From NCBI GenBank assembly GCA_029279945.1, contig JAJUHK010000005.1:1-64000 (forward strand): DNA of 64,000 nucleotides, given 5' to 3'. This DNA comes from Pseudidiomarina indica. GTDB lineage: Bacteria > Pseudomonadota > Gammaproteobacteria > Enterobacterales > Alteromonadaceae. The notes beneath the pieces were generated by a model. That model worked only from the letters and a program-made list of their open reading frames with translations. It was not told the DNA's origin and made no database searches. This document shows, piece by piece, positions 1 to 64,000 of this stretch (positions are counted from its first letter, which is position 1; every line of letters begins with the position of its first letter). The translations under genes and the position numbers were made by a program.

Positions 1-65
1 CTTTACTTTGCAGTACTTCTGAGGTGAATAACCTTCTACAGGTTAGACTGCCTGATGGAAGCAGT

Positions 66-143
66 GCATAACAATGCGCGGCACGCGGATAGCCTTTACG
101 CCGCTTCGCTATGTAAAGGCTACCGGTGCGCTATGCGTTATAT
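66..143 (+). repeat. attC site 1
   Basis: GCATAAC...GTTATAT with internal inverted repeats (tagcctttac/gtaaaggcta). Confidence 0.85.
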
Positions 144-171
144 TTACGAGAACTAAACTCAAGGAGATAAA

Positions 172-654
172 ATGAGAAAAATAAGTGTTGGCCTACTGTG
201 TGGCTTAATGTCTGCCGTCACTATGGCGACAACAGTGGATGATCAGGCAAAATCTGCAGGCTTCACGAACTGTTTAGATACTACGAAAACCTTGGCGGAA
301 TTCTTAGTCAAACAAAACACCCATGGGTCACATGATTTCTGGAATAAGGATTTTGTAAATGAAAGATTTTTCGACTCGCTAATCGTTAAAAACTATTCAG
401 ATGGTGATAGCCATATATCTCTTACGGTGATTCCTCGCGGTAAGCAATGTGATTGGACTTATACGGAAACTTATCCTATAGAAAAGCCATGCCAAATTGT
501 TCGTGAGGAGCAGTTTTCTCAGATGAAATATGGTGGTTCGCTTAATCAAACCACAATGACTCTTAATAATGAAAAAGGTCTATATTTCTACCTTACACCC
601 TCAGAAACAGGGAAAACTTGTTTAGTGACTAAACGGGAGGTATTCTATCAATAA
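172..654 (+). CDS. Cassette protein, predicted exported, unknown function
   Basis: ORF with AAGGAG RBS and N-terminal signal peptide-like MRKISVGLLCGLMSAVTMA; lies between attC1 and attC2. Confidence 0.85.
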   Translation: MRKISVGLLCGLMSAVTMATTVDDQAKSAGFTNCLDTTKTLAEFLVKQNTHGSHDFWNKDFVNERFFDSLIVKNYSDGDSHISLTVIPRGKQCDWTYTETYPIEKPCQIVREEQFSQMKYGGSLNQTTMTLNNEKGLYFYLTPSETGKTCLVTKREVFYQ

Positions 655-723
655 ATATAACAATCGGCTGCTAGGGACTGCATTCCGCTTCGCTACATGC
701 AGCCCCAGAGCCGGGCGTTATAG
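655..723 (+). repeat. attC site 2
   Basis: ATATAAC...GTTATAG with internal complementary arms (ggactgcat/atgcagccc). Confidence 0.85.
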
Positions 724-746
724 AGCCACTTTATAGGAGAGAACAG

Positions 747-1061
747 TTGTCTAACGTAGAAAATGCTCAGCGATACTTTCAGACCGCTAACGAAATTTTT
801 GGTGTACTGTCTTTTGGTATTGCACTTGCCTGTATAAGTACAGATAACCCTCAGTTTTATGGATGGCTTGCCGTGGCTTTTGTATTTTTAGTTTGGCTGT
901 CAAATTTTATAAAGTTCAGAAGCGAGTTCCTTGAGTTAAAAAATACTTCCGTGCTATCAGCAAGTAATGTATTGAAGAAGAGCTTTATTGCTTTAATAGG
1001 TTGGTCATTTTTAGGAGCTGTTGCGATTGGTCTCTTTGACTCATCGGGCTGGGCTCTATAA
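747..1061 (+). CDS. Cassette-encoded small membrane protein
   Basis: ORF with several hydrophobic segments; TTG start preceded by AGGAGA. Confidence 0.75.
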   Translation: MSNVENAQRYFQTANEIFGVLSFGIALACISTDNPQFYGWLAVAFVFLVWLSNFIKFRSEFLELKNTSVLSASNVLKKSFIALIGWSFLGAVAIGLFDSSGWAL

Positions 1062-1133
1062 CAATCCGCGTCATTCGGGGCCTGCGGCCCCTGCGACGCT
1101 CACAAGTTCGCGCGCATGCGCGGGGCGTTAGCT
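1056..1133 (+). repeat. attC site 3
   Basis: CTATAAC...GTTAGCT with GC-rich internal palindrome. Confidence 0.87.
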
Positions 1134-1150
1134 GTACTAGGAGAATCAGT

Positions 1151-1858
1151 TTGAGTTGCTACTTTCAAGGATGTTCCCAAAAAGGTGTAACAAAGGAGCA
1201 TATCCCACCAAAAGCCTTTTTCCCTAAGGGAGAAAAAGATCAGCTATTAACAGTGAAATCATGTGTCGCTCACAATAACGCCAAGTCAAAAGATGATCTT
1301 TATGTTCTCGCACAAATCTGCATGAATGCTTCTCCGAGCAATAGAGCTAGAGAAATATTCCTAAAAAAAGTAAAGCCCCAACTAGATTTCAATAATGGAG
1401 CATTAAGAAAAAGGCTGGCTGCTGGATCAGTTCAACTACCTGATGGAGCTGTAAAGTATCCAGTTGATACGAATAGATTAAATGAGTTTTTTGATGCTCT
1501 ATCTTGTGGGATTATTTTCAAGTCTTGTGGCTCTGCATTGCCAAATAATTACTCAATAAAACATGTGTATTGCAGCTTGATAAGTGATCAAGACCCGATA
1601 ATGGATCAACTTGAAGCTGAGCTTGAGGCTTTCTACTCAGGAAAACCAATGGATTTTATGGAGTTCGGCAAGCCAAACACTAACAACGAAAGGATCTACA
1701 CCGTAGAGGTTTTTGGTATACCAAACTTCGCCTCAAGTATTACTTTAGTGCATGTTTTCTTCGGTAAGTTTAAAGTAATCTCAATGCTTACCAATGTCGT
1801 GCAAAATACAGCTAACAAGTCAAAGCACTCGGACGCCGCTAACGGCGCCGGTGTTTGA
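1151..1858 (+). CDS. Cassette-encoded HNH-like zinc-motif protein (putative nuclease)
   Basis: C-x4-C...T-KEHIPPK-F...SC-x2-HN-x2-KS resembles HNH endonuclease-like domains; TTG start with AGGAGA RBS; C-terminus runs into attC4. Confidence 0.65.
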   Translation: MSCYFQGCSQKGVTKEHIPPKAFFPKGEKDQLLTVKSCVAHNNAKSKDDLYVLAQICMNASPSNRAREIFLKKVKPQLDFNNGALRKRLAAGSVQLPDGAVKYPVDTNRLNEFFDALSCGIIFKSCGSALPNNYSIKHVYCSLISDQDPIMDQLEAELEAFYSGKPMDFMEFGKPNTNNERIYTVEVFGIPNFASSITLVHVFFGKFKVISMLTNVVQNTANKSKHSDAANGAGV

Positions 1859-1868
1859 GGCGTTATAT
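1810..1868 (+). repeat. attC site 4
   Basis: AGCTAAC...GTTATAT around cggacgccgctaacggcgccg. Confidence 0.85.
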
Positions 1869-1898
1869 ACCCACGATATTTTGGAGTAAATTTTAAAA

Positions 1899-2087
1899 AT
1901 GGAAATTAATTTCGCAGAAAACTCCTATGCTACTGTAAGCTTAGTTCAGTTCTTATTTGGTATATTTTGCGCTCACTGGGCTCAGAACACTGACCGTAGT
2001 GCGTGGTTATGGTTTTTTATGGGGTGGATTTTTGCACCAATAACTGGTTTGTTTTTATTAGCAAAAAATAGTAAATCAGCGAGCTAG
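1899..2087 (+). CDS. Cassette-encoded 62-aa membrane protein
   Basis: Short hydrophobic ORF filling the space between attC4 and attC5. Confidence 0.65.
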   Translation: MEINFAENSYATVSLVQFLFGIFCAHWAQNTDRSAWLWFFMGWIFAPITGLFLLAKNSKSAS

Positions 2088-2105
2088 TTGCTTGTAACAC
2101 AAGGT

Positions 2106-2160
2106 ATATAACAAGCAAAGGCAGCCGACGCCTTCGGCGCGTCTGCTTTGGGCGTTAGGC
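2106..2160 (+). repeat. attC site 5
   Basis: ATATAAC...GTTAGGC with arms caaagcagacg / cgccttcggcg palindrome. Confidence 0.92.
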
Positions 2161-2167
2161 ATTAGCA

Positions 2168-2545
2168 ATGTATAAACTAATCGTCATGCTTGGGGTTTTA
2201 TCGCTTTCCTTTTTCGCTGTTGCTGAAGAAAAAGTGTCATTATGGAGTGAGGGTGGCGGAGCTGAAGCCGTTTGTATAAACGAATCTAAAATGATAAGTC
2301 ATTGCTTTATCGTTGTTGGTGATGTTCGGATAGATATATCTGAGGTAGAGGCTTCAAACTTAGGTAAACTTGGGCTGAGGCCAAAAGAAGCCTACTCAAA
2401 GGTAATAAATATTCCCAGTAAATGGCTGAAAGTTGCTAAAAATGAGTACATGGTAGAAATCACTACTCATGCTTGGTTTGAGGGCCAACGGTACACTGTA
2501 AAAGAACCTGCTTATGTAAAGGATGGGAAATATTATCAACGCTAA
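2168..2545 (+). CDS. Cassette protein, predicted exported, unknown function
   Basis: Signal peptide-like MYKLIVMLGVLSLSFFAVA; fills cassette between attC5 and attC6. Confidence 0.8.
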   Translation: MYKLIVMLGVLSLSFFAVAEEKVSLWSEGGGAEAVCINESKMISHCFIVVGDVRIDISEVEASNLGKLGLRPKEAYSKVINIPSKWLKVAKNEYMVEITTHAWFEGQRYTVKEPAYVKDGKYYQR

Positions 2546-2548
2546 AAT

Positions 2549-2623
2549 GCCTAACAATACGCACCAGTTCGCGCCTATCGGCGCCGGACGGCCTTACGGC
2601 CGCCGCTGTGCTTTGCGTTAGAG
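2549..2623 (+). repeat. attC site 6
   Basis: GCCTAAC...GTTAGAG with GC-rich internal palindromes. Confidence 0.92.
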
Positions 2624-2654
2624 CTGCTGCACACTGAAGATAGGAGGCGTCCTT

Positions 2655-3377
2655 TTGGATAAATTTCCGTCCGAAATAATTGATAAGCTGAAAAACTACG
2701 TTTACCGGCTTATCGATCCCCGCAATGGCGAGACTTTTTATGTTGGTCGGGGTGTTGGAAACCGTCTTTATTCCCACATTCGTGACGAACTGGGGAAAGA
2801 ATCAGACGAAGTTGGCGATAAGTTGAGAAGAATCAGGGAAATCCGTCTTGCTGGCTTTGAGGTTGCCCATGTCGTGCATAGGCACGGAATGGAGCCATCC
2901 GTGGCGAAAGAGGTAGAAGCTGCACTTATTGATGCGTATCCAGGGCTCACAAATGTAATGGGTGGGGAAGAGAGCGGTGACCGTGGTGCAATGCATGCGG
3001 ATGAGATTGTTCGGGAGTATCTCGCTGAGCCGGCGGTATTTGAGCATCGGGCGCTATTGATCAGTGTAAACAGGAGTGCGTCCGAGCGTCCGCTCTATGA
3101 AGCGACACGATATGCCTGGAAGCTCAGTCAAAGACGGGCGAAAGAAACAGAAGTTGTTCTCGCATCTGAAAAGGGAGTTATTCGCGGCGCGTACATTCCT
3201 GAAAAGTGGATGGAAGCTACAAGCGATAATTTCCCGGGTCGCCCTGATCGACCTGGAAGGCTGGGATTCAGCGGTCGTGAAGCACCACCCGAAGTATGGA
3301 GCATGTATGTTGGACGGCGAATACCCGATGAATACCGCTTCGGCACAGCCAACCCTATTCGCTATACATGGAAATAG
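2655..3377 (+). CDS. Cassette-encoded GIY-YIG (LEM3-like) nuclease domain protein
   Basis: N-terminal YVYRLIDPRNGETFYVGRGVGNRLYSHI resembles LEM3-like GIY-YIG cores; TTG start with AGGAGG RBS. Confidence 0.8.
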   Translation: MDKFPSEIIDKLKNYVYRLIDPRNGETFYVGRGVGNRLYSHIRDELGKESDEVGDKLRRIREIRLAGFEVAHVVHRHGMEPSVAKEVEAALIDAYPGLTNVMGGEESGDRGAMHADEIVREYLAEPAVFEHRALLISVNRSASERPLYEATRYAWKLSQRRAKETEVVLASEKGVIRGAYIPEKWMEATSDNFPGRPDRPGRLGFSGREAPPEVWSMYVGRRIPDEYRFGTANPIRYTWK

Positions 3378-3384
3378 GGCGATG

Positions 3385-3456
3385 CTCTAACAAATGGCTG
3401 TTGTCGGACGTACCTACGCTGGCGCTCCGGTGCGCCGCAAAGCCAAAGCGTTAGGC
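3385..3456 (+). repeat. attC site 7
   Basis: CTCTAAC...GTTAGGC with complementary arms ggctg.../...agcc. Confidence 0.92.
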
Positions 3457-3470
3457 TCTAAGGAAAAATT

Positions 3471-3911
3471 TTGGCCAGAGGAAATTTAAAAGGCACAGGG
3501 TATATTCTTGAGCTAGAGTTGGCTCTTGAGTGTATGAAAAGAGGTGCCGAAGTTAGCCTGCCAATCGGCGATAATGCGCATTATGACTTGCTCGTTGATA
3601 ACGGCAAAAAAATATTGAAAGTTCAGGTTAAATCTTCGTCAATAGATCAAAACGATTCTGCGAAGTATTGGATTAACACACAGCGAAAGCTCCCAACTAT
3701 GAGCTCCAACAGTGGCCCTTCATCGAAAGCGGTAGCATATGCTGAAGGTGCTATTGATGTTATTGCCTCCAAAGCTGATGGGGTCTGGTTTTTCTTCGAT
3801 GAGGCACATCTTCTGCCTAGCAGCATTACCGTGTTTCCCAGTAGGGAACGAAATTGCAAAAACAAATGGAATAAGGGTAAAGAGAGTTGGGAACTACTAG
3901 ATCTAGCCTAA
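3471..3911 (+). CDS. Cassette-encoded PD-(D/E)XK endonuclease-like protein
   Basis: YDLLVDNGKKILKVQVKSS matches the D...xVQVK active-site pattern; TTG start with AAGGAA RBS. Confidence 0.72.
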   Translation: MARGNLKGTGYILELELALECMKRGAEVSLPIGDNAHYDLLVDNGKKILKVQVKSSSIDQNDSAKYWINTQRKLPTMSSNSGPSSKAVAYAEGAIDVIASKADGVWFFFDEAHLLPSSITVFPSRERNCKNKWNKGKESWELLDLA

Positions 3912-3966
3912 CAAACGCGTCAATTAGGACGCTCGCAAGCTCGCGCCTATTACGCGGGCGTTAGCC
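3906..3966 (+). repeat. attC site 8
   Basis: GCCTAAC...GTTAGCC with internal arms around cgctcgcaagctcgcg. Confidence 0.92.
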
Positions 3967-3980
3967 ATTTCGAGGACATA

Positions 3981-4841
3981 ATGAGTACAGCTATAATTTC
4001 TGAACCAATATCGGGAGATAAGGCATATCAGGTAAGGGCGCGCGCCGCATTACCGTTGCTTGTCCGTCAAGCGGAGGCTGGTGCTCCAGTTTTCTACTCT
4101 GATCTTGCGGAAGAGTTAGGGATGCCGAACCCGCGTAATCTCAATTATGTCCTCGGAAGCATCGGCCAGTCTTTAGAGCGACTTTCTGAGGCATGGAAAG
4201 TTAAAGTGCCGCCTATCCAATGTCTTGTAGTTAATAAAAACACGGGGCTACCGGGAGAGGGTATCGGTTGGTTTCTCGTCAAGAAGGAAGATTTTGCAAC
4301 GCTCCCGCTTAAACAGAAGAGAGCAATCGTCGAAGCAGAACTTCAGCATGTGTTCTCCTATCCACGATGGCAGGAAGTTCTCAAGGCTCTGGAGCTTGAG
4401 CCAGCGATCTCCGATTTTACGCCGTTCGTAAAAAAAGCCTCGGGTGGCTTTGGAGGCGGTGAGAGCGACGGGCATAAGGCTCTCAAAGAATATGTTGCAG
4501 AAAATCCAAAAGTCATCGGTCTTGGCGCTAACACCCCTATTGGCACGACCGAATACCCGTTGCCATCAGGTGATAGTCTGGACGTTTCATTTAATAGCAA
4601 GAAAATTTGGGTGGCTGCAGAGATCAAGTCCTCCATATCTGCAGAGGGTGATATTGTTCGAGGTCTATTTCAATGCGTTAAGTACAGAGCTGTCATGGAG
4701 GCTGTACTGCTTACCGAATCACTGCCACAAAACGCACGAGCTTTACTTGTCTTAGAATCAAAACTGCCTCAATCACTTATCCCTTTGCGAAATATGCTGG
4801 GTGTTGAAGTTATTGAAGGTGTTTCGCCCAAGAATGGCTAA
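3981..4841 (+). CDS. Terminal cassette gene: N-terminal helix-turn-helix-like region plus PD-(D/E)XK-like domain
   Basis: YSDLAEELGMPNPRNLNYVLGSIG resembles a winged-helix region; SGDSLDVSF...KIWVAAEIKSS fits a D...ExK nuclease motif; no attC seen downstream. Confidence 0.65.
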   Translation: MSTAIISEPISGDKAYQVRARAALPLLVRQAEAGAPVFYSDLAEELGMPNPRNLNYVLGSIGQSLERLSEAWKVKVPPIQCLVVNKNTGLPGEGIGWFLVKKEDFATLPLKQKRAIVEAELQHVFSYPRWQEVLKALELEPAISDFTPFVKKASGGFGGGESDGHKALKEYVAENPKVIGLGANTPIGTTEYPLPSGDSLDVSFNSKKIWVAAEIKSSISAEGDIVRGLFQCVKYRAVMEAVLLTESLPQNARALLVLESKLPQSLIPLRNMLGVEVIEGVSPKNG

Positions 4842-5011
4842 ACAGCTAAATGAGTAGGTTTAAGAAAACTAATTTTAAGCGGTAGTTACAACGGAAGTTA
4901 AGATCAAAACCGTTAAAATCGACACCGGATAAAAAGCACTCATAAAAAACATAAGCTCATGAAAACATAGGGTTTTCGTATGAAACCGTATATTAGAAAA
5001 GCCACCAATGC

Positions 5012-5060
5012 AGGACTCATAATCGGTTGGTCCCCAGTTCAAGTCTGGGAGGGGCCACCA
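5012..5060 (+). pseudogene. 3' half of a CAT-anticodon tRNA (Met/Ile2-like); candidate attachment-site remnant
   Basis: ctcataa anticodon loop, tcgg 3' anticodon arm, ccagttcaagtctgg T-arm, aggggccacca acceptor/CCA; 5' half and D-arm absent. Confidence 0.75.
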
Positions 5061-5236
5061 TTTTCCATAGTATTTATAAAGATAGTGCTTGCTAATATTC
5101 GTGCTTGTTTGACGTTCGCGGGTCAAGTACATTCCACCCCCAAGAAAATTTTTTTTAAAAACAGTATAATGGGGTCTTTGACCCATCGCACATCAACTAT
5201 CGATGCAGCAGGTCCAATGTTATTGGAGGTGTTGCT

Positions 5237-5899
5237 ATGTCTGGTTATGAAACGCGTAAAATTCACTTACGCGTTGGTTCACGTGAGTGGAAAATTCGCT
5301 CGTTAAAAGATACTCAACAGTACTATGATCCTCAGGGCGAAGCCAAGCGAGCAGGGATTTGCTCGGCGAGTTGGAGCTTGTTCGGGCAATTGTGGCCGGC
5401 GAGCAAAGCGTTAGCGCGAGCAGTGAAGAAAATTGACATTAGCGGACGTCGATTTATCGAGCTAGGTTGTGGCCTCGGGTTACCAAGTTTAGTATTGCGT
5501 GCGCGCGGCGCCCATGTGGTGGCCAGTGACAAACATCCGTTAAGCGAAGAGTTTCTTGACTATAACGCGGCGCTAAATCAGGTGCCCGAAGTACCATTCG
5601 TTGATTTAGATTGGGGGCTATCGCCTGCTCCTGATCAGCGCGGGCAATACGATGTCATTCTTGGTAGTGATATTCTGTATGAGCCTGATCACGCTGAAAT
5701 GTTGGCAGAATTCGTAAATCAGCTTGCAGCGCCTAAAGCGAAAGTGTTGATTACCTGTCCAGGGCGTGGCTATCGCAATCGCTTTGCGCGTTACCTGCAA
5801 GACTATGGATTTGATTTAACCGAGCAGAACATTCCGTTTATAGAAGGTGAGCCAGCACCACATCGGGGCCGGTTACTGAGCTTTCGGCGGGGTTTCTAA
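5237..5899 (+). CDS. Class I SAM-dependent methyltransferase
   Basis: FIELGCGLGLPSLVLRARGAHVVASDKHP SAM-binding motif; DVILGSDILYEPDH as in METTL21-like families. Confidence 0.85.
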   Translation: MSGYETRKIHLRVGSREWKIRSLKDTQQYYDPQGEAKRAGICSASWSLFGQLWPASKALARAVKKIDISGRRFIELGCGLGLPSLVLRARGAHVVASDKHPLSEEFLDYNAALNQVPEVPFVDLDWGLSPAPDQRGQYDVILGSDILYEPDHAEMLAEFVNQLAAPKAKVLITCPGRGYRNRFARYLQDYGFDLTEQNIPFIEGEPAPHRGRLLSFRRGF

Positions 5900-5927
5900 G
5901 TGTCCAGCGGCATGAGCCGCTGGCACT
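5898..5927 (+). terminator. Hairpin after methyltransferase gene
   Basis: aagtg-t-ccagcgg / ccgctgg-cactt stem; no T-tract. Confidence 0.45.
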
Positions 5928-5947
5928 TATGGCAAAGCGCTTGCAAG

Positions 5948-8131
5948 TTACGCATACAACCGTGCACGGGCGGCGTGAAGCTTCTTATAGCTGTCTAGTA
6001 ATCGTAAGTGACGATCTAAACCATCGAGCTGTATGTTGGTTTCAGTGAGGCCAGGGAATTTTACCGTCCCTTGTACTGCACCAACCACGTTTGCCATCGT
6101 TGTGTTACCGTACATCCGCTGGAAGTTGTGCAAGTAATCGGCTAGTTCCATATCGTCTGACAGGGTAACTTCTAATACTGCGCTCATTGCACGATAGAAC
6201 AGGTTACGTTCAACCGTGTTGTCGTTGTATTGCAAGAACTCTTCGATAAGCTCGAGCGCACTCTCATGATCACCTAGGGCAAGATAAATAAGCAACTTCA
6301 ACTCAAGAATGGTCAGTTGACCCCATACCGTATTTTCATCAAACTCAATCCCAATCAGGGTGATGATGTCGATATAGTGATCGAGCTGACTTTCCTCGAG
6401 GCGGTTCACTAAGTCACGCAACTGATCGTTGCTTAAGCGATGAATATTAAGAATATCTTCCCGGTAATCCAGCGCTTTGTTGGTGTTATCCCACACCAAA
6501 TCTTCAATCGGATAGACTTCTGAGTAGCCAGGTACCAAGGTACGTACCACAGGGATACCAAACTTGTCGTGTACTGCCATGTACACTTCATGGCCAAGGT
6601 CAGTCAGCATCGTCATGAGATGTTCTGCTTCAACTTCGTTGGATCCGGAAAAATCCCAATCACAGAATTCATAGTCAGCGCGGGCACTGAAGAAGCGCCA
6701 TGACACGACACCTGATGAATCAATGAAGTGTTCGACGTAGTTGTTCGGTTCGGTTACGGCCATGCTATTAAAGGTTGGCGGTAAGAAGTCATTCAAACCT
6801 TCAAAGCTGCGGCCTTGCATGAGTTCTGTCAGGCTGCGCTCAAGGGCAATACGGAAGTTAGGGTGCGCACCAAACGAGGCAAATACCCCACCAGTCCGAG
6901 GGTTCATTAAAGTCACACAGGCAACCGGGAAGCGACCACCTAGTGATGCGTCTTTCACTAAGATGGGGAAGCCTTGCTCTTCGAGTGTTTTGATCCCTTC
7001 TACGATATGTGGGAACTGTGCCAGAACCTCTGCGGGTACATCAGGGAGCGCTAACTCATTCTCGATGATCTCTTTTTTAACAGCGCGCTCAATAATCTCG
7101 CATAAACATTGAACCTTGGCTTCCGCTAGGGTATTCCCGGCACTCATGCCATTACTCAAATAAAGGTTCTCAATTAAGTTGGTGGGGAAGTAGACGATTT
7201 CACCGTCTGATTGCCGCTCAAATGGTAAGGCGCAGATCCCACGGTCATGACGACCTGAGTTGGTATCAATAAGATGTGAGCCTTGTAACTCACCCTCAGG
7301 GTTATAAATACTTAAGCAATGTTCATCCAGCAACCCCGGTGGCAAGCTATCGTCTGGGGTGAGAGGAAACCATTTTTCATTGGGGTAATGCACGAACTCA
7401 GAATGGGCAATTTCTTGTCCAAAATATTGGTCGTTGTAGAAGAAATTACAGTTCAGCCGCTCAATAAACTCACCCAACGCTGAAGCTAACGCGGCTTCTT
7501 TGGTCGTGCCTTTACCATTAGTGAAACACATGGGTGAGGCGGCATCACGAATATGGAGCGACCAGACGTGAGGAACAATATTGCGCCACGATGCGATTTC
7601 AATTTTCATCCCCAAATCGGCTAGGATTTTGGTCACGTTGGCGATAGTTTGCTCTAGCGGTAAATCTTTCCCTTCGATGTAGGTCAACGAGCCATTTTCA
7701 GGCTGTCCCATCAATAGTGCTTGGGCATCCTCGTCGAGGTTTTCAACAACTTCGATTTGAAATTCGGGACCAGTTTGCACCACTTTCTTTACTGTACATC
7801 GGTCAATGGCTCGCAAGATACCTTGACGGTCTTTCTCGGAAATATCCTCAGGTAGCTCGACTTGGATTTTGAAAATCTGGTTATAGCGGTTTTCAGGATC
7901 GACGATGTTGTTTTGTGATAAACGAATATGCTCCGTCGGAATATTGCGGGCAACGCAATAGACTTTGACGAAATAGGCGGCACACATCGCCGACGATGCG
8001 AGAAAGTAATCGAAAGGGCTCGGTGCCGAGCCATCACCTTTGTATCGAATTGGCTGGTCAGCGATGACCGTGAAGTCATCAAATTTCGCTTCAATACGTA
8101 GGTTGTCGAGAAAGTTAACTTTAATTTCCAT
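5948..8131 (-). CDS. ycaO: OsmC domain/YcaO domain-containing protein
   Basis: N-terminal OsmC-like region and YcaO motifs (GKGTTKEAALASALGEFIERL, LCEIIERAVKKEII). Confidence 0.92.
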   Translation of the reverse strand: MEIKVNFLDNLRIEAKFDDFTVIADQPIRYKGDGSAPSPFDYFLASSAMCAAYFVKVYCVARNIPTEHIRLSQNNIVDPENRYNQIFKIQVELPEDISEKDRQGILRAIDRCTVKKVVQTGPEFQIEVVENLDEDAQALLMGQPENGSLTYIEGKDLPLEQTIANVTKILADLGMKIEIASWRNIVPHVWSLHIRDAASPMCFTNGKGTTKEAALASALGEFIERLNCNFFYNDQYFGQEIAHSEFVHYPNEKWFPLTPDDSLPPGLLDEHCLSIYNPEGELQGSHLIDTNSGRHDRGICALPFERQSDGEIVYFPTNLIENLYLSNGMSAGNTLAEAKVQCLCEIIERAVKKEIIENELALPDVPAEVLAQFPHIVEGIKTLEEQGFPILVKDASLGGRFPVACVTLMNPRTGGVFASFGAHPNFRIALERSLTELMQGRSFEGLNDFLPPTFNSMAVTEPNNYVEHFIDSSGVVSWRFFSARADYEFCDWDFSGSNEVEAEHLMTMLTDLGHEVYMAVHDKFGIPVVRTLVPGYSEVYPIEDLVWDNTNKALDYREDILNIHRLSNDQLRDLVNRLEESQLDHYIDIITLIGIEFDENTVWGQLTILELKLLIYLALGDHESALELIEEFLQYNDNTVERNLFYRAMSAVLEVTLSDDMELADYLHNFQRMYGNTTMANVVGAVQGTVKFPGLTETNIQLDGLDRHLRLLDSYKKLHAARARLYA

Positions 8132-8214
8132 GAGCTAATAACCGCAATTGGCAAAAAATAGCGGCTATTATCCCGTTTTTTAGCTGTAAAGTCTCCGATC
8201 TCGCGACAATTCTT

Positions 8215-8889
8215 TTAAGAATCGCTGTTTTTGTTCGGCTGGGTTTGAAATCCCAGTGCTTCACGCAGACCATTCGCAAATGCGACAAATTTCTCTTTCA
8301 TGGTCCGTTTAACAGAAACCTCCAGCGAGCCTAACACCGAATAGCCAGTGATAGTAATGCGGGGCGCTTGCTTACCCGCCATATTAGGCACATCATTTTC
8401 TGACGAACCTATAATATCGAACATGCGTAGCGTTACGTTAACGTGCTCAGGCACAAAAATTTCGACACTACTGAGAATACTGGCAATCTTTACCTCAATA
8501 TTTTGATGCTGGAAAATAGCATCGCTAAAATCCAACCGCGTAGAACCGAGTACCCCAACAATATTCAGTTTTTTGGGCACCACCCATTGCCCTTCACGAC
8601 TATTGGAACCAATGATACTGAACAGTTTTTCCTCGTTGGAATCGCTGGCGGATTGATAATTCAAACTGAATGACCGCTCTTTTTTAGCGTCATAACTTTC
8701 GTCTGCTTCAAGAGGTAAGTCAGCGACCAAATCAATGAGCTGTTGGTGTGACTCAGATTTCATTGCATCGTCAAGGCGGCGCTCGAAGGCTTCGGCTGAA
8801 ATAATGGCGTGACTGTAGTTAATGATCAGTTTATCAACGGTCTCTTCACGTACTTGTTCAATGGGGCGATCTTCTAATTTAACCGACAT
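8215..8889 (-). CDS. LiaF-like protein (DUF1707 plus cell-wall-active antibiotics response domain)
   Basis: DUF1707-like N-terminus (RVSAEAFERRLDDAMKS pattern) and LiaF-like beta region; ORF extends to 8934 but MSVKLEDRP is the likelier start. Confidence 0.75.
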   Translation of the reverse strand: MSVKLEDRPIEQVREETVDKLIINYSHAIISAEAFERRLDDAMKSESHQQLIDLVADLPLEADESYDAKKERSFSLNYQSASDSNEEKLFSIIGSNSREGQWVVPKKLNIVGVLGSTRLDFSDAIFQHQNIEVKIASILSSVEIFVPEHVNVTLRMFDIIGSSENDVPNMAGKQAPRITITGYSVLGSLEVSVKRTMKEKFVAFANGLREALGFQTQPNKNSDS

Positions 8890-9114
8890 CTTGTTCTCCT
8901 CACTATTCTTATGATTACGTCGTATTACATGCAAAATTCAAGCCACAACAAAAATTGCATTTAAAACAATGTATTACATTATTGCTTGCGGTGTGAAAAT
9001 GGTGCAATAGCAGAATGATTAGTGAAATTGCCTAACGCTCTCGTAAACTGTCATAATAGTAGTCTATTCTGCTGCCCGATAATGAGCAGCATGGCAGGTT
9101 GTGTTGGAGGAGTC

Positions 9115-9765
9115 ATGAAAAAAGTTGCGGTAATTCTTTCTGGAAGTGGTGTGTTTGACGGTTCAGAAATAAATGAAGCTGTGCTCACATTATTACACCT
9201 AGCTAAGGCTGGTGCGAGTTATCAATGTTTTGCGCCTGATGCTGAGCAACCCCACGTCATGAATCATTTAACGGGTGAAATAGCACCAGAATCGCGCAAC
9301 ATGTTAGTGGAAGCGGCACGGATTGCGCGAGGAGAGGTCAAGTCTCTAGCAGAATTGGATGCAACCCAGTTTGATGCTTTGATCGTTCCAGGTGGTTTTG
9401 GCGCCGCTAAGAACCTCTGTAATTTTGCAGATAAAGGTGCTGAGTGTGAACTGATGCCGGTGGTTCGTGATGCTTGTGAGGCATTTAAGCAGCTTGGCAA
9501 ACCTGCAGGTTATATGTGCATTGCGCCAGTGTTAGTACCTTTGGTTTATGGGGCGGGTGTTCAGCTCACAATTGGTAACGACGAAGGAACTGCAACCGCC
9601 ATTACCGCTATGGGCGGTGTGCATGTAGAGTGTACCGTTGACAATATTGTGGTTGATGAGCAGCACAAGGTGGTGACAACACCGGCTTATATGTTGGCGC
9701 AATCATTGGCTGAAGCAGAGCAAGGGATCAGTAAGTTGGTCCAAGAGGTCTTAACAATGGCCTAA
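9115..9765 (+). CDS. elbB: Isoprenoid biosynthesis glyoxalase ElbB
   Basis: MKKVAVILSGSGVFDGSEINEAV...PGGFGAAKNLCNFA; upstream ORF extension judged spurious. Confidence 0.93.
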   Translation: MKKVAVILSGSGVFDGSEINEAVLTLLHLAKAGASYQCFAPDAEQPHVMNHLTGEIAPESRNMLVEAARIARGEVKSLAELDATQFDALIVPGGFGAAKNLCNFADKGAECELMPVVRDACEAFKQLGKPAGYMCIAPVLVPLVYGAGVQLTIGNDEGTATAITAMGGVHVECTVDNIVVDEQHKVVTTPAYMLAQSLAEAEQGISKLVQEVLTMA

Positions 9766-9904
9766 AGTAAAGGTTTTTTTCCCTTTATAAATAATTTGTT
9801 ATAAGAATTTTCGGCGAAAAAGTGACTAATTACCAAAAATTGAGCAATACTTAAAAGTGAGCTTGGCAATTAGGCTAAGTGTTATCTTACTGGAGGTAAC
9901 TATT

Positions 9905-10099
9905 ATGCGGTCGTTATTTGTACTTTCACTATGTGCTGCCGCAATCGGATGTTCATCAACATCAACGCCGACAACTAAAACCAAGTTGGTCGTGGACCGT
10001 GACCAAGTCGCCGCAGTAGAACGTGTTGCTACCGTAGCAGATGTTGACGTCTACTGGATTAACCCACCGAAAAAACGGGTTGTTGTAACCGACAATTAA
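9905..10099 (+). CDS. Small lipoprotein
   Basis: MRSLFVLSLCAAAIGC lipobox; short ORF. Confidence 0.75.
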   Translation: MRSLFVLSLCAAAIGCSSTSTPTTKTKLVVDRDQVAAVERVATVADVDVYWINPPKKRVVVTDN

Positions 10100-10126
10100 C
10101 CTTGGTCCTACGATCAACCTATTAAT

Positions 10127-10621
10127 CTAATCATTAAAATGAGCTTCAATCTTCGATTGGAGCTCTTTTTTTAGGCCCAGCATAAAGATAACTTCAGCAA
10201 CAACAAAAAGTGGCCCTATGGCTAAGCCAATAATGTCATCAATAAAAGCTGGCTTTCGGCCTTCAAAATAGTGGCCAACAAATTGGAAAATCCAACCCAC
10301 CACAAAGAGGCCGATACCCCAACTAAGCCAGCTTGTAGTATCAAGCAGAGCAATACTACTGCCGAACCAAACGGCAAGGCCAAGTAAAATGGTCATGATG
10401 ATACCAAGCATGACATCGAGCTTAAGATAAAATAATGCCGCTAAGGCACTCACCACAATAGCGGGAGAAATCGGGAGATCGCCTACAAACCAAGTGGGAC
10501 GTGATAACAGAATTTCGATGGCAATGACAATCAGTGGGATCCCAACTAAATGGGTCATAATATTGCGCCGATCGCGATGATAGGCTGCGTATTGGGTCAA
10601 GTGTTCTGTTATAGTTTTCAT
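10127..10621 (-). CDS. Mpo1-like/DUF962 membrane protein
   Basis: YAAYHRDRRNIMTHLVGIPLI and QFVGHYFEGRKPA signature. Confidence 0.87.
   Translation of the reverse strand: MKTITEHLTQYAAYHRDRRNIMTHLVGIPLIVIAIEILLSRPTWFVGDLPISPAIVVSALAALFYLKLDVMLGIIMTILLGLAVWFGSSIALLDTTSWLSWGIGLFVVGWIFQFVGHYFEGRKPAFIDDIIGLAIGPLFVVAEVIFMLGLKKELQSKIEAHFND
10141..10172 (+). terminator. Rho-independent terminator for the lipoprotein gene, inside the 3' end of the opposing Mpo1-like CDS
   Basis: gagcttcaatc-ttc-gattggagctc followed by ttttttt. Confidence 0.8.
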
Positions 10622-10685
10622 GCTTGCTCACCTTTTGTTTTATTGCCAATATTAACCTTATTTTAATAAAGAACAAGGAAATCTA

Positions 10686-11741
10686 ATGCGAGAGCAGTTT
10701 GAGCGACGAACGTTTTTGATCTTGTTAGTGATCGTATCACTAGGCTTTGGTTTGATCCTCAAACCTTTCTGGACTGCCATTTTCTGGGCCTGTGCGTTAG
10801 CTGTTGTCTTTGCTCCATTACAACATCGCTTTGAGCAATGGTGGGGGGTACGACCTAATATCAACGCTCTGGCAACACTTTTGATGTGTATGCTGATTGT
10901 GGTCCTGCCAATTATTTTTGTCACTAAAGTACTGGTGCAAGAAGGTTTACAGTTATACCAACTACTAGAATCAGGTGCGATTGACCCACGCGTGATCCTG
11001 ATTGAACTACGTGAAGCATTCCCCATTGTGGATGAAATGTTGATTGAATTTGGGATTAATCCCAATGATATCCGCGAGCAAGTGGTCCAGCTTGCCCAGA
11101 CATTTTCTCGATTCTTAGCGCGTGAAACGTTATCCATTGGTCAAAACACCTTTAGTTTGTTGGTGAGTCTGGGCTTAATGATGTATTTAGCGTTTTTCTT
11201 GTTACGGGATGGCGCTACATTGAGTCGCTCCATTGTGCAGGCGATTCCTTTGGGGGATGCACGAATTCAAGCATTGATCCAAAAATTTGTAGAGGTAACG
11301 CGCGCTACTATCAAAGGAAACTTGGTGGTCGCTATTGTCCAAGGGGCGTTAGGGGGAATCATATTTAGCCTACTAGGCATTGCAGCACCACTATTATGGG
11401 GAGTGATTATGGCCTTCCTATCACTCATTCCAGCAGTGGGCGCTGCGATTGTCTGGTTTCCGGTTGCCATCTATTTATACTCCACGGGTGAGTGGGTTGA
11501 TGCGACTATATTGGTTGCTTACGGTGCAATTATTATTGGTTTAGCTGACAATGTGTTACGCCCAATTTTAGTTGGTCGTGACACTAAGCTTCCAGATTAT
11601 GTCGTGTTATTCTCTACCATTGGTGGGATTTCATTATTTGGCATTATTGGCTTCGTCCTTGGGCCGCTGATTGCTGCATTATTTATGGCCGTATGGCAAA
11701 TATTCATTACCGACTTTATTCGCCAACCTCCGATAACCTAG
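10686..11741 (+). CDS. AI-2E family transporter
   Basis: Multi-TM protein with PerM/AI-2E exporter family features (DNVLRPILVGRDTKLPDYVVLFSTIGG). Confidence 0.92.
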   Translation: MREQFERRTFLILLVIVSLGFGLILKPFWTAIFWACALAVVFAPLQHRFEQWWGVRPNINALATLLMCMLIVVLPIIFVTKVLVQEGLQLYQLLESGAIDPRVILIELREAFPIVDEMLIEFGINPNDIREQVVQLAQTFSRFLARETLSIGQNTFSLLVSLGLMMYLAFFLLRDGATLSRSIVQAIPLGDARIQALIQKFVEVTRATIKGNLVVAIVQGALGGIIFSLLGIAAPLLWGVIMAFLSLIPAVGAAIVWFPVAIYLYSTGEWVDATILVAYGAIIIGLADNVLRPILVGRDTKLPDYVVLFSTIGGISLFGIIGFVLGPLIAALFMAVWQIFITDFIRQPPIT

Positions 11742-12852
11742 TGAGGGGACGACGATAGCCACCCAGATCGGTTGGGTGGCTGAAGACCCATTGCCAGACT
11801 TGTAAGTCGCGCGCGCGAAACGCCCCAGCACAGGATAGTAAATAATACCGCCACATCCGATAGAAGGTTTCGTCATAATCGTGGCTGAGCGATGGCCATG
11901 CTTGGTCAAAATTACGGTACCAAGCCATCAGCGTAGGGTCATAGTCAGCGCTTAAATTTTCAATATCTTCGGCACGCAGAAGGTCACGTGATGCCGTATC
12001 AATATGAGCTAAACACGGCAACTCACCGTTAGGAAAAATATAGCGGTTAATCCATGGGTCAGTACCGCGGCTATCACGGTTTCGGCCAATTGTATGAAGT
12101 AAGAATAGCCCTCTTGGCTTTAAGCACTTTGCCACAACCTGCATAAACCGTCGGTAGTTGCGTTGTCCAACATGTTCGAACATGCCAAGGCTGACGACGG
12201 CATCAAAGGACTCGTCAAGTGTGCGGTAATCTTGCAAGCGGAATTCAATGGGGAGCCCCGCACACATGTGTTGGCCTAGTTCAACTTGTTGTTGCGAAAC
12301 GGTGATTCCGACGCAGCTAACGCCATAATGCTCCGCCGCATACTTCATAAAACTACCCCAGCCACAACCAATATCCAGGACCCGCATGCCAGGTTGTAAT
12401 TTCAATTTCTGACAGACCAATTCTAGCTTATCGCGTTGTGCATCTGTTAAGCTTTGCGCATGCCGCCAATAGCCGCAGGTATAGACCATTCTCTCATCGA
12501 GCATGGCTTGATAAAGTTGATTACCTAAATCATAGTGGCGGAAGCCTACTTGCCACGCACGGCGTGGCGTCTGTAAATTCAATAAATGGCTGGTGAGAAC
12601 GTGCCATAGCAGACGTGTCGGTTTGACATGGGTATGCAATTGATGGGTCAAGATGCGGCAAAAGAACACATCTAACGCCTCACATTCCCAATCACCTGCC
12701 ATGTAGGCTTCACCGAGGGCGAGGTTGCCGCGGCTAAGCACTTGGGTAAGAAAATAATCGTCGTGCAACTGCATGTCCCACGGGCGATTACCATTTAGTT
12801 GAATATCTGCGGAGGCTAATAAATCAGCTATAAGACGTCGCGTGTTATTCAT
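11716..12852 (-). CDS. cfa: Cyclopropane-fatty-acyl-phospholipid synthase
   Basis: VLDIGCGWGSFMKYAAEHYGVSCVGITVS, MFEHVGQRNYRRFM; likely start MNNTRRL. Confidence 0.95.
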   Translation of the reverse strand: MNNTRRLIADLLASADIQLNGNRPWDMQLHDDYFLTQVLSRGNLALGEAYMAGDWECEALDVFFCRILTHQLHTHVKPTRLLWHVLTSHLLNLQTPRRAWQVGFRHYDLGNQLYQAMLDERMVYTCGYWRHAQSLTDAQRDKLELVCQKLKLQPGMRVLDIGCGWGSFMKYAAEHYGVSCVGITVSQQQVELGQHMCAGLPIEFRLQDYRTLDESFDAVVSLGMFEHVGQRNYRRFMQVVAKCLKPRGLFLLHTIGRNRDSRGTDPWINRYIFPNGELPCLAHIDTASRDLLRAEDIENLSADYDPTLMAWYRNFDQAWPSLSHDYDETFYRMWRYYLLSCAGAFRARDLQVWQWVFSHPTDLGGYRRPLTRLSEVGE

Positions 12853-13020
12853 GCTACCTCCATTAACTCGTTCTTTCCCAGTGTAGTCGAGGCCACCAGA
12901 AATGCACGCGAGCAATGCTGGTTACATATACCTATGGTTGTGGAATGCCATATAATGATTCAATCTTTACATCCAAGTGCGAGCGTCTTACGCTAATTTA
13001 ACTTAAGATAGGGTATTGTT

Positions 13021-13383
13021 ATGAAAAGTATATTTGTTGCGTTAGCGGTAGCTTTCATCGCTGGCTGTGCAACGCAACCAGTGGCGGAATTGAACATTGA
13101 TTTGGCCGCTGCGGATGCTGTTGATTTTGTTCGTCCGTACGAACTATCTCGTACCGATGTGAGTTTTACTGGATTAGGGACAGTGGCAGGAGCGTCATGC
13201 CAAGCGCATCGATCGGCGCCGATAGCCACCCAACAAGAGGCCTTGTTGCGGATGAAAGTTATGGCTGCTGCGTTAGGCGCTAACGCTGTGGTATTGCGGC
13301 AATGTCGTGAGACCAGTACTGTTGAATGCCGTACCCAGTGGGTGTGTGAAGGTGATGCGTTCCAGCAACAGCCATTACGGTAA
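13021..13383 (+). CDS. rcsF: RcsF-like outer-membrane lipoprotein
   Basis: Lipobox AGC; GTVAGASCQ...LGANAVVLRQC...C...VCEGDAF with conserved cysteines. Confidence 0.78.
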   Translation: MKSIFVALAVAFIAGCATQPVAELNIDLAAADAVDFVRPYELSRTDVSFTGLGTVAGASCQAHRSAPIATQQEALLRMKVMAAALGANAVVLRQCRETSTVECRTQWVCEGDAFQQQPLR

Positions 13384-13395
13384 CGAAAATAAGGA

Positions 13396-14445
13396 GTGGT
13401 CATGCACGTTGCAAAGCGGTCTGCTGAGCTAATAGGGCAGACGGATTTACTGCGGTTAAATTCATTATCCGACCTCACTGGATGTGACATTTGGGTGAAG
13501 CTCGAATCACAAAACCCTGGTGGCTCAATTAAAGATCGTGCTGCATTACAAATGATCAAAGATGCATTGGCTCGTGGCGAACTGAAACCTGGGATGACAA
13601 TTGTTGAGGGTACTGCGGGTAACACCGGTATTGGGTTAGCAGTGGTCGCGCGCTCGTTTGGTTTGAATATGCTCGCCGTGATGCCCAATGATCAGACCAA
13701 AGAAAAAGAACGAATGATTACCTTACACGGGGCGGAATTGGTGACTGTTGACCCAGTACCGTTTAAAAATGAAAACCATTTTTACCATACCGCCCGCCGC
13801 CTTGCCGAACAGAACGAAAACTATTGGTGGGCTAATCAGTTTGAAAATACGAGTAATGCCCGCGCTCATTACTTAACGACCGGCCCGGAAATTTGGGAAC
13901 AAACACAGGGGCGTGTTGATATCCTTGTGTCAGTGGCTGGAACAGGTGGTACAATTGCCGGCAACTCCATGTTTTTGAAAGAGAAAAATCCTGATGTTCA
14001 AGTGTGGTTAGCCGACCCAGATGGTTCAGGGATTTACCATTATCTGAAAACAGGTGATTATGTGAGCCAAGGTAGTTCATTTACCGAGGGGATTGGTATC
14101 ATGCGCTTGGTCGAAAACTTCCGATTAGCGCAGATTGATGCGGCCGTTAATCTACCCGACGATGATCTGGTGACGCTCTCACGTTATTTGGTGCAACAAG
14201 AAGGGTTAGTTCTCGGTAGTAGCTCTTGCTTGAATGTGGCTGGCGCATTGCAAGCAGCGGTGTTACATGGACCGGGTAAGACCATCGTCACCTTTGCGTG
14301 TGACCTTGGTGAACGCTCTGCGAGTAAATTGTATAACCCGGAATATCTCGCTCAACGGGGTGTTCGTACCGAACCTGAACCGATCCACAGTTTAATCGCT
14401 CGCTATCGCCAACAAGGTGATCTGGTATGGTACCGTAACCCATGA
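13396..14445 (+). CDS. PLP-dependent cysteine synthase family protein
   Basis: ESQNPGGSIKDRAALQMI PLP-lysine motif, EGTAGNTGIGLA, GTGGTIAG. Confidence 0.92.
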   Translation: MVMHVAKRSAELIGQTDLLRLNSLSDLTGCDIWVKLESQNPGGSIKDRAALQMIKDALARGELKPGMTIVEGTAGNTGIGLAVVARSFGLNMLAVMPNDQTKEKERMITLHGAELVTVDPVPFKNENHFYHTARRLAEQNENYWWANQFENTSNARAHYLTTGPEIWEQTQGRVDILVSVAGTGGTIAGNSMFLKEKNPDVQVWLADPDGSGIYHYLKTGDYVSQGSSFTEGIGIMRLVENFRLAQIDAAVNLPDDDLVTLSRYLVQQEGLVLGSSSCLNVAGALQAAVLHGPGKTIVTFACDLGERSASKLYNPEYLAQRGVRTEPEPIHSLIARYRQQGDLVWYRNP

Positions 14446-15620
14446 AAGGTAATTGCAAGGGATTAGTCATATTGGTCGGGTGGCTGTTGTTGACACCTGT
14501 GGCCGTTGCACAAGCAACCATGGAGGAAAACCCTCCATCCAGTGAAGCTGAAATAGCTCAGGAGGATGTGATGATAGCCACTGAATCTGAACGCCCAGCA
14601 CCGATAGTGATTGCTCATCGTGGGGCCTCTGGGTATGCCCCTGAGCATTCTGTTGCAGCGTTAGCCATGGCGCATGCTATGAATGTTGACTTTATCGAAC
14701 AGGATGTTGTGCTTACCCGTGATCATGTGCCTGTGGTGCTGCACGATATCGTGTTAGATCATATTTCGAACGTGCAAAAGGTGTTTCCTGATAAAAAACG
14801 TCCTGATGATCGCTATTACGTTTTAGATTTTACCTTTGCCGAATTACAACAACTCGACTTAACCGAGCGGCGCACCGCAGCTGGTGAGCAGCGCTACCCA
14901 ACGCGTTTTCCTGCGGGTCGCGGGAAATTGAAAATTATGTCACTGGCGCAACAAATTGAGCTGATTTTAGGGTTGAATCAGACCCGTGGTACACAAACCG
15001 GCTTATACATTGAATTAAAAAACGTGCGCTGGCATAAACAGCAAGGTTATGACGTCATCAAGCAAACATTACAGGTATTGGGTCAATACGGCCTAACCGA
15101 TGCCACTAATCTGCCAGCTCCAGTAATACTACAGTGCTTTGATCCGGAAGTATTGCGCCGAATCAAGCGTGAATTTTTACTTGAGCTGCCGCTGATTCAA
15201 TTAATTGCTGATAACAGCTGGAATGAAAGCGATATTGATTATCAAACCATGTTATCTGCCGCTGGAATGGAAACGCTACGGAATTACGCCGATGGCGTTG
15301 GGTTATGGGTAGACCAAGTTTATTTGGGCCTCGATGAACAAGGGCAGCCGCAATTTTCAAAAGTGGTGGACTATGCGAAAGCGGCAGGCCTAACGGTTCA
15401 CGTGTATACCCTACGAGCAGACGAATTACCGGCTGGTGCGGAAAGTTATGAGCAGTTGTGGCAATGGCTAACAGATATAGGAGTCGATGGCTTTTTTACG
15501 GACTTTCCAGATCGCCCTGCACCTCGAGTGTCAGACACATTCGATAGCCCTCCGTCCCACGACCATAGTAATCAGGAAGAAGATCAGTCACTTCAAAGTG
15601 ATAACGACGATATAGATTGA
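14442..15620 (+). CDS. glpQ: Glycerophosphodiester phosphodiesterase (GlpQ-like), exported
   Basis: Signal peptide; IAHRGASGYAPEHSVAA; EQDVVLTRDHVPVVLHD; FFTDFPD. Confidence 0.93.
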   Translation: MKGNCKGLVILVGWLLLTPVAVAQATMEENPPSSEAEIAQEDVMIATESERPAPIVIAHRGASGYAPEHSVAALAMAHAMNVDFIEQDVVLTRDHVPVVLHDIVLDHISNVQKVFPDKKRPDDRYYVLDFTFAELQQLDLTERRTAAGEQRYPTRFPAGRGKLKIMSLAQQIELILGLNQTRGTQTGLYIELKNVRWHKQQGYDVIKQTLQVLGQYGLTDATNLPAPVILQCFDPEVLRRIKREFLLELPLIQLIADNSWNESDIDYQTMLSAAGMETLRNYADGVGLWVDQVYLGLDEQGQPQFSKVVDYAKAAGLTVHVYTLRADELPAGAESYEQLWQWLTDIGVDGFFTDFPDRPAPRVSDTFDSPPSHDHSNQEEDQSLQSDNDDID

Positions 15621-15987
15621 TCGCTGCACTATTGTCCGTTTTCACTTCGAGCGTAAATTGCTTCGCGCCACCTTGTCGAGCCGTTGCGAGAGCGTGTTCA
15701 AATAAGATTTTACCAAGCCCTGTGCCTCGGTTAGTCGGAGTGATGGCGATTGAATAAAGTCGCCATTTCACACTGTTTTTCCGAGTAAGTAGGATGTAGT
15801 AACCAAGCAACTGCTGATTATCTGCGATGCAGACATAAAAATGGACGCTCGGTGAATCGATTAAATAACGAAAGCTGCGTCGCCCAATCTGGCTGTAATC
15901 AAAGCATTGCTCTTCTAATTGCACTAACGCTGATAAATCCGAACGGTTTGCTCGACGGATTTGCCACGAGAGCGCTTTAGTCGACAT
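15496..15987 (-). CDS. GNAT N-acetyltransferase (RimI-like)
   Basis: YSIAITPTNRGTGLGKILFEHAL acetyl-CoA binding motif; LEVKTDNSAAINLYRRYHF. Confidence 0.9.
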   Translation of the reverse strand: MSTKALSWQIRRANRSDLSALVQLEEQCFDYSQIGRRSFRYLIDSPSVHFYVCIADNQQLLGYYILLTRKNSVKWRLYSIAITPTNRGTGLGKILFEHALATARQGGAKQFTLEVKTDNSAAINLYRRYHFEVTDLLPDYYGRGTEGYRMCLTLEVQGDLESP

Positions 15988-17450
15988 TACTTTTCATCCA
16001 AGCGACGGGCAAAGTCGCGCATTATGATGTGGTACAGTTCTTCACCCAGCAACAGATCCTCAACACCGGAATCAATCGATGGGTTGTCGTTAATTTCAAT
16101 GATGACTGGACCCTTCGTCGTCATTTTAAGATCAACACCGTACAAGCCGTCACCAATGAGACGGGTAGCTTGGAGGGCAGTTTTAACGACTTCTTTTGGC
16201 ACCTGATGAATACCAACTGTAGCAAAGCCACCTGATTTAGCCCGGCTGCTGGAACTGGCATGGTTATATATTTGCCAGTGATTGCGCGCCATAAAGTATT
16301 TACAGGCATAAATAGGGCGATGGTTGAGTATGCCAATTCGCCAGTCATAGTCAGTTTTGACGAATTCTTGCGCCAGCAAGATGGTGGAGGTATTAAAGAG
16401 TGCTTCGGCAACGTTGCGAAACTCTTCTTCATTTTCGGCTTTTTCTACGCCAATTGAGAATGACCCATCTGGAATTTTCAACACGACCGGATACCCTAAG
16501 CGTTGGCCGATGTCGGCAAAATCGATATGCTGCTGGCGCAACAATAATTCGGTACGCGGTGTTGGAATCTTGTGTTTGTCGAGTAACTCTTTCAAAAATA
16601 CTTTATTTGCACATTGCAAAATGGAATGCGGTGCATCGATGACCACCATGCCATTGGCTTCTGCTTTTTTGGCGAAGTGGTAAGTATGATGGTTGATGCG
16701 GGTGGTTTCTCGAATAAACAGTGCATCGAATTCTAACAATCGATTGTAGTCTTCTGCGGTGATCAGCTCTGCATCAATATCGGCTTCTTTGGCAGCCTTA
16801 ATAAACTTTTGTAAGGCTTTTTTATCGCTGGTTGGAATCACTTCATTCGGGTCGTGTAAAATCGCCAAGTCGTAACGATACTCTTTGCGGGTGCGAGCCT
16901 TACGCCACACACGTTTACTAAAACTATCCAACGCATTGCCAAAGAACGTTTGTTGAGCATCACTTAACTCGGAAAGTGAACCTGCCCCAATTTGATGAAT
17001 AAACCAGCGCCCTTGATAATTAAATTCAACCCAAATAATTGGACAGGGGTAACGGTCAAACATTTGCCGCGCAAAGTTATTGAGCAAGGGCTCTTCAGTT
17101 TGACCAAAACAAATGAGGATGCGTAACGGTTGCTCTCGATCTACTTTTGCTAAGTATTTCAGGACATGCTTATCGGTGTCTGCCAGTAACAGTTGGTAGT
17201 GACTGAAATTCGCTAAGTCGTTAATGGTGGTTACTGACGGCAAAACACGTTGACCGCGCGCTTCTGCAAGTAAGCTGACATAGTAACCCGTTGATAAATA
17301 GCTGAGGTCACCACACAGGTTGAGAACTTGGGTGCGACTTTTAACTGACGATTGTAGTAAATATTCTCCGGCGGTCACTGTAGCCTGGCTTGGATAGTAG
17401 GGCTGCCAATCAGTGATATCGTCAAGGATGATCAACGCTGTATTCTGCAT
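15987..17450 (-). CDS. RimK-like ATP-grasp protein with RLAN-type N-terminal domain
   Basis: ATP-grasp core GYPVVLKIPDGSFSIGVEKAEN and VIIEINDNPSID; MQNTALIILDD start. Confidence 0.88.
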   Translation of the reverse strand: MQNTALIILDDITDWQPYYPSQATVTAGEYLLQSSVKSRTQVLNLCGDLSYLSTGYYVSLLAEARGQRVLPSVTTINDLANFSHYQLLLADTDKHVLKYLAKVDREQPLRILICFGQTEEPLLNNFARQMFDRYPCPIIWVEFNYQGRWFIHQIGAGSLSELSDAQQTFFGNALDSFSKRVWRKARTRKEYRYDLAILHDPNEVIPTSDKKALQKFIKAAKEADIDAELITAEDYNRLLEFDALFIRETTRINHHTYHFAKKAEANGMVVIDAPHSILQCANKVFLKELLDKHKIPTPRTELLLRQQHIDFADIGQRLGYPVVLKIPDGSFSIGVEKAENEEEFRNVAEALFNTSTILLAQEFVKTDYDWRIGILNHRPIYACKYFMARNHWQIYNHASSSSRAKSGGFATVGIHQVPKEVVKTALQATRLIGDGLYGVDLKMTTKGPVIIEINDNPSIDSGVEDLLLGEELYHIIMRDFARRLDEK

Positions 17451-17609
17451 GGAGACTCCGATGTTGTGATATCGCACATTCTTGACTTAACGCACGTAGA
17501 ATTCAATAGGCTGTGATTTTTATTTTTTGTAAAAAAAGCACTTTCAAATAGCCGAATTTACTTAGCTAAGCTATTCTTACACTTATAAATATGTTTCGGA
17601 GTTTGGGTT

Positions 17610-18116
17610 ATGCTTACCTTGCTAGCAAAATTTCTCAAAGCATTGAATTCAGAGTCGGGGGTTTGGGCTTTGGCATTCGCCTTTGTGCTTGGCATGATGA
17701 TGGGATTCACCCCCTTGTGGCGGCTTCATAATTTGGTCATTGTATTGATTGCACTGTTGTTTCGAATAAATCTCACCGGTTTCATTTTGAGCTTTGTAAT
17801 CTGTTCTGGCATTGCTTATCTCCTTGACCCTTGGTTCCACCAAGTCGGTTATGCGTTGCTGTCGAGTGAAAACTGGCAGCCATTATGGCAAACGCTGTAT
17901 CAATCTGCGTTTTGGCGGGTGTTGCAATTTCATCACACAATTACGCTCGGGAGTTTCCTATTGAGTGTGCTATTTACACCAGTGGTGTTGGCCGTTAGTT
18001 ACGTTGTGATTACCCGTTATCGTACTCATATTCAAGCGTGGTTTAATAAACTGAAACTTGTGCAAATGTTGAAAGCAAATCGGTTTTGGATGATCTATAG
18101 CGAGTTACGGAGATAG
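17610..18116 (+). CDS. TIGR03546 family membrane protein
   Basis: DUF2062-like small membrane protein directly upstream of TIGR03545-like gene. Confidence 0.82.
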   Translation: MLTLLAKFLKALNSESGVWALAFAFVLGMMMGFTPLWRLHNLVIVLIALLFRINLTGFILSFVICSGIAYLLDPWFHQVGYALLSSENWQPLWQTLYQSAFWRVLQFHHTITLGSFLLSVLFTPVVLAVSYVVITRYRTHIQAWFNKLKLVQMLKANRFWMIYSELRR

Positions 18117-18121
18117 CCAGT

Positions 18122-19909
18122 ATGTCGACCTCAAATCAAACGCCGGTAGCGCGTCGTAGTACCATTCGTTGGTCTGGGTTGGGTGTATTTCTAATCATTT
18201 GCGGGCTGTTGTTTGCGTTTTCGTGGCTACTCCTGGATAGCATTTTAAAATGGAGTATTGAGCGTAGTCTTGGGACTCTTAATGGTGCCGAAGTGAACGT
18301 TAACCGCGTGGAACACCGTTGGAGCCCGTTAGGTATTAAGGTACAAGGGGTGCAATTGACCGATCCCGCGCAGCCAGAATTTAATCGGTTAGTCATTGAA
18401 GAGTTGATGGCAGATGTAAGCGTTGAGCAATTACTCTTAGGGCGCCTGCATCTTGAAGAGTTGGTTGCGACAGGTATTCGGGTGCATCAACTACGTTCGA
18501 AGCCAGGAGAAGTTTATCAATCGTTAACCGAACAAGGTAATTTTAAGCAATGGACATTAGATAGTCTTGCAGAGCTTAACATGGCGCTGCCTGATGTGGA
18601 TGAGATTGTTGCCCGAATTGGGCTGCAAACACCTGTGGCGATTGAAAAAGCTAAATCATCAGTGGCGGAGCAACAAGCTGTATTGCAACAAGTGAAGCAA
18701 GAAATACCAACGGCTGAGGATTTAAAACGCTACGAGGAAGAGCTGAAAAAATTAACTGACGTTGATATTAAAAACCCAGCACAGCTGCAGCAAGTGCAAA
18801 CACAATTTGCGGCATTAAAAGAGCAGTTTGAAGCTGACCGAGAGCGTTTGAAAGCAGCGAAAGAGCTCGCCTCGAATGCGGTAGCAACGTTAAAAACAGA
18901 TTTCGACGCAGTAAAAAATGCACCTGCCAGTGACTTGCAGCGTGCACAACAACTGATTCAGTTTAATAGCGAAGGTTTCACCGAAATCACGGCTGTGTTG
19001 TTTGGTGAGCAGATGCGGCAGTGGAGTCAATATATCTTATTAGCGTATGACACATTGGCGCCAATCTTAGCTCGTTCCGCTGACGAGTCTTTGGTACAGC
19101 CACAGCGTGGGGAAGGGGTTTGGTTTGAGTTTACCCAAGCCAATGAGCCACCATCCTTCTTGGTAAAAAAAGCTACTACCGAGTTTGTTTGGGGGGAAAC
19201 ACGGGTTGACGCAAATTGGACAAATATCACTCACCAGCATCAGCAGCTGGGGCAGCCAACCACGTTTCAAGTTCGTTCCGACCAATCACCATTATGGCAA
19301 CTACTTAATCTAAATGGCGAGTTAGCACTCACTGACAATGGCGTGGATGCTAAACAACAATGGCAAGTAAAAGGGGTTACGCTAAATGAGCTCGGTTTAA
19401 GTGAGCAAACTGAGTTCACTGCCAGCCTGGTTCGGGCGCTGGTGGATTCTGAGGGGGCGGTGTCACTGCGTAATAGCATGTTTGATGGTGGCGCAACGGT
19501 AAAACTGCTCGATATGGTGGTTACAGCAGAAGCTGAAAATCGTTGGGCAGACGTTGTGGCAACAGCGTTACGGCAGTTACAACGCCTTGATATAAACGCA
19601 TCGATTGCTGGCGCTTTAGCGCAACCAGAGTTTTCTTTCAGTTCAGATCTCGACCGTCAATTGGGTTCGGCACTGAAGAATGCGGCATTGGATGCCAGCA
19701 AAACAGAGTTAGCTGCATTGCAAACCAAACTACAGGCAGAATCGAGTGGCTTTCTAGGCGCCAACCAGGACGTGTTGGAAGGTTTGACTGCCTTACTTAG
19801 TGATGCCGAGCAACGCGATAAAAAGCTGGAAGAAATGTTGAAAGCTAAGTTTGAGAAACAACTGGAAGATCAGTTAAAAGATCGTCTTAAAGGTTTGTTT
19901 GGTCGTTAA
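18122..19909 (+). CDS. TIGR03545 family protein
   Basis: N-terminal TM, AsmA-like LxxGRLHLEELVATGI, coiled-coil centre; pair with TIGR03546. Confidence 0.82.
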   Translation: MSTSNQTPVARRSTIRWSGLGVFLIICGLLFAFSWLLLDSILKWSIERSLGTLNGAEVNVNRVEHRWSPLGIKVQGVQLTDPAQPEFNRLVIEELMADVSVEQLLLGRLHLEELVATGIRVHQLRSKPGEVYQSLTEQGNFKQWTLDSLAELNMALPDVDEIVARIGLQTPVAIEKAKSSVAEQQAVLQQVKQEIPTAEDLKRYEEELKKLTDVDIKNPAQLQQVQTQFAALKEQFEADRERLKAAKELASNAVATLKTDFDAVKNAPASDLQRAQQLIQFNSEGFTEITAVLFGEQMRQWSQYILLAYDTLAPILARSADESLVQPQRGEGVWFEFTQANEPPSFLVKKATTEFVWGETRVDANWTNITHQHQQLGQPTTFQVRSDQSPLWQLLNLNGELALTDNGVDAKQQWQVKGVTLNELGLSEQTEFTASLVRALVDSEGAVSLRNSMFDGGATVKLLDMVVTAEAENRWADVVATALRQLQRLDINASIAGALAQPEFSFSSDLDRQLGSALKNAALDASKTELAALQTKLQAESSGFLGANQDVLEGLTALLSDAEQRDKKLEEMLKAKFEKQLEDQLKDRLKGLFGR

Positions 19910-19910
19910 A

Positions 19911-19936
19911 AAAACACCGGCAATTGCCGGTGTTTT
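19911..19936. terminator. Bidirectional terminator hairpin
   Basis: Perfect 26-nt palindrome aaaacaccggcaattgccggtgtttt between convergent genes. Confidence 0.88.
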
Positions 19937-19944
19937 CATATGGA

Positions 19945-21120
19945 TTATTTGGCTAAGAATTCAGCCAAAACGTCTGCTTTGCTTTGAATGGAATAAAGAC
20001 CATCTAAATGGCCGAAAATGCCATCGATCTCATCATACTCAGGGGCTTGGCCCAGTTCTTTTAATGTTGCTACCGCTTGTTGTGCTAAGTAAGGTTGCAG
20101 TAATAAATCATGCTTTGCTGGCAAAAATAAGGTTTTTGCTTTTATCTGGCGTAAGCCCGTAGCTAAATCGTTTTGATGGCCAGCAATAAATAATTGGTTT
20201 GCGCGAACCAAGTAGAGAATATGGTTCGCATCAGCGAATACGGCATTTTGGGCGGCTGCAGAAAACCAAAACTCTGTTGCTGGTAAGTCATTTAACACGC
20301 TTTCTAGTCCCGCTTTAGGCAACGTTTCTTGTTGCGGTGATGCTTGATTAAATGATATCGGGTGCATGGCCTGCTGTGTGATCAAGGTTAAGGTGCTCGC
20401 TAAACCCGCTATTGGTGCATCACCTTCATAATAGTTTCCCTGATTCCAGTTTGGATCAAGTTTTATCGCCCGAGCCCAATGCTCAAGCGCCGTGATGGTC
20501 CACGCATCCATGGCTGCTGTACCAATCACTGAAACCATTCGTTCGACCATATCCGGGTAGGCTGTTGCCCACTCAATTGCTTGTAAGGAACCCATCGAAG
20601 CACCCACGACAGCGTGGAGTTTGTTAATCCCCAAGCTCGTCAGCAGGGCATGTTGGACGTTCACAAAGTCACGAATAGTCACTACTGGAAAATCCAGACC
20701 ATAGGGCTTGCCAGTCGCGGGATTAATTGATGCGGGCCCGGTGGTGATCACGTGCGGTAAGTGGGGGAAGGCATTGACTAACGTGTCAGAGCTAATCACA
20801 TAGTATTTATTGGTATCGATTGCCTTACCAGGTCCAATAATGGCGTCCCAGTAACCAGGTTGTGGGTCTGCTGCAGTGTATTTACCTGCGGCATGGCTAT
20901 TGCCAGAGAAGAAATGGGTGATCAGAATGACATTATCTTTGGCCTCATTGAGTTCACCGTACGCTTCCCAACCGATCGTTACGTCGGGAATAGTTTTGCC
21001 GCCTACTGTGGTAAAGTTGGTGGTAGTAAATGTTTGTTTTTCAACCAGCATTTCAGTGGCATTAGCTCCGGATAACCAGAGATAGCTCACGACTAATGTT
21101 AGTAACATTCGGGCTTTCAT
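19945..21120 (-). CDS. Exported MetX-like (homoserine O-acetyltransferase family) alpha/beta hydrolase
   Basis: Signal peptide-like N-terminus; GASMGSLQAIEWA nucleophile elbow; HDLLLQP and GHLDGL triad positions. Confidence 0.82.
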   Translation of the reverse strand: MKARMLLTLVVSYLWLSGANATEMLVEKQTFTTTNFTTVGGKTIPDVTIGWEAYGELNEAKDNVILITHFFSGNSHAAGKYTAADPQPGYWDAIIGPGKAIDTNKYYVISSDTLVNAFPHLPHVITTGPASINPATGKPYGLDFPVVTIRDFVNVQHALLTSLGINKLHAVVGASMGSLQAIEWATAYPDMVERMVSVIGTAAMDAWTITALEHWARAIKLDPNWNQGNYYEGDAPIAGLASTLTLITQQAMHPISFNQASPQQETLPKAGLESVLNDLPATEFWFSAAAQNAVFADANHILYLVRANQLFIAGHQNDLATGLRQIKAKTLFLPAKHDLLLQPYLAQQAVATLKELGQAPEYDEIDGIFGHLDGLYSIQSKADVLAEFLAK

Positions 21121-21125
21121 GTGTA

Positions 21126-22784
21126 TTACTCCATGAATAAATTAAAATATTTTTTCCGTAACTCATGCTTAATGAGTTTTCCAGTACCAGTATGCGGCAA
21201 ACTATCCACAAAGATAACGTCATCTGGCATCCACCACTTGGCAATCTTACCTTCCAAAAACTGGTAGATTTCTTCCTTGTGTAGCAGAGTATTTCCATTT
21301 GGTACAATGAGTAGCAAGGGGCGTTCATCCCATTTAGGGTGTGCCACTCCAACCACACAGCATTCATTGACGGCAGGATGCTGACTGGTGATATTTTCGA
21401 TATCAAGGGAACTAATCCACTCACCTCCGCTTTTAATGAGGTCCTTTTTACGATCGATGACCTTCATGTAGCCGGCAGGATCAATAACAGCGATATCTCC
21501 GGTGGCGAGCCATCCATCGGTGAAGATATCAGGATCATGACGCCGAAAATAGCTCCCTGTTATCCATGGGCCGCGAACCTTCAATTCACCAGAACTCACA
21601 CCATCATGTGGTACCGGTTGGCCGTCTAAATCAAAGATTTCCATGTCGATGCCAAAACATGGACGTCCAGCAGTCGTTTGAATGGCATAACGTTGTTCAA
21701 GTGGTAACGCCATTATTTCTGCTGTTGGTGGCGCAGAGGTAACCAATGGGCCGGTTTCGGTCATGCCCCAAATAGGCTGCCAATATACGTTGTAGCGCTC
21801 ATTAAATATGCGCACCAATCCCAGCGGTGAGGCAGCGCCACCGACACAAACTCGCGCTAAGGTTGGCACCTGCAGTCGATTGGCGTGCAAGTGATTATGT
21901 AAGGTTAGCCAAATGGTGGGAACACCCAAGGCAACGGTAACGTGCTCCTGCGTGATGAGTTCATACATATCGGCACCACTCATCCCAGCACCGGGGAGAA
22001 CCAATTTACTTCCGGTAAGGAGCGCAGCGTATGGAGCCCCCCAAGCGCCCACATGATACATAGCCACCATCGGCATCAACACCGTATCACTGTCGATATC
22101 GAGCAGTTCAGCACTTGCTGCGGCCTGTGCATGCAATACTGTTGAGCGATGTGATGATAACACCCCTTTGGGGTTGCCCGTGGTGCCTGAGGTATAACAC
22201 AACATGGCCGCTGCTTGTTCAGAAAACACCGGCCAGTTGTATTCGGTGGGTTGGCCGTCAAGCAGCCTTTCATAGTTATAAATGGGTAACCGTTGGTGCG
22301 TTAATTCAGGCTGTTGGTCCGGATCAGCTAACACCACAATTCCTTTCACAGTTTTTAACTGGGGAGCGAATTCCTCAAGCAATGAGATGAAACTTAAATC
22401 AACAAATAACCAGGTGGCTTCAGCATCATTTATGATCCACTCAATTTGGTCGGCAATTAAGCGCGGATTCACCGTATGTATCACTGCTCCGATGCCACTG
22501 ACCGCATAATAGAGTTCAACGTGCCGATAAGTATTCCATGCAAGTGTTGCCACACGGTCGCCAGGTTGTACACCAAGCTTGGTCAACGCATGAGCAAGCT
22601 GACAGGTACGTTGATAGCAATCTGTATAGTGATAGCGATGAATATCGCCTTCGAGGCGACGCGTGACAATTTCTTGCTGCGGATGCCGCCGAATGGCATG
22701 GCGCAGAATATCAATAATCATCAATTGACTATTTTGGGCATCACCTAGCAGCGGCGATGTGAGTGTCGTGCTGACTTCAAACAT
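21126..22784 (-). CDS. AMP-dependent fatty-acid/acyl-CoA ligase
   Basis: YTSGTTGNPKGVLSSHRS; WGMTETGP; GWLATGDIAVID; VIDRKKDLIKSGGEWISS. Confidence 0.93.
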   Translation of the reverse strand: MFEVSTTLTSPLLGDAQNSQLMIIDILRHAIRRHPQQEIVTRRLEGDIHRYHYTDCYQRTCQLAHALTKLGVQPGDRVATLAWNTYRHVELYYAVSGIGAVIHTVNPRLIADQIEWIINDAEATWLFVDLSFISLLEEFAPQLKTVKGIVVLADPDQQPELTHQRLPIYNYERLLDGQPTEYNWPVFSEQAAAMLCYTSGTTGNPKGVLSSHRSTVLHAQAAASAELLDIDSDTVLMPMVAMYHVGAWGAPYAALLTGSKLVLPGAGMSGADMYELITQEHVTVALGVPTIWLTLHNHLHANRLQVPTLARVCVGGAASPLGLVRIFNERYNVYWQPIWGMTETGPLVTSAPPTAEIMALPLEQRYAIQTTAGRPCFGIDMEIFDLDGQPVPHDGVSSGELKVRGPWITGSYFRRHDPDIFTDGWLATGDIAVIDPAGYMKVIDRKKDLIKSGGEWISSLDIENITSQHPAVNECCVVGVAHPKWDERPLLLIVPNGNTLLHKEEIYQFLEGKIAKWWMPDDVIFVDSLPHTGTGKLIKHELRKKYFNLFME

Positions 22785-22810
22785 ATGTAATTCCTAACCT
22801 GTTCACCAAA

Positions 22811-24106
22811 CTAGAACCAAATAAATAAGCCAATTGCTAATGCCACGCCCATGAGAGGTACAGCCACCGTAACTGCAGCGACTGGCCAGTACGCGGCTTG
22901 GTGAGTTTCTTTACAGATACCGCGAATAGTCGTGACGACATAACCGTTATGAGGCAACGAATCCAACGCCCCCGAAGAAATGGCAACAATGCGATGGAGT
23001 TGATCGGGATTAACACCGGCATCGATATAGTGCTGGCCCAAGAAGGGTAGCGCTATCACCTGTCCTCCTGAGGCGGAGCCAGTTAACCCGGCGATCACGC
23101 TGACAGCTACAGCAGCACCAACGAGTTCGTTACCCGGTAATTGGGTCATCACCGCCACCGCTTGTTCAAACGCTGGAGTGACCTTGGCAATACTGCCAAA
23201 GCCCACTACAGCCGCGGTGTTTCCGATTGCAACTAATGCCCCAGTTGATGCATCAGTTAACGCTTGAGACAGATTATGGAAATATTTGTGGTTGATCAGA
23301 GCAAGTGAGATGACACCACCGAGCAAGGCGATAATGAGCGCATTTTGTTTGAAAGAATCATGAAAGATAAAGCTTAAGCCTAATACCACTAGCAGAGGGA
23401 TTAAGCCACTAATAGGGCTTGGTAAATCCCGTTCTAAGTTTTTTGGATCGTCAGCACGCTCTTCGAAGTGTTCACCGTTGGCGACCGCACGCAGAATAAG
23501 TCGTTTTAACCACCAATAACCAAACAGTGCCATAACGATAGCAACGACTAAGCTGACTTCCCAAGCTGCATATGGCGAGGTGCCAAGAAACTGAATTGGA
23601 ATCCAGTTTTGGATTTCCGGAGAACCCGCCGAAGTCATGGTAAAGGTGACCGAGCCAAACGCGAGTGCTGCTGGGATAAAACGGCGCGGTAAATTGGCGT
23701 CTTTAAAGAGTGATAAGGCCATCGGATAGACCGAAAATGCCACTACGAACACGCTTACTCCACCATAGGTTAATATGGCACAAGCTAATACGACAGCCAA
23801 CATGGCCTGTTTACGGCCAAGCTTTTCAATAATCCATTTCGCCACACTGTCAGCCGCGCCGGTATCCTCCATGAATTTACCAAAGATGGAGCCCAACAAG
23901 AACATGAAGAACCACGAAGCGATAAAGCTAGTAAAGCCATTCATGTAGTCAGCGACAAAGTTGGTGTCGCCGACAAATAGTGGAACGTGGCTCGTTAATG
24001 CGACGACCAGTGCACATAATGGCGCACTGATAAAAAGGTTCATTCCGCGAAGGGTCAGAATGATAAGTAGAGCAAGCCCCCCGATGAGTCCGATCATGCT
24101 TAACAT
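22811..24106 (-). CDS. GntP family permease
   Basis: ~12-TM hydrophobic protein with GntP-type motifs (GSASGGQVIALPFLG, SSGALDSLPHNGYVVT). Confidence 0.88.
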   Translation of the reverse strand: MLSMIGLIGGLALLIILTLRGMNLFISAPLCALVVALTSHVPLFVGDTNFVADYMNGFTSFIASWFFMFLLGSIFGKFMEDTGAADSVAKWIIEKLGRKQAMLAVVLACAILTYGGVSVFVVAFSVYPMALSLFKDANLPRRFIPAALAFGSVTFTMTSAGSPEIQNWIPIQFLGTSPYAAWEVSLVVAIVMALFGYWWLKRLILRAVANGEHFEERADDPKNLERDLPSPISGLIPLLVVLGLSFIFHDSFKQNALIIALLGGVISLALINHKYFHNLSQALTDASTGALVAIGNTAAVVGFGSIAKVTPAFEQAVAVMTQLPGNELVGAAVAVSVIAGLTGSASGGQVIALPFLGQHYIDAGVNPDQLHRIVAISSGALDSLPHNGYVVTTIRGICKETHQAAYWPVAAVTVAVPLMGVALAIGLFIWF

Positions 24107-24343
24107 GCAGTTCCTCTTATTATCGTTGTATGGTTCAGGAATGCCATGACCTGAATTGCTGCAACCTTGGTCGTATCATGCGTTAGCTGCGATCATTTTT
24201 ACATAGTACTAACGTACAGAATACAAATCAGAAACTTTGCGTTAGGGTACATAAGCCATGACACAATTTTCAATTTTGTTGCACTGAAAATAACGAAAAT
24301 TATCACAATTACAAAACAACAGTTTATCTGGGAGAAGGACATC

Positions 24344-26572
24344 ATGAGTCAACCCATGTTCCGCCGTTCACTATTAGCTGCTGCTATTGCAGCTGTGGTT
24401 ACAATGCCGGTCTATGCACAAGAAGCAACGTCATCTGAGGACGAGCTCAAGGGATTGGAGCGCATCGAGGTAACTGCACGTCGTAAAGTCGAGAGTTTGC
24501 AAGACATTCCTGTCTCAGTGACATCCTTTGGTGCCGGTGATTTAGAAGAAATCGGCGTTGAAGATATTACTGAGTTGCAACAACGGGTTCCAAACGCCAC
24601 GATTCAAGTGAGCCGGGGTACCAACTCAACGTTAACCGCTTATATCCGTGGCGTGGGTCAGCAGGATCCATTATGGGGATTTGAGCCTGGCGTCGGGGTG
24701 TACATTGACGATGTTTATGTAGCACGGCCACAAGGTGCGGTACTAGAAGTATTCGACCTCGAGCGTATTGAAGTGCTACGGGGGCCGCAAGGTACTTTGT
24801 ACGGTAAAAACACGATCGGTGGTGCTCTGAAGTATGTTACGAAAGAACTGTCAGGGTATAACGAGTTGTCGATTCAAGGAACTGTTGGTAGTTACAACCA
24901 GCGTGATTTAAAGATTTCAGGACAAACGGCACTGTCCGATAACTTCTACGTTGGTGCAGCAATTGCGACACTGAACCGTGATGGTTTCGGGAAATTCTTG
25001 AACACTGGTGATGAGAACTACAACAAGGATCTATTGACGTACCGAGTGTCAGCTAAATGGTTGATAAACGATGATATGGATGTGAAATTCTCATACGACA
25101 AAACCAAAGATGAGTCGAATGCGAAGGGCGCATACCGCCTACTGACCAGTAGTGTGACAGGTGCGGAGCCACTGGATGATGTGTTTGATTCTAACACAGC
25201 GATGCCAGTCGATAACTTGGTTGAAACCGAAGGCTGGTCCATCGTTTATAACTGGGATATCAACGATCAGTGGGGGTTTAAGTCAATCACTGCTCGTCGC
25301 GAAGGATATACCAATACCAATATCGACTTTAACTCAACCGGTGAACCTATCTTTATGGTTCCAGCAATTTATGAAGATGAGCAGTTCACGCAAGAGTTTC
25401 AAGTAAGTTATAGCAATAACTCTAACTTTGATTTCGTCGGTGGGGTTTATTTCTACGATGGCGAAGCCTGTGGTGTCTTCGGAACTGTGTTGCCGATGTA
25501 CCTAGCGGCTCTTGGTGGTGTTACCGTTGATAACGGTGGCTGTGTACAAACTGACAGCTACGCTATTTACGGTCAAGGGAACTATAAGCTTTCTGACGCG
25601 TTAACCTTAACCGTCGGTGGCCGTTTCACCAAAGATGAGAAAGAAGCAGATGTCTATCGTGCCACCTACTTAGGGGTGCATTTCATCAATGCTATCGATC
25701 CAGATTCATTGGGTGCGCCATTTGCAGTTAACTCTGACTTTACGACCAAAGCTGATTGGAGTCGATTCTCTCCACATGTTGCGTTGAACTACAAAGTTAA
25801 TGATGACGTGATGGTATACGGTAGCTACAGCAATGGCTTTAAATCTGGTGGCGTTGATATGCGTGCGGACCAATCACTGAACCCAACGATCAACGAACCA
25901 TACGATCCAGAAATTGTTGATACCGTCGAGTTCGGGGTGAAATCAGAGCTGCTTGACGGGCGGATGCGCCTCAATAGTGCCATCTTCTATTCTGACTATC
26001 AGGACATGCAGGTTACTGTACAACGCGTGGTGCCGGCAGGTATTTCGTCGCAAGTCCTTAACGCTGGTCAGAGTACCGTGAAGGGATTTGAGGTTGAATC
26101 TATTTTTGCGGCAACCGATACGCTCAATTTTAACGTGGTGTTAGGCTACATTGATGCTGAGTTCGACTCAGTCATGTATGAAGAACCAGCAACGGGTGAT
26201 ATTACCGATGTGACCGATGCATGGTCGTTCCAAAACACCCCTAAACTTACCTATAGCGTAGGGTTCAACAAGACCTTTGACACCAGCGCTGGACAAATCG
26301 TTTGGTCGGCCAACTACGCATACCGTGGCGCTACACAAATGTTTGAAGCACCATCGCTGCTCGATCAAGACAGCTATGGCCTATTAAACACTAGTATTGT
26401 GTGGTACTCCAAAGATGGCCATTGGAACGTTGGCTTGCATGGTAAGAACCTGACTGACGAAGAGTATCGTGTCGGTGGTTATAACTTTGATGCAACCTTC
26501 GGTGACGATGCTATCGTGGGATATTACGGTGACCCACGGACAGTTTCCCTGGCAGTGGGCTATAAGTTCTAA
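24344..26572 (+). CDS. TonB-dependent receptor
   Basis: Signal peptide, plug domain (RRKVESLQDIPVSVTSF), VLRGPQGTLYGKNTIGGAL, C-terminal VSLAVGYKF. Confidence 0.93.
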   Translation: MSQPMFRRSLLAAAIAAVVTMPVYAQEATSSEDELKGLERIEVTARRKVESLQDIPVSVTSFGAGDLEEIGVEDITELQQRVPNATIQVSRGTNSTLTAYIRGVGQQDPLWGFEPGVGVYIDDVYVARPQGAVLEVFDLERIEVLRGPQGTLYGKNTIGGALKYVTKELSGYNELSIQGTVGSYNQRDLKISGQTALSDNFYVGAAIATLNRDGFGKFLNTGDENYNKDLLTYRVSAKWLINDDMDVKFSYDKTKDESNAKGAYRLLTSSVTGAEPLDDVFDSNTAMPVDNLVETEGWSIVYNWDINDQWGFKSITARREGYTNTNIDFNSTGEPIFMVPAIYEDEQFTQEFQVSYSNNSNFDFVGGVYFYDGEACGVFGTVLPMYLAALGGVTVDNGGCVQTDSYAIYGQGNYKLSDALTLTVGGRFTKDEKEADVYRATYLGVHFINAIDPDSLGAPFAVNSDFTTKADWSRFSPHVALNYKVNDDVMVYGSYSNGFKSGGVDMRADQSLNPTINEPYDPEIVDTVEFGVKSELLDGRMRLNSAIFYSDYQDMQVTVQRVVPAGISSQVLNAGQSTVKGFEVESIFAATDTLNFNVVLGYIDAEFDSVMYEEPATGDITDVTDAWSFQNTPKLTYSVGFNKTFDTSAGQIVWSANYAYRGATQMFEAPSLLDQDSYGLLNTSIVWYSKDGHWNVGLHGKNLTDEEYRVGGYNFDATFGDDAIVGYYGDPRTVSLAVGYKF

Positions 26573-26585
26573 TACTCCCCCACTG

Positions 26586-26628
26586 AGTGGTTACCTGCGA
26601 TGTTGTGCAGGTAACCACTGACTTTTTT
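26586..26628 (+). terminator. Rho-independent terminator after TonB-dependent receptor
   Basis: agtggttacctgc / gcaggtaaccact stem then tttttt. Confidence 0.9.
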
Positions 26629-26680
26629 ATACGGACACGCTAGCATGGCAACTTTAGTAACATATCGTGAAGGTTCAACC

Positions 26681-27343
26681 ATGGCTCGCGTTATTATTGC
26701 TGACGATCACCCCTTATTCCGCGCGGCGCTTAAGCAAGCGCTAACGGAAACACTCTCTGCGCCTATTCTAGAGGCAGAATCATTCGAACAACTTCTTGCC
26801 CTCATTGATAGCCATCCCCATGTGGAACTGGTGCTACTAGATTTAACGATGCCGGGAAATCGTGGGTTAACTGGTTTAACGTCGTTACGAAGCCGGTATC
26901 CGGATATTTTGGTGGTGGTTGTTTCCGCGAATGAGCAGTTGGCAACCATTCGGCAAGCAATGGCGTTTGGTGCTAGTGCCTATATCCCTAAATCGATGCC
27001 ACTGGCCGAGCTACAAGCCGCGATTCATTCGGTGCTGGCTGGTGATACCTGGCTTCCCGCAGATATTAAACAGGCCGTGACCCAAGCCGCGGATGATGAT
27101 TATGTGGAATTTGCAGGGCGGCTAGAGCAATTAACACCCCAGCAGTTTCGTGTGTTGGAATGCCTTGCCGATGGTTTGTTGAATAAGCAAATAGCCTACG
27201 AGCTCAACGTGCAAGAGACCACGATTAAGCAGCATGTATCGGCTATTTTAAAAAAACTGAACGTCACCAACCGTACGCAGGCCGGCATTTTGTTTAAGCA
27301 AATGCTCAGCACCATCGATACTAATCATTCAACAGACGCTTGA
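26681..27343 (+). CDS. LuxR/NarL-type response regulator
   Basis: MARVIIADDHPLFR receiver; LTPQQFRVLECLADGLLNKQIAYELNVQETTIKQHVSAILKKL HTH. Confidence 0.93.
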   Translation: MARVIIADDHPLFRAALKQALTETLSAPILEAESFEQLLALIDSHPHVELVLLDLTMPGNRGLTGLTSLRSRYPDILVVVVSANEQLATIRQAMAFGASAYIPKSMPLAELQAAIHSVLAGDTWLPADIKQAVTQAADDDYVEFAGRLEQLTPQQFRVLECLADGLLNKQIAYELNVQETTIKQHVSAILKKLNVTNRTQAGILFKQMLSTIDTNHSTDA

Positions 27344-30300
27344 TGAGACGTTTTAGCGCAGCTGTTTTAATGGGCTTCGGCGTGAATAATGCTTGCGTCG
27401 CTATCACTTCTTCACGCACTGTTTCATCGGGGTCAGCTGAATTGATAATCGCCGGTAGTTTTGCTAACTGGTAATGTTCTCGGACAGAAGCTAGTACCGC
27501 GACGCCGGTGTCTTGATTATCTAAGTGATAATCAAAAATGAGTAACTGTGGTGGTGACTCATGCCAAGGAAGTTGGTGCCGATTGAGCGCCGTACGTACA
27601 TCAGCGCCCCACGCGATTAACAATTGTTCCATGGCTTGCAACACGTTGGGATCGTTATCAAGCACCCAAATCACGTGACCATTGATAAAGTGCTCATTAC
27701 TGCGGATGGGTTCTGCCGGCGCTGTGATTGGCGGTGTTGGCCAGCGCACATCGGCCAGTGTAATTGCAAACAACGTACCATGGCCAAGTGTGGATTCCAA
27801 TGTCAGAGGCAGTTCAAGTAAGCGACACATCCGATCGACAATCGCCAAGCCTAGACCTAAGCCTGGATTACTGCCGTGTTGTGTTACTTGGTGAAACTCT
27901 TTAAAAATTTCATCGCATTGATCCGCAGGAATTCCGCGGCCGGTATCATACACACAGATTTGTAATTGCTTGCCACGGCGCTTGGTGCCGAGTAGTACTT
28001 TGCCTTGCTCGGTGTAACGGATAGCATTTGATAATAGGTTCTGGATAATTCGACTCAACATTTTGCGATCGGTGTAGACTATTGCACGGGTTGGCACATA
28101 GTGAACGGCAATACCTTTATCGGCCGCGATGATTCGTTGGTTTTCGACCAGTGGGCCGAGCACTTCATGGAGTGCTATATGTTGTTTATTGACGGGTAGG
28201 TTCCCCGCTTCGAGTCGGGTCATTTCCAACAGCATGGTCAATAGTTCTTCGGCATTTTTTAGCGACTGCTGGACTTGCCGCACTAATTGTTGTGAGTCGC
28301 TATCAGCACGTTGTGCAAGCAGGTCACAAAACAGTGTAGCGGCATTGAAAGGTTGCATTAAGTCATGACTGACTGCGGCAAAAAATTTAGACTTACTTTG
28401 GTGCGCGCGTTCTTCTGCTTGTTTGGCAGCCAGTAGTTGGGCTGTGCGATCGGCAACGCGTTGTTCCAGCTCGAGGTTGACCTGTTCAAGAGCGCGCTGC
28501 GCTGCAACAAGTTCCGTAATGTCGGTATACGTTGTGACGAACCCACCGCCGGGCATGGGGCTACCCTGCAATTCAATCACCAAATCACCTTGCTGACGTT
28601 GATAACGATAAGCACTGCCTTGGCGTAAGTAGTTGAGGCGTTTCTCAATTTCTTCATCAATATCAGCGCTGGTGGCTGTGGCTATTAATCCTCGTTGAGC
28701 ATTAAAGCGCAGTAATTCAGCTACCGGCATGCCCGCCTGAAGAAAATTCGGCGGGTAAGAAAATAGCTCAACATAGCGTTGGTTCCAAGCCACCAGTCGT
28801 AGTTCTTGATCGACCACGCTAATGCCTTGCGGAATATTCTCGACAGATGCTTGTAGCAATTCTCGATTGAACTTATAAAGCTGTGATGCTTCCGTGGCCC
28901 AAGTGACGACATGAGCTATCGGTACGGCCGGTTGTTGCGTAACGGTGTCCAGCAGAATGCGGCTTGCTGCGGTACCAATAACTGCAGAAAATTCCCGTTC
29001 GATGCGGATTAAAATGGTGCCGGGTACCAGTTCGTCAGCTGGCGCGACGGTGAGATTGTGATTAAGTCGCTCACTGAGGCGCTTCAGTTCATGGTAATTA
29101 AAGAACCGAGTTAATAGTTGGCGTAAGCGTCCCCACGAAACAGCGTGGTGTAAGAAAAGCTCACCGTGATCACCTAATGGATCCGTGTATAACCGGCGCA
29201 GTTGTTGTTCGATAGGACTTGCTTGCGTGACTAATGAAAATAGCCAATAGCAGAATAAATTAGAACTTAAGCTAATCACTACGCCATAACTTAATGCGGT
29301 ATCTGAGAGCCCCGGATCCCGTTGTAACGATGGTAATAGTAACAATCCAAACCAAAGAATGGTGCCCACGGTAATCCCAATGCTGGCCCCCATACGATTC
29401 CCGCGCTGCCAAATAATTCCACCAAGAAGTGCTGGCGCCAATTGGGCAAGCAGCGCGAGGGATAACAAACCCGCATTAACCAAGGGTAAGTTGGCTTCGG
29501 TGAGCTTATGAAACCCCAACGCAAAAATGATAATTAAAGCGACCGTAGTACGGCGAATTGAGAGGATTTTTTGCGGGGTAAACACCTCATTGCGAAATTT
29601 TCGATTCGTTGATTTTAACCATAACGGCATGACCACATCGTTCGATATCATGATACTTAACGCTAAGGTCGCGATAATGACCATGCTCGTTGCTGATGCT
29701 AATCCGCCAATGAACGCCACAGCAGTGATCCGCGGGTCATCCGCAGTCAGTAATAGGCTAATCATGAAAGTATCTGAATTCGCCGCTTCTGGGACCAGCT
29801 GTAATCCTGCTAGTGCCAACGGCAAAATGAATAAGTTAATAGCGAACAAGTAGAGCGGGAAAGCCCAGCGAGCAGTTTTAAGTTCTTCGGGGTTGTTATT
29901 CTCGATGTAGCTGACGTGGAACTGTCGTGGTAAACAGAACATCGAAATAGCCCCAAGGATAATGTGGGTCAAGTAGACAAAAGCGCCCTGTGGTTGCCCT
30001 TTAAGAACCATACTGATAGTGGGTTGTTGCGCTGCTTGGACAAAAATATCCGTAACCCCATCAAAGAGTACATAGCTAACATAGAATCCGACCCCCATAA
30101 ATGCTAATAGCTTGACGACCGATTCAAACGCCACGGCATCCATAAGGCCTGCATGTTGCTCAGCTAGGCTCATGCGTCTTGTGCCGAATAAAATGGCAAA
30201 GCCAATCATCGCAATAGCAACTAATACCACCACATCAATAAACCATGGTAGTTGTGTGGTTGTTAGCCCCGTTACCGCCCCAAAGCTACTTGACACTGCT

Positions 30301-30698
30301 CGTAATTGCAGCGCGATATAAGGGATAATTCCTATAAAAGCGATACCAGCAACGACGATAGCTAATGGTGGTGATTTGCCATAACGTTGGCTGATGACAT
30401 CGGCAATGGAGGTGAGATTTTGTTGCTTACACACGTGGAGGAGACGCATTTGGAGGCGATGCGCAAATAGAAAAACTATCATCGCACCAATATACGTAGG
30501 TGCAACCGCCCAGCCGTAGTACGCCGATTGAGTCATGGTACCGTAGAAGGCCCAAGTGGTACAGTGAATGCCTTGTGCTAGTGCATAGCGATATGGTTTA
30601 TGTTGATTCGAAGAGTGGCGTTCGCCGCGGTAAGCGATGCTATAAAGCACAGCAATATAAAGCACCGCGAGGAGAATAGTTAGGCCGGTACTAAGCAT
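27321..30698 (-). CDS. Hybrid histidine kinase with SLC5 (sodium/solute symporter-like) sensor domain, PAS, HisKA, HATPase and receiver
   Basis: Multi-TM SSS N-terminus; FFAAVSHDLMQPFNAATLF H-box; GLGLGLAIV; C-terminal receiver FDYHLD. Confidence 0.93.
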   Translation of the reverse strand: MLSTGLTILLAVLYIAVLYSIAYRGERHSSNQHKPYRYALAQGIHCTTWAFYGTMTQSAYYGWAVAPTYIGAMIVFLFAHRLQMRLLHVCKQQNLTSIADVISQRYGKSPPLAIVVAGIAFIGIIPYIALQLRAVSSSFGAVTGLTTTQLPWFIDVVVLVAIAMIGFAILFGTRRMSLAEQHAGLMDAVAFESVVKLLAFMGVGFYVSYVLFDGVTDIFVQAAQQPTISMVLKGQPQGAFVYLTHIILGAISMFCLPRQFHVSYIENNNPEELKTARWAFPLYLFAINLFILPLALAGLQLVPEAANSDTFMISLLLTADDPRITAVAFIGGLASATSMVIIATLALSIMISNDVVMPLWLKSTNRKFRNEVFTPQKILSIRRTTVALIIIFALGFHKLTEANLPLVNAGLLSLALLAQLAPALLGGIIWQRGNRMGASIGITVGTILWFGLLLLPSLQRDPGLSDTALSYGVVISLSSNLFCYWLFSLVTQASPIEQQLRRLYTDPLGDHGELFLHHAVSWGRLRQLLTRFFNYHELKRLSERLNHNLTVAPADELVPGTILIRIEREFSAVIGTAASRILLDTVTQQPAVPIAHVVTWATEASQLYKFNRELLQASVENIPQGISVVDQELRLVAWNQRYVELFSYPPNFLQAGMPVAELLRFNAQRGLIATATSADIDEEIEKRLNYLRQGSAYRYQRQQGDLVIELQGSPMPGGGFVTTYTDITELVAAQRALEQVNLELEQRVADRTAQLLAAKQAEERAHQSKSKFFAAVSHDLMQPFNAATLFCDLLAQRADSDSQQLVRQVQQSLKNAEELLTMLLEMTRLEAGNLPVNKQHIALHEVLGPLVENQRIIAADKGIAVHYVPTRAIVYTDRKMLSRIIQNLLSNAIRYTEQGKVLLGTKRRGKQLQICVYDTGRGIPADQCDEIFKEFHQVTQHGSNPGLGLGLAIVDRMCRLLELPLTLESTLGHGTLFAITLADVRWPTPPITAPAEPIRSNEHFINGHVIWVLDNDPNVLQAMEQLLIAWGADVRTALNRHQLPWHESPPQLLIFDYHLDNQDTGVAVLASVREHYQLAKLPAIINSADPDETVREEVIATQALFTPKPIKTAALKRLIKRLLND

Positions 30699-30700
30699 GG

Positions 30701-31324
30701 TTATCGGGAACCATCTTGATCATGAAAGACAGTCAATGACCAGCGCCAGCGAATCGCTCCGAGTCGAATAAGTAAGGTTGTCAAACCACCGAAAATAATG
30801 GCTGTCAGTTGTGAGTATGGAGCAAGCAGCACAAAGACTGTGCCCCCTATGATGCAGGTGGTGGCATACAGTTCACCTTTAAGTACCATTGGGATGTCAC
30901 GAGCAAGCACGTCACGTAACATGCCCCCAAAGCACGCTGTCATAGTACCCATAATGATGCAAATTAACGGGGAAAATCCTGCTTCTGCTGTTTTTAATGC
31001 GCCAAGTACGGTGAAAAAAGCTACACCCACTGCATCAGCGATCTGTAAGGTTTGTTGTTGGATAAAGGCTTTATAACGCAACCAGATAACAGTTAGGATT
31101 ACGGCTGTGGCAATAGTATAAAGGTAAAGAGGATCGTAGACCCAAAACACAGGTAGCCCTAAGATGAGATCGCGGGTAGTACCTCCACCGATCGCAGTGA
31201 CCGTCGCAAGTACAATGGCACCAACACCATCCATACTCTTGCGAAACGCGAGGAGGGTTCCTGATATGGCGAATACGGCGACGCCTAAATGATCGAACCA
31301 ATAGAGAAAGGTTGCCAGGTCCAT
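30701..31324 (-). CDS. UPF0126/TRIC family membrane protein
   Basis: DHLGVAVFAISGTLLAFRKSMDGVGAIVLATVTAIGGGTTRDLILG. Confidence 0.92.
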   Translation of the reverse strand: MDLATFLYWFDHLGVAVFAISGTLLAFRKSMDGVGAIVLATVTAIGGGTTRDLILGLPVFWVYDPLYLYTIATAVILTVIWLRYKAFIQQQTLQIADAVGVAFFTVLGALKTAEAGFSPLICIIMGTMTACFGGMLRDVLARDIPMVLKGELYATTCIIGGTVFVLLAPYSQLTAIIFGGLTTLLIRLGAIRWRWSLTVFHDQDGSR

Positions 31325-31509
31325 ATCACTCCATGAGCTTAATAGTTAATCCGAATGTTATAGTGAGCCTGTTTATTTGCTCCCTATTTAAACAGAAATT
31401 CGCTAGAATAGCTGCCACAATATAAAAGATAGAATGTTGGGCTTGTTTGCCATATATTCAGCCCCATCTTTAAACCCTAATAACTTTAACAGTAGCAGAG
31501 AGGATTTCC

Positions 31510-31845
31510 ATGGATTTCTTAATTCCAACAGCTTACGCCCAAGACGCAGCGGCACCACAAGGTGGCGGTATGGAACTTATTTTCATGTTGGTGATGTTCG
31601 GTTTGATCTTCTATTTCATGATCTACCGTCCACAAGCGAAGCGGGTAAAAGCGCATAAAGAATTGATTGCAAGTATTAGTAAAGGTGATGAAGTCCTCAT
31701 GAATGGTGGTTTCGTAGGCCGGATCAGTAAAATTGCTGACGATAAAGACTTTATCGTGATTGCGGTTGCAGAAGGTGTCGAAATGACCGTTCAGAAAGCA
31801 GCGGTTACCGCAGTACTACCAAAAGGTACCATGAAGTCTCTGTAA
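31510..31845 (+). CDS. yajC: Preprotein translocase subunit YajC
   Basis: FYFMIYRPQAKRVKAHKELIASISKGDEVLMNGG; upstream of secD. Confidence 0.95.
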   Translation: MDFLIPTAYAQDAAAPQGGGMELIFMLVMFGLIFYFMIYRPQAKRVKAHKELIASISKGDEVLMNGGFVGRISKIADDKDFIVIAVAEGVEMTVQKAAVTAVLPKGTMKSL

Positions 31846-31865
31846 TTAAGAGATAAGGATTTATC

Positions 31866-33713
31866 GTGTTAAATAAATTTCCGTTATGGAAAAACTTGAT
31901 GGTCATCGTAATTATTGCGGTGGCCTCGCTCTATGCCATTCCCAATATTTATGGTGAAGACTATGCCGTGCAAATTTCTGCCACGCGCACTGTAACGGTG
32001 AATGACAAGACTTTAACTCAAGTTGAACAAACGCTTTCAGAGCTTGGCGTGCAGGCAAAAGGTATTGCCTTTGAAAACAATCAAATATTAGTACGCGTGA
32101 ATACTGATGCCGAGCAATTGCAAGTTCGTGATGCGTTATTAAAAGCGCTCGGTAATGATTACATCGTTGCCTTAAACCTAGCTCCAGCAACACCTAAGTG
32201 GCTTGCGGCGATTGGTGCTGCGCCCATGAAGCTCGGTCTAGACCTGCGAGGCGGAGTGCACTTTCTGATGGAAGTGGATATGGATGAAGCAACGCGAAAA
32301 ATTCAGGAGCAAATGCGCGACACTGTGCGTTCTGAACTTCGTGAAGAGCGGATCCGATCATCCAGCATTCGTCGGGTTGACAATGATGTGGTCATTGAAT
32401 TGCGTACGGCGGAAGACTATGCCGCGGCACGCCGTTATTTGAACAATCGTTACCAAGGCTATCGTCTGCTTGATGACGAGGTTAATAACACATTGCGTCT
32501 GCGCATGACGGAAGCTAAATTAAAAGAAACGCAAGATTATGCGATTTCCCAGAACGTTACTATCCTTCGGAATCGAGTGAACGAGTTGGGCGTTGCTGAA
32601 CCCATTGTTCAGCGTCAGGGAAGTAGCCGCATCGTGGTTCAGTTGCCTGGCGTGCAAGATACCGCACGAGCAAAGGAAATCTTAGGAGCAACGGCGACAC
32701 TGGAATTCCGTTTTGTTGATACTGATAACAGTTTACGCGATGCAGAAATGGGTCGCGTGCCATTTGGCTCACAGCTATTCCCAAATCGTAATGGTGGTAA
32801 TACATTGCTGCGGGAAGATGTTATCTTAACGGGTGATCACATCGTTAATGCGACGGCTGGTTTTGATGAGAACCAACGTCCACAAGTAAGTATTTCATTA
32901 GATGGCCCTGGTGGCGACAAAATGTCGTTAGCAACTCGCGATAATATCGGTAAGCCCATGGCGACGTTATTTATCGAGTTCAAAGCGACCGGTGAGCGTG
33001 ATGCTGACGATAGAATTATTTTTGAGCGTCACGAAGAAGTGATTAACGTTGCCACCATTCAATCGCGTTTGGGCAGTAACTTCCGAATAACTGGCATCAA
33101 TTCGCAGCAAGAAGCACAAAACCTTGCCTTATTATTGCGTGCTGGGGCACTGATTGCGCCAATTCAAATTGTCGAAGAACGTACGCTCGGGCCAAGTCTA
33201 GGTCAGGAAAACATTGATTTAGGAACCAAAGCCATTGCTTGGGGTTTCTTATTAGTGGTTGTGTTTATGGGGATCTACTACCGTTGGTTCGGCTGGGTAG
33301 CAAACTTAGCGTTGACTGCGAACCTGGTTCTGATTATTGGCATTATGTCGATGATCCCCGGGGCGACGTTAACCCTTCCTGGCATGGCCGGAATAGTATT
33401 AACAGTGGGCATGGCCGTGGATGCTAACGTGCTTATCTTTGAGCGTATACGTGAAGAGATCCGAGCGAAACGCTCACCTCAACAAGCTATTCATTATGGC
33501 TACGATAGTGCATTTTCCACCATTATGGATGCGAATATCACAACCTTACTCGTTGCGTTGATTTTGTTCGCCGTCGGTACTGGCCCAGTAAAAGGGTTCG
33601 CAGTGACATTAGCTATTGGTATTGTCACCTCGATGTTTACCGCCATTGTTGGAACCCGCGCAGTGATAAATGCGATTTGGGGCGGCAAGAAAATTGACCG
33701 GCTACCGGTATAG
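31866..33713 (+). CDS. secD: Protein translocase subunit SecD
   Basis: [18 protein letters not shown]; SecD/SecF TM motifs. Confidence 0.97.
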
Positions 33714-33724
33714 GGAGTATTTTC

Positions 33725-34672
33725 ATGCATCAAATAATTAAAGCGGGATCAACTATCCCATTTATGCGTTACCGCTGGTGGGCGTGGATTATTAGCGGCT
33801 TATTGGTACTTGGTTCAATTATTACACTCAGTGTCAAAGGGTTGAATTGGGGACTTGATTTCACGGGCGGTACGGTGATTGAAGTTGGTTACAGTCAAGC
33901 CGCTGATCTACCACAAATTCGCCATACTTTAGAAAATAACGGGTTTGGTGGTGCCGTGGTACAGAGCTTTGGTACCCAACAAGATGTTTTAATCCGCATT
34001 GAACCGCGTGATGATATCAAAGTACAGGAACTTGGTGATCAGGTATTACGTGCTCTGCAAAACGATTCAGCGAACCACGTTGAGTTGCGCCGAATTGAAT
34101 TTGTTGGGCCTCACGTCGGTGATGAGTTGGCTGAGCAAGGAGGCTTAGCGGTGTTAGCTGCACTGGCTGGTATCCTGATCTATATTGCGCTGCGTTTTGA
34201 ATGGCGGTTGTCGTTAGGTGCAGTTGGTGCCTTGGCTCATGACGTGATTTTAACCTTGGGACTGTTTTCACTACTGCAGTTAGAGTTTGACTTAACCGTA
34301 CTCGCAGCGGTGTTAGCTGTCATTGGTTATTCCATCAATGACTCGGTGGTTATCAGTGACCGGATCAGAGAAAACTTCCGGAAATTCCATAAAGGAACGC
34401 CCGAAGAGATTATCAACGAAGCACTGACTAGCACGTTAAGCCGTACCATTATAACGTCATTGACGACAATTTTGGTGTTGTTAGCGCTGTACTTTGTCGG
34501 TGGGCAACTGATCCACGGATTTGCAACGGCGCTCTTATTTGGTGTGGTAGTAGGTACTTACTCATCAATATTTATCGGTAGTTCGTTAGCCTTTGTACTT
34601 GGTGTTAGTCGCGAAGACCTTATGCCACCTGAAGTCGAAAAAGAAGGTGAAAATATTGAGCCAATGCCTTAA
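33725..34672 (+). CDS. secF: Protein translocase subunit SecF
   Basis: GLDFTGGTVIEV; VIGYSINDSVVISDRIREN. Confidence 0.97.
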   Translation: MHQIIKAGSTIPFMRYRWWAWIISGLLVLGSIITLSVKGLNWGLDFTGGTVIEVGYSQAADLPQIRHTLENNGFGGAVVQSFGTQQDVLIRIEPRDDIKVQELGDQVLRALQNDSANHVELRRIEFVGPHVGDELAEQGGLAVLAALAGILIYIALRFEWRLSLGAVGALAHDVILTLGLFSLLQLEFDLTVLAAVLAVIGYSINDSVVISDRIRENFRKFHKGTPEEIINEALTSTLSRTIITSLTTILVLLALYFVGGQLIHGFATALLFGVVVGTYSSIFIGSSLAFVLGVSREDLMPPEVEKEGENIEPMP

Positions 34673-34707
34673 TGGACAGTGGTGTGTTATAAAGGATAGA
34701 TGAGCTC

Positions 34708-35493
34708 ATGCTAGTTGTTATTTCACCAGCCAAGAATTTGGATTATGACAGTGTGTTACCTACGATTCAGTATTCGCAACCGCGAATGCTGAATCGTGCT
34801 CAACAGCTGATCGATAAATGTCGAACACTCACCCCCGCACAGCTGAGTCAACTGATGAAAATCAGCGATAAGCTAGCTGGTTTGAATGCCGCGCGTTTTG
34901 CCCAATGGCAGCAGCCATTTACCCCCGACAATGCGCGTCCAGCTATCTATGCATTTGATGGAGACGTGTATGCAGGGTTAGCAGCGGAAAAGTTGTCTAA
35001 GGAAGCAATTTCATATGCTCAGGAACATTTACGCATACTGTCGGGTCTATACGGAGTATTAAGGCCACTTGATTTAATGCAACCATATCGTCTCGAAATG
35101 GGCACTAAATTAGCCACCCAATTCGGTAATAACCTTTACGAATTTTGGGGGAACGAAATTACTGAAATGCTGAATCACGATCTAGCGGCGATTGATTCTG
35201 AGTGGTTGGTTAATTTAGCGTCACAAGAGTATTTTTCGAGCGTACGGCCAGATAAACTTCACGCCAAGATCATTACACCTGTCTTCAAAGACGAAAAGAA
35301 TGGTCAGTATAAGGTGATTAGTTTCTGGGCAAAAAAAGCTCGTGGGATGATGGCACGTTTTGTGATGAATGAACGTCCGCAATCGATTACCGATTTAAGG
35401 CAGTTTAACAGTGGTGGCTATCGTTTTAATGCCGATGAATCAACCGTAACTGAATTAGTGTTTTATCGTTCAGAGCGCGATCAACGGTTATAA
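34708..35493 (+). CDS. yaaA: Peroxide stress protein YaaA
   Basis: MLVVISPAKNLDYDS; FWAKKARGMMARF; FNSGGYRFN. Confidence 0.95.
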   Translation: MLVVISPAKNLDYDSVLPTIQYSQPRMLNRAQQLIDKCRTLTPAQLSQLMKISDKLAGLNAARFAQWQQPFTPDNARPAIYAFDGDVYAGLAAEKLSKEAISYAQEHLRILSGLYGVLRPLDLMQPYRLEMGTKLATQFGNNLYEFWGNEITEMLNHDLAAIDSEWLVNLASQEYFSSVRPDKLHAKIITPVFKDEKNGQYKVISFWAKKARGMMARFVMNERPQSITDLRQFNSGGYRFNADESTVTELVFYRSERDQRL

Positions 35494-35506
35494 CAAGGGG
35501 AAGGTA

Positions 35507-36370
35507 ATGAGAGAATTTGAGCATGAACCGTCACAACCTGAAGCAACAACAAACAGAACTACCTTATGGGTATCAGTCATCGTTGTTCTTGCACTCGTGG
35601 TTGCGGTGCTGTTGTGGTTCATGTATCAAGATTCTAGTCAATCAACCCCACAACAGGTCGTCGAAATCACACAACCAGATTCAATCAATGGGTCGGAGCC
35701 GGTGGTCGAGCCTGAATTAGAAACCGATGAATTTATTCCAGCTGTGGCCGATACGCTTGATTTAGATGAACCTGAAGAGGTTGTAGAGGCCGCTCCGTTA
35801 CCAGACCTTAATGACAGTACTGCAGTGGTGTTGCAGGAGTTTGCTCAAGCTGAACAAAATATTGCACCGGTTAAGTCTGAGCAGTTAATTCGAGATGCGG
35901 TGGTATTTTTAGATAATCTTCGTCAAGGTTTGGTCATTCGAGAAAACGCTGTCGTTGCAGGACCAACAGCTGCGTTTCGTGTACTTGAGCAAAACGGTAA
36001 AATATACATAGACCCGCGTAGTTATGATCGCTACAACAGTATCGTCGATTGGTTTGTCAGTTTAGACACCGATGTTACGATACAGTTATTTAACCGTTAC
36101 CAGCCACTGATGCGAGAAGCATTGGCCGAGATCGGTTATCCCGATGAAGAGCCACGTCAAGTGCTATTAGACGCTATCGAGGTATTGCAGGCGACACCAG
36201 CCGTTGGCACTGTTATTGAGTTGAATGATGATAGCGTCATGTATCGGTATGCTGACCCTGCGTTAGAAGCATTACCAGCAGCACAGAAACAAATGCTGCG
36301 GATGGGGCCTGACAATATTCGTCGGGTAAAATTGAAACTGGCTGCAATCCAAGAAGCATTAACGAAGTAG
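35507..36370 (+). CDS. DUF3014 family protein
   Basis: N-terminal TM anchor and DUF3014-like C-terminus (QRYQPL.REALAEIGYPD). Confidence 0.82.
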   Translation: MREFEHEPSQPEATTNRTTLWVSVIVVLALVVAVLLWFMYQDSSQSTPQQVVEITQPDSINGSEPVVEPELETDEFIPAVADTLDLDEPEEVVEAAPLPDLNDSTAVVLQEFAQAEQNIAPVKSEQLIRDAVVFLDNLRQGLVIRENAVVAGPTAAFRVLEQNGKIYIDPRSYDRYNSIVDWFVSLDTDVTIQLFNRYQPLMREALAEIGYPDEEPRQVLLDAIEVLQATPAVGTVIELNDDSVMYRYADPALEALPAAQKQMLRMGPDNIRRVKLKLAAIQEALTK

Positions 36371-36376
36371 TTAGCG

Positions 36377-36985
36377 ATGGCCACAACTCCTTTAGATCCT
36401 ATTCCTGAACATTTACAGGGAGATTTCCCACTACGCGGTAATCGCTTTAGTCGTTGGGTAGGGCGTGTGGGAATGCGTCTGTTGGGTGGCTGGCGTATTG
36501 AGGGAGAATTCCCCAATATTCGCAAAGCTATTGTTCCAGTTGCTCCTCACACGTCAAATTGGGATTTTTTCGTGGGTGTGTTTGCGATGCTCGCATTGGG
36601 TTTAAACCTGAATTACTTAGGTAAGCATACCATTTTTCGATTTCCCGTGAATGGCATTTTACGCTGGCTCGGTGGGATCCCTGTCGACCGGCGTTCTGCG
36701 AGCGGCGTTGTCGAGCAAATGGTGGTGCAATTTAACCAACGCGAACACTTAGTTTTGGCACTTTCACCAGAAGGCACTCGTACGAAAGTGGTGGAGTGGA
36801 AGAAAGGTTTCCTCCATATGGCGAAGGCGGCGCAAGTACCTGTGGTACCTATTGCGCTTGATTTTTCTCGCAAAATTATTGATATCACACCAGCGATGAT
36901 GGTTACCGGTGACATTGACGCAGAATTACAAAGGGTGAAACAGGCAGTTGCCCATGCGGTAGGGAAATACCCAGAGCATACGTGA
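36377..36985 (+). CDS. 1-acyl-sn-glycerol-3-phosphate acyltransferase-like protein
   Basis: APHTSNWDFFVG (HX4D) and LSPEGTRTKVVEWKKGF. Confidence 0.9.
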   Translation: MATTPLDPIPEHLQGDFPLRGNRFSRWVGRVGMRLLGGWRIEGEFPNIRKAIVPVAPHTSNWDFFVGVFAMLALGLNLNYLGKHTIFRFPVNGILRWLGGIPVDRRSASGVVEQMVVQFNQREHLVLALSPEGTRTKVVEWKKGFLHMAKAAQVPVVPIALDFSRKIIDITPAMMVTGDIDAELQRVKQAVAHAVGKYPEHT

Positions 36986-37035
36986 TACGTGAAAATGTGC
37001 TATTATCGTGCTGATTTTTTGAAAAGGGTCAAAAC

Positions 37036-37500
37036 ATGAAAATCATTGAAGGCGGAATTGCTGCACCAGGGAAAAAATTCGCGATTGTCGTTTCGCGGTT
37101 TAACCATTTTGTCGTCGACAGTTTGCTCAATGGCGCATTAACAACGCTCAAGCATTACGGGCAAGTGAATGACGATGATATTACCGTGGTTCGTGTGCCA
37201 GGTGCATATGAGATTCCACTCACAGCCAAAAAGCTGGCCAAATCTGGTAATTATGACGCCATCATTGCAATCGGTGCAGTGATCCGAGGGGGGACTCCTC
37301 ATTTCGATTTTGTGGCCGGTGAAAGTAACAGTGGCTTAGGACGTGTTGCTCTTGAGCATGAAGTACCAGTCGCATTTGGCATTATTACCACTGATTCAAT
37401 TGAGCAAGCTATTGAGCGTAGCGGTACTAAAGCTGGAAATAAGGGTGCTGAAGCAGCTTTAAGCGCGCTAGAAATGGTTAATGTTTTGAATCAAATTTAA
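37036..37500 (+). CDS. ribH: 6,7-dimethyl-8-ribityllumazine synthase
   Basis: [37 protein letters not shown]. Confidence 0.96.
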
Positions 37501-37511
37501 GAGAGAGCTTA

Positions 37512-37931
37512 ATGAAACCAGCGGCCCGTCGTAGAGCAAGAAAACTTGCCGTACAAGCAATATACTCATGGCAGATGTCTCAAAACAGTATGAGTGATAT
37601 TGAGGTTCAGTATTTAACTGAAAATGATACGAGCAAACTGGATGTGGATTATTTCTTGGCGTTGGTACGCGGTGTCGCAGGCCAAGCAGTAGCGCTCGAC
37701 CGAGCCTTGGAACCATTTCTAGACCGCCCCTTGAAAGACCTTGACCAAGTAGAGCGTGCAGTGTTGCGCTTAGCTGCGTTTGAATTAAGTGAGCGTCTGG
37801 ATGTGCCATTTAAAGTGGCTATTAACGAAGCAATAGAGCTCGCGAAGGCCTTTGGTGCCGATGATAGCCATCGTTTTGTGAACGGTGTGTTAGATAAAGC
37901 CGTGACCACGTTACGTCCTGTACGTCAGTAA
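37512..37931 (+). CDS. nusB: Transcription antitermination factor NusB
   Basis: [46 protein letters not shown]. Confidence 0.96.
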
Positions 37932-37946
37932 TACAGAGCATACTCT

Positions 37947-38954
37947 ATGGCTATTGGCGAGTTTGACCTCATAGCAACGTATTTTACCCATCGCTATCCA
38001 CAACGAGATGACGTGGATATTGGGGTGGGTGATGATGGTGCGGTACTCAAAATCCCACCAAACTCAGAGTTGGTGGTGGTTACTGACACTATGGTTGAAG
38101 GTGTGCATTTTGATCAGCAGACCCCGGCACGAGCAATTGGCCATAAAATTGTCGCTGTTAACTTAAGTGATTTAGCAGCCATGGGCGCTGAGCCTGCTTG
38201 GATTAGCTTAGCGTTGACCTTACCAACCGTTGATCATGACTGGTTGACTGGGTTTACCCATGGCTTGCGTGAAATTTGTGATTACTACCAATGCCAACTG
38301 GTGGGTGGTGATACCACCCGCGGGCCGCTGACCATTACCGTCACCGCGCATGGTTTGGTACCAACAGGTAAGGCATTACGCCGTAATGGTGCTAAGCCAG
38401 GTGATTGGATTTATGTTAGTGGAACTTTAGGGGATGCTGGTTTAGCTTTGGCAGCAAGTCAGCAACAGCATAAATTATCACCCGATTATCAACGGCGGTT
38501 AAACGAACGTTTGTTTTTCCCGTCTCCACGGGTGGCGTTAGGGCAATCACTACGAGGTATCGCTAGCAGTGCCATCGATGTTTCTGATGGCTTACTGGCA
38601 GACTTGGGACATATTTTATCAGCGTCTCAAGTTGGGGCGCGCATTGATGTTGATGAGCTACCCTTATCGCTCGCATTAACCGAAAGCTTATCTGAAACAG
38701 ATGCATATAAATATGCGCTAACCAGCGGTGATGATTACGAGCTGTTGTTTACGGTGCCAGAAGCGCAACGTGGCTTGTTTGATACGGTTATTGCCCATGC
38801 TGCACACAAACCTGTTTGTATTGGCCGTGTCACCAATGAGGTGGAAGTGGTACAGCTCTTATATGCAGGCGAGCCTTGGTCGATGCCAACCGATGTTGCG
38901 CTAGGCTTTGACCACTTCAAAAAGCCAACCAGTGAAACAGAGCCCGAATTGTGA
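37947..38954 (+). CDS. thiL: Thiamine-monophosphate kinase
   Basis: MAIGEFDLIATYF; VGDDGAVL; VGGDTTRGPLTITVTAHG. Confidence 0.96.
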   Translation: MAIGEFDLIATYFTHRYPQRDDVDIGVGDDGAVLKIPPNSELVVVTDTMVEGVHFDQQTPARAIGHKIVAVNLSDLAAMGAEPAWISLALTLPTVDHDWLTGFTHGLREICDYYQCQLVGGDTTRGPLTITVTAHGLVPTGKALRRNGAKPGDWIYVSGTLGDAGLALAASQQQHKLSPDYQRRLNERLFFPSPRVALGQSLRGIASSAIDVSDGLLADLGHILSASQVGARIDVDELPLSLALTESLSETDAYKYALTSGDDYELLFTVPEAQRGLFDTVIAHAAHKPVCIGRVTNEVEVVQLLYAGEPWSMPTDVALGFDHFKKPTSETEPEL

Positions 38955-39421
38955 TTCGTATGCTGCGACATCCCATCCATCTACTTGCCTTTGGTTTTGG
39001 CAGTGGGTTGGCACCTAAAGCGCCTGGAACCTTCGGTACCTTAATGGCGATCCCGATTGTGTGGTTGATGCAATCGTTAGATCTAACTGCGTATATAGCC
39101 GTAACTACACTCGCTGCATTGCTTGGCCTATGGATTTGCCAGTTCACGGCACGTGCATTAGGAGTACATGATCACCCTGCTATTGTGTGGGATGAGATTG
39201 TTGGTTATATGGTGGCTATGTTGGCGTTACCCTTTACTTGGTTCAATGTGTTCGCTGCGTTTGTACTATTTCGCATATTCGACATTGTGAAGCCTGGCCC
39301 TATAGGCTGGTGCGATAAAAGGCTAACTGGTGGTGCCGGTATTATGGTGGACGATTTGCTGGCCGGAGCGGCCAGCGCGGTCGTCTTACATTTGGGCTAT
39401 GCGGCGTTGAATCTGAGCTAA
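38951..39421 (+). CDS. pgpA: Phosphatidylglycerophosphatase A
   Basis: [39 protein letters not shown] start overlapping thiL stop. Confidence 0.94.
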
Positions 39422-41269
39422 AATACCAGCACGGTCAAGCTCAAGTTCAGCACGTATTTCATCTTGTGTACCGTGTTTAATAAAGACATCAGGCAACCCT
39501 AAGTGCAACACCTGGATGGTGCGACCTTGTTCTGCTAGATATTCGCTGACAGCACTTCCAGCACCCCCAGCAATCGCACCCTCTTCAAGTGTCACGAGCA
39601 ACTCATGACGGTCGGCAAGTTGCTCGATAAGCTCATGGTCAAGCGGCTTTACAAAGCGCATGTCGGCCACCGTCGCATCGAGCGTCTCAGCACAATTAAG
39701 TACATCAACCAGCCAAGTCCCGAAGTTTAAGATAGCAATACGCTGTCCTTCACGCATCAACCGCCCTTTGCCGATGGGTATTTGTTGCATCTCTGCATCA
39801 TAAGGCATTCCCACACCGTTACCTCGTGGGTAACGTACCGCAGCCGGGCCGGCTTGATAAAGGTGACCGGTATAGAGCATATTGCGACATTCATTTTCAT
39901 CGCTGGGCGTCATAATTACCATATTGGGAATGCAACGCATGTAACTAATATCAAAAGCACCTTGGTGCGTCGGGCCGTCGGCACCAACAATTCCTGCTCG
40001 GTCTATAGCAAACAACACGGGCAGTTCTTGTAGCGCGACATCATGAATGAGTTGGTCATAGCCCCGTTGTAAGAACGTCGAATAGATCGCAACGACTGGA
40101 TGGAAGCCCCCAATCGCAAGGCCAGCACCAAAGGTGACAGCATGCTGTTCTGCGATGGCAACGTCGAAGTACTGGTCAGGGAATTTCTGTGAAAACTCAA
40201 CCATACCTGAACCTTCGCGCATTGCCGGCGTCACGGCCATGAGTTTTGAATCTTTGGCCGCCATTTCACATAACCAATCCCCAAATACCTGCGAGTATGA
40301 TGGTGTTTTGGGTGCTGCAGTTGGTAGCGAAGTAGTGGCTGGATCGAACTTAGGTACCCCATGGTAACCAATAGGATCTTTTTCTGCTGGCTCGTAGCCT
40401 TTACCTTTACGGGTAACGACATGGAGGAATTGAGGACCTTTCAAGTTACGCATATTGCGTAGGGTTTGGACCAGAAGATTAACGTCATGCCCATCAATAG
40501 GGCCGATGTAGTTAAACCCTAGCTCTTCAAATATCGTGCCTGGTGTCACAATACCTTTCATATGTTCTTCAGCACGGCTAGCAAGGTTTGAAATGCTAGG
40601 CATGCCCTGTAACAACCGCTTTCCGCCTTCGCGAATCGAGGTGTAGAAATTGCTGGAAAGTAACCGTGCTAAATGATTATTTAAAGCACCAACGTTCTCT
40701 GAAATTGACATCTCATTGTCGTTGAGAATGACCAACATGTCAGGTTTGATGTCCCCTGCATGGTTCATCGCTTCAAATGCCATCCCAGCGGTAATGGCAC
40801 CATCACCAATCACAGCGACTACCTTTTGTTGGGTTTTATTACGTTGGGCGGCAATTGCCATGCCTAGTGCAGCACTAATCGAGGTGCTAGAGTGACCAAC
40901 ACTTAATGTGTCGTATTCACTTTCTGGACGCCATGGGAATGGATGTAACCCATTTTTCTGGCGAATGGTATGCATGGCATCCTTACGACCGGTCAATATT
41001 TTATGTGGGTAGGCCTGATGACCAACGTCCCAAACTAACTGGTCGTATGGCGTAGCATAGACGTAGTGCAGCGCAACAGTTAATTCAACTGTGCCAAGAC
41101 CTGAGGCCAAGTGACCACTACTTTGACTGACAGACTTTAATAGAAACTCACGAACCTCACCGCATAGTTGCGGCAACTGCCGTTCGCTTAACAGACGAAC
41201 ATCGGCAGGTGTGTTAATGCTATCCAATAACGTGATCGGAGCATCAGAGTGACTACGAGTTGACGACAT
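39386..41269 (-). CDS. dxs: 1-deoxy-D-xylulose-5-phosphate synthase
   Basis: Transketolase-type motifs ([39 protein letters not shown]). Confidence 0.97.
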
Positions 41270-41273
41270 GAAT

Positions 41274-42164
41274 TTAATGATCCCGGTTCAGCAAATGGTC
41301 AGCGAATGCTGCTAATAATTCGGTATTGTAAGTAATTTTGGTTAAGGCATGAAGCGCTTTCTGGTGGAATTCCTGCAAACGCTGTTGTGCGCCATCTAAG
41401 CCTAATAGTGTAACATACGTGGACTTATTTGCCTCTGCATCGCTGCCTTTCGTTTTTCCTAAGGATGAGGTGTTGCCAATCACATCCAACATGTCATCAC
41501 GAACTTGGAAAGCCAGTCCTAAGTTGTAGGCAAAATCATCGAAATGCTGACGGAAGTCTTGCGCTTCGTCATCACCAGCAAGGACACCGAGCATTACCGC
41601 TGCACGAATCAATGCCCCGGTTTTATGCTCATGAATTTGGGCTAACTCTGGTTCAGGTAGATGCGCAGCACCAGTAGCCGCTAAATCGAGTGCTTGGCCA
41701 CCACACATACCATGGTCACCGCTAGCTTGGGCTAATACTTGAATCATGGTCAACTGGCGCTCGGCGTTAAGCGGCAGGTGCGGTGCACTCAACAATTCAA
41801 AGGCTAGTGTTTGGAGTGCGTCACCAGCAAGGATGGCTGTCGCTTCATCGAAGGCAATGTGGCAGGTTGGTTGTCCCCGCCGGAGGTGGTCATTATCCAT
41901 GGCGGGCAAATCGTCGTGAACCAGCGAGTATGCGTGAATACATTCAACTGCAGCGGCGGCGCGCATGATAACGTCAGACGGTGCACCACAAAGTTGCCCC
42001 ACCTGTAAGGTCAGAAAAGGCCGTACTCGTTTACCGCCTAACACTAAAGCATAATGCATCGCTTCTTGTAACCTTGGGGCGACCGCGCGGCGTTGCAAAA
42101 GCAGATGATTAAGATAGTGATTGATCTGTTGTTTTGATTGTTCAAGTTGGTCAAGCAAATTCAC
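41274..42164 (-). CDS. ispA: Polyprenyl (farnesyl) diphosphate synthase
   Basis: [12 protein letters not shown] and [11 protein letters not shown] aspartate-rich motifs. Confidence 0.96.
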
Positions 42165-42466
42165 GCGTCATCCTCGGCAGCGTGTTGGAATGGCACTAGG
42201 ACATCTTGCCCTTGCTGTTGCAGCAATTGTGCTACTTTTTGCTCAGCTTGCTGTAGCTTCTGTTGGCTCAATCGTGACAACTTAACCGCTTGCTCAAATT
42301 GTTCTAGTGCTTGCTCTAACGGTAGCTCACCTTGTTCGAGCTGGACAACGATTTTTTCCAGCTGCTGCATGGCTTGTTCAAATGATAAATCACTCATAGG
42401 GAATGCGACCTCATCGGGGCATGACATGATGGCGCACAAGTTACCCTGATTACGATGTGTCGTCAA
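42161..42466 (-). CDS. xseB: Exodeoxyribonuclease VII small subunit
   Basis: [32 protein letters not shown]; upstream of ispA-dxs. Confidence 0.92.
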
Positions 42467-42524
42467 ATCAGGTATAATGTTGTCTTCTTAATTTTAGCTC
42501 AACCATGGTTTCAAAAATACACGC

Positions 42525-44006
42525 ATGAAATTTATAATCCGACTCCACGCAGAAATCACGATAAAGAGTAATGGCGTTCGTAAAAGATACGGCAAATTAC
42601 TCGTTAATAATTTGAAAAGTATCTTGCAACGACGCGAGTTAAAGGGAAAGGTAACTTGGTGTTGGGATCGGATTGAACTTGAAGTATCGCCCGTATCGCA
42701 ATCACGGGTGGATGAAATTATTGAGCTGTTGCAACGAGTACCCGGTATCGCTTGGTTCAGCCAGTCGTATGAAATGCCACTCCCAGAGGGTGATCCGACA
42801 GATTTTGGACCTATTACAGAACTGGTGTTAGCGTGCTGGCAACCTGTTGTTACGGGAAAAAGTTTTGTGGTGCGGGTGAAGCGTAAAGGTGATCATCCAT
42901 TCCGTTCGTTGGATTTGGAGCGCTATTTAGGGGGGGCGTTGTTACGGCACTGCGCTGATTCGCGTGTGAGCTTAAAACATCCTGAGGTTGAGGTGCGGCT
43001 TGAAATTGATCATCACACCGTGCGGGTTTTTGGGGACAAAATTCAAGGTTTAGGTGGTTTCCCACTACCAAGTCAGGAAACAGTGTTGAGCTTGTTATCT
43101 GGTGGATTTGACTCTAGTGTTGCCAGTTTCCAATTGATCAGACGGGGCGCGCGCGTGCATTTTTGTTTCTTTAATTTAGGCGGCGCGCAGCATGAAACGG
43201 GTGTGCGGCAAACCGCTTATTATTTATGGCAACAGTATGCTAGTTCACACCCACTCAAATTTATTAGTGTTGATTTCGCGCCTATAGTTGAAGAGATCCT
43301 AACTAAAGTTGATAACGGGTTAATGGGCGTTGTACTCAAACGGCAGATGTTACGTGCTGCCGAGTTAGTTGCCGACAAGCTCAATACTGCGGCGATTGTG
43401 ACCGGTGAGGCACTAGGGCAAGTTTCAAGTCAGACCTTGAGTAACCTTAGTGTGATTGATGAAGCCACACATAAACTGGTACTGCGGCCGCTCATCACCA
43501 TGGATAAGCAGGATATTATTAATATTGCGGATCAGATTGGAACCGGTGATTTGGCGCGGAGTATGCCGGAGTATTGTGGCGTTATTTCGAATAAGCCAAC
43601 CGTGAAAGCACAACGCGATGCGCTTATGCAAGCAGAAAGCTTACTCGATTTGGCGCTGATCGAAGCAGTTGTGAAACAGGCAAAAGTCGAAGAGGTTAGT
43701 CAAATTGGTGCCACACTAGAGAGTCGCGTGGAACAATTTCGTACCGTTCATGAGGTCGATGCCACTGTTCATGAGATCATCGATATTCGCAGTCAAGACG
43801 AGGTTGAACGTAAAGCATTTGTCGCACCAACTGACACCATCACCGTCCGCCATATTCCATTTTTTAAATTGGGCACGGCTTTTACACAATTAGCAACAAA
43901 TAAAATCTATTTGCTCTATTGTGACAAGGGTGTAATGAGTAAACTGCAAGCTTTATACTTACAGGAGCAGGGATTTACGAATGTTGCGGTCTATCAACCA
44001 CATTAG
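42525..44006 (+). CDS. thiI: tRNA 4-thiouridine synthase ThiI
   Basis: LLSGGFDSSVASFQLIRRG PP-loop; THUMP N-terminus; C-terminal rhodanese-like YCDKGVMSKLQALYL. Confidence 0.95.
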   Translation: MKFIIRLHAEITIKSNGVRKRYGKLLVNNLKSILQRRELKGKVTWCWDRIELEVSPVSQSRVDEIIELLQRVPGIAWFSQSYEMPLPEGDPTDFGPITELVLACWQPVVTGKSFVVRVKRKGDHPFRSLDLERYLGGALLRHCADSRVSLKHPEVEVRLEIDHHTVRVFGDKIQGLGGFPLPSQETVLSLLSGGFDSSVASFQLIRRGARVHFCFFNLGGAQHETGVRQTAYYLWQQYASSHPLKFISVDFAPIVEEILTKVDNGLMGVVLKRQMLRAAELVADKLNTAAIVTGEALGQVSSQTLSNLSVIDEATHKLVLRPLITMDKQDIINIADQIGTGDLARSMPEYCGVISNKPTVKAQRDALMQAESLLDLALIEAVVKQAKVEEVSQIGATLESRVEQFRTVHEVDATVHEIIDIRSQDEVERKAFVAPTDTITVRHIPFFKLGTAFTQLATNKIYLLYCDKGVMSKLQALYLQEQGFTNVAVYQPH

Positions 44007-44021
44007 CTGCGATCTCTGTCA

Positions 44022-44402
44022 ATGGATGATAAATCAAGGATAAAAGGAATGACCTCAAGAAACGTAGCTCGAATTATTTTTGTTATATTATTGATTGGCT
44101 TGTCGGCTGCATTTCTCATGCAGGTGTCTTCAAATTCAGTCCCGCGCTTTGAACATGCCGATAAAGTAGTGCACTTCGGAGCTTTTTTTATCTTAGCGCT
44201 GACTTTTCACCGGGCATTTCCAATTCCTATTTGGTTAGCATTGGTGTTGTTGACACTCTATGGTGTAGCAATTGAATGGTTACAGAGTTTAACGCCATAC
44301 CGCGATGCTAGCTTAGGTGATTTGATTGCTGATGCACTCGGTGCTTCAACATATTACGCCATTGCCTACTGGTATTATCGAAAGCAAAAAAAAGCGAAGT
44401 GA
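44022..44402 (+). CDS. VanZ family protein
   Basis: DKVVHFGAFFILALTFHRAF; EWLQSLTPYRDASLGDLIADALGA. Confidence 0.87.
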   Translation: MDDKSRIKGMTSRNVARIIFVILLIGLSAAFLMQVSSNSVPRFEHADKVVHFGAFFILALTFHRAFPIPIWLALVLLTLYGVAIEWLQSLTPYRDASLGDLIADALGASTYYAIAYWYYRKQKKAK

Positions 44403-44418
44403 TTTACTTCGCTTTTTT
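44388..44418. terminator. Bidirectional terminator embedded in the ends of both convergent CDSs
   Basis: aaaaaagcgaagt-gattt-acttcgctttttt. Confidence 0.85.
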
Positions 44419-45618
44419 GGCTTTATCTTTCCCTTTCTTTTTCTTTTTCTTAGTCTTACCGGGGGTTGGAAACTTATATTGAGGGCGTAATTCGTCAAAT
44501 ACACGTCGCTCAATCTTCAGTTTTTGGTAGCGCTCAATGCGCCCTAACAATTCTGCGTCATGAGCTTCAACCAATGCCACTGCAAGCCCAGCTTTACCTG
44601 CTCGCCCCGTACGACCGATGCGGTGCAGATAAGTATCGGCTTGGCGTGGTAAATCATAATTCACAACCAGCGCGATATCCTCGATATCGATACCGCGAGC
44701 GGCCACGTCAGTAGCGATTAAGGTGCTATCGCTAAACTTTTCCATGCGAGCAATGATACGTTGCCGATCAGCCTGGGGCATATCGCCACGTAGCGTGAGA
44801 TTTTTCACCCCTGCGGCAAATAACTTACCTGCCAATTCGTCGACCCGTTCGCGCGTGCGAACGAAAATAATGCGTCGCCCTGGGTTTTCTTCAAGTACCC
44901 GCAGCAACAATTTGAATTTATGTTCAGCGGTATCGGCTTGGTACCACCGTTGCAAGATTTTGCCGCGCTCACGCTTAGGTGGCTCGACCGTGATTTGTAG
45001 TGGATTATTCTGAATTTCCGCTGAGAATTGTTGTACTCCAGCACTGTCTAAAGTTGCAGAGAAGAGCATGGTTTGTTGCAGTTGCTGAGTTTCATTAACT
45101 AATTGCTTCACTGCAGTGCTAAAACCCATATCTAACATACGATCAGCTTCGTCAATGATAAGCCATTCAATGGTATCAAGCGCGTATTGATCGGCGCCAA
45201 TGAGATCCAGCAGCCGCCCTGGGGTGGCCACCAAAATATCATGAGGCTGCTCCAGCACTTGGTGTTGTGAACCATAGTTAACACCACCAGTGATTAACAC
45301 GGTGTTCAGACCAGTACTATCACTGAAGGCATCTGCTTGCTCAGCAATTTGCTGCGCAAGCTCTCGGGTAGGCGCTAAAATCAGTACCCGTGCAGGTCCC
45401 GCATGGTGGCGGGGAAAATCTAGCAAATGTTGCAATGCAGGTAACAGAAAAGCGAGCGTTTTCCCAGTTCCCGTAGGGGAATTAACCAGCAAATCTTGCC
45501 CCTCTAAAGCCGCTGGGATTACTGCTTGCTGTACTTTTGCTGGCTTGTTAAGGTTGGCTGCTTTGAGAACCTCAATGAGTTCATCATCAAGTTCAAGTTG
45601 TTCCCAATCGGGTGTCAT
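44404..45618 (-). CDS. srmB: DEAD-box RNA helicase (SrmB-like)
   Basis: NSPTGTGKTLAFLLPALQHL; IDEADRMLDMGF; HRIGRTGRAGKAG; gene order next to trmN6. Confidence 0.92.
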   Translation of the reverse strand: MTPDWEQLELDDELIEVLKAANLNKPAKVQQAVIPAALEGQDLLVNSPTGTGKTLAFLLPALQHLLDFPRHHAGPARVLILAPTRELAQQIAEQADAFSDSTGLNTVLITGGVNYGSQHQVLEQPHDILVATPGRLLDLIGADQYALDTIEWLIIDEADRMLDMGFSTAVKQLVNETQQLQQTMLFSATLDSAGVQQFSAEIQNNPLQITVEPPKRERGKILQRWYQADTAEHKFKLLLRVLEENPGRRIIFVRTRERVDELAGKLFAAGVKNLTLRGDMPQADRQRIIARMEKFSDSTLIATDVAARGIDIEDIALVVNYDLPRQADTYLHRIGRTGRAGKAGLAVALVEAHDAELLGRIERYQKLKIERRVFDELRPQYKFPTPGKTKKKKKKGKDKAKKAK

Positions 45619-45647
45619 GCCTTATTCCTGTCGTTGTGGAGATACTA

Positions 45648-46355
45648 ATGGGATTTCAATGTCGGCAATTTTACCTGAAAGATGACCAATGTGCGATGAA
45701 AGTTAGCACCGATAGCTTACTGTTTGGTGCTTGGGTAGAGATCGCGGCGGCGCAACGATTACTAGATCTGGGTACCGGCTGTGGCATTTTAGCGTTAATG
45801 CTGGCGCAGCGGAGCATGTTGTCGGCTCATATTGACGCGGTTGAGCTGGATGCGCGTGCCGCAGCACAAGCACAAGAGAATGTTAACGCATCGCCGTGGC
45901 CAAAAAAAGTAACGGTAGTGCAAGGCGACGTTGCTGCGCTCGAATTACCTGTAACTAGCTATGATGTCATTGTGATGAATCCCCCCTATTTTGCAGGTCA
46001 CCTTGCCAGTCCAACGGCAGCTCGGCAATTAGCGCGGCAAGGCCATGGTCAAGTTTGGCGCACTTGGCTGGCATGCGCTCATGATTGGTTAAGCCCCGTC
46101 GGGAAAATTGCCGTCGTGGCACCGATGACTGCGCTACAGCAAATTCTAACGTGTGCTGCATCGCTAGGTTTGTGTGTTAGCCGTCAGTGTCAGGTGCATA
46201 GCACGCCAAGCAAACCTGCGTACTTAGTGATGCTGGAGTTACGACATGAGTCCGCACACAGCAGTGTGGTTCATGAAACGATGACCATTAGAGATGCGAC
46301 CGGCGCTTATACTGCCGTGTTTAAAACGTTGACGAAAGATTTTTATCTATCGTAA
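45648..46355 (+). CDS. trmN6: tRNA1(Val) (adenine-N6)-methyltransferase
   Basis: MGFQCRQFYLKDDQCAMKVSTDSLLFGAW; LDLGTGCGILALMLAQR; MNPPYF. Confidence 0.95.
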   Translation: MGFQCRQFYLKDDQCAMKVSTDSLLFGAWVEIAAAQRLLDLGTGCGILALMLAQRSMLSAHIDAVELDARAAAQAQENVNASPWPKKVTVVQGDVAALELPVTSYDVIVMNPPYFAGHLASPTAARQLARQGHGQVWRTWLACAHDWLSPVGKIAVVAPMTALQQILTCAASLGLCVSRQCQVHSTPSKPAYLVMLELRHESAHSSVVHETMTIRDATGAYTAVFKTLTKDFYLS

Positions 46356-46359
46356 GAGT

Positions 46360-46384
46360 AGCCGTGATGGGAATCATCACGGCT
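46360..46384 (+). terminator. Hairpin after trmN6
   Basis: agccgtgatg / catcacggct inverted repeat. Confidence 0.5.
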
Positions 46385-46397
46385 GTATGAGGTGAGA

Positions 46398-48062
46398 CTA
46401 TAAGCCGAGTACTGCTACCCCTTGGCGGAAAGTGATATCCACTGGGATTTTTGCCGCCGCTAAGCGATCGAGATCGGCTTGCAGCTGCTCATCGATGTGG
46501 CCCATGGTGTCAAACAATTCACCGACACCGTGATAATCCCCATCGCCTTGTAAGGTAAGAATCTTTGCCGATAAGGAATTCATGGCATCACGCATGGCCG
46601 TCATGTTGACTGCATATTGACCTTGTTCGTTGCGGGTGAATGCACCCGCTTGTGCGAAGTAGTTGAAGCGAATCATGTTGGCTTTACCATGTGCACTGGC
46701 AGCACCAAAGCGAACCGAACGGAAAATGCCAGCTAAAAAAGTGGTGTAGTAGTCTTCTAATACACCTTCGGTAATTACGCCGGCTTCAAGCAGTTGAGTG
46801 ACCATATACAGGCCTAAAATATCCGCTTTACCTTCTTCTAATGCAGAAGCGTGTTCTTTTAGTGCTTCGCGGACTGTGCCTGGTTGACCGATTAAGTTTT
46901 TAATGCCGAGCCCATGTGCAACCTCATGGAACATGGTGTTGGCAAAAAACGCGTCAAAGGTAATATGACGGCGTTGCTCAGGTACAATTAATTCTTCGGC
47001 AATGGGTACCAAAATCGCATCAAACTTGGCGCGCATTGCGTTTTTTAGCTGCAAGCGACGGGTACCTTTGTCGAGCTGAACCTGCTCATCATTAGGTAAG
47101 TTAATCGCGATGGTTTTGCTGCCGGCATTTGAATGGCCCGCGTAATAAACGACATCGTAAGCATTCAACTGTGCGCCAGTACCTGGAACCTCTGCTTTAT
47201 ACTCAGCGGGTACGGGTAGATTACGTTGGAGTTCAGGGAGATGCGCAGCATAGATAGCGAGTTTTTCGCTCCACTCCCGATCTTTGATGAGGACATATGA
47301 TTCAAATGCCGTACGGTAGCCATAAAGTTGATCTTCATAGCTTTCAATAGGACCAATCACAACGTCAACGTCATTATCAGTCATATCCATCCAAGCATAA
47401 TCAGAGGCTTGATATTCATTGCTAAGCAACGCGTCGGCGCGCATGTTCAGGTAGGTTTTAAACTGCTCACTTTCCGCAAATTCAGCGGCTTCTCGCAATA
47501 ACTCAGCAGCTTGCTGCAATTCTGCATGGTAAGCCTCATGGTAGGGGATGGCGTATAACTGCCCAGTTTGGTCTCGCCGGACCAGCGTATATTGGTCGAT
47601 TTTGCCGGGGAAATTAGCACGTTCAAACTCTTCTTTGGTCATATCGGCCGGATAAAAGTTTGCTCCAGCAGGTTTTTCCCCAAATCCAGTTAAAAATGGC
47701 GTGTTATTATTGAGTCGATCCCAAGGACCGTAATTGATTGCGGCGAATTGACGAACCTGCTCATTTGCTATGCGATCGAGTAATTCATTGGCACTGGCGC
47801 CGTAGGCTTGCTGCCAAAACAAGTCATCCATAATTTCAGATGCTTCGATCAATAGTTTCACCATATGGCGCTGACGCTCACTGAGATGACTCAAATCACT
47901 GGTTAGATCGAATGGATGATAGATATCCAACCGTGCTTGAGCATCGGCAACGAGTTGCACGGGAGGTAACTCTACAGCTGCTTTAGGCTGTTGAGGTGCT
48001 TGACTGCACGCAGCGAGTGACGCGCTCAGTGCGAGTAATGAATATTTGGTAAAGCTACGCAT
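46398..48062 (-). CDS. Peptidase M49 (dipeptidyl-peptidase III)-like lipoprotein
   Basis: Lipobox AAC; FHEVAHGLGIKN zinc motif with downstream EEGKADILG. Confidence 0.85.
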   Translation of the reverse strand: MRSFTKYSLLALSASLAACSQAPQQPKAAVELPPVQLVADAQARLDIYHPFDLTSDLSHLSERQRHMVKLLIEASEIMDDLFWQQAYGASANELLDRIANEQVRQFAAINYGPWDRLNNNTPFLTGFGEKPAGANFYPADMTKEEFERANFPGKIDQYTLVRRDQTGQLYAIPYHEAYHAELQQAAELLREAAEFAESEQFKTYLNMRADALLSNEYQASDYAWMDMTDNDVDVVIGPIESYEDQLYGYRTAFESYVLIKDREWSEKLAIYAAHLPELQRNLPVPAEYKAEVPGTGAQLNAYDVVYYAGHSNAGSKTIAINLPNDEQVQLDKGTRRLQLKNAMRAKFDAILVPIAEELIVPEQRRHITFDAFFANTMFHEVAHGLGIKNLIGQPGTVREALKEHASALEEGKADILGLYMVTQLLEAGVITEGVLEDYYTTFLAGIFRSVRFGAASAHGKANMIRFNYFAQAGAFTRNEQGQYAVNMTAMRDAMNSLSAKILTLQGDGDYHGVGELFDTMGHIDEQLQADLDRLAAAKIPVDITFRQGVAVLGL

Positions 48063-48090
48063 GGCTTTGTCCTTGTTTATTTCTCAAATG

Positions 48091-48999
48091 TTATTGGGAC
48101 GTCGAAGCGTCCGTAAATAAGTTGACGAGGTCAGGATAAAATTCTTTTATCTCACCTGCAAGCAAGGCGAAATCGGCATCGATACGTTGTTCAGGCGTGG
48201 CTTCAACGAGCTTATCCTGTTCATCGACTAATACATCTGTCGGCTTGAACTTTTTAATCGCAAGATCATGTTCAAGGACAAAGTTAATACGGTCACGCCA
48301 GAGTAAACCTAGCTTAATCGCCCGTTTACCGTGCTCAAGGTGGGTTTTCAACTCGGTACCCGTGAGATCATGTTGGCGCATGCGAACAATGCCGCCGTCT
48401 TCTGTATGGTCGCGCAATTCTACTTCATCGCCAAATTGGAATGCCCCCGGAACTCGGCCCCGTTGAAGCCATTCGGTAAAATAAACATCGGTTGCCTGCT
48501 CACAAAATAGGGGTTTCACAGGTAATGAGCCTAAGCTGCTGCGTAATAAGCCCAAGAAATCTTCCGCACGGTTTGCGGCGGCGGCATCCACCACGACGAT
48601 ATTAAAGTGGGTATCGAGCATCCCCCAGGTTAATCGAAAACGTGTAAAGGCTTGTGGTAGAAGGCGGTGAACAATATCTTCTTTGAGATTTTGTTTTTCT
48701 TTGGCACCCACTTTGCGAGCTTGGTCATTTTCAATTAACGCAACCTGTTCGTCGAGCTCTGCTTGCACAACAGCAGATGGCAGAACTTTTTCTTCCTTAC
48801 GAGCACAGAACAAGTAGGCAGAACCAATTTGGTGGGTGAGTACTTCGCTGTGTTGGCCAAACGGTGACCCCCAGCCAAAACTTGCGAGCTCTTGTCGGCC
48901 GCAAGGACGAAAAACATGCTGCGCTAAGTTTTCTTCGAGATTATTCGGTACGTTAAAATCGTTTGCTAGCGTGTAGATTCTCAGGTTTTTAAACCACAT
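48091..48999 (-). CDS. rdgC: Recombination-associated protein RdgC
   Basis: MWFKNLRIYTLANDF; CGRQELASFGWGSPFG; LLWRDRINFVLEHDLAIKK. Confidence 0.96.
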   Translation of the reverse strand: MWFKNLRIYTLANDFNVPNNLEENLAQHVFRPCGRQELASFGWGSPFGQHSEVLTHQIGSAYLFCARKEEKVLPSAVVQAELDEQVALIENDQARKVGAKEKQNLKEDIVHRLLPQAFTRFRLTWGMLDTHFNIVVVDAAAANRAEDFLGLLRSSLGSLPVKPLFCEQATDVYFTEWLQRGRVPGAFQFGDEVELRDHTEDGGIVRMRQHDLTGTELKTHLEHGKRAIKLGLLWRDRINFVLEHDLAIKKFKPTDVLVDEQDKLVEATPEQRIDADFALLAGEIKEFYPDLVNLFTDASTSQ

Positions 49000-49039
49000 G
49001 ATTAATCCTTGAGTATTGAGATGAACTGTCAGTAAACAG

Positions 49040-50776
49040 TTAAATAAAAGTCATGGGTAACTTCATAATATAAGTTAACCCTTGGCCAGGTTTGCTCTCG
49101 GGATAGATGGTGCCATTCAACGTTTGATACACCAAGTTACGGATAATATGAGTACCTAGACCACTACCACCTTGTTGATGTTTGGTGGTGTAAAATTGAT
49201 CAAATAGCTTTTCTGATTGTTCTTGGGTCAGCCCCTTGCCATTATCGCTATAACGAATGAGCAGACAATCCTGCTCGCGCTTAATGGTAATGCTAATTTT
49301 ACCAGTTCCAGTTGGTTTATTTTCAAAACCATGGATAAGCGAGTTAATGATTAAGTTAGTGAATATTTGTGCGAATGCCCCCGCCGGGCAGCGCACGTGA
49401 ATATCATCCGGGCAATCAATTATCAGTTCCGGATTATACGACTTTAGTTTTGGTTTTAAGGTTTTGATAACACCATCTAAATAGTCTTTGATATTAATGT
49501 CACGAATGGCTTCTGAAGTTTGATCAATCGCTACTTGTTTGAAACTGCTTAGCAGCTCGGAAGCACGGGCTAAGTTGTTTTCCAATAGAGGGAGTGAGTC
49601 CATACCGATTTGCAGCAAACATTCTAATTGTTCTTTGGTAAGCGTTTTATTGTGCAGTTTCTTCACCACCTCATGCATATGTTCGCGCAATGTAGAGGCG
49701 GCGGTGACACAAATGCCGATGGGTGTCGACATATCATGGGTTAAACCGGCCACGAGACCACCGAGCGATGCCATTTTTTCTGATTCAATCAGCTGATCTT
49801 GGGCCTTTTCCAAATCGGCAAGAGATTTAGATAAGCGCTTGTTGGCATCACGTAGTTCTTCTTCAACCCGGAGACGTCGTTGAATTTCTTCTTGCAGGAA
49901 CTCTTGGCGTGATTCGAGATCTTGTTTCTGGCGCTCTAAGTCAATTAATACTCGGCTCATATTACTCGTTTTACGCGCAACTTCCTGCTCGAGAATATTG
50001 TTTTGCTCATCGAGTTTGCGGTTCATCTTCATTAATTGTGTTTGTATGCGCTCTAAGTCTTCTTGATATTCTTTAAGATTTTCAACCAGTTGATTGTAAG
50101 CGCGCTCTAACAGGATAAATTCAGTATCACGGAGGCTGCGAACGTGAATTTTGGAATGCTCTAAGTCATCCAAACGGAAGTTTTGAATTTGACCAATTAA
50201 ATCACGCATGGGACGACTTAACATGCGATGAAAGGCAACACTAAACAATAAGATCAAAAAGGTACTTTTTAAGATGGCCGAACCAATAATAAAGTACAAA
50301 CTCACCTTGATTCGTTCGATGGCTATGTCCCGTGTGGTATACATGGTAACATCGCCAACTCGAGTGGATGCTCCGGAAAACTCAAACACCAGTTCGGAAT
50401 GATAGCCAAATACACCATCACGTTCAGGCAGTTCATAACTCTCTGCTTCTACTGTTGGAAAGGCTGATAATGGAGGTGTACGGCCGCGTTGACTGATCAT
50501 GCGCCCGGTATCATCGCGGATCACTAGCCCAGCAATAGCAGGAATATTGATTAAACCATCCGCTATCGCTTCAACTTGTGGGGTGTTATATTCCCAAAGT
50601 GAGCGTGCAAGGGAGTGATTAATCGTGCTTTGTTGGTTACTCAACTCCTGCACCAGCATATTCTTGGTATCGTAGTATTCACCAACAATTTGGACCGATG
50701 TTACGATCAGCGTAAGGACAAAATACACTGAGAGAACACTGGTTAATAGTGATTTTGAAATACTCGATGTAGCCAT
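49040..50776 (-). CDS. Sensor histidine kinase
   Basis: Two TM segments, coiled coil, GLTHDMSTPIG H-box, GSGLGTHIIRNLV ATPase box. Confidence 0.9.
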   Translation of the reverse strand: MATSSISKSLLTSVLSVYFVLTLIVTSVQIVGEYYDTKNMLVQELSNQQSTINHSLARSLWEYNTPQVEAIADGLINIPAIAGLVIRDDTGRMISQRGRTPPLSAFPTVEAESYELPERDGVFGYHSELVFEFSGASTRVGDVTMYTTRDIAIERIKVSLYFIIGSAILKSTFLILLFSVAFHRMLSRPMRDLIGQIQNFRLDDLEHSKIHVRSLRDTEFILLERAYNQLVENLKEYQEDLERIQTQLMKMNRKLDEQNNILEQEVARKTSNMSRVLIDLERQKQDLESRQEFLQEEIQRRLRVEEELRDANKRLSKSLADLEKAQDQLIESEKMASLGGLVAGLTHDMSTPIGICVTAASTLREHMHEVVKKLHNKTLTKEQLECLLQIGMDSLPLLENNLARASELLSSFKQVAIDQTSEAIRDINIKDYLDGVIKTLKPKLKSYNPELIIDCPDDIHVRCPAGAFAQIFTNLIINSLIHGFENKPTGTGKISITIKREQDCLLIRYSDNGKGLTQEQSEKLFDQFYTTKHQQGGSGLGTHIIRNLVYQTLNGTIYPESKPGQGLTYIMKLPMTFI

Positions 50777-50918
50777 TGAGGGTTCCTAAAAGCTTTCCCT
50801 CAAGGTACTGGAAAACGACATATTTCGCAATACGAGGAACATTGAGAAGTGTGGCCTGGTAGGTTATGTTATTTTATGTCTGACGAACATCACATGGACA
50901 CAACTTAAGGTAAGTAGC

Positions 50919-52181
50919 ATGCAAGAACAACTGGAAATTGGAGAAAAATGGTTATCACAGTACGCTGAGCTCGATATCTTGGTACGAGTACTGCTGGTAT
51001 TGGTCACCGCATGGTTGGCCAATTTTGTTGTTAAGAAAATTCTACTGCGCGGTATTCTCGCTGCAATCTCCTACACGCCAGTCGGGCGTGACAAAGAATT
51101 GTTTGAAAGTAACGTTATTGCCCGAATCGCGAATGTGGTGCCAGCGCTGGTCATTGCTTATGGGATAACCACGATTACGCAGCTACCTGTCGAAGTAGGT
51201 ATTGTTGTCCGAAACGTCTGTAATGCCTTTATTGTATTAACCTTAGCTCGGGCAATAAGTGGTATTTTAACCGTTACAAATACGGTGTATGAGCGTCGAC
51301 CCGATGCTCATCAAAAGCCCATCAAAGGCTATATTCAAGTGATCAAGATTGGGGTGTATGCCGTTGCTGCGATCTTGGTCATTGCCGCCTTGATCGACCG
51401 CTCACCTGTTATTCTATTGTCTGGGTTAGGAGCGATGGCTGCAGTCTTGATGTTGGTTTTTCAAGACACCTTGTTATCCTTAGTGGCGAGCGTGCAGATT
51501 TCATCGAATGACATCATTCGTGTAGGGGATTGGGTGGAGATGCCCAATCTCAATGTGGATGGTGACGTTATTGATATCGCGCTACACACAGTGAAGGTTC
51601 AAAACTGGGATAAAACTATCTCTACTATTCCTACCAAACGTTTTATTACAGACCCGTTTAAAAACTGGCGTGGTATGCAAGAATCTGGTGGGCGGCGAAT
51701 TAAACGTAGTTTGATGTTGGATCAGAACAGTGTCCATTTTTTATCCAATGAGGAGCTAAAAAAGCTTTATCGATTCCGTATCCTTCGCGACTACCTCACA
51801 TCGAAGAAACAAGAAATTGACGAGTGGAATCAAAAGTTAAAAGATGAAGGCAAGGAACCGGTCAATACGCGTCGGATTAGTAATATCGGAACCTTTCGGG
51901 CCTATGTGGAGCAGTACCTGAAGAATCACCCGCGGATTCATCAGAATATGACGTTGATGGTGCGCCAGCTAAATCCAACCCCAGATGGGTTGCCATTAGA
52001 AATATACTGTTTTACTGCAACCACAGTATGGGCGGAGTATGAAGGGATTCAGTCAGATATCTTTGACCATCTAATTTCGATTTTACCGGAATTCGGATTG
52101 CGGGTATTCCAACATCCAAGTGGTGCTGATATGCGGGAAATGGCAATACAACTTAAACAATCTGGTCATACTGCAACATAA
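50919..52181 (+). CDS. Mechanosensitive ion channel family protein (YbdG-like)
   Basis: GLGAMAAVLMLVFQDTLLSLVASVQISSNDIIRVGDWVEMP MscS core. Confidence 0.93.
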   Translation: MQEQLEIGEKWLSQYAELDILVRVLLVLVTAWLANFVVKKILLRGILAAISYTPVGRDKELFESNVIARIANVVPALVIAYGITTITQLPVEVGIVVRNVCNAFIVLTLARAISGILTVTNTVYERRPDAHQKPIKGYIQVIKIGVYAVAAILVIAALIDRSPVILLSGLGAMAAVLMLVFQDTLLSLVASVQISSNDIIRVGDWVEMPNLNVDGDVIDIALHTVKVQNWDKTISTIPTKRFITDPFKNWRGMQESGGRRIKRSLMLDQNSVHFLSNEELKKLYRFRILRDYLTSKKQEIDEWNQKLKDEGKEPVNTRRISNIGTFRAYVEQYLKNHPRIHQNMTLMVRQLNPTPDGLPLEIYCFTATTVWAEYEGIQSDIFDHLISILPEFGLRVFQHPSGADMREMAIQLKQSGHTAT

Positions 52182-52221
52182 CTGACATCGCACAGTCACG
52201 CAGTTGTCATAAAACAGAAGT
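52182..52221 (+). promoter_or_regulatory. Candidate PhoB-box-like tandem repeat upstream of the DUF3450/TonB operon
   Basis: CTGACAT-CGCA-CAGTCAC-GCAG-TTGTCAT-AAAA-CAGAAGT: 7+4 spacing, 11-bp periodicity. Confidence 0.5.
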
Positions 52222-52223
52222 AT

Positions 52224-52254
52224 CTTGCGCATCATTGATCCATAGATGCGCAAG
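52224..52254 (+). promoter_or_regulatory. 5'UTR inverted repeat overlapping the likely RBS of the DUF3450 gene
   Basis: cttgcgcatc-(11 nt)-gatgcgcaag, perfect 10-bp arms, ending 8 nt before ATG 52263. Confidence 0.6.
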
Positions 52255-52262
52255 GTACACAC

Positions 52263-53036
52263 ATGAAGCATTCCATTCTTTCCTCGGTGATCTTACTAAC
52301 CTTAAGTAGTTCACCAGCGCTTGCACAAGAATCAACATTAGACCCGGTTGTTGATGCCGCCAGTGAAATCACGCAAGCTGCTAAATCCTCACAGCAAACC
52401 GTAGCGACTATTGCTGATACAACGCAAGAGCGTGTCCAGCAGTACAAGCAAGTCATGCGTCAAATTCAAGGGTTAGAGGTTTATACCCAACAACTCCAAC
52501 GACAACTGCATGCGCAACAAGCAGAAAAAGAAGAATTGCTTCGGTCATTGGACGAAGTCAGTGTTGTGGAGCGTCAAATCACCCCATTAATGATGCGAAT
52601 GGTTGATAGCTTAGCCATTTTTATCGAATTAGATGTGCCATTTTTGTCAGCAGAGCGGCAGCATCGTCTAGCAGGGTTGCAAGCTCTAATGGACCGCGCC
52701 GATGTGGCGGTATCAGAAAAATTTCGCCGGGTGTTGGAAGCTTTTCAGATTGAAGTTGATTACGGTCGCACCATTGAAGCCTACAACGGGGTTATGGATA
52801 TCGCAGGGCAACCACAAGATGTCGAGTTCCTACGCATTGGTCGTACCGCATTAATTTATCAAACACGCGATGGTTCTAACTTAGGTATTTGGAATCAAGA
52901 GCAGCGGCAGTGGGAGCCTTTGGCAGACAGCTATAGCAGCGCTATTAAAAAAGCAATTCGCGTTGCGCGTAAACAGCTAGCTCCAGACCTATTGATGTTA
53001 CCCATTCATCCTGCGACATCGGCAGTAGGAGAATAA
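52263..53036 (+). CDS. DUF3450 family protein
   Basis: Signal peptide, coiled coil, LMMRMVDSLAIFIELDVPFLSAERQHRL. Confidence 0.9.
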   Translation: MKHSILSSVILLTLSSSPALAQESTLDPVVDAASEITQAAKSSQQTVATIADTTQERVQQYKQVMRQIQGLEVYTQQLQRQLHAQQAEKEELLRSLDEVSVVERQITPLMMRMVDSLAIFIELDVPFLSAERQHRLAGLQALMDRADVAVSEKFRRVLEAFQIEVDYGRTIEAYNGVMDIAGQPQDVEFLRIGRTALIYQTRDGSNLGIWNQEQRQWEPLADSYSSAIKKAIRVARKQLAPDLLMLPIHPATSAVGE

Positions 53037-53038
53037 CC

Positions 53039-54406
53039 ATGTTGAAGAAATCAGTAGCCGCAGTATTCATGTTAGCGTTAATGCTGGTGACGAACATCAG
53101 CTCGGCGGCACCCCAACAGCCCCTCAATTTGGACCAATTGCTACAGCAATTACAGCAAGGCAAGTTTGCACAATCACAAGAGAACCAGCAGCGTGAGGCA
53201 CGCTTTAAAGCTGAAGCGGCAGCGCAAGAGCGTCTATTGCGTGAAGCTATGGCAGAACGTGAACAGTTGGAGCATTTAAGTGAGCGACTTGAACGGCAAT
53301 TTGAAGCGAACGAATCGGAGCTTGCTAGCTTAACCGATGCTTTAACGCAACGCATGGGCTCGCTACGAGAGTTATTCGGGGTGCTACAGCAAGTCTCTAG
53401 CGATACTGCGAGCAAATTACAGAGTTCTCTGATCTCTGCAGAATACCCTGCGCGGCATGAACCGCTCGTGCAACTTGCCGAAAAAATGGGACGTAGCTCG
53501 ACTTTAGCTTCCATGGCAGAAATTGAGTCAGTCTGGCTAGCACTGCTACAGGAAATGACCGAATCAGGGAAAATTTCGCAATTTACGCGACAAGTGACGC
53601 TCGCAAGTGGTGAACAAGTAGCTCGTCAGGTCACTCGAGTTGGGGCCTTCAATTTGGTCGCAGATGGCAAGTACTTAGAATTAATTCCAGGTACCGACAC
53701 TGTTGCTGAACTGGTGCGTCAACCAAGCCAACGTTACCTTGCCACTATTCGTCATATCGAATTAGCTGATTCTGAGATCGTTGAGTTTGCGCTCGATCCT
53801 ACCGGTGGCGCTATTTTGGGTTTATTAGTCCAAGCTCCAGACTTAAGTGAACGCATTGAACAAGGTGGCACCGTTGGTTACATCATTCTGACATTAGGCT
53901 TATTGGGTTTGGTGTTGGCATTAAATCGGTTGGTCAGCCTCACACGGATAAATGGCAAAGTGAAGCGTCAAATGAATTCCACCAAAGTCAGCATCGATAA
54001 TCCGTTAGGTCGCGTGATGGCGGTAAAAGATAATTATCCAAATGTTGATACTGAAACATTGGAGCTCAAGCTAAGCGAAGCCATTCTACATGAAATGCCA
54101 GCGCTGCAACGGCATCTTACATTTATAAAAATTATCTCTGTGGTAGCACCATTGATGGGACTGTTGGGTACCGTCACCGGCATGATCAACACCTTCCAAG
54201 CTATTACATTGTTTGGTACCGGTGACCCGAAACTTATGGCTGGTGGTATTTCACAAGCCTTAGTCACCACTGTACAAGGTTTAGTGGTAGCAATTCCATT
54301 AACGCTATTGTTTGCGACCTTAAACACCCGTAGCCGCAACATTATTCATATCTTGCAGGAACAAGCGTCTGGAATTATTGCAGAACGTTCAGAACGGGAG
54401 CAATAA
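53039..54406 (+). CDS. MotA/TolQ/ExbB family protein with N-terminal coiled-coil periplasmic domain (TtpC-like)
   Basis: PLMGLLGTVTGMINTFQAI; long periplasmic N-terminus; operon context. Confidence 0.92.
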   Translation: MLKKSVAAVFMLALMLVTNISSAAPQQPLNLDQLLQQLQQGKFAQSQENQQREARFKAEAAAQERLLREAMAEREQLEHLSERLERQFEANESELASLTDALTQRMGSLRELFGVLQQVSSDTASKLQSSLISAEYPARHEPLVQLAEKMGRSSTLASMAEIESVWLALLQEMTESGKISQFTRQVTLASGEQVARQVTRVGAFNLVADGKYLELIPGTDTVAELVRQPSQRYLATIRHIELADSEIVEFALDPTGGAILGLLVQAPDLSERIEQGGTVGYIILTLGLLGLVLALNRLVSLTRINGKVKRQMNSTKVSIDNPLGRVMAVKDNYPNVDTETLELKLSEAILHEMPALQRHLTFIKIISVVAPLMGLLGTVTGMINTFQAITLFGTGDPKLMAGGISQALVTTVQGLVVAIPLTLLFATLNTRSRNIIHILQEQASGIIAERSEREQ

Positions 54407-54408
54407 CC

Positions 54409-54954
54409 ATGATATTTCAAGAAATGAGTCATGCAATTCAAGATTTCATTGAAACCGGAGGGCAAGTCCTCCTGGTGATAGGTGTGCTCATTTTTACCAT
54501 GTGGTTATTGATTTTAGAGCGCATTTTTTACTATCTCCGCGGCCATCGTCAAACAGCTCGCAAGGCAATTGAAGTATGGCAATCGCGGGTGGAGCGTAGC
54601 TCATGGGAGGCTGAGCAGATTCGTGATGCATGGATTTCACGCGTGACCATGGCGCTGGGGGGGAATCTTCCCCTGCTACAAGCCATGGTGGCCCTTTGCC
54701 CGTTACTAGGTTTGATGGGTACGGTTACGGGCATGATTGAAGTATTTGACGTTATGGCCGTTGCCGGTAGTGGTAATGTGCGTTCGATGGCTGCTGGCGT
54801 GTCCAAAGCAACCATTCCAACCATGGCTGGTATGGTCGGTGCATTATCGGGGGTGTTTGCCACAACATGGTTGAAGCGAGTGACCAAGCGAGAGCGGTTA
54901 CAGTTAGAACAGCAATTAGCGCTAGATGATAATCACCAGATGGTGACTGCCTAA
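54409..54954 (+). CDS. exbB: ExbB-like biopolymer transporter
   Basis: CPLLGLMGTVTGMIEVFDVMAVAGSGNVRSMAAGVSKATIPTMAGM. Confidence 0.93.
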   Translation: MIFQEMSHAIQDFIETGGQVLLVIGVLIFTMWLLILERIFYYLRGHRQTARKAIEVWQSRVERSSWEAEQIRDAWISRVTMALGGNLPLLQAMVALCPLLGLMGTVTGMIEVFDVMAVAGSGNVRSMAAGVSKATIPTMAGMVGALSGVFATTWLKRVTKRERLQLEQQLALDDNHQMVTA

Positions 54955-54969
54955 TACGAGGAGAGCGAT

Positions 54970-55383
54970 ATGAAACAGCACTTTATCAACCTGATGGACG
55001 AAGAAGAGACGCAAATTGACATGACTCCCATGCTCGACGTGGTGTTCATCTTACTTATTTTCTTCATTGTGACCGCCTCGTTTGTGAAAGAGTCAGGAAT
55101 TGATGTAAACCGCCCTGAAGCAGCGACTGCGGTACAAAAAGATCGAGCAAATATTCTCGTCGCTATTAGTGATACGGGCGAAGTTTGGATCAATAAGCGC
55201 CAAGTGGATGTGCGTGCGGTGCAAGCGAACATTGAGCGCCTGTATGCGGAAAACCCACAAGGTTCCGTGGTTATCCAAGCGGATAAGAAAGCGACCACCG
55301 CCGTGCTTATTCAAGTTATGGATGCGGCGCGGGCGGCAGGTGTATTTGATGTTTCCATTGCAACACAAGAAGACGGTTTATGA
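54970..55383 (+). CDS. exbD: ExbD-like biopolymer transporter
   Basis: IDMTPMLDVVFILLIFFIVTASF. Confidence 0.95.
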   Translation: MKQHFINLMDEEETQIDMTPMLDVVFILLIFFIVTASFVKESGIDVNRPEAATAVQKDRANILVAISDTGEVWINKRQVDVRAVQANIERLYAENPQGSVVIQADKKATTAVLIQVMDAARAAGVFDVSIATQEDGL

Positions 55384-55988
55384 AGCGAATAGTGCTGGCA
55401 TTGCTCGCAGCACTGGTGATGACTGCGGGTCTTTTTTATCTGATGCAAGCCATGATTACCGGCGGTGAAGGGGTCATGACTGAACCACCGCAAGGAAGTG
55501 TGTTGGATTTCGTGCGCGTCAAGCCAGAAGAGGTAGTACAGCAAAAAGAGCGTAAACCACAACGTCCACCTGAGCCCAGTACTCCACCACCGGCAATGCC
55601 GCAACCGCAGTTGCAATCAAATTCAGAGCAAGTGGCTACCAGTGGATTTGATTTTTCAGCGGATATTTCCGCAGCTGGTTCTTTAACGGGGGGGATTGGT
55701 CTTGACCAGTCCGATGGGGAATATCTACCCATTGTCAAAGTGCAAGCAGTCTATCCGCGGCGGGCGTTGCAACGAGGGATTGAAGGTTATGTTGTGGTGG
55801 AGTTCACAGTAACCAAGCAAGGCACTGTACGAGATCCCTACGTCGTAGAGGCGCAGCCGGAAAATATTTTTGACCAAGCGGCCATCGACGCAGTGTTGAA
55901 ATTTAAATACAAACCACGGGTTGTTCAAGGCGAAGCTGTGGAAGTAAAAGGTGTCCGTAACCGGCTCACTTTTGCGATTGACGGATAA
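55380..55988 (+). CDS. tonB: Energy transducer TonB (TonB2-like)
   Basis: N-terminal TM, proline-rich linker, YPRRALQRGIEGYVVVEFTVTKQGTV. Confidence 0.93.
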   Translation: MKRIVLALLAALVMTAGLFYLMQAMITGGEGVMTEPPQGSVLDFVRVKPEEVVQQKERKPQRPPEPSTPPPAMPQPQLQSNSEQVATSGFDFSADISAAGSLTGGIGLDQSDGEYLPIVKVQAVYPRRALQRGIEGYVVVEFTVTKQGTVRDPYVVEAQPENIFDQAAIDAVLKFKYKPRVVQGEAVEVKGVRNRLTFAIDG

Positions 55989-55999
55989 GGGGGTAAGGC

Positions 56000-57271
56000 A
56001 TGCGAAAACTCATCATAGTAACTGTGTTATTAAGCGTGCTAGCGCATGCGCAAGGGGTGGCGCAAGAACGCAAAAAAACACCAGCATTGCGTGAGCAAGT
56101 ATATAGCCAGCTAGCGCGAGCTCAGCAGCTCTTGGATGAGGGTAATAGTCACGCTGGGTTGCAAGTATTGCAAGAAATTGAACGCAAACAAAATAGTATG
56201 AATAGCTATGAACGTGCCATGCTGTGGAGTTTTTACGGTTATTTCTACTATGGCCAGGATAATCCTGAACAGGCGATCCATTACTTCGATAGAGTCGTCG
56301 CTGAAGAAGCGATACCAGTGACACTTGAGCAGAATACTTTATTTAGCCTAGCGCAATTAAGCTTAGGGCAGAGTAATTATTCACAAGCACTGGATTATCT
56401 CGCTCGGTGGGAGCAATTGGTTCCAGCGGCACAGCAACAAGCAGGCCAGATACTAAAAGCCCAAGCGCTATATCAGCAACGGGAATATAGCCAAGCGCTA
56501 CCGATCATCACTAATGTTATTGAGCAGGCTACCGGGCAAGGCCAGCGACCAGAAGAAAACTGGCTGATATTGCAACGTGCAATTTACTATGAACTCCATC
56601 ATATGGAGCAGGTGGCAGCAGTGCTCGAAGACTTAGTGCGTTTTTACAATAAACCTGAGTATTGGGTGCAACTTGCTGGGGTTTATGGTCAGTTGGACGA
56701 GCACCAGAAACAATTGGCAGTGTTGGAAGCAGCTTACCAGCTTGGTTATTTAACGACGGAAGCTGAGCTACTCAATTTAGCGCAAACGTATTTTTTCAAT
56801 GAGGTGCCATTTAAAGCGGGTCAATTGATTGAAACAGGGCTGCAGCAAGGCACTATAGCTCCTACCTTGGCGACCTTACAGTTGATGGCGCAGGCGTGGG
56901 TTGCTGCACGCGAGACGGACAAGGCCAATGAAGCTTTGTTAGCGGCGGCAAAATTAAGCGACACCGGCGAGTTGGATGCTCAGCGTGCCACACTATTACT
57001 CAATACTGAGCGCTACGACGAGGCTTTGGTAGCAGCTCGGCACGCATTAGCAAAAGGTCAGTTGCGGCAACCAGGCATGATGTATTTGGTGATTGGCATG
57101 GCCGAATTGAATCTAGCTAACTTCAACGCAGCCTTACAGGCTTTTGCTCTGGCAAAACAATATGAAGACGCACAGCAGTTGGCGAACCAATGGGAACAGT
57201 TTACTCAAGCTGAGCAGCGGCAGCTGGAAACCCTGCAGAAGCTTAGAGATGTCATTCAATCGTCATCTTGA
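56000..57271 (+). CDS. Tetratricopeptide-repeat protein
   Basis: Signal peptide and repeated TPR-like helices; last gene of the TonB operon. Confidence 0.88.
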   Translation: MRKLIIVTVLLSVLAHAQGVAQERKKTPALREQVYSQLARAQQLLDEGNSHAGLQVLQEIERKQNSMNSYERAMLWSFYGYFYYGQDNPEQAIHYFDRVVAEEAIPVTLEQNTLFSLAQLSLGQSNYSQALDYLARWEQLVPAAQQQAGQILKAQALYQQREYSQALPIITNVIEQATGQGQRPEENWLILQRAIYYELHHMEQVAAVLEDLVRFYNKPEYWVQLAGVYGQLDEHQKQLAVLEAAYQLGYLTTEAELLNLAQTYFFNEVPFKAGQLIETGLQQGTIAPTLATLQLMAQAWVAARETDKANEALLAAAKLSDTGELDAQRATLLLNTERYDEALVAARHALAKGQLRQPGMMYLVIGMAELNLANFNAALQAFALAKQYEDAQQLANQWEQFTQAEQRQLETLQKLRDVIQSSS

Positions 57272-57329
57272 TGTCATAAAACAACCAAAAAACTGACACA
57301 AATTAATCAAACTGTCATAAATCCGACAT
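57249..57329 (+). promoter_or_regulatory. Candidate PhoB-box array upstream of porin gene
   Basis: ATGTCAT/TCGTCAT/ATGTCAT at 11-bp spacing (57249, 57260, 57271), CTGACAC at 57293, then CTGTCAT-AAAT-CCGACAT at 57312-57329. Confidence 0.62.
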
Positions 57330-57398
57330 ATCATAGCCCCGTTTTCCAGGTCTTGGATTACAATTAGCTAAGACCACTCAACGGGTAGGGGCCGTGTT

Positions 57399-58337
57399 AT
57401 GCGAACAATGATGAGTCGTGTCATTATGCTCATGGGTTGCGGGCTAATGATGTCAGCCACAGCGGCTGCTGAACAACCAACATGGTTGCAAGTGTATGGG
57501 CGTATCACTATGGGTATGCAGTACAGTGATTTAGATGACGGCACTGGTTCAGATACCAGTCTAACCAGTTATGCTTCGCGAATAGGCGCACAAGGTTCGT
57601 TCGCACTGGGTGAAGAATTAGAACTCATTTATCAGATGGAATGGGAAGTCGATTTAGATGACTTAAAGGATTCTCATGTGATCACCCCGCGTAACCAGTA
57701 TTTGGGGATTAAAGGGAACTTTGGTGAATTTTCCGTAGGCCGTCGCGACACAGCCGTAAAAATGTTGCAAGGGGCCTTTGATCAATTTAGTGATTTTGAA
57801 GGTGATATTAAACACTTGTTCGCCGGTAAAAACCGGATGAATGATACCTTCAATTATTTCTCCCCTAAACTAGGTCAATGGCAAGTAGCAGCCAGTTATA
57901 CCCTAGAGAATAACGCCGATAATGGCGTGTCCATGACAGTGACTTATGGCGACAGCAAGCTCAACGATAGTGAGTACTACGTTGGCGTCGGCGTGGACGA
58001 TGCGGTAAAGGGCAAAAATATTGTCCGCGCTGTTGCACTGACTAAAGTTGGTACTACGCAACTGGGGATGTTGTGGCAAGATCAAGAAAATATTGATGGT
58101 ACTGAGCAAGCCGATGGTTTCGCACTCAATGTCGCACAACCATGGCGTAAGTTTAAATTTTTACTGCAATACAACCATATGGATTATAGCAGCGGTAAAC
58201 GCAGTTCGTGGTCTGGCGGCATTGACTATCAATGGTTGGATAAAACCAAACTCTATGCCTGGTATACCCAACGAGATCTCGACTATATCGATGCCCAGCA
58301 ACACTTTACCGCAATCGGTATCGAACATCGCTTCTAA
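57399..58337 (+). CDS. Gram-negative porin
   Basis: Signal peptide, YGRITMGMQYSD, GNFGEFSVGRRDT, C-terminal terminal-F beta strand GIEHRF. Confidence 0.9.
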   Translation: MRTMMSRVIMLMGCGLMMSATAAAEQPTWLQVYGRITMGMQYSDLDDGTGSDTSLTSYASRIGAQGSFALGEELELIYQMEWEVDLDDLKDSHVITPRNQYLGIKGNFGEFSVGRRDTAVKMLQGAFDQFSDFEGDIKHLFAGKNRMNDTFNYFSPKLGQWQVAASYTLENNADNGVSMTVTYGDSKLNDSEYYVGVGVDDAVKGKNIVRAVALTKVGTTQLGMLWQDQENIDGTEQADGFALNVAQPWRKFKFLLQYNHMDYSSGKRSSWSGGIDYQWLDKTKLYAWYTQRDLDYIDAQQHFTAIGIEHRF

Positions 58338-58386
58338 GTTGATACACTAGGGTTATTGTAGGAGTAGAACAGGCTAATTTGCGTCA

Positions 58387-59313
58387 ATGACCCATTTTAT
58401 TTTTATCGCTGGTTACGTTGCCATTGGTTTACTGTTGCAGCGCAGCAAGCAATTCCCGCAGAACACCAGCCAGGTGTTGAATGCTTATGTTATTTATGTC
58501 GCACTCCCCGCGGTTGTATTGCAGAAAATCCCCACCTTAGAATTTAGCAAAGAACTTCTCTATCCCGCATTGATGCCGTGGTTGTTGCTCGCCGTAACAG
58601 TACCTCTGGTGTTGGCGTTAAGTAAGGCATTGCGATGGTCGCGGTCTACCACCGGTGCGCTACTTATCGTGATCCCGTTAGGAAACACATCTTTTGTTGG
58701 TTTTCCCATGGTGGAGGCATTTTTTGGTCCGCAAGGTATCCCTTATGCGTTGTTGTATGATCAACTTGGCTCGTTCTTTATCTTATCGATTTATGCCACT
58801 ATTGTTGCTGCAATTTATAGCCACGAACCAGGGGCTGCGGCGCAGCGACCCAGTGCGATCACGATCGCGCGCCGGATCCTTCGCTTCCCACCCTTTATTG
58901 CGTTAGTTGTCGCTCTGTTGTTTCGCGGGCATTCTTATCCAGCTGCTATGAGTCAGTTTATTGATGCACTTGCCATCACCTTGGTACCCGTCATCATGGT
59001 CGCGGTCGGATTTCAGTTAAAACTACGTATTCCTAAAGAAGATCACGCACCATTGTATTGGGCCTTGGGTATCAAGCTGATTGCAATGCCCGCAGTGGCA
59101 TTGCTGCTGTTGTACGGATTTGGCTTGGAGCATTTAGCGGTGCAAGTCACTGTCATGGAGTCGGCAATGCCAGCGATGATTTCCGCCGGCGCCTTAGCCA
59201 TTATGGCGGGGTTAGCACCCACACTCACTGCTGCAGTCGTTGGCTATGGTGTATTGCTGTGTTTTGTCACATTACCGGCGTGGTATGCGCTTATTCAGTT
59301 TTTAGCGCGGTAA
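58387..59313 (+). CDS. AEC family transporter (auxin efflux carrier-like)
   Basis: 10-TM protein, [45 protein letters not shown]. Confidence 0.92.
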
Positions 59314-60616
59314 ATTCACCGTCTGCAACCCGCACGCGAAATTTCTCGTGCGATTGAAGTTGATCCGGGTTGCGAACTACCTGACCATCTAACTTTTGCA
59401 CCACCGCATAACCACGAGCGATGGTTTGTAGTGGACTCACTAATTGTAGATTTTGCATGAGGTGCTGAAACTGCTGTTGCGATTGTTTGAGCGTATGTGT
59501 GGTGGCTCGATACAAGCGCTGCTGGAGTTGTTCGAGCTGTTGATTGGTGAGTTTTAACTGACGCTCTGGATGTACCGAAGTGAGGCGGGTTTGCAGTTGC
59601 TGTTGGTGCAACTGGGTTTGTTTAATTATACGTAACACAGCATGTTGCGAGCGTTGTAGGAGCTCATCACTGCGCTGTTGGTTGCGCTCAATTTGCCGTT
59701 TAGGGTGCTGTTGTTGTAATCGTTGTGTCCAATAGCGCTGGGCTTGTTGCTGCTGCTCATATCGCCGCTGCCAAGCGCGTTGTGCCCGGTGCTCAAGCTG
59801 CTGTAACTGATGCACTTGGTCACGATGATCACGACTGACTAATTCAGCCGCGGCTGATGGGGTTGGTGCTCGGACATCGGCAACAAAATCACTGATGGTA
59901 AAATCGGTTTCATGCCCTACCGCAGAAATAGTCGGGATAGGGCATTGGTATATGGCATGAGCCAATTGTTCGTCATTAAAGCACCATAAATCTTCTAATG
60001 AACCACCGCCACGAGCCAATATCAGCACATCCACTTCGTTACGCGCCACAGCACGTTGGAGCATTTGTAATAACTCAGTGACGGCCGCTTTGCCCTGTAC
60101 TGAACTCGGGTAAATAATAACCTCGATACTAGGATCACGGCGTTTGAGAACCGCGAGGATATCGCGCACTGCAGCACCGGTGGGGGAGGTGATGACACCA
60201 ACTTTGCGAATGGTAGTCGGTAGGGGCTGTTTGTGGTCTGGGGCAAATAACCCAGCTGCTTGGAGTTTGGCTTTTAGCTGCTCATAGCGTTGTTGCAACA
60301 ACCCTAATCCAGCATCCTCCATGTGCTCAACGATGAGTTGGTAATCGCCGCGCGGCTCATAGACAGTTACTTTGGCACGAACCAGCACTTGCATACCGTG
60401 CTGTGGTTGGAGTTGACTCCGCTGATTGGCTTGGCGAAACATGGCGGCACGGATTTGTGCCCGTTCATCTTTCAGCGTAAAGTACCAATGACCTGAGCTG
60501 GCGGCAGTGAAGTTGGAAATTTCGCCAACCAACCAAATCGAGCCGAAGCCTTGTTCTATTACTTGACGAACTTCGCTATTGAGCCCGAATACGGTAAAGA
60601 TATGTGGTTGCTGCAT
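59291..60616 (-). CDS. xseA: Exodeoxyribonuclease VII large subunit
   Basis: OB-fold [63 protein letters not shown]. Confidence 0.96.
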
Positions 60617-60713
60617 GTGCTCACCTCAGTAACAATGAAAAAAAGAGTTTACTGAAAAGCCATTTGCGAGTAAAATCTACCCGCAACATTAAGTCAGCTA
60701 GTGAGATGTTGCC

Positions 60714-62183
60714 ATGCTACGAATTGCCCAAGAAGCTTTAACCTTTGACGACGTTTTGCTCGTCCCTGGACATTCAACTGTCCTCCCCCATACTGCGGAT
60801 TTACGCACACGCCTAACTCGTACTATCGAACTCAATATTCCGTTGGTATCAGCGGCGATGGATACTGTTACTGAGGCTGCGCTGGCGATTGCTTTAGCCC
60901 AAGAAGGCGGTATCGGTTTCATCCACAAGAATATGACTGCCGCAGAGCAAGCCGCTCACGTTCGCAAGGTGAAAAAATACGAAAGTGGGGTGGTTTCAGA
61001 CCCGGTCACGGTATCACCAGATACGACCATTGGCGAAGTGCGAGCATTAGCACGGGAGCATGGCTTCCATGGTTTCCCAGTCATTGAAGCCTCTGGTGAG
61101 TTGGTGGGTATTGTTACTGGCCGTGATGCACGTGCTGAGCGCGATGATAGTCGTCTGATAAGTTCAATTATGACCCCTAAACATCAGTTGGTGACTGTTA
61201 AAGAGCATACACCAAGTGATGAAATTTTGAATTTGATGCACCAGCACCGCATTGAAAAAATTCTGGTGGTGGACGATGCCTTCCACTTACGCGGCATGAT
61301 TACCCTTAAAGATTTCACTAAAGCTGAGAATAAGCCTAATGCGTGTAAAGACGAACATGGTCGACTTCGCGTTGGTGCTGCAGTGGGGGTAGGCCCAGGT
61401 ACTGACGAACGCATTGAAGCACTGGTCGAAGCGGGTGTCGACGTGCTATTGATTGATACCTCGCATGGTCACTCACAAGGTGTTATCGATCGGGTCATTG
61501 CCACGCGTAAAGCGTATCCAAATTTACCTATCATTGCTGGCAACGTGGCCACAGGTGCTGGCGCAAAAGCCCTCGCTGATGCTGGGGTCGATGCGGTGAA
61601 AGTTGGTATTGGTCCGGGCTCTATCTGTACTACCCGAATCGTGACTGGTTGTGGTGTACCGCAAATCACTGCTATTTCTGATGCGGTGGATGCACTAAAA
61701 GGAACCAACATTCCAGTTATCGCTGATGGCGGCATACGCTATTCAGGTGATATCGCCAAAGCTATCGCTGCTGGTGCAGACTGTGTGATGGTTGGTAGCA
61801 TGTTGGCGGGTACGGAAGAATCACCAGGTGAAGTTGAGTTGTATCAAGGCCGTTATTATAAATCATATCGTGGTATGGGCAGTCTTGGTGCCATGAGTCA
61901 ACGGCATGGGTCGTCTGATCGTTATTTCCAAACCAGCAACGAAGCTGAAAAGTTGGTGCCGGAAGGTATTGAAGGACGAGTTCCATATAAGGGCCCAATC
62001 GCTGCCATTATTCATCAACAAATGGGTGGCTTACGCTCGTCGATGGGATTGACCGGCTGTGCGACCATCAAAGAAATGCGGACCAAGCCACAATTCGTCA
62101 AAGTGACAGCGGCAGGTATGGGCGAATCTCATGTGCACGGTGTCCAAATCACCAAAGAAGCACCAAATTACCGGATGGGTTAA
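60714..62183 (+). CDS. guaB: IMP dehydrogenase
   Basis: [22 protein letters not shown] domains; [20 protein letters not shown]. Confidence 0.98.
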
Positions 62184-62189
62184 GACACC

Positions 62190-63764
62190 ATGCAAGATAT
62201 TCATGCAGATAGAATTTTAATCTTAGACTTCGGTTCACAGTATACGCAGTTAATCGCAAGACGAGTACGTGAACTGGGTGTTTACTGTGAGTTGTGGGCG
62301 TGGGACGTCAGCGCTGACGACATCAAAGAATTCCAACCGAGCGGTATTATCTTGTCAGGTGGCCCAGAATCGGTGACTGCACCTGATTCTCCGCGGGCTC
62401 CTGATTATGTATTTGAAGCTGGCGTACCAGTACTGGGTATCTGCTACGGTATGCAAACCATGGCTGTGCAGCTTGGCGGGCAAGTTCAAGGATCAGATGA
62501 ACGTGAATTTGGTTACGCCCAAGTTGAACGTATCGCACCTTGCCCGTTATTCCATCATATCGAAGATAGTGTTCACGACAATGGTAATCCATTACTCGAT
62601 GTGTGGATGAGCCACGGCGATAAAGTTAGTGCTGTACCAAAAGGCTTCCAAGTCGTTGCGCAGACTGAATCCTGCCCAATTGCTGCTATGGCCGATGAGG
62701 AACGCGACTTTTATGGGGTGCAATTTCATCCAGAAGTGACACATACGCGGCAAGGGCTGCGTATGTTAGAGCACTTTGTACTCGAACTTTGTGAGTGTGA
62801 ACAACGTTGGACACCAACGCATATTATTGATGACGCAGTGGCGCGCATTCGGGAACAAGTTGGTAACAATAAGGTTGTCCTAGGGTTATCGGGCGGAGTA
62901 GATAGCTCAGTGACAGCGATGCTGTTGCACCGTGCGATTGGTGATCAACTTACTTGTGTGTTTGTTGACAACGGGTTATTGCGTTGGCGTGAGGCAGAGC
63001 AAGTACTTGAAATGTTTGGTGACCACTATGGGCTTAATATTGTTCATGTGGATGCTGAGAACCGCTTCCTTGATGCCTTAGCGGGTGTTCATGATCCAGA
63101 AGCGAAGCGCAAAATTATTGGTCGCGTATTTATCGAGATTTTTGACGAACAAGCAAGCCGCATTCAAGATGTTTCATTTTTAGCGCAAGGCACGATTTAT
63201 CCCGATGTGATTGAGTCAGCGGGCTCGAAAACCGGCAAAGCACATGTGATTAAATCACACCACAACGTAGGTGGGTTGCCAGAGAATATGAAGCTGAGCC
63301 TGGTTGAACCGTTGCGGGAATTGTTCAAAGATGAAGTACGCAAGATCGGCTTAGAACTTGGTCTGCCGTACGACATGCTCTATCGCCACCCATTCCCAGG
63401 TCCTGGTTTGGGCGTACGTGTGTTGGGCGAAGTGAAAAAAGAGTATTGCGACATTTTACGTCGTGCAGATCATATTTTCATCAGCGAACTACGCGAAGCA
63501 GGCCTCTATCATGAAGTCAGTCAAGCGTTTGCTGTGTTTTTACCCGTACGCTCGGTTGGTGTGATGGGTGATGCACGGAAGTATGATTGGGTGGTTGCTC
63601 TACGTGCCGTTGAGACAATTGATTTCATGACGGCTCGGTGGGCACACTTACCTTATGAATTGTTAGGGCGAGTATCCAACCGAATTATTAATGAGATCGA
63701 GGGTATCTCACGCGTGGTATACGATATTTCCGGAAAGCCCCCAGCCACGATTGAGTGGGAATAA
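62190..63764 (+). CDS. guaA: GMP synthase (glutamine-hydrolysing)
   Basis: [41 protein letters not shown]-terminal PPATIEWE. Confidence 0.98.
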
Positions 63765-63767
63765 AAC

Positions 63768-64000
63768 GTGCTATCAAGGCTTGCTAGTTGGTTGTTACTG
63801 TTGATGTTAATTGGCTGTGCACCAGAGCCTCAGCCAAGCCAACTGGACGCCATACAAGAGCGCGGTGTGTTGCGGGTGGGTACCTTACTAGGGCCCACCA
63901 GTTATTACTTAGACGCGGAAGCGGAAGCCGGATTTGAATATCATCTTGTGCGCCGCTTTGCTGATCGACTTGGCGTAGAGCTTGAAATAGTTCCGCGTTA
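63768..64000 (+). CDS. mltF: Membrane-bound lytic murein transglycosylase F, N-terminal part (truncated by window end)
   Basis: GTG start; lipobox LIGC; QERGVLRVGTLLGPTSYYLDAEAEAGFEYHLVRRFADRLGVELEIV. Confidence 0.85.
   Translation, partial: MLSRLASWLLLLMLIGCAPEPQPSQLDAIQERGVLRVGTLLGPTSYYLDAEAEAGFEYHLVRRFADRLGVELEIVPR

Follow-up and report, generated by a model that had tools for sequence, protein, structure and literature searches.

Introduction

CMoRE is a type IV restriction enzyme directed against phage DNA carrying 5hmC or 5ghmC; its mechanism has been solved, it acts alone, and a negatively charged autoinhibitory loop is present in most, not all, of its members (PMC12923530). The activity of CMoRE/PD-T4-3 in native hosts has also been described (PMC12409345). 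Integrons have been presented as stores of anti-phage defence genes (Darracq 2025, Getz 2025 and Kieffer 2025, as these are cited in PMC12409362 and PMC12444791). The CMoRE paper (PMC12923530) makes no mention of integrons as a vehicle, and integrons and PD-T4-3 are not mentioned together in the literature searched, a search that left out two Science papers on integron defence. The locus described here, the distal end of an integron with stockpiled independent nuclease cassettes, is probably a phage-defence store, and it identifies integrons as carriers of the solved enzyme CMoRE in several genera of gammaproteobacteria.

Structure of the cassette array

The window analysed is a stretch of 64,000 nucleotides from Pseudidiomarina indica (contig JAJUHK010000005.1), which carries a real integron array; it comprises eight cassette genes and the same number of attC sites, all on the + strand. 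In the seven cassettes open to testing, the 5' GTTAxxx equals the R'' box of the cassette's own downstream attC over 8-11 nt, and among 5,040 permutations the observed score was reached by the true pairing alone, which bears out the preliminary description of eight same-strand, attC-delimited genes. An Rfam scan of the window gave no match.

The first attC (66-143) belongs to the cassette before the first complete one. Cassette 1 (gene 172-654, 160 aa; attC 655-723) encodes a protein with a signal-like N-terminal segment and cassette 2 (gene 747-1061, 104 aa; attC 1056-1133) a probable membrane protein, neither belonging to a family, and these are followed by gene 3 (1151-1858, 235 aa), which bears an HNH-like motif and whose 3' end is overlapped by its attC (1810-1868). 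Cassette 4 (gene 1899-2087, 62 aa; attC 2106-2160) encodes a small, probable membrane protein, and cassette 5 (gene 2168-2545, 125 aa; attC 2549-2623) a probably exported protein of no family. The remaining three genes are a CMoRE/PD-T4-3 type IV restriction endonuclease homologue (gene 6, 2655-3377, 240 aa; attC 3385-3456), a PDDEXK_5 nuclease related to I-Ssp6803I (gene 7, 3471-3911, 146 aa; attC 3906-3966) and a protein with a probable alkyltransferase-like N-terminal domain and a C-terminal PD-(D/E)XK domain (gene 8, 3981-4841, 286 aa). Since the attC of gene 8 is reduced to a degenerate R'' box (AATGGCTAAAC, 4833-4843, + strand) with no R' partner, gene 8 is the terminal cassette.

Downstream of the array, positions 5014-5064 (+ strand) match over 51 nt the 3' part of an intact tRNA(CAU) gene beside intI on another contig (C12), and this fragment is a probable island boundary repeat. 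The array forms the distal part of a chromosomal integron, and this integron probably belongs to an island situated at the tRNA(CAU) gene behind rpoD. The intI gene adjoins that tRNA gene at the end of its contig, and an unassembled gap separates it from the window; because intI contains a TAA codon in frame and is truncated at the contig end, the array may be frozen. Promoter signal within the array was not above chance (6 found, 7.7 expected), and the cassettes are distal. The cassette store extends beyond the window, with further attC sites on contigs C24 (four) and C22 (one). The cassettes on C24 encode GNAT, SDR and DUF3825 proteins, none of them nucleases.

The CMoRE-type cassette in this and other integrons

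By sequence, gene 6 is a CMoRE/PD-T4-3 homologue with its catalytic tyrosines in place. It matched the PADLOC PD-T4-3 profile at E 1.2e-107 and PDB 9U75 at E 9.3e-79 over residues of about 2-238, that is, over its full length including the C-terminal domain. A GIYxY-YIG domain followed by a modification-sensing C-terminal domain is predicted; Y15, Y17 and Y29 correspond to Y17, Y19 and Y31 in the numbering of PMC12923530, and ESDE stands where CMoRE has four consecutive acidic residues. A defence role for the predicted enzyme is well supported because it is homologous to a published, mechanistically solved phage-restriction enzyme. By analogy with that homologue of about 50% identity (PMC12923530), the C-terminal domain would sense 5-hydroxymethyl- or glucosyl-hydroxymethyl-cytosine in phage DNA, and the GIY-YIG domain would cut the modified phage DNA while sparing the unmodified host DNA.

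The same cassette was found, at 90-95% protein identity, in integrons of Thiopseudomonas, Thioalkalivibrio and Marinomonas, with cassette DNA identities of 90% to Thiopseudomonas and 87% to Thioalkalivibrio, while a more divergent version is present in integrons of two other gammaproteobacteria. Its ends are intact in at least five other integrons (loci L013, L014, L015, L035 and L036), and this recurrence shows the cassette to move between integrons of distant bacteria. In three of these integrons it has nuclease or Abi neighbours, namely a PD-(D/E)XK gene and then an HNH gene in L014, a PDDEXK_5 gene in L036, and AbiTii together with a T5orf172 GIY-YIG gene in L013. The proposed origin by cassette capture is thereby upheld.

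The other nuclease-like genes

Genes 7 and 8 both show PD-(D/E)XK characteristics in sequence or fold, and their catalytic residues are intact. Gene 7 passed the cut-off of Pfam PF11645 (PDDEXK_5; E 6.7e-14, 52.5 bits against 26.1), matched PDB 2OST (I-Ssp6803I) at E 2e-4 and has the active-site residues D39...Q52-V-K54; a viral scan with it as a single sequence gave no match. It would be a small endonuclease, of either a defence or a homing type.

The catalytic residues of gene 8 are E161, D201, E214-x-K216, Q231 and Y235, and the E, D, ExK and QxxxY positions are invariant across eight sequences of its family, down to 27% identity. A structure model (pLDDT 83.5) retrieved PD-(D/E)XK enzymes from PDB and BFVD by Foldseek. 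Conserved residues and structure search together confirm the C-terminal half as a PD-(D/E)XK nuclease, with activity predicted, and gene 8 belongs to an unnamed PD-(D/E)XK family. The N-terminus is probably an O6-alkylguanine transferase-type DNA-binding domain, to which it shows a weak, remote likeness by three methods. Against PF01035 (alkyltransferase DNA-binding), hhalign gave a probability of 34% with a single-comparison P of 4e-4; the Pfam cut-off was missed, with the best family member at E 0.046, and the PCHR alkyl-acceptor motif is absent, with P-P/H-I-Q at that place. Profile searches of PDB sequences gave no convincing match, either with gene 8 or with its N-terminus alone.

Relatives of gene 8 were found in an R-M operon, near a cytosine methylase and Vsr (locus L123), near Abi genes, in prophage accessory slots and in a prophage-borne cassette array (locus L106); none was found in the named phage records searched. 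These R-M and Abi neighbourhoods and prophages lend indirect support, by analogy, to a defence role. Gene 8 would most likely be a stand-alone nuclease, in which an alkyltransferase-like winged-helix domain reads DNA and the PD-(D/E)XK domain cuts it, and most likely type IV-like because its cassette has no methylase. A bolder and rather doubtful extension is that gene 8 represents a new class of restriction enzyme that reads modifications or lesions, in which an acceptor-less alkyltransferase-like sensor is joined to PD-(D/E)XK and which spreads in integron cassettes, among prophage accessory genes and as R-M satellites, and that nuclease cassettes travel with CMoRE to jointly cover modified and unmodified phage DNA. 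This unnamed family of nucleases, whose reader domain may be alkyltransferase-like, can be tested with a single gene in a laboratory strain.

Gene 3, whose last residues are encoded within attC 3, carries C3-x4-C8, KEHIPP and C38-x2-HNN, which are kept in relatives, and is tentatively predicted to be an HNH nuclease. It had no Pfam match, HNH families included, one remote relative reached 25.8 bits against HNH_5, just under the cut-off of 27.5, and a viral scan with gene 3 as a single sequence gave no match. A structure prediction from two sequences only (pLDDT 34) was discarded.

Among the fold calls of the preliminary description, the GIY-YIG call for gene 6 is strongly confirmed by the PADLOC and PDB matches and the tyrosines, and the compact PD-(D/E)XK call for gene 7 is confirmed by PF11645 and 2OST. 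For gene 8, read as HTH-like plus PD-(D/E)XK, the nuclease half stands on residues, model and Foldseek, while the HTH-like half is probably alkyltransferase-type instead. The HNH call for gene 3 is tentative, being based on the conserved motif and the near-cut-off relative.

A probable defence store and alternative readings

At least three genes of the array (6, 7 and 8) are predicted to encode DNA-cutting enzymes, and homologues of genes 3, 6 and 8 were found elsewhere apart from one another. As the nuclease homologues occur independently, the array is read as a defence store and not as one system. The integron would have stockpiled independent single-gene cassettes, several encoding nucleases against incoming DNA, each acting alone, with protection added gene by gene. 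The earlier idea of a nuclease-based defence role is well supported for gene 6 and indirectly for gene 8; a coordinated block is not supported, given the separate homologues, the tentative HNH call and an enrichment that is only suggestive.

That enrichment was checked against the base rate in 101 cassette proteins of related integrons, among which one Pfam nuclease family (HNH_2) was visible and PADLOC matched REase_II and HNH. The nuclease excess over related arrays has a Fisher P between 0.014 and 0.27, according to the way in which 11 unlisted Pfam families enter the count, and an initial reading as strong enrichment was downgraded. Weak enrichment, an intI broken in the assembly, the lack of an internal promoter signal and the non-nuclease nature of the remaining window cassettes and those of C24 would all fit a chance stockpile, in which silent passenger cassettes sit in a decayed array and defence meaning is limited to gene 6. 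This is the alternative that survives best; it is nevertheless unlikely, as all four nuclease-like reading frames are intact with their catalytic motifs kept, and the CMoRE cassette again has nuclease or Abi neighbours in three other integrons.

Genes 7 and 8 might instead be selfish, mobility-linked endonucleases driving their own spread in a homing-type manner and not host defence, since the homing endonuclease I-Ssp6803I and phage endonucleases are closest to gene 7 and XisH/FdxN excision factors are among the fold matches of gene 8. We consider this improbable, because neither an intron, an intein nor a target allele is associated with them, and relatives of gene 8 occur in R-M and Abi settings. 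Even less probable are toxin-type nucleases that stabilise the array by harming cells losing it: three relatives of gene 8 match Tox-REase-9 and toxin-antitoxin cassettes (ParE) are common in related arrays, but those matches are weak and the present cassettes are single genes with neither antitoxin nor immunity gene. A joint system of genes 6, 7, 8 and perhaps 3, which the consecutive order of genes 6 to 8 and the recurrence in L014 of a small PD-(D/E)XK gene after CMoRE might suggest, was rejected as very improbable, as homologues of genes 3, 6 and 8 are found separately, CMoRE acts alone (PMC12923530) and each gene has its own attC.

Comparison with described systems

Read as a defence store, the array can be set beside four described systems. 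Gene 6 aligns with CMoRE from end to end and shares its catalytic tyrosines and most of the acidic loop; it differs in sitting in an integron cassette and in having Ser for one of the four loop acids. Gene 7 and I-Ssp6803I (2OST) have the D...QVK segment of the active site in common, and gene 7 lies above the PDDEXK_5 cut-off, whereas it is found in a cassette with no group I intron and its C-terminal part is unaligned. The N-terminus of gene 8 resembles O6-alkylguanine-DNA alkyltransferases and alkyltransferase-like proteins (PF01035) by profile comparison, a weak Pfam match and Foldseek; the likeness is remote, and gene 8 lacks PCHR (or PWHR/PAHR) and is fused to a PD-(D/E)XK nuclease. Lastly, as in the integron defence stores of Darracq 2025, Getz 2025 and Kieffer 2025, to the extent that these are described where they are cited, defence genes here would be carried as single-gene cassettes; the present array differs from them in being a non-Vibrio chromosomal integron, and the purpose of integron cassettes becomes testable gene by gene outside Vibrio.

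Cassette array

An integron cassette array occupies the first 4.84 kb of the window, and a simple fold-and-box scan located eight attC sites in it. A self-built covariance model, derived from these same eight sites and circular as a detection test, scores them at E 5e-13 to 1e-9, and the end register was used as the independent test of the array. A genuine cassette carries, after the GTT at its 5' end, bases that are the reverse complement of the R'' box in the attC downstream of it. Each of the seven testable cassettes matches itself in this way over 8–11 nt, and the true pairing of starts and ends alone, among 5,040, attains the observed total. Cassette 8, the last of the array, ends in the same register (AATGGCTAA vs GTTAGCCATT), and its attC is degenerate. 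The attC sites and their unique register bear out the array proposed in the preliminary description.

Gene 6, a CMoRE homologue

Gene 6 (2655–3377) matches PADLOC PD-T4-3 over residues 2–240 (E 1.2e-107) and Pfam LEM-3_GIY-YIG (E 1.9e-11). Its nearest solved structures, both matched over the whole protein, are 9U75 (E 9e-79) and 9U7U (E 2e-76), which are structures of CMoRE, a type IV restriction enzyme acting against 5hmC/5ghmC phage DNA (Liu et al.; PMC12923530). In the alignment, Y15, Y17 and Y29 occupy the CMoRE tyrosine positions and ESDE the acidic loop. Homology with a conserved active site thus marks gene 6 as a putative CMoRE, with activity taken from the CMoRE paper; most likely, the C-terminal domain would recognise 5hmC or 5ghmC and the GIY-YIG domain would cut. 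In its native host, E. coli, PD-T4-3 likewise proved active (PMC12409345).

Close relatives of gene 6 in Thiopseudomonas, Thioalkalivibrio and Marinomonas (95%, 93% and 90% protein identity) start just after GTTAGAGC, and their terminal attC R'' is its complement; identity at the level of cassette DNA is 90% for Thiopseudomonas and 87% for Thioalkalivibrio. In two more distant relatives, from Amphritea and a gammaproteobacterial MAG, the two ends of the cassette match over 11 nt, with a sequence different from the above, and the suggestion that the array was built by cassette capture holds for this gene. With the self-built model, no attC was detected next to the relatives in Stutzerimonas and most planctomycetes, and relatives sharing about 50% identity are found on E. 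coli plasmids, so the gene moves by other routes too.

In three other integrons, the CMoRE cassette is followed by nuclease or Abi genes. In Thioalkalivibrio (L014), the next cassette encodes a compact D...VQVK protein that weakly matches Mrr/PDDEXK_5 (E 0.009/0.025), and the cassette after that an HNH protein (8.6e-6); in another locus, L036, the second cassette along encodes a PDDEXK_5 protein (4.7e-6); and in Thiopseudomonas (L013) the genes that follow encode AbiTii (2.9e-20) and a T5orf172/MUG113 GIY-YIG-type protein (2e-7/4e-9). Among 101 cassette proteins of related integrons, scanned as the window was, one nuclease family, HNH_2, was visible among the 25 of 36 Pfam families listed. Fisher tests gave P 0.014–0.27 for the window and P 0.003–0.17 for the CMoRE neighbours, the ranges spanning the ways of counting the 11 unlisted families; because the comparison was set up after the pattern was seen, the nuclease excess in both sets is at most suggestive.

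Genes 8, 7 and 3

Gene 8 (3981–4841) was named by none of the libraries scanned. Its relatives (n = 8, down to 27% identity) retain GE161...H165, D198, D201, E214-x-K216 and RG-x-x-QCVKY. In an AlphaFold2 model from eight sequences (pLDDT 83.5, pTM 0.54), the parts are well predicted and their relative placement is uncertain. Foldseek returned the PD-(D/E)XK enzymes Card1, Nt.BspD6I, XisH and Can2 and phage proteins (TM-score ≤0.71 by target length), together with four solved O6-methylguanine methyltransferases (E 0.14–0.32), and PF01035 is the top Pfam family for one family member (E 0.046). In a profile comparison with alkyltransferases from relatives, AGxPVFYSDLAEELG...PPIQCLVV aligns with YGQTVSYQAIAEAI...PCHRIIG (P 4.3e-4, probability 34%), and the score of 26.9 was unmatched in 300 shuffles of either side (maxima 21.6 and 25.6). 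The N-terminal half lacks the alkyl-acceptor motif PCHR. Less certain than the nuclease half, the N-terminus is fairly likely to be an alkyltransferase-like DNA-binding domain.

A Rhizobium relative of gene 8 lies between restriction endonuclease and DNA methyltransferase genes, overlapping the former; a frameshifted relative on a viral contig (L123) has a C-5 cytosine methylase and Vsr nearby, and one on a Chryseobacterium plasmid is near two Abi genes. In addition, an 84% identical, frameshifted relative is a cassette with attC in a prophage contig (L106, IMGVR_UViG_2843940340_000001), and, by our reading, a further relative (L124) is flanked by lysis genes on one side and a terminase-like gene on the other. 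In these settings the relatives of gene 8 keep defence-gene company. The accessory slot of the L106 prophage holds integron cassettes with attC sites beside lysis genes. Most likely, the N-terminal domain would read DNA and the PD-(D/E)XK domain would cut it. The cassette encodes no methylase, so self-protection would have to rest on low expression, a trigger, or a target that is modified or unusual.

Gene 7 (3471–3911) matches PDDEXK_5 well above the cut-off (E 6.7e-14), the I-Ssp6803I structure 2OST (E 2e-4, the alignment taking in YDL...LKVQVKSS) and PADLOC 'HEase' (6e-7), and phage proteins annotated as endonucleases are weak relatives of it; by its matches it is a predicted nuclease, of defence or of homing. 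Gene 3 (1151–1858) shares C3-x4-C8, KEHIPP and C38-x2-HNN with relatives on plasmids of Rhizobium, Agrobacterium and Vibrio, the last likewise part of an attC-bearing array. The remote relative L102 scores E 1e-5 against HNH_5, slightly below the cut-off, and judged by sequence HNH-like is a fair description. On Rhizobium and Agrobacterium conjugative plasmids (L111, L112), gene 3 relatives share a conserved neighbourhood with 7-cyano-7-deazaguanine synthase, an XRE regulator and DUF3800, a possible uncharacterised defence locus. Another relative (L129, IMGVR_UViG_2660238561_000001) is near-identical to the Vibrio plasmid copy (L113) and, as we read it, near a zot-like filamentous-phage gene.

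Of the four nuclease-like folds originally described, those of genes 6, 7 and 8 therefore stand, the last with its ExK kept in all eight relatives, while gene 3 is only HNH-like and the HTH-like N-terminus assigned to gene 8 gives way to a likely alkyltransferase-like one.

Location of the integron

Contig C5 begins with the window. The same assembly has an intI gene at the end of contig C12 (L011:9450–10402), immediately after an intact tRNA(CAU) gene that itself follows rpoD; from its orientation, the array of this intI would run on past the contig end. The intI contains an in-frame TAA and is truncated by the contig end. ARAGORN calls the tRNA as tRNA-Met, anticodon CAU; by our reading, its sequence and place next to rpoD fit tRNA-Ile2. 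The 3' part of this tRNA recurs behind the array (5014–5064, 51 nt), ahead of ycaO (5948–8131). One congener (G013, L179) has rpoD, the intact tRNA and ycaO together without an integron, an empty site; another (G008, L181) has an island, which in our reading carries a recombinase-like gene, bounded by a tRNA of the same kind on one side and a 45-nt repeat of that tRNA's 3' end on the other. The integron, therefore, probably sits in, or replaced, an island at tRNA(CAU).

On contig C16, L012:4182–4324 is a second partial copy of intI, with 141 nt identical to the C12 end; it accounts for the break in the contig and points to a partial copy of intI elsewhere. Contig C24 (L159) carries an array segment with four attC sites and GNAT, SDR, DUF3825 and unknown genes; the start of this segment may be attI-like, and its end resembles an insertion sequence. 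On contig C22, an AadA-like aminoglycoside adenylyltransferase gene (L160:944–1801) is followed by attC, separate from the main array. The window thus holds only part of the cassette store.

Probable independent enzymes in a defence store

The nuclease-based defence block envisaged earlier gains partial support from the CMoRE homology of gene 6 and the company of gene 8's relatives. As one multi-gene system it is unlikely, since none of the loci examined with a gene 6 or gene 8 homologue carries the others, the exceptions being weak relatives of gene 7 in L036 and L014. The genes would most likely be independent single-gene restriction enzymes stored in the integron. The broken intI, the distal array position and the finding of no promoter signal above chance in the array are points against activity in this strain.

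Arrays of related integrons carry the defence genes ThsA/TIR and ApeA and several PDC candidates, in keeping with published work that treats integrons as defence stores (PMC12409362, PMC12444791). The present array is a new example of this known kind; CMoRE as a travelling integron cassette is a new point, and an unnamed PD-(D/E)XK family, with a possible alkyltransferase-like reader, is another.
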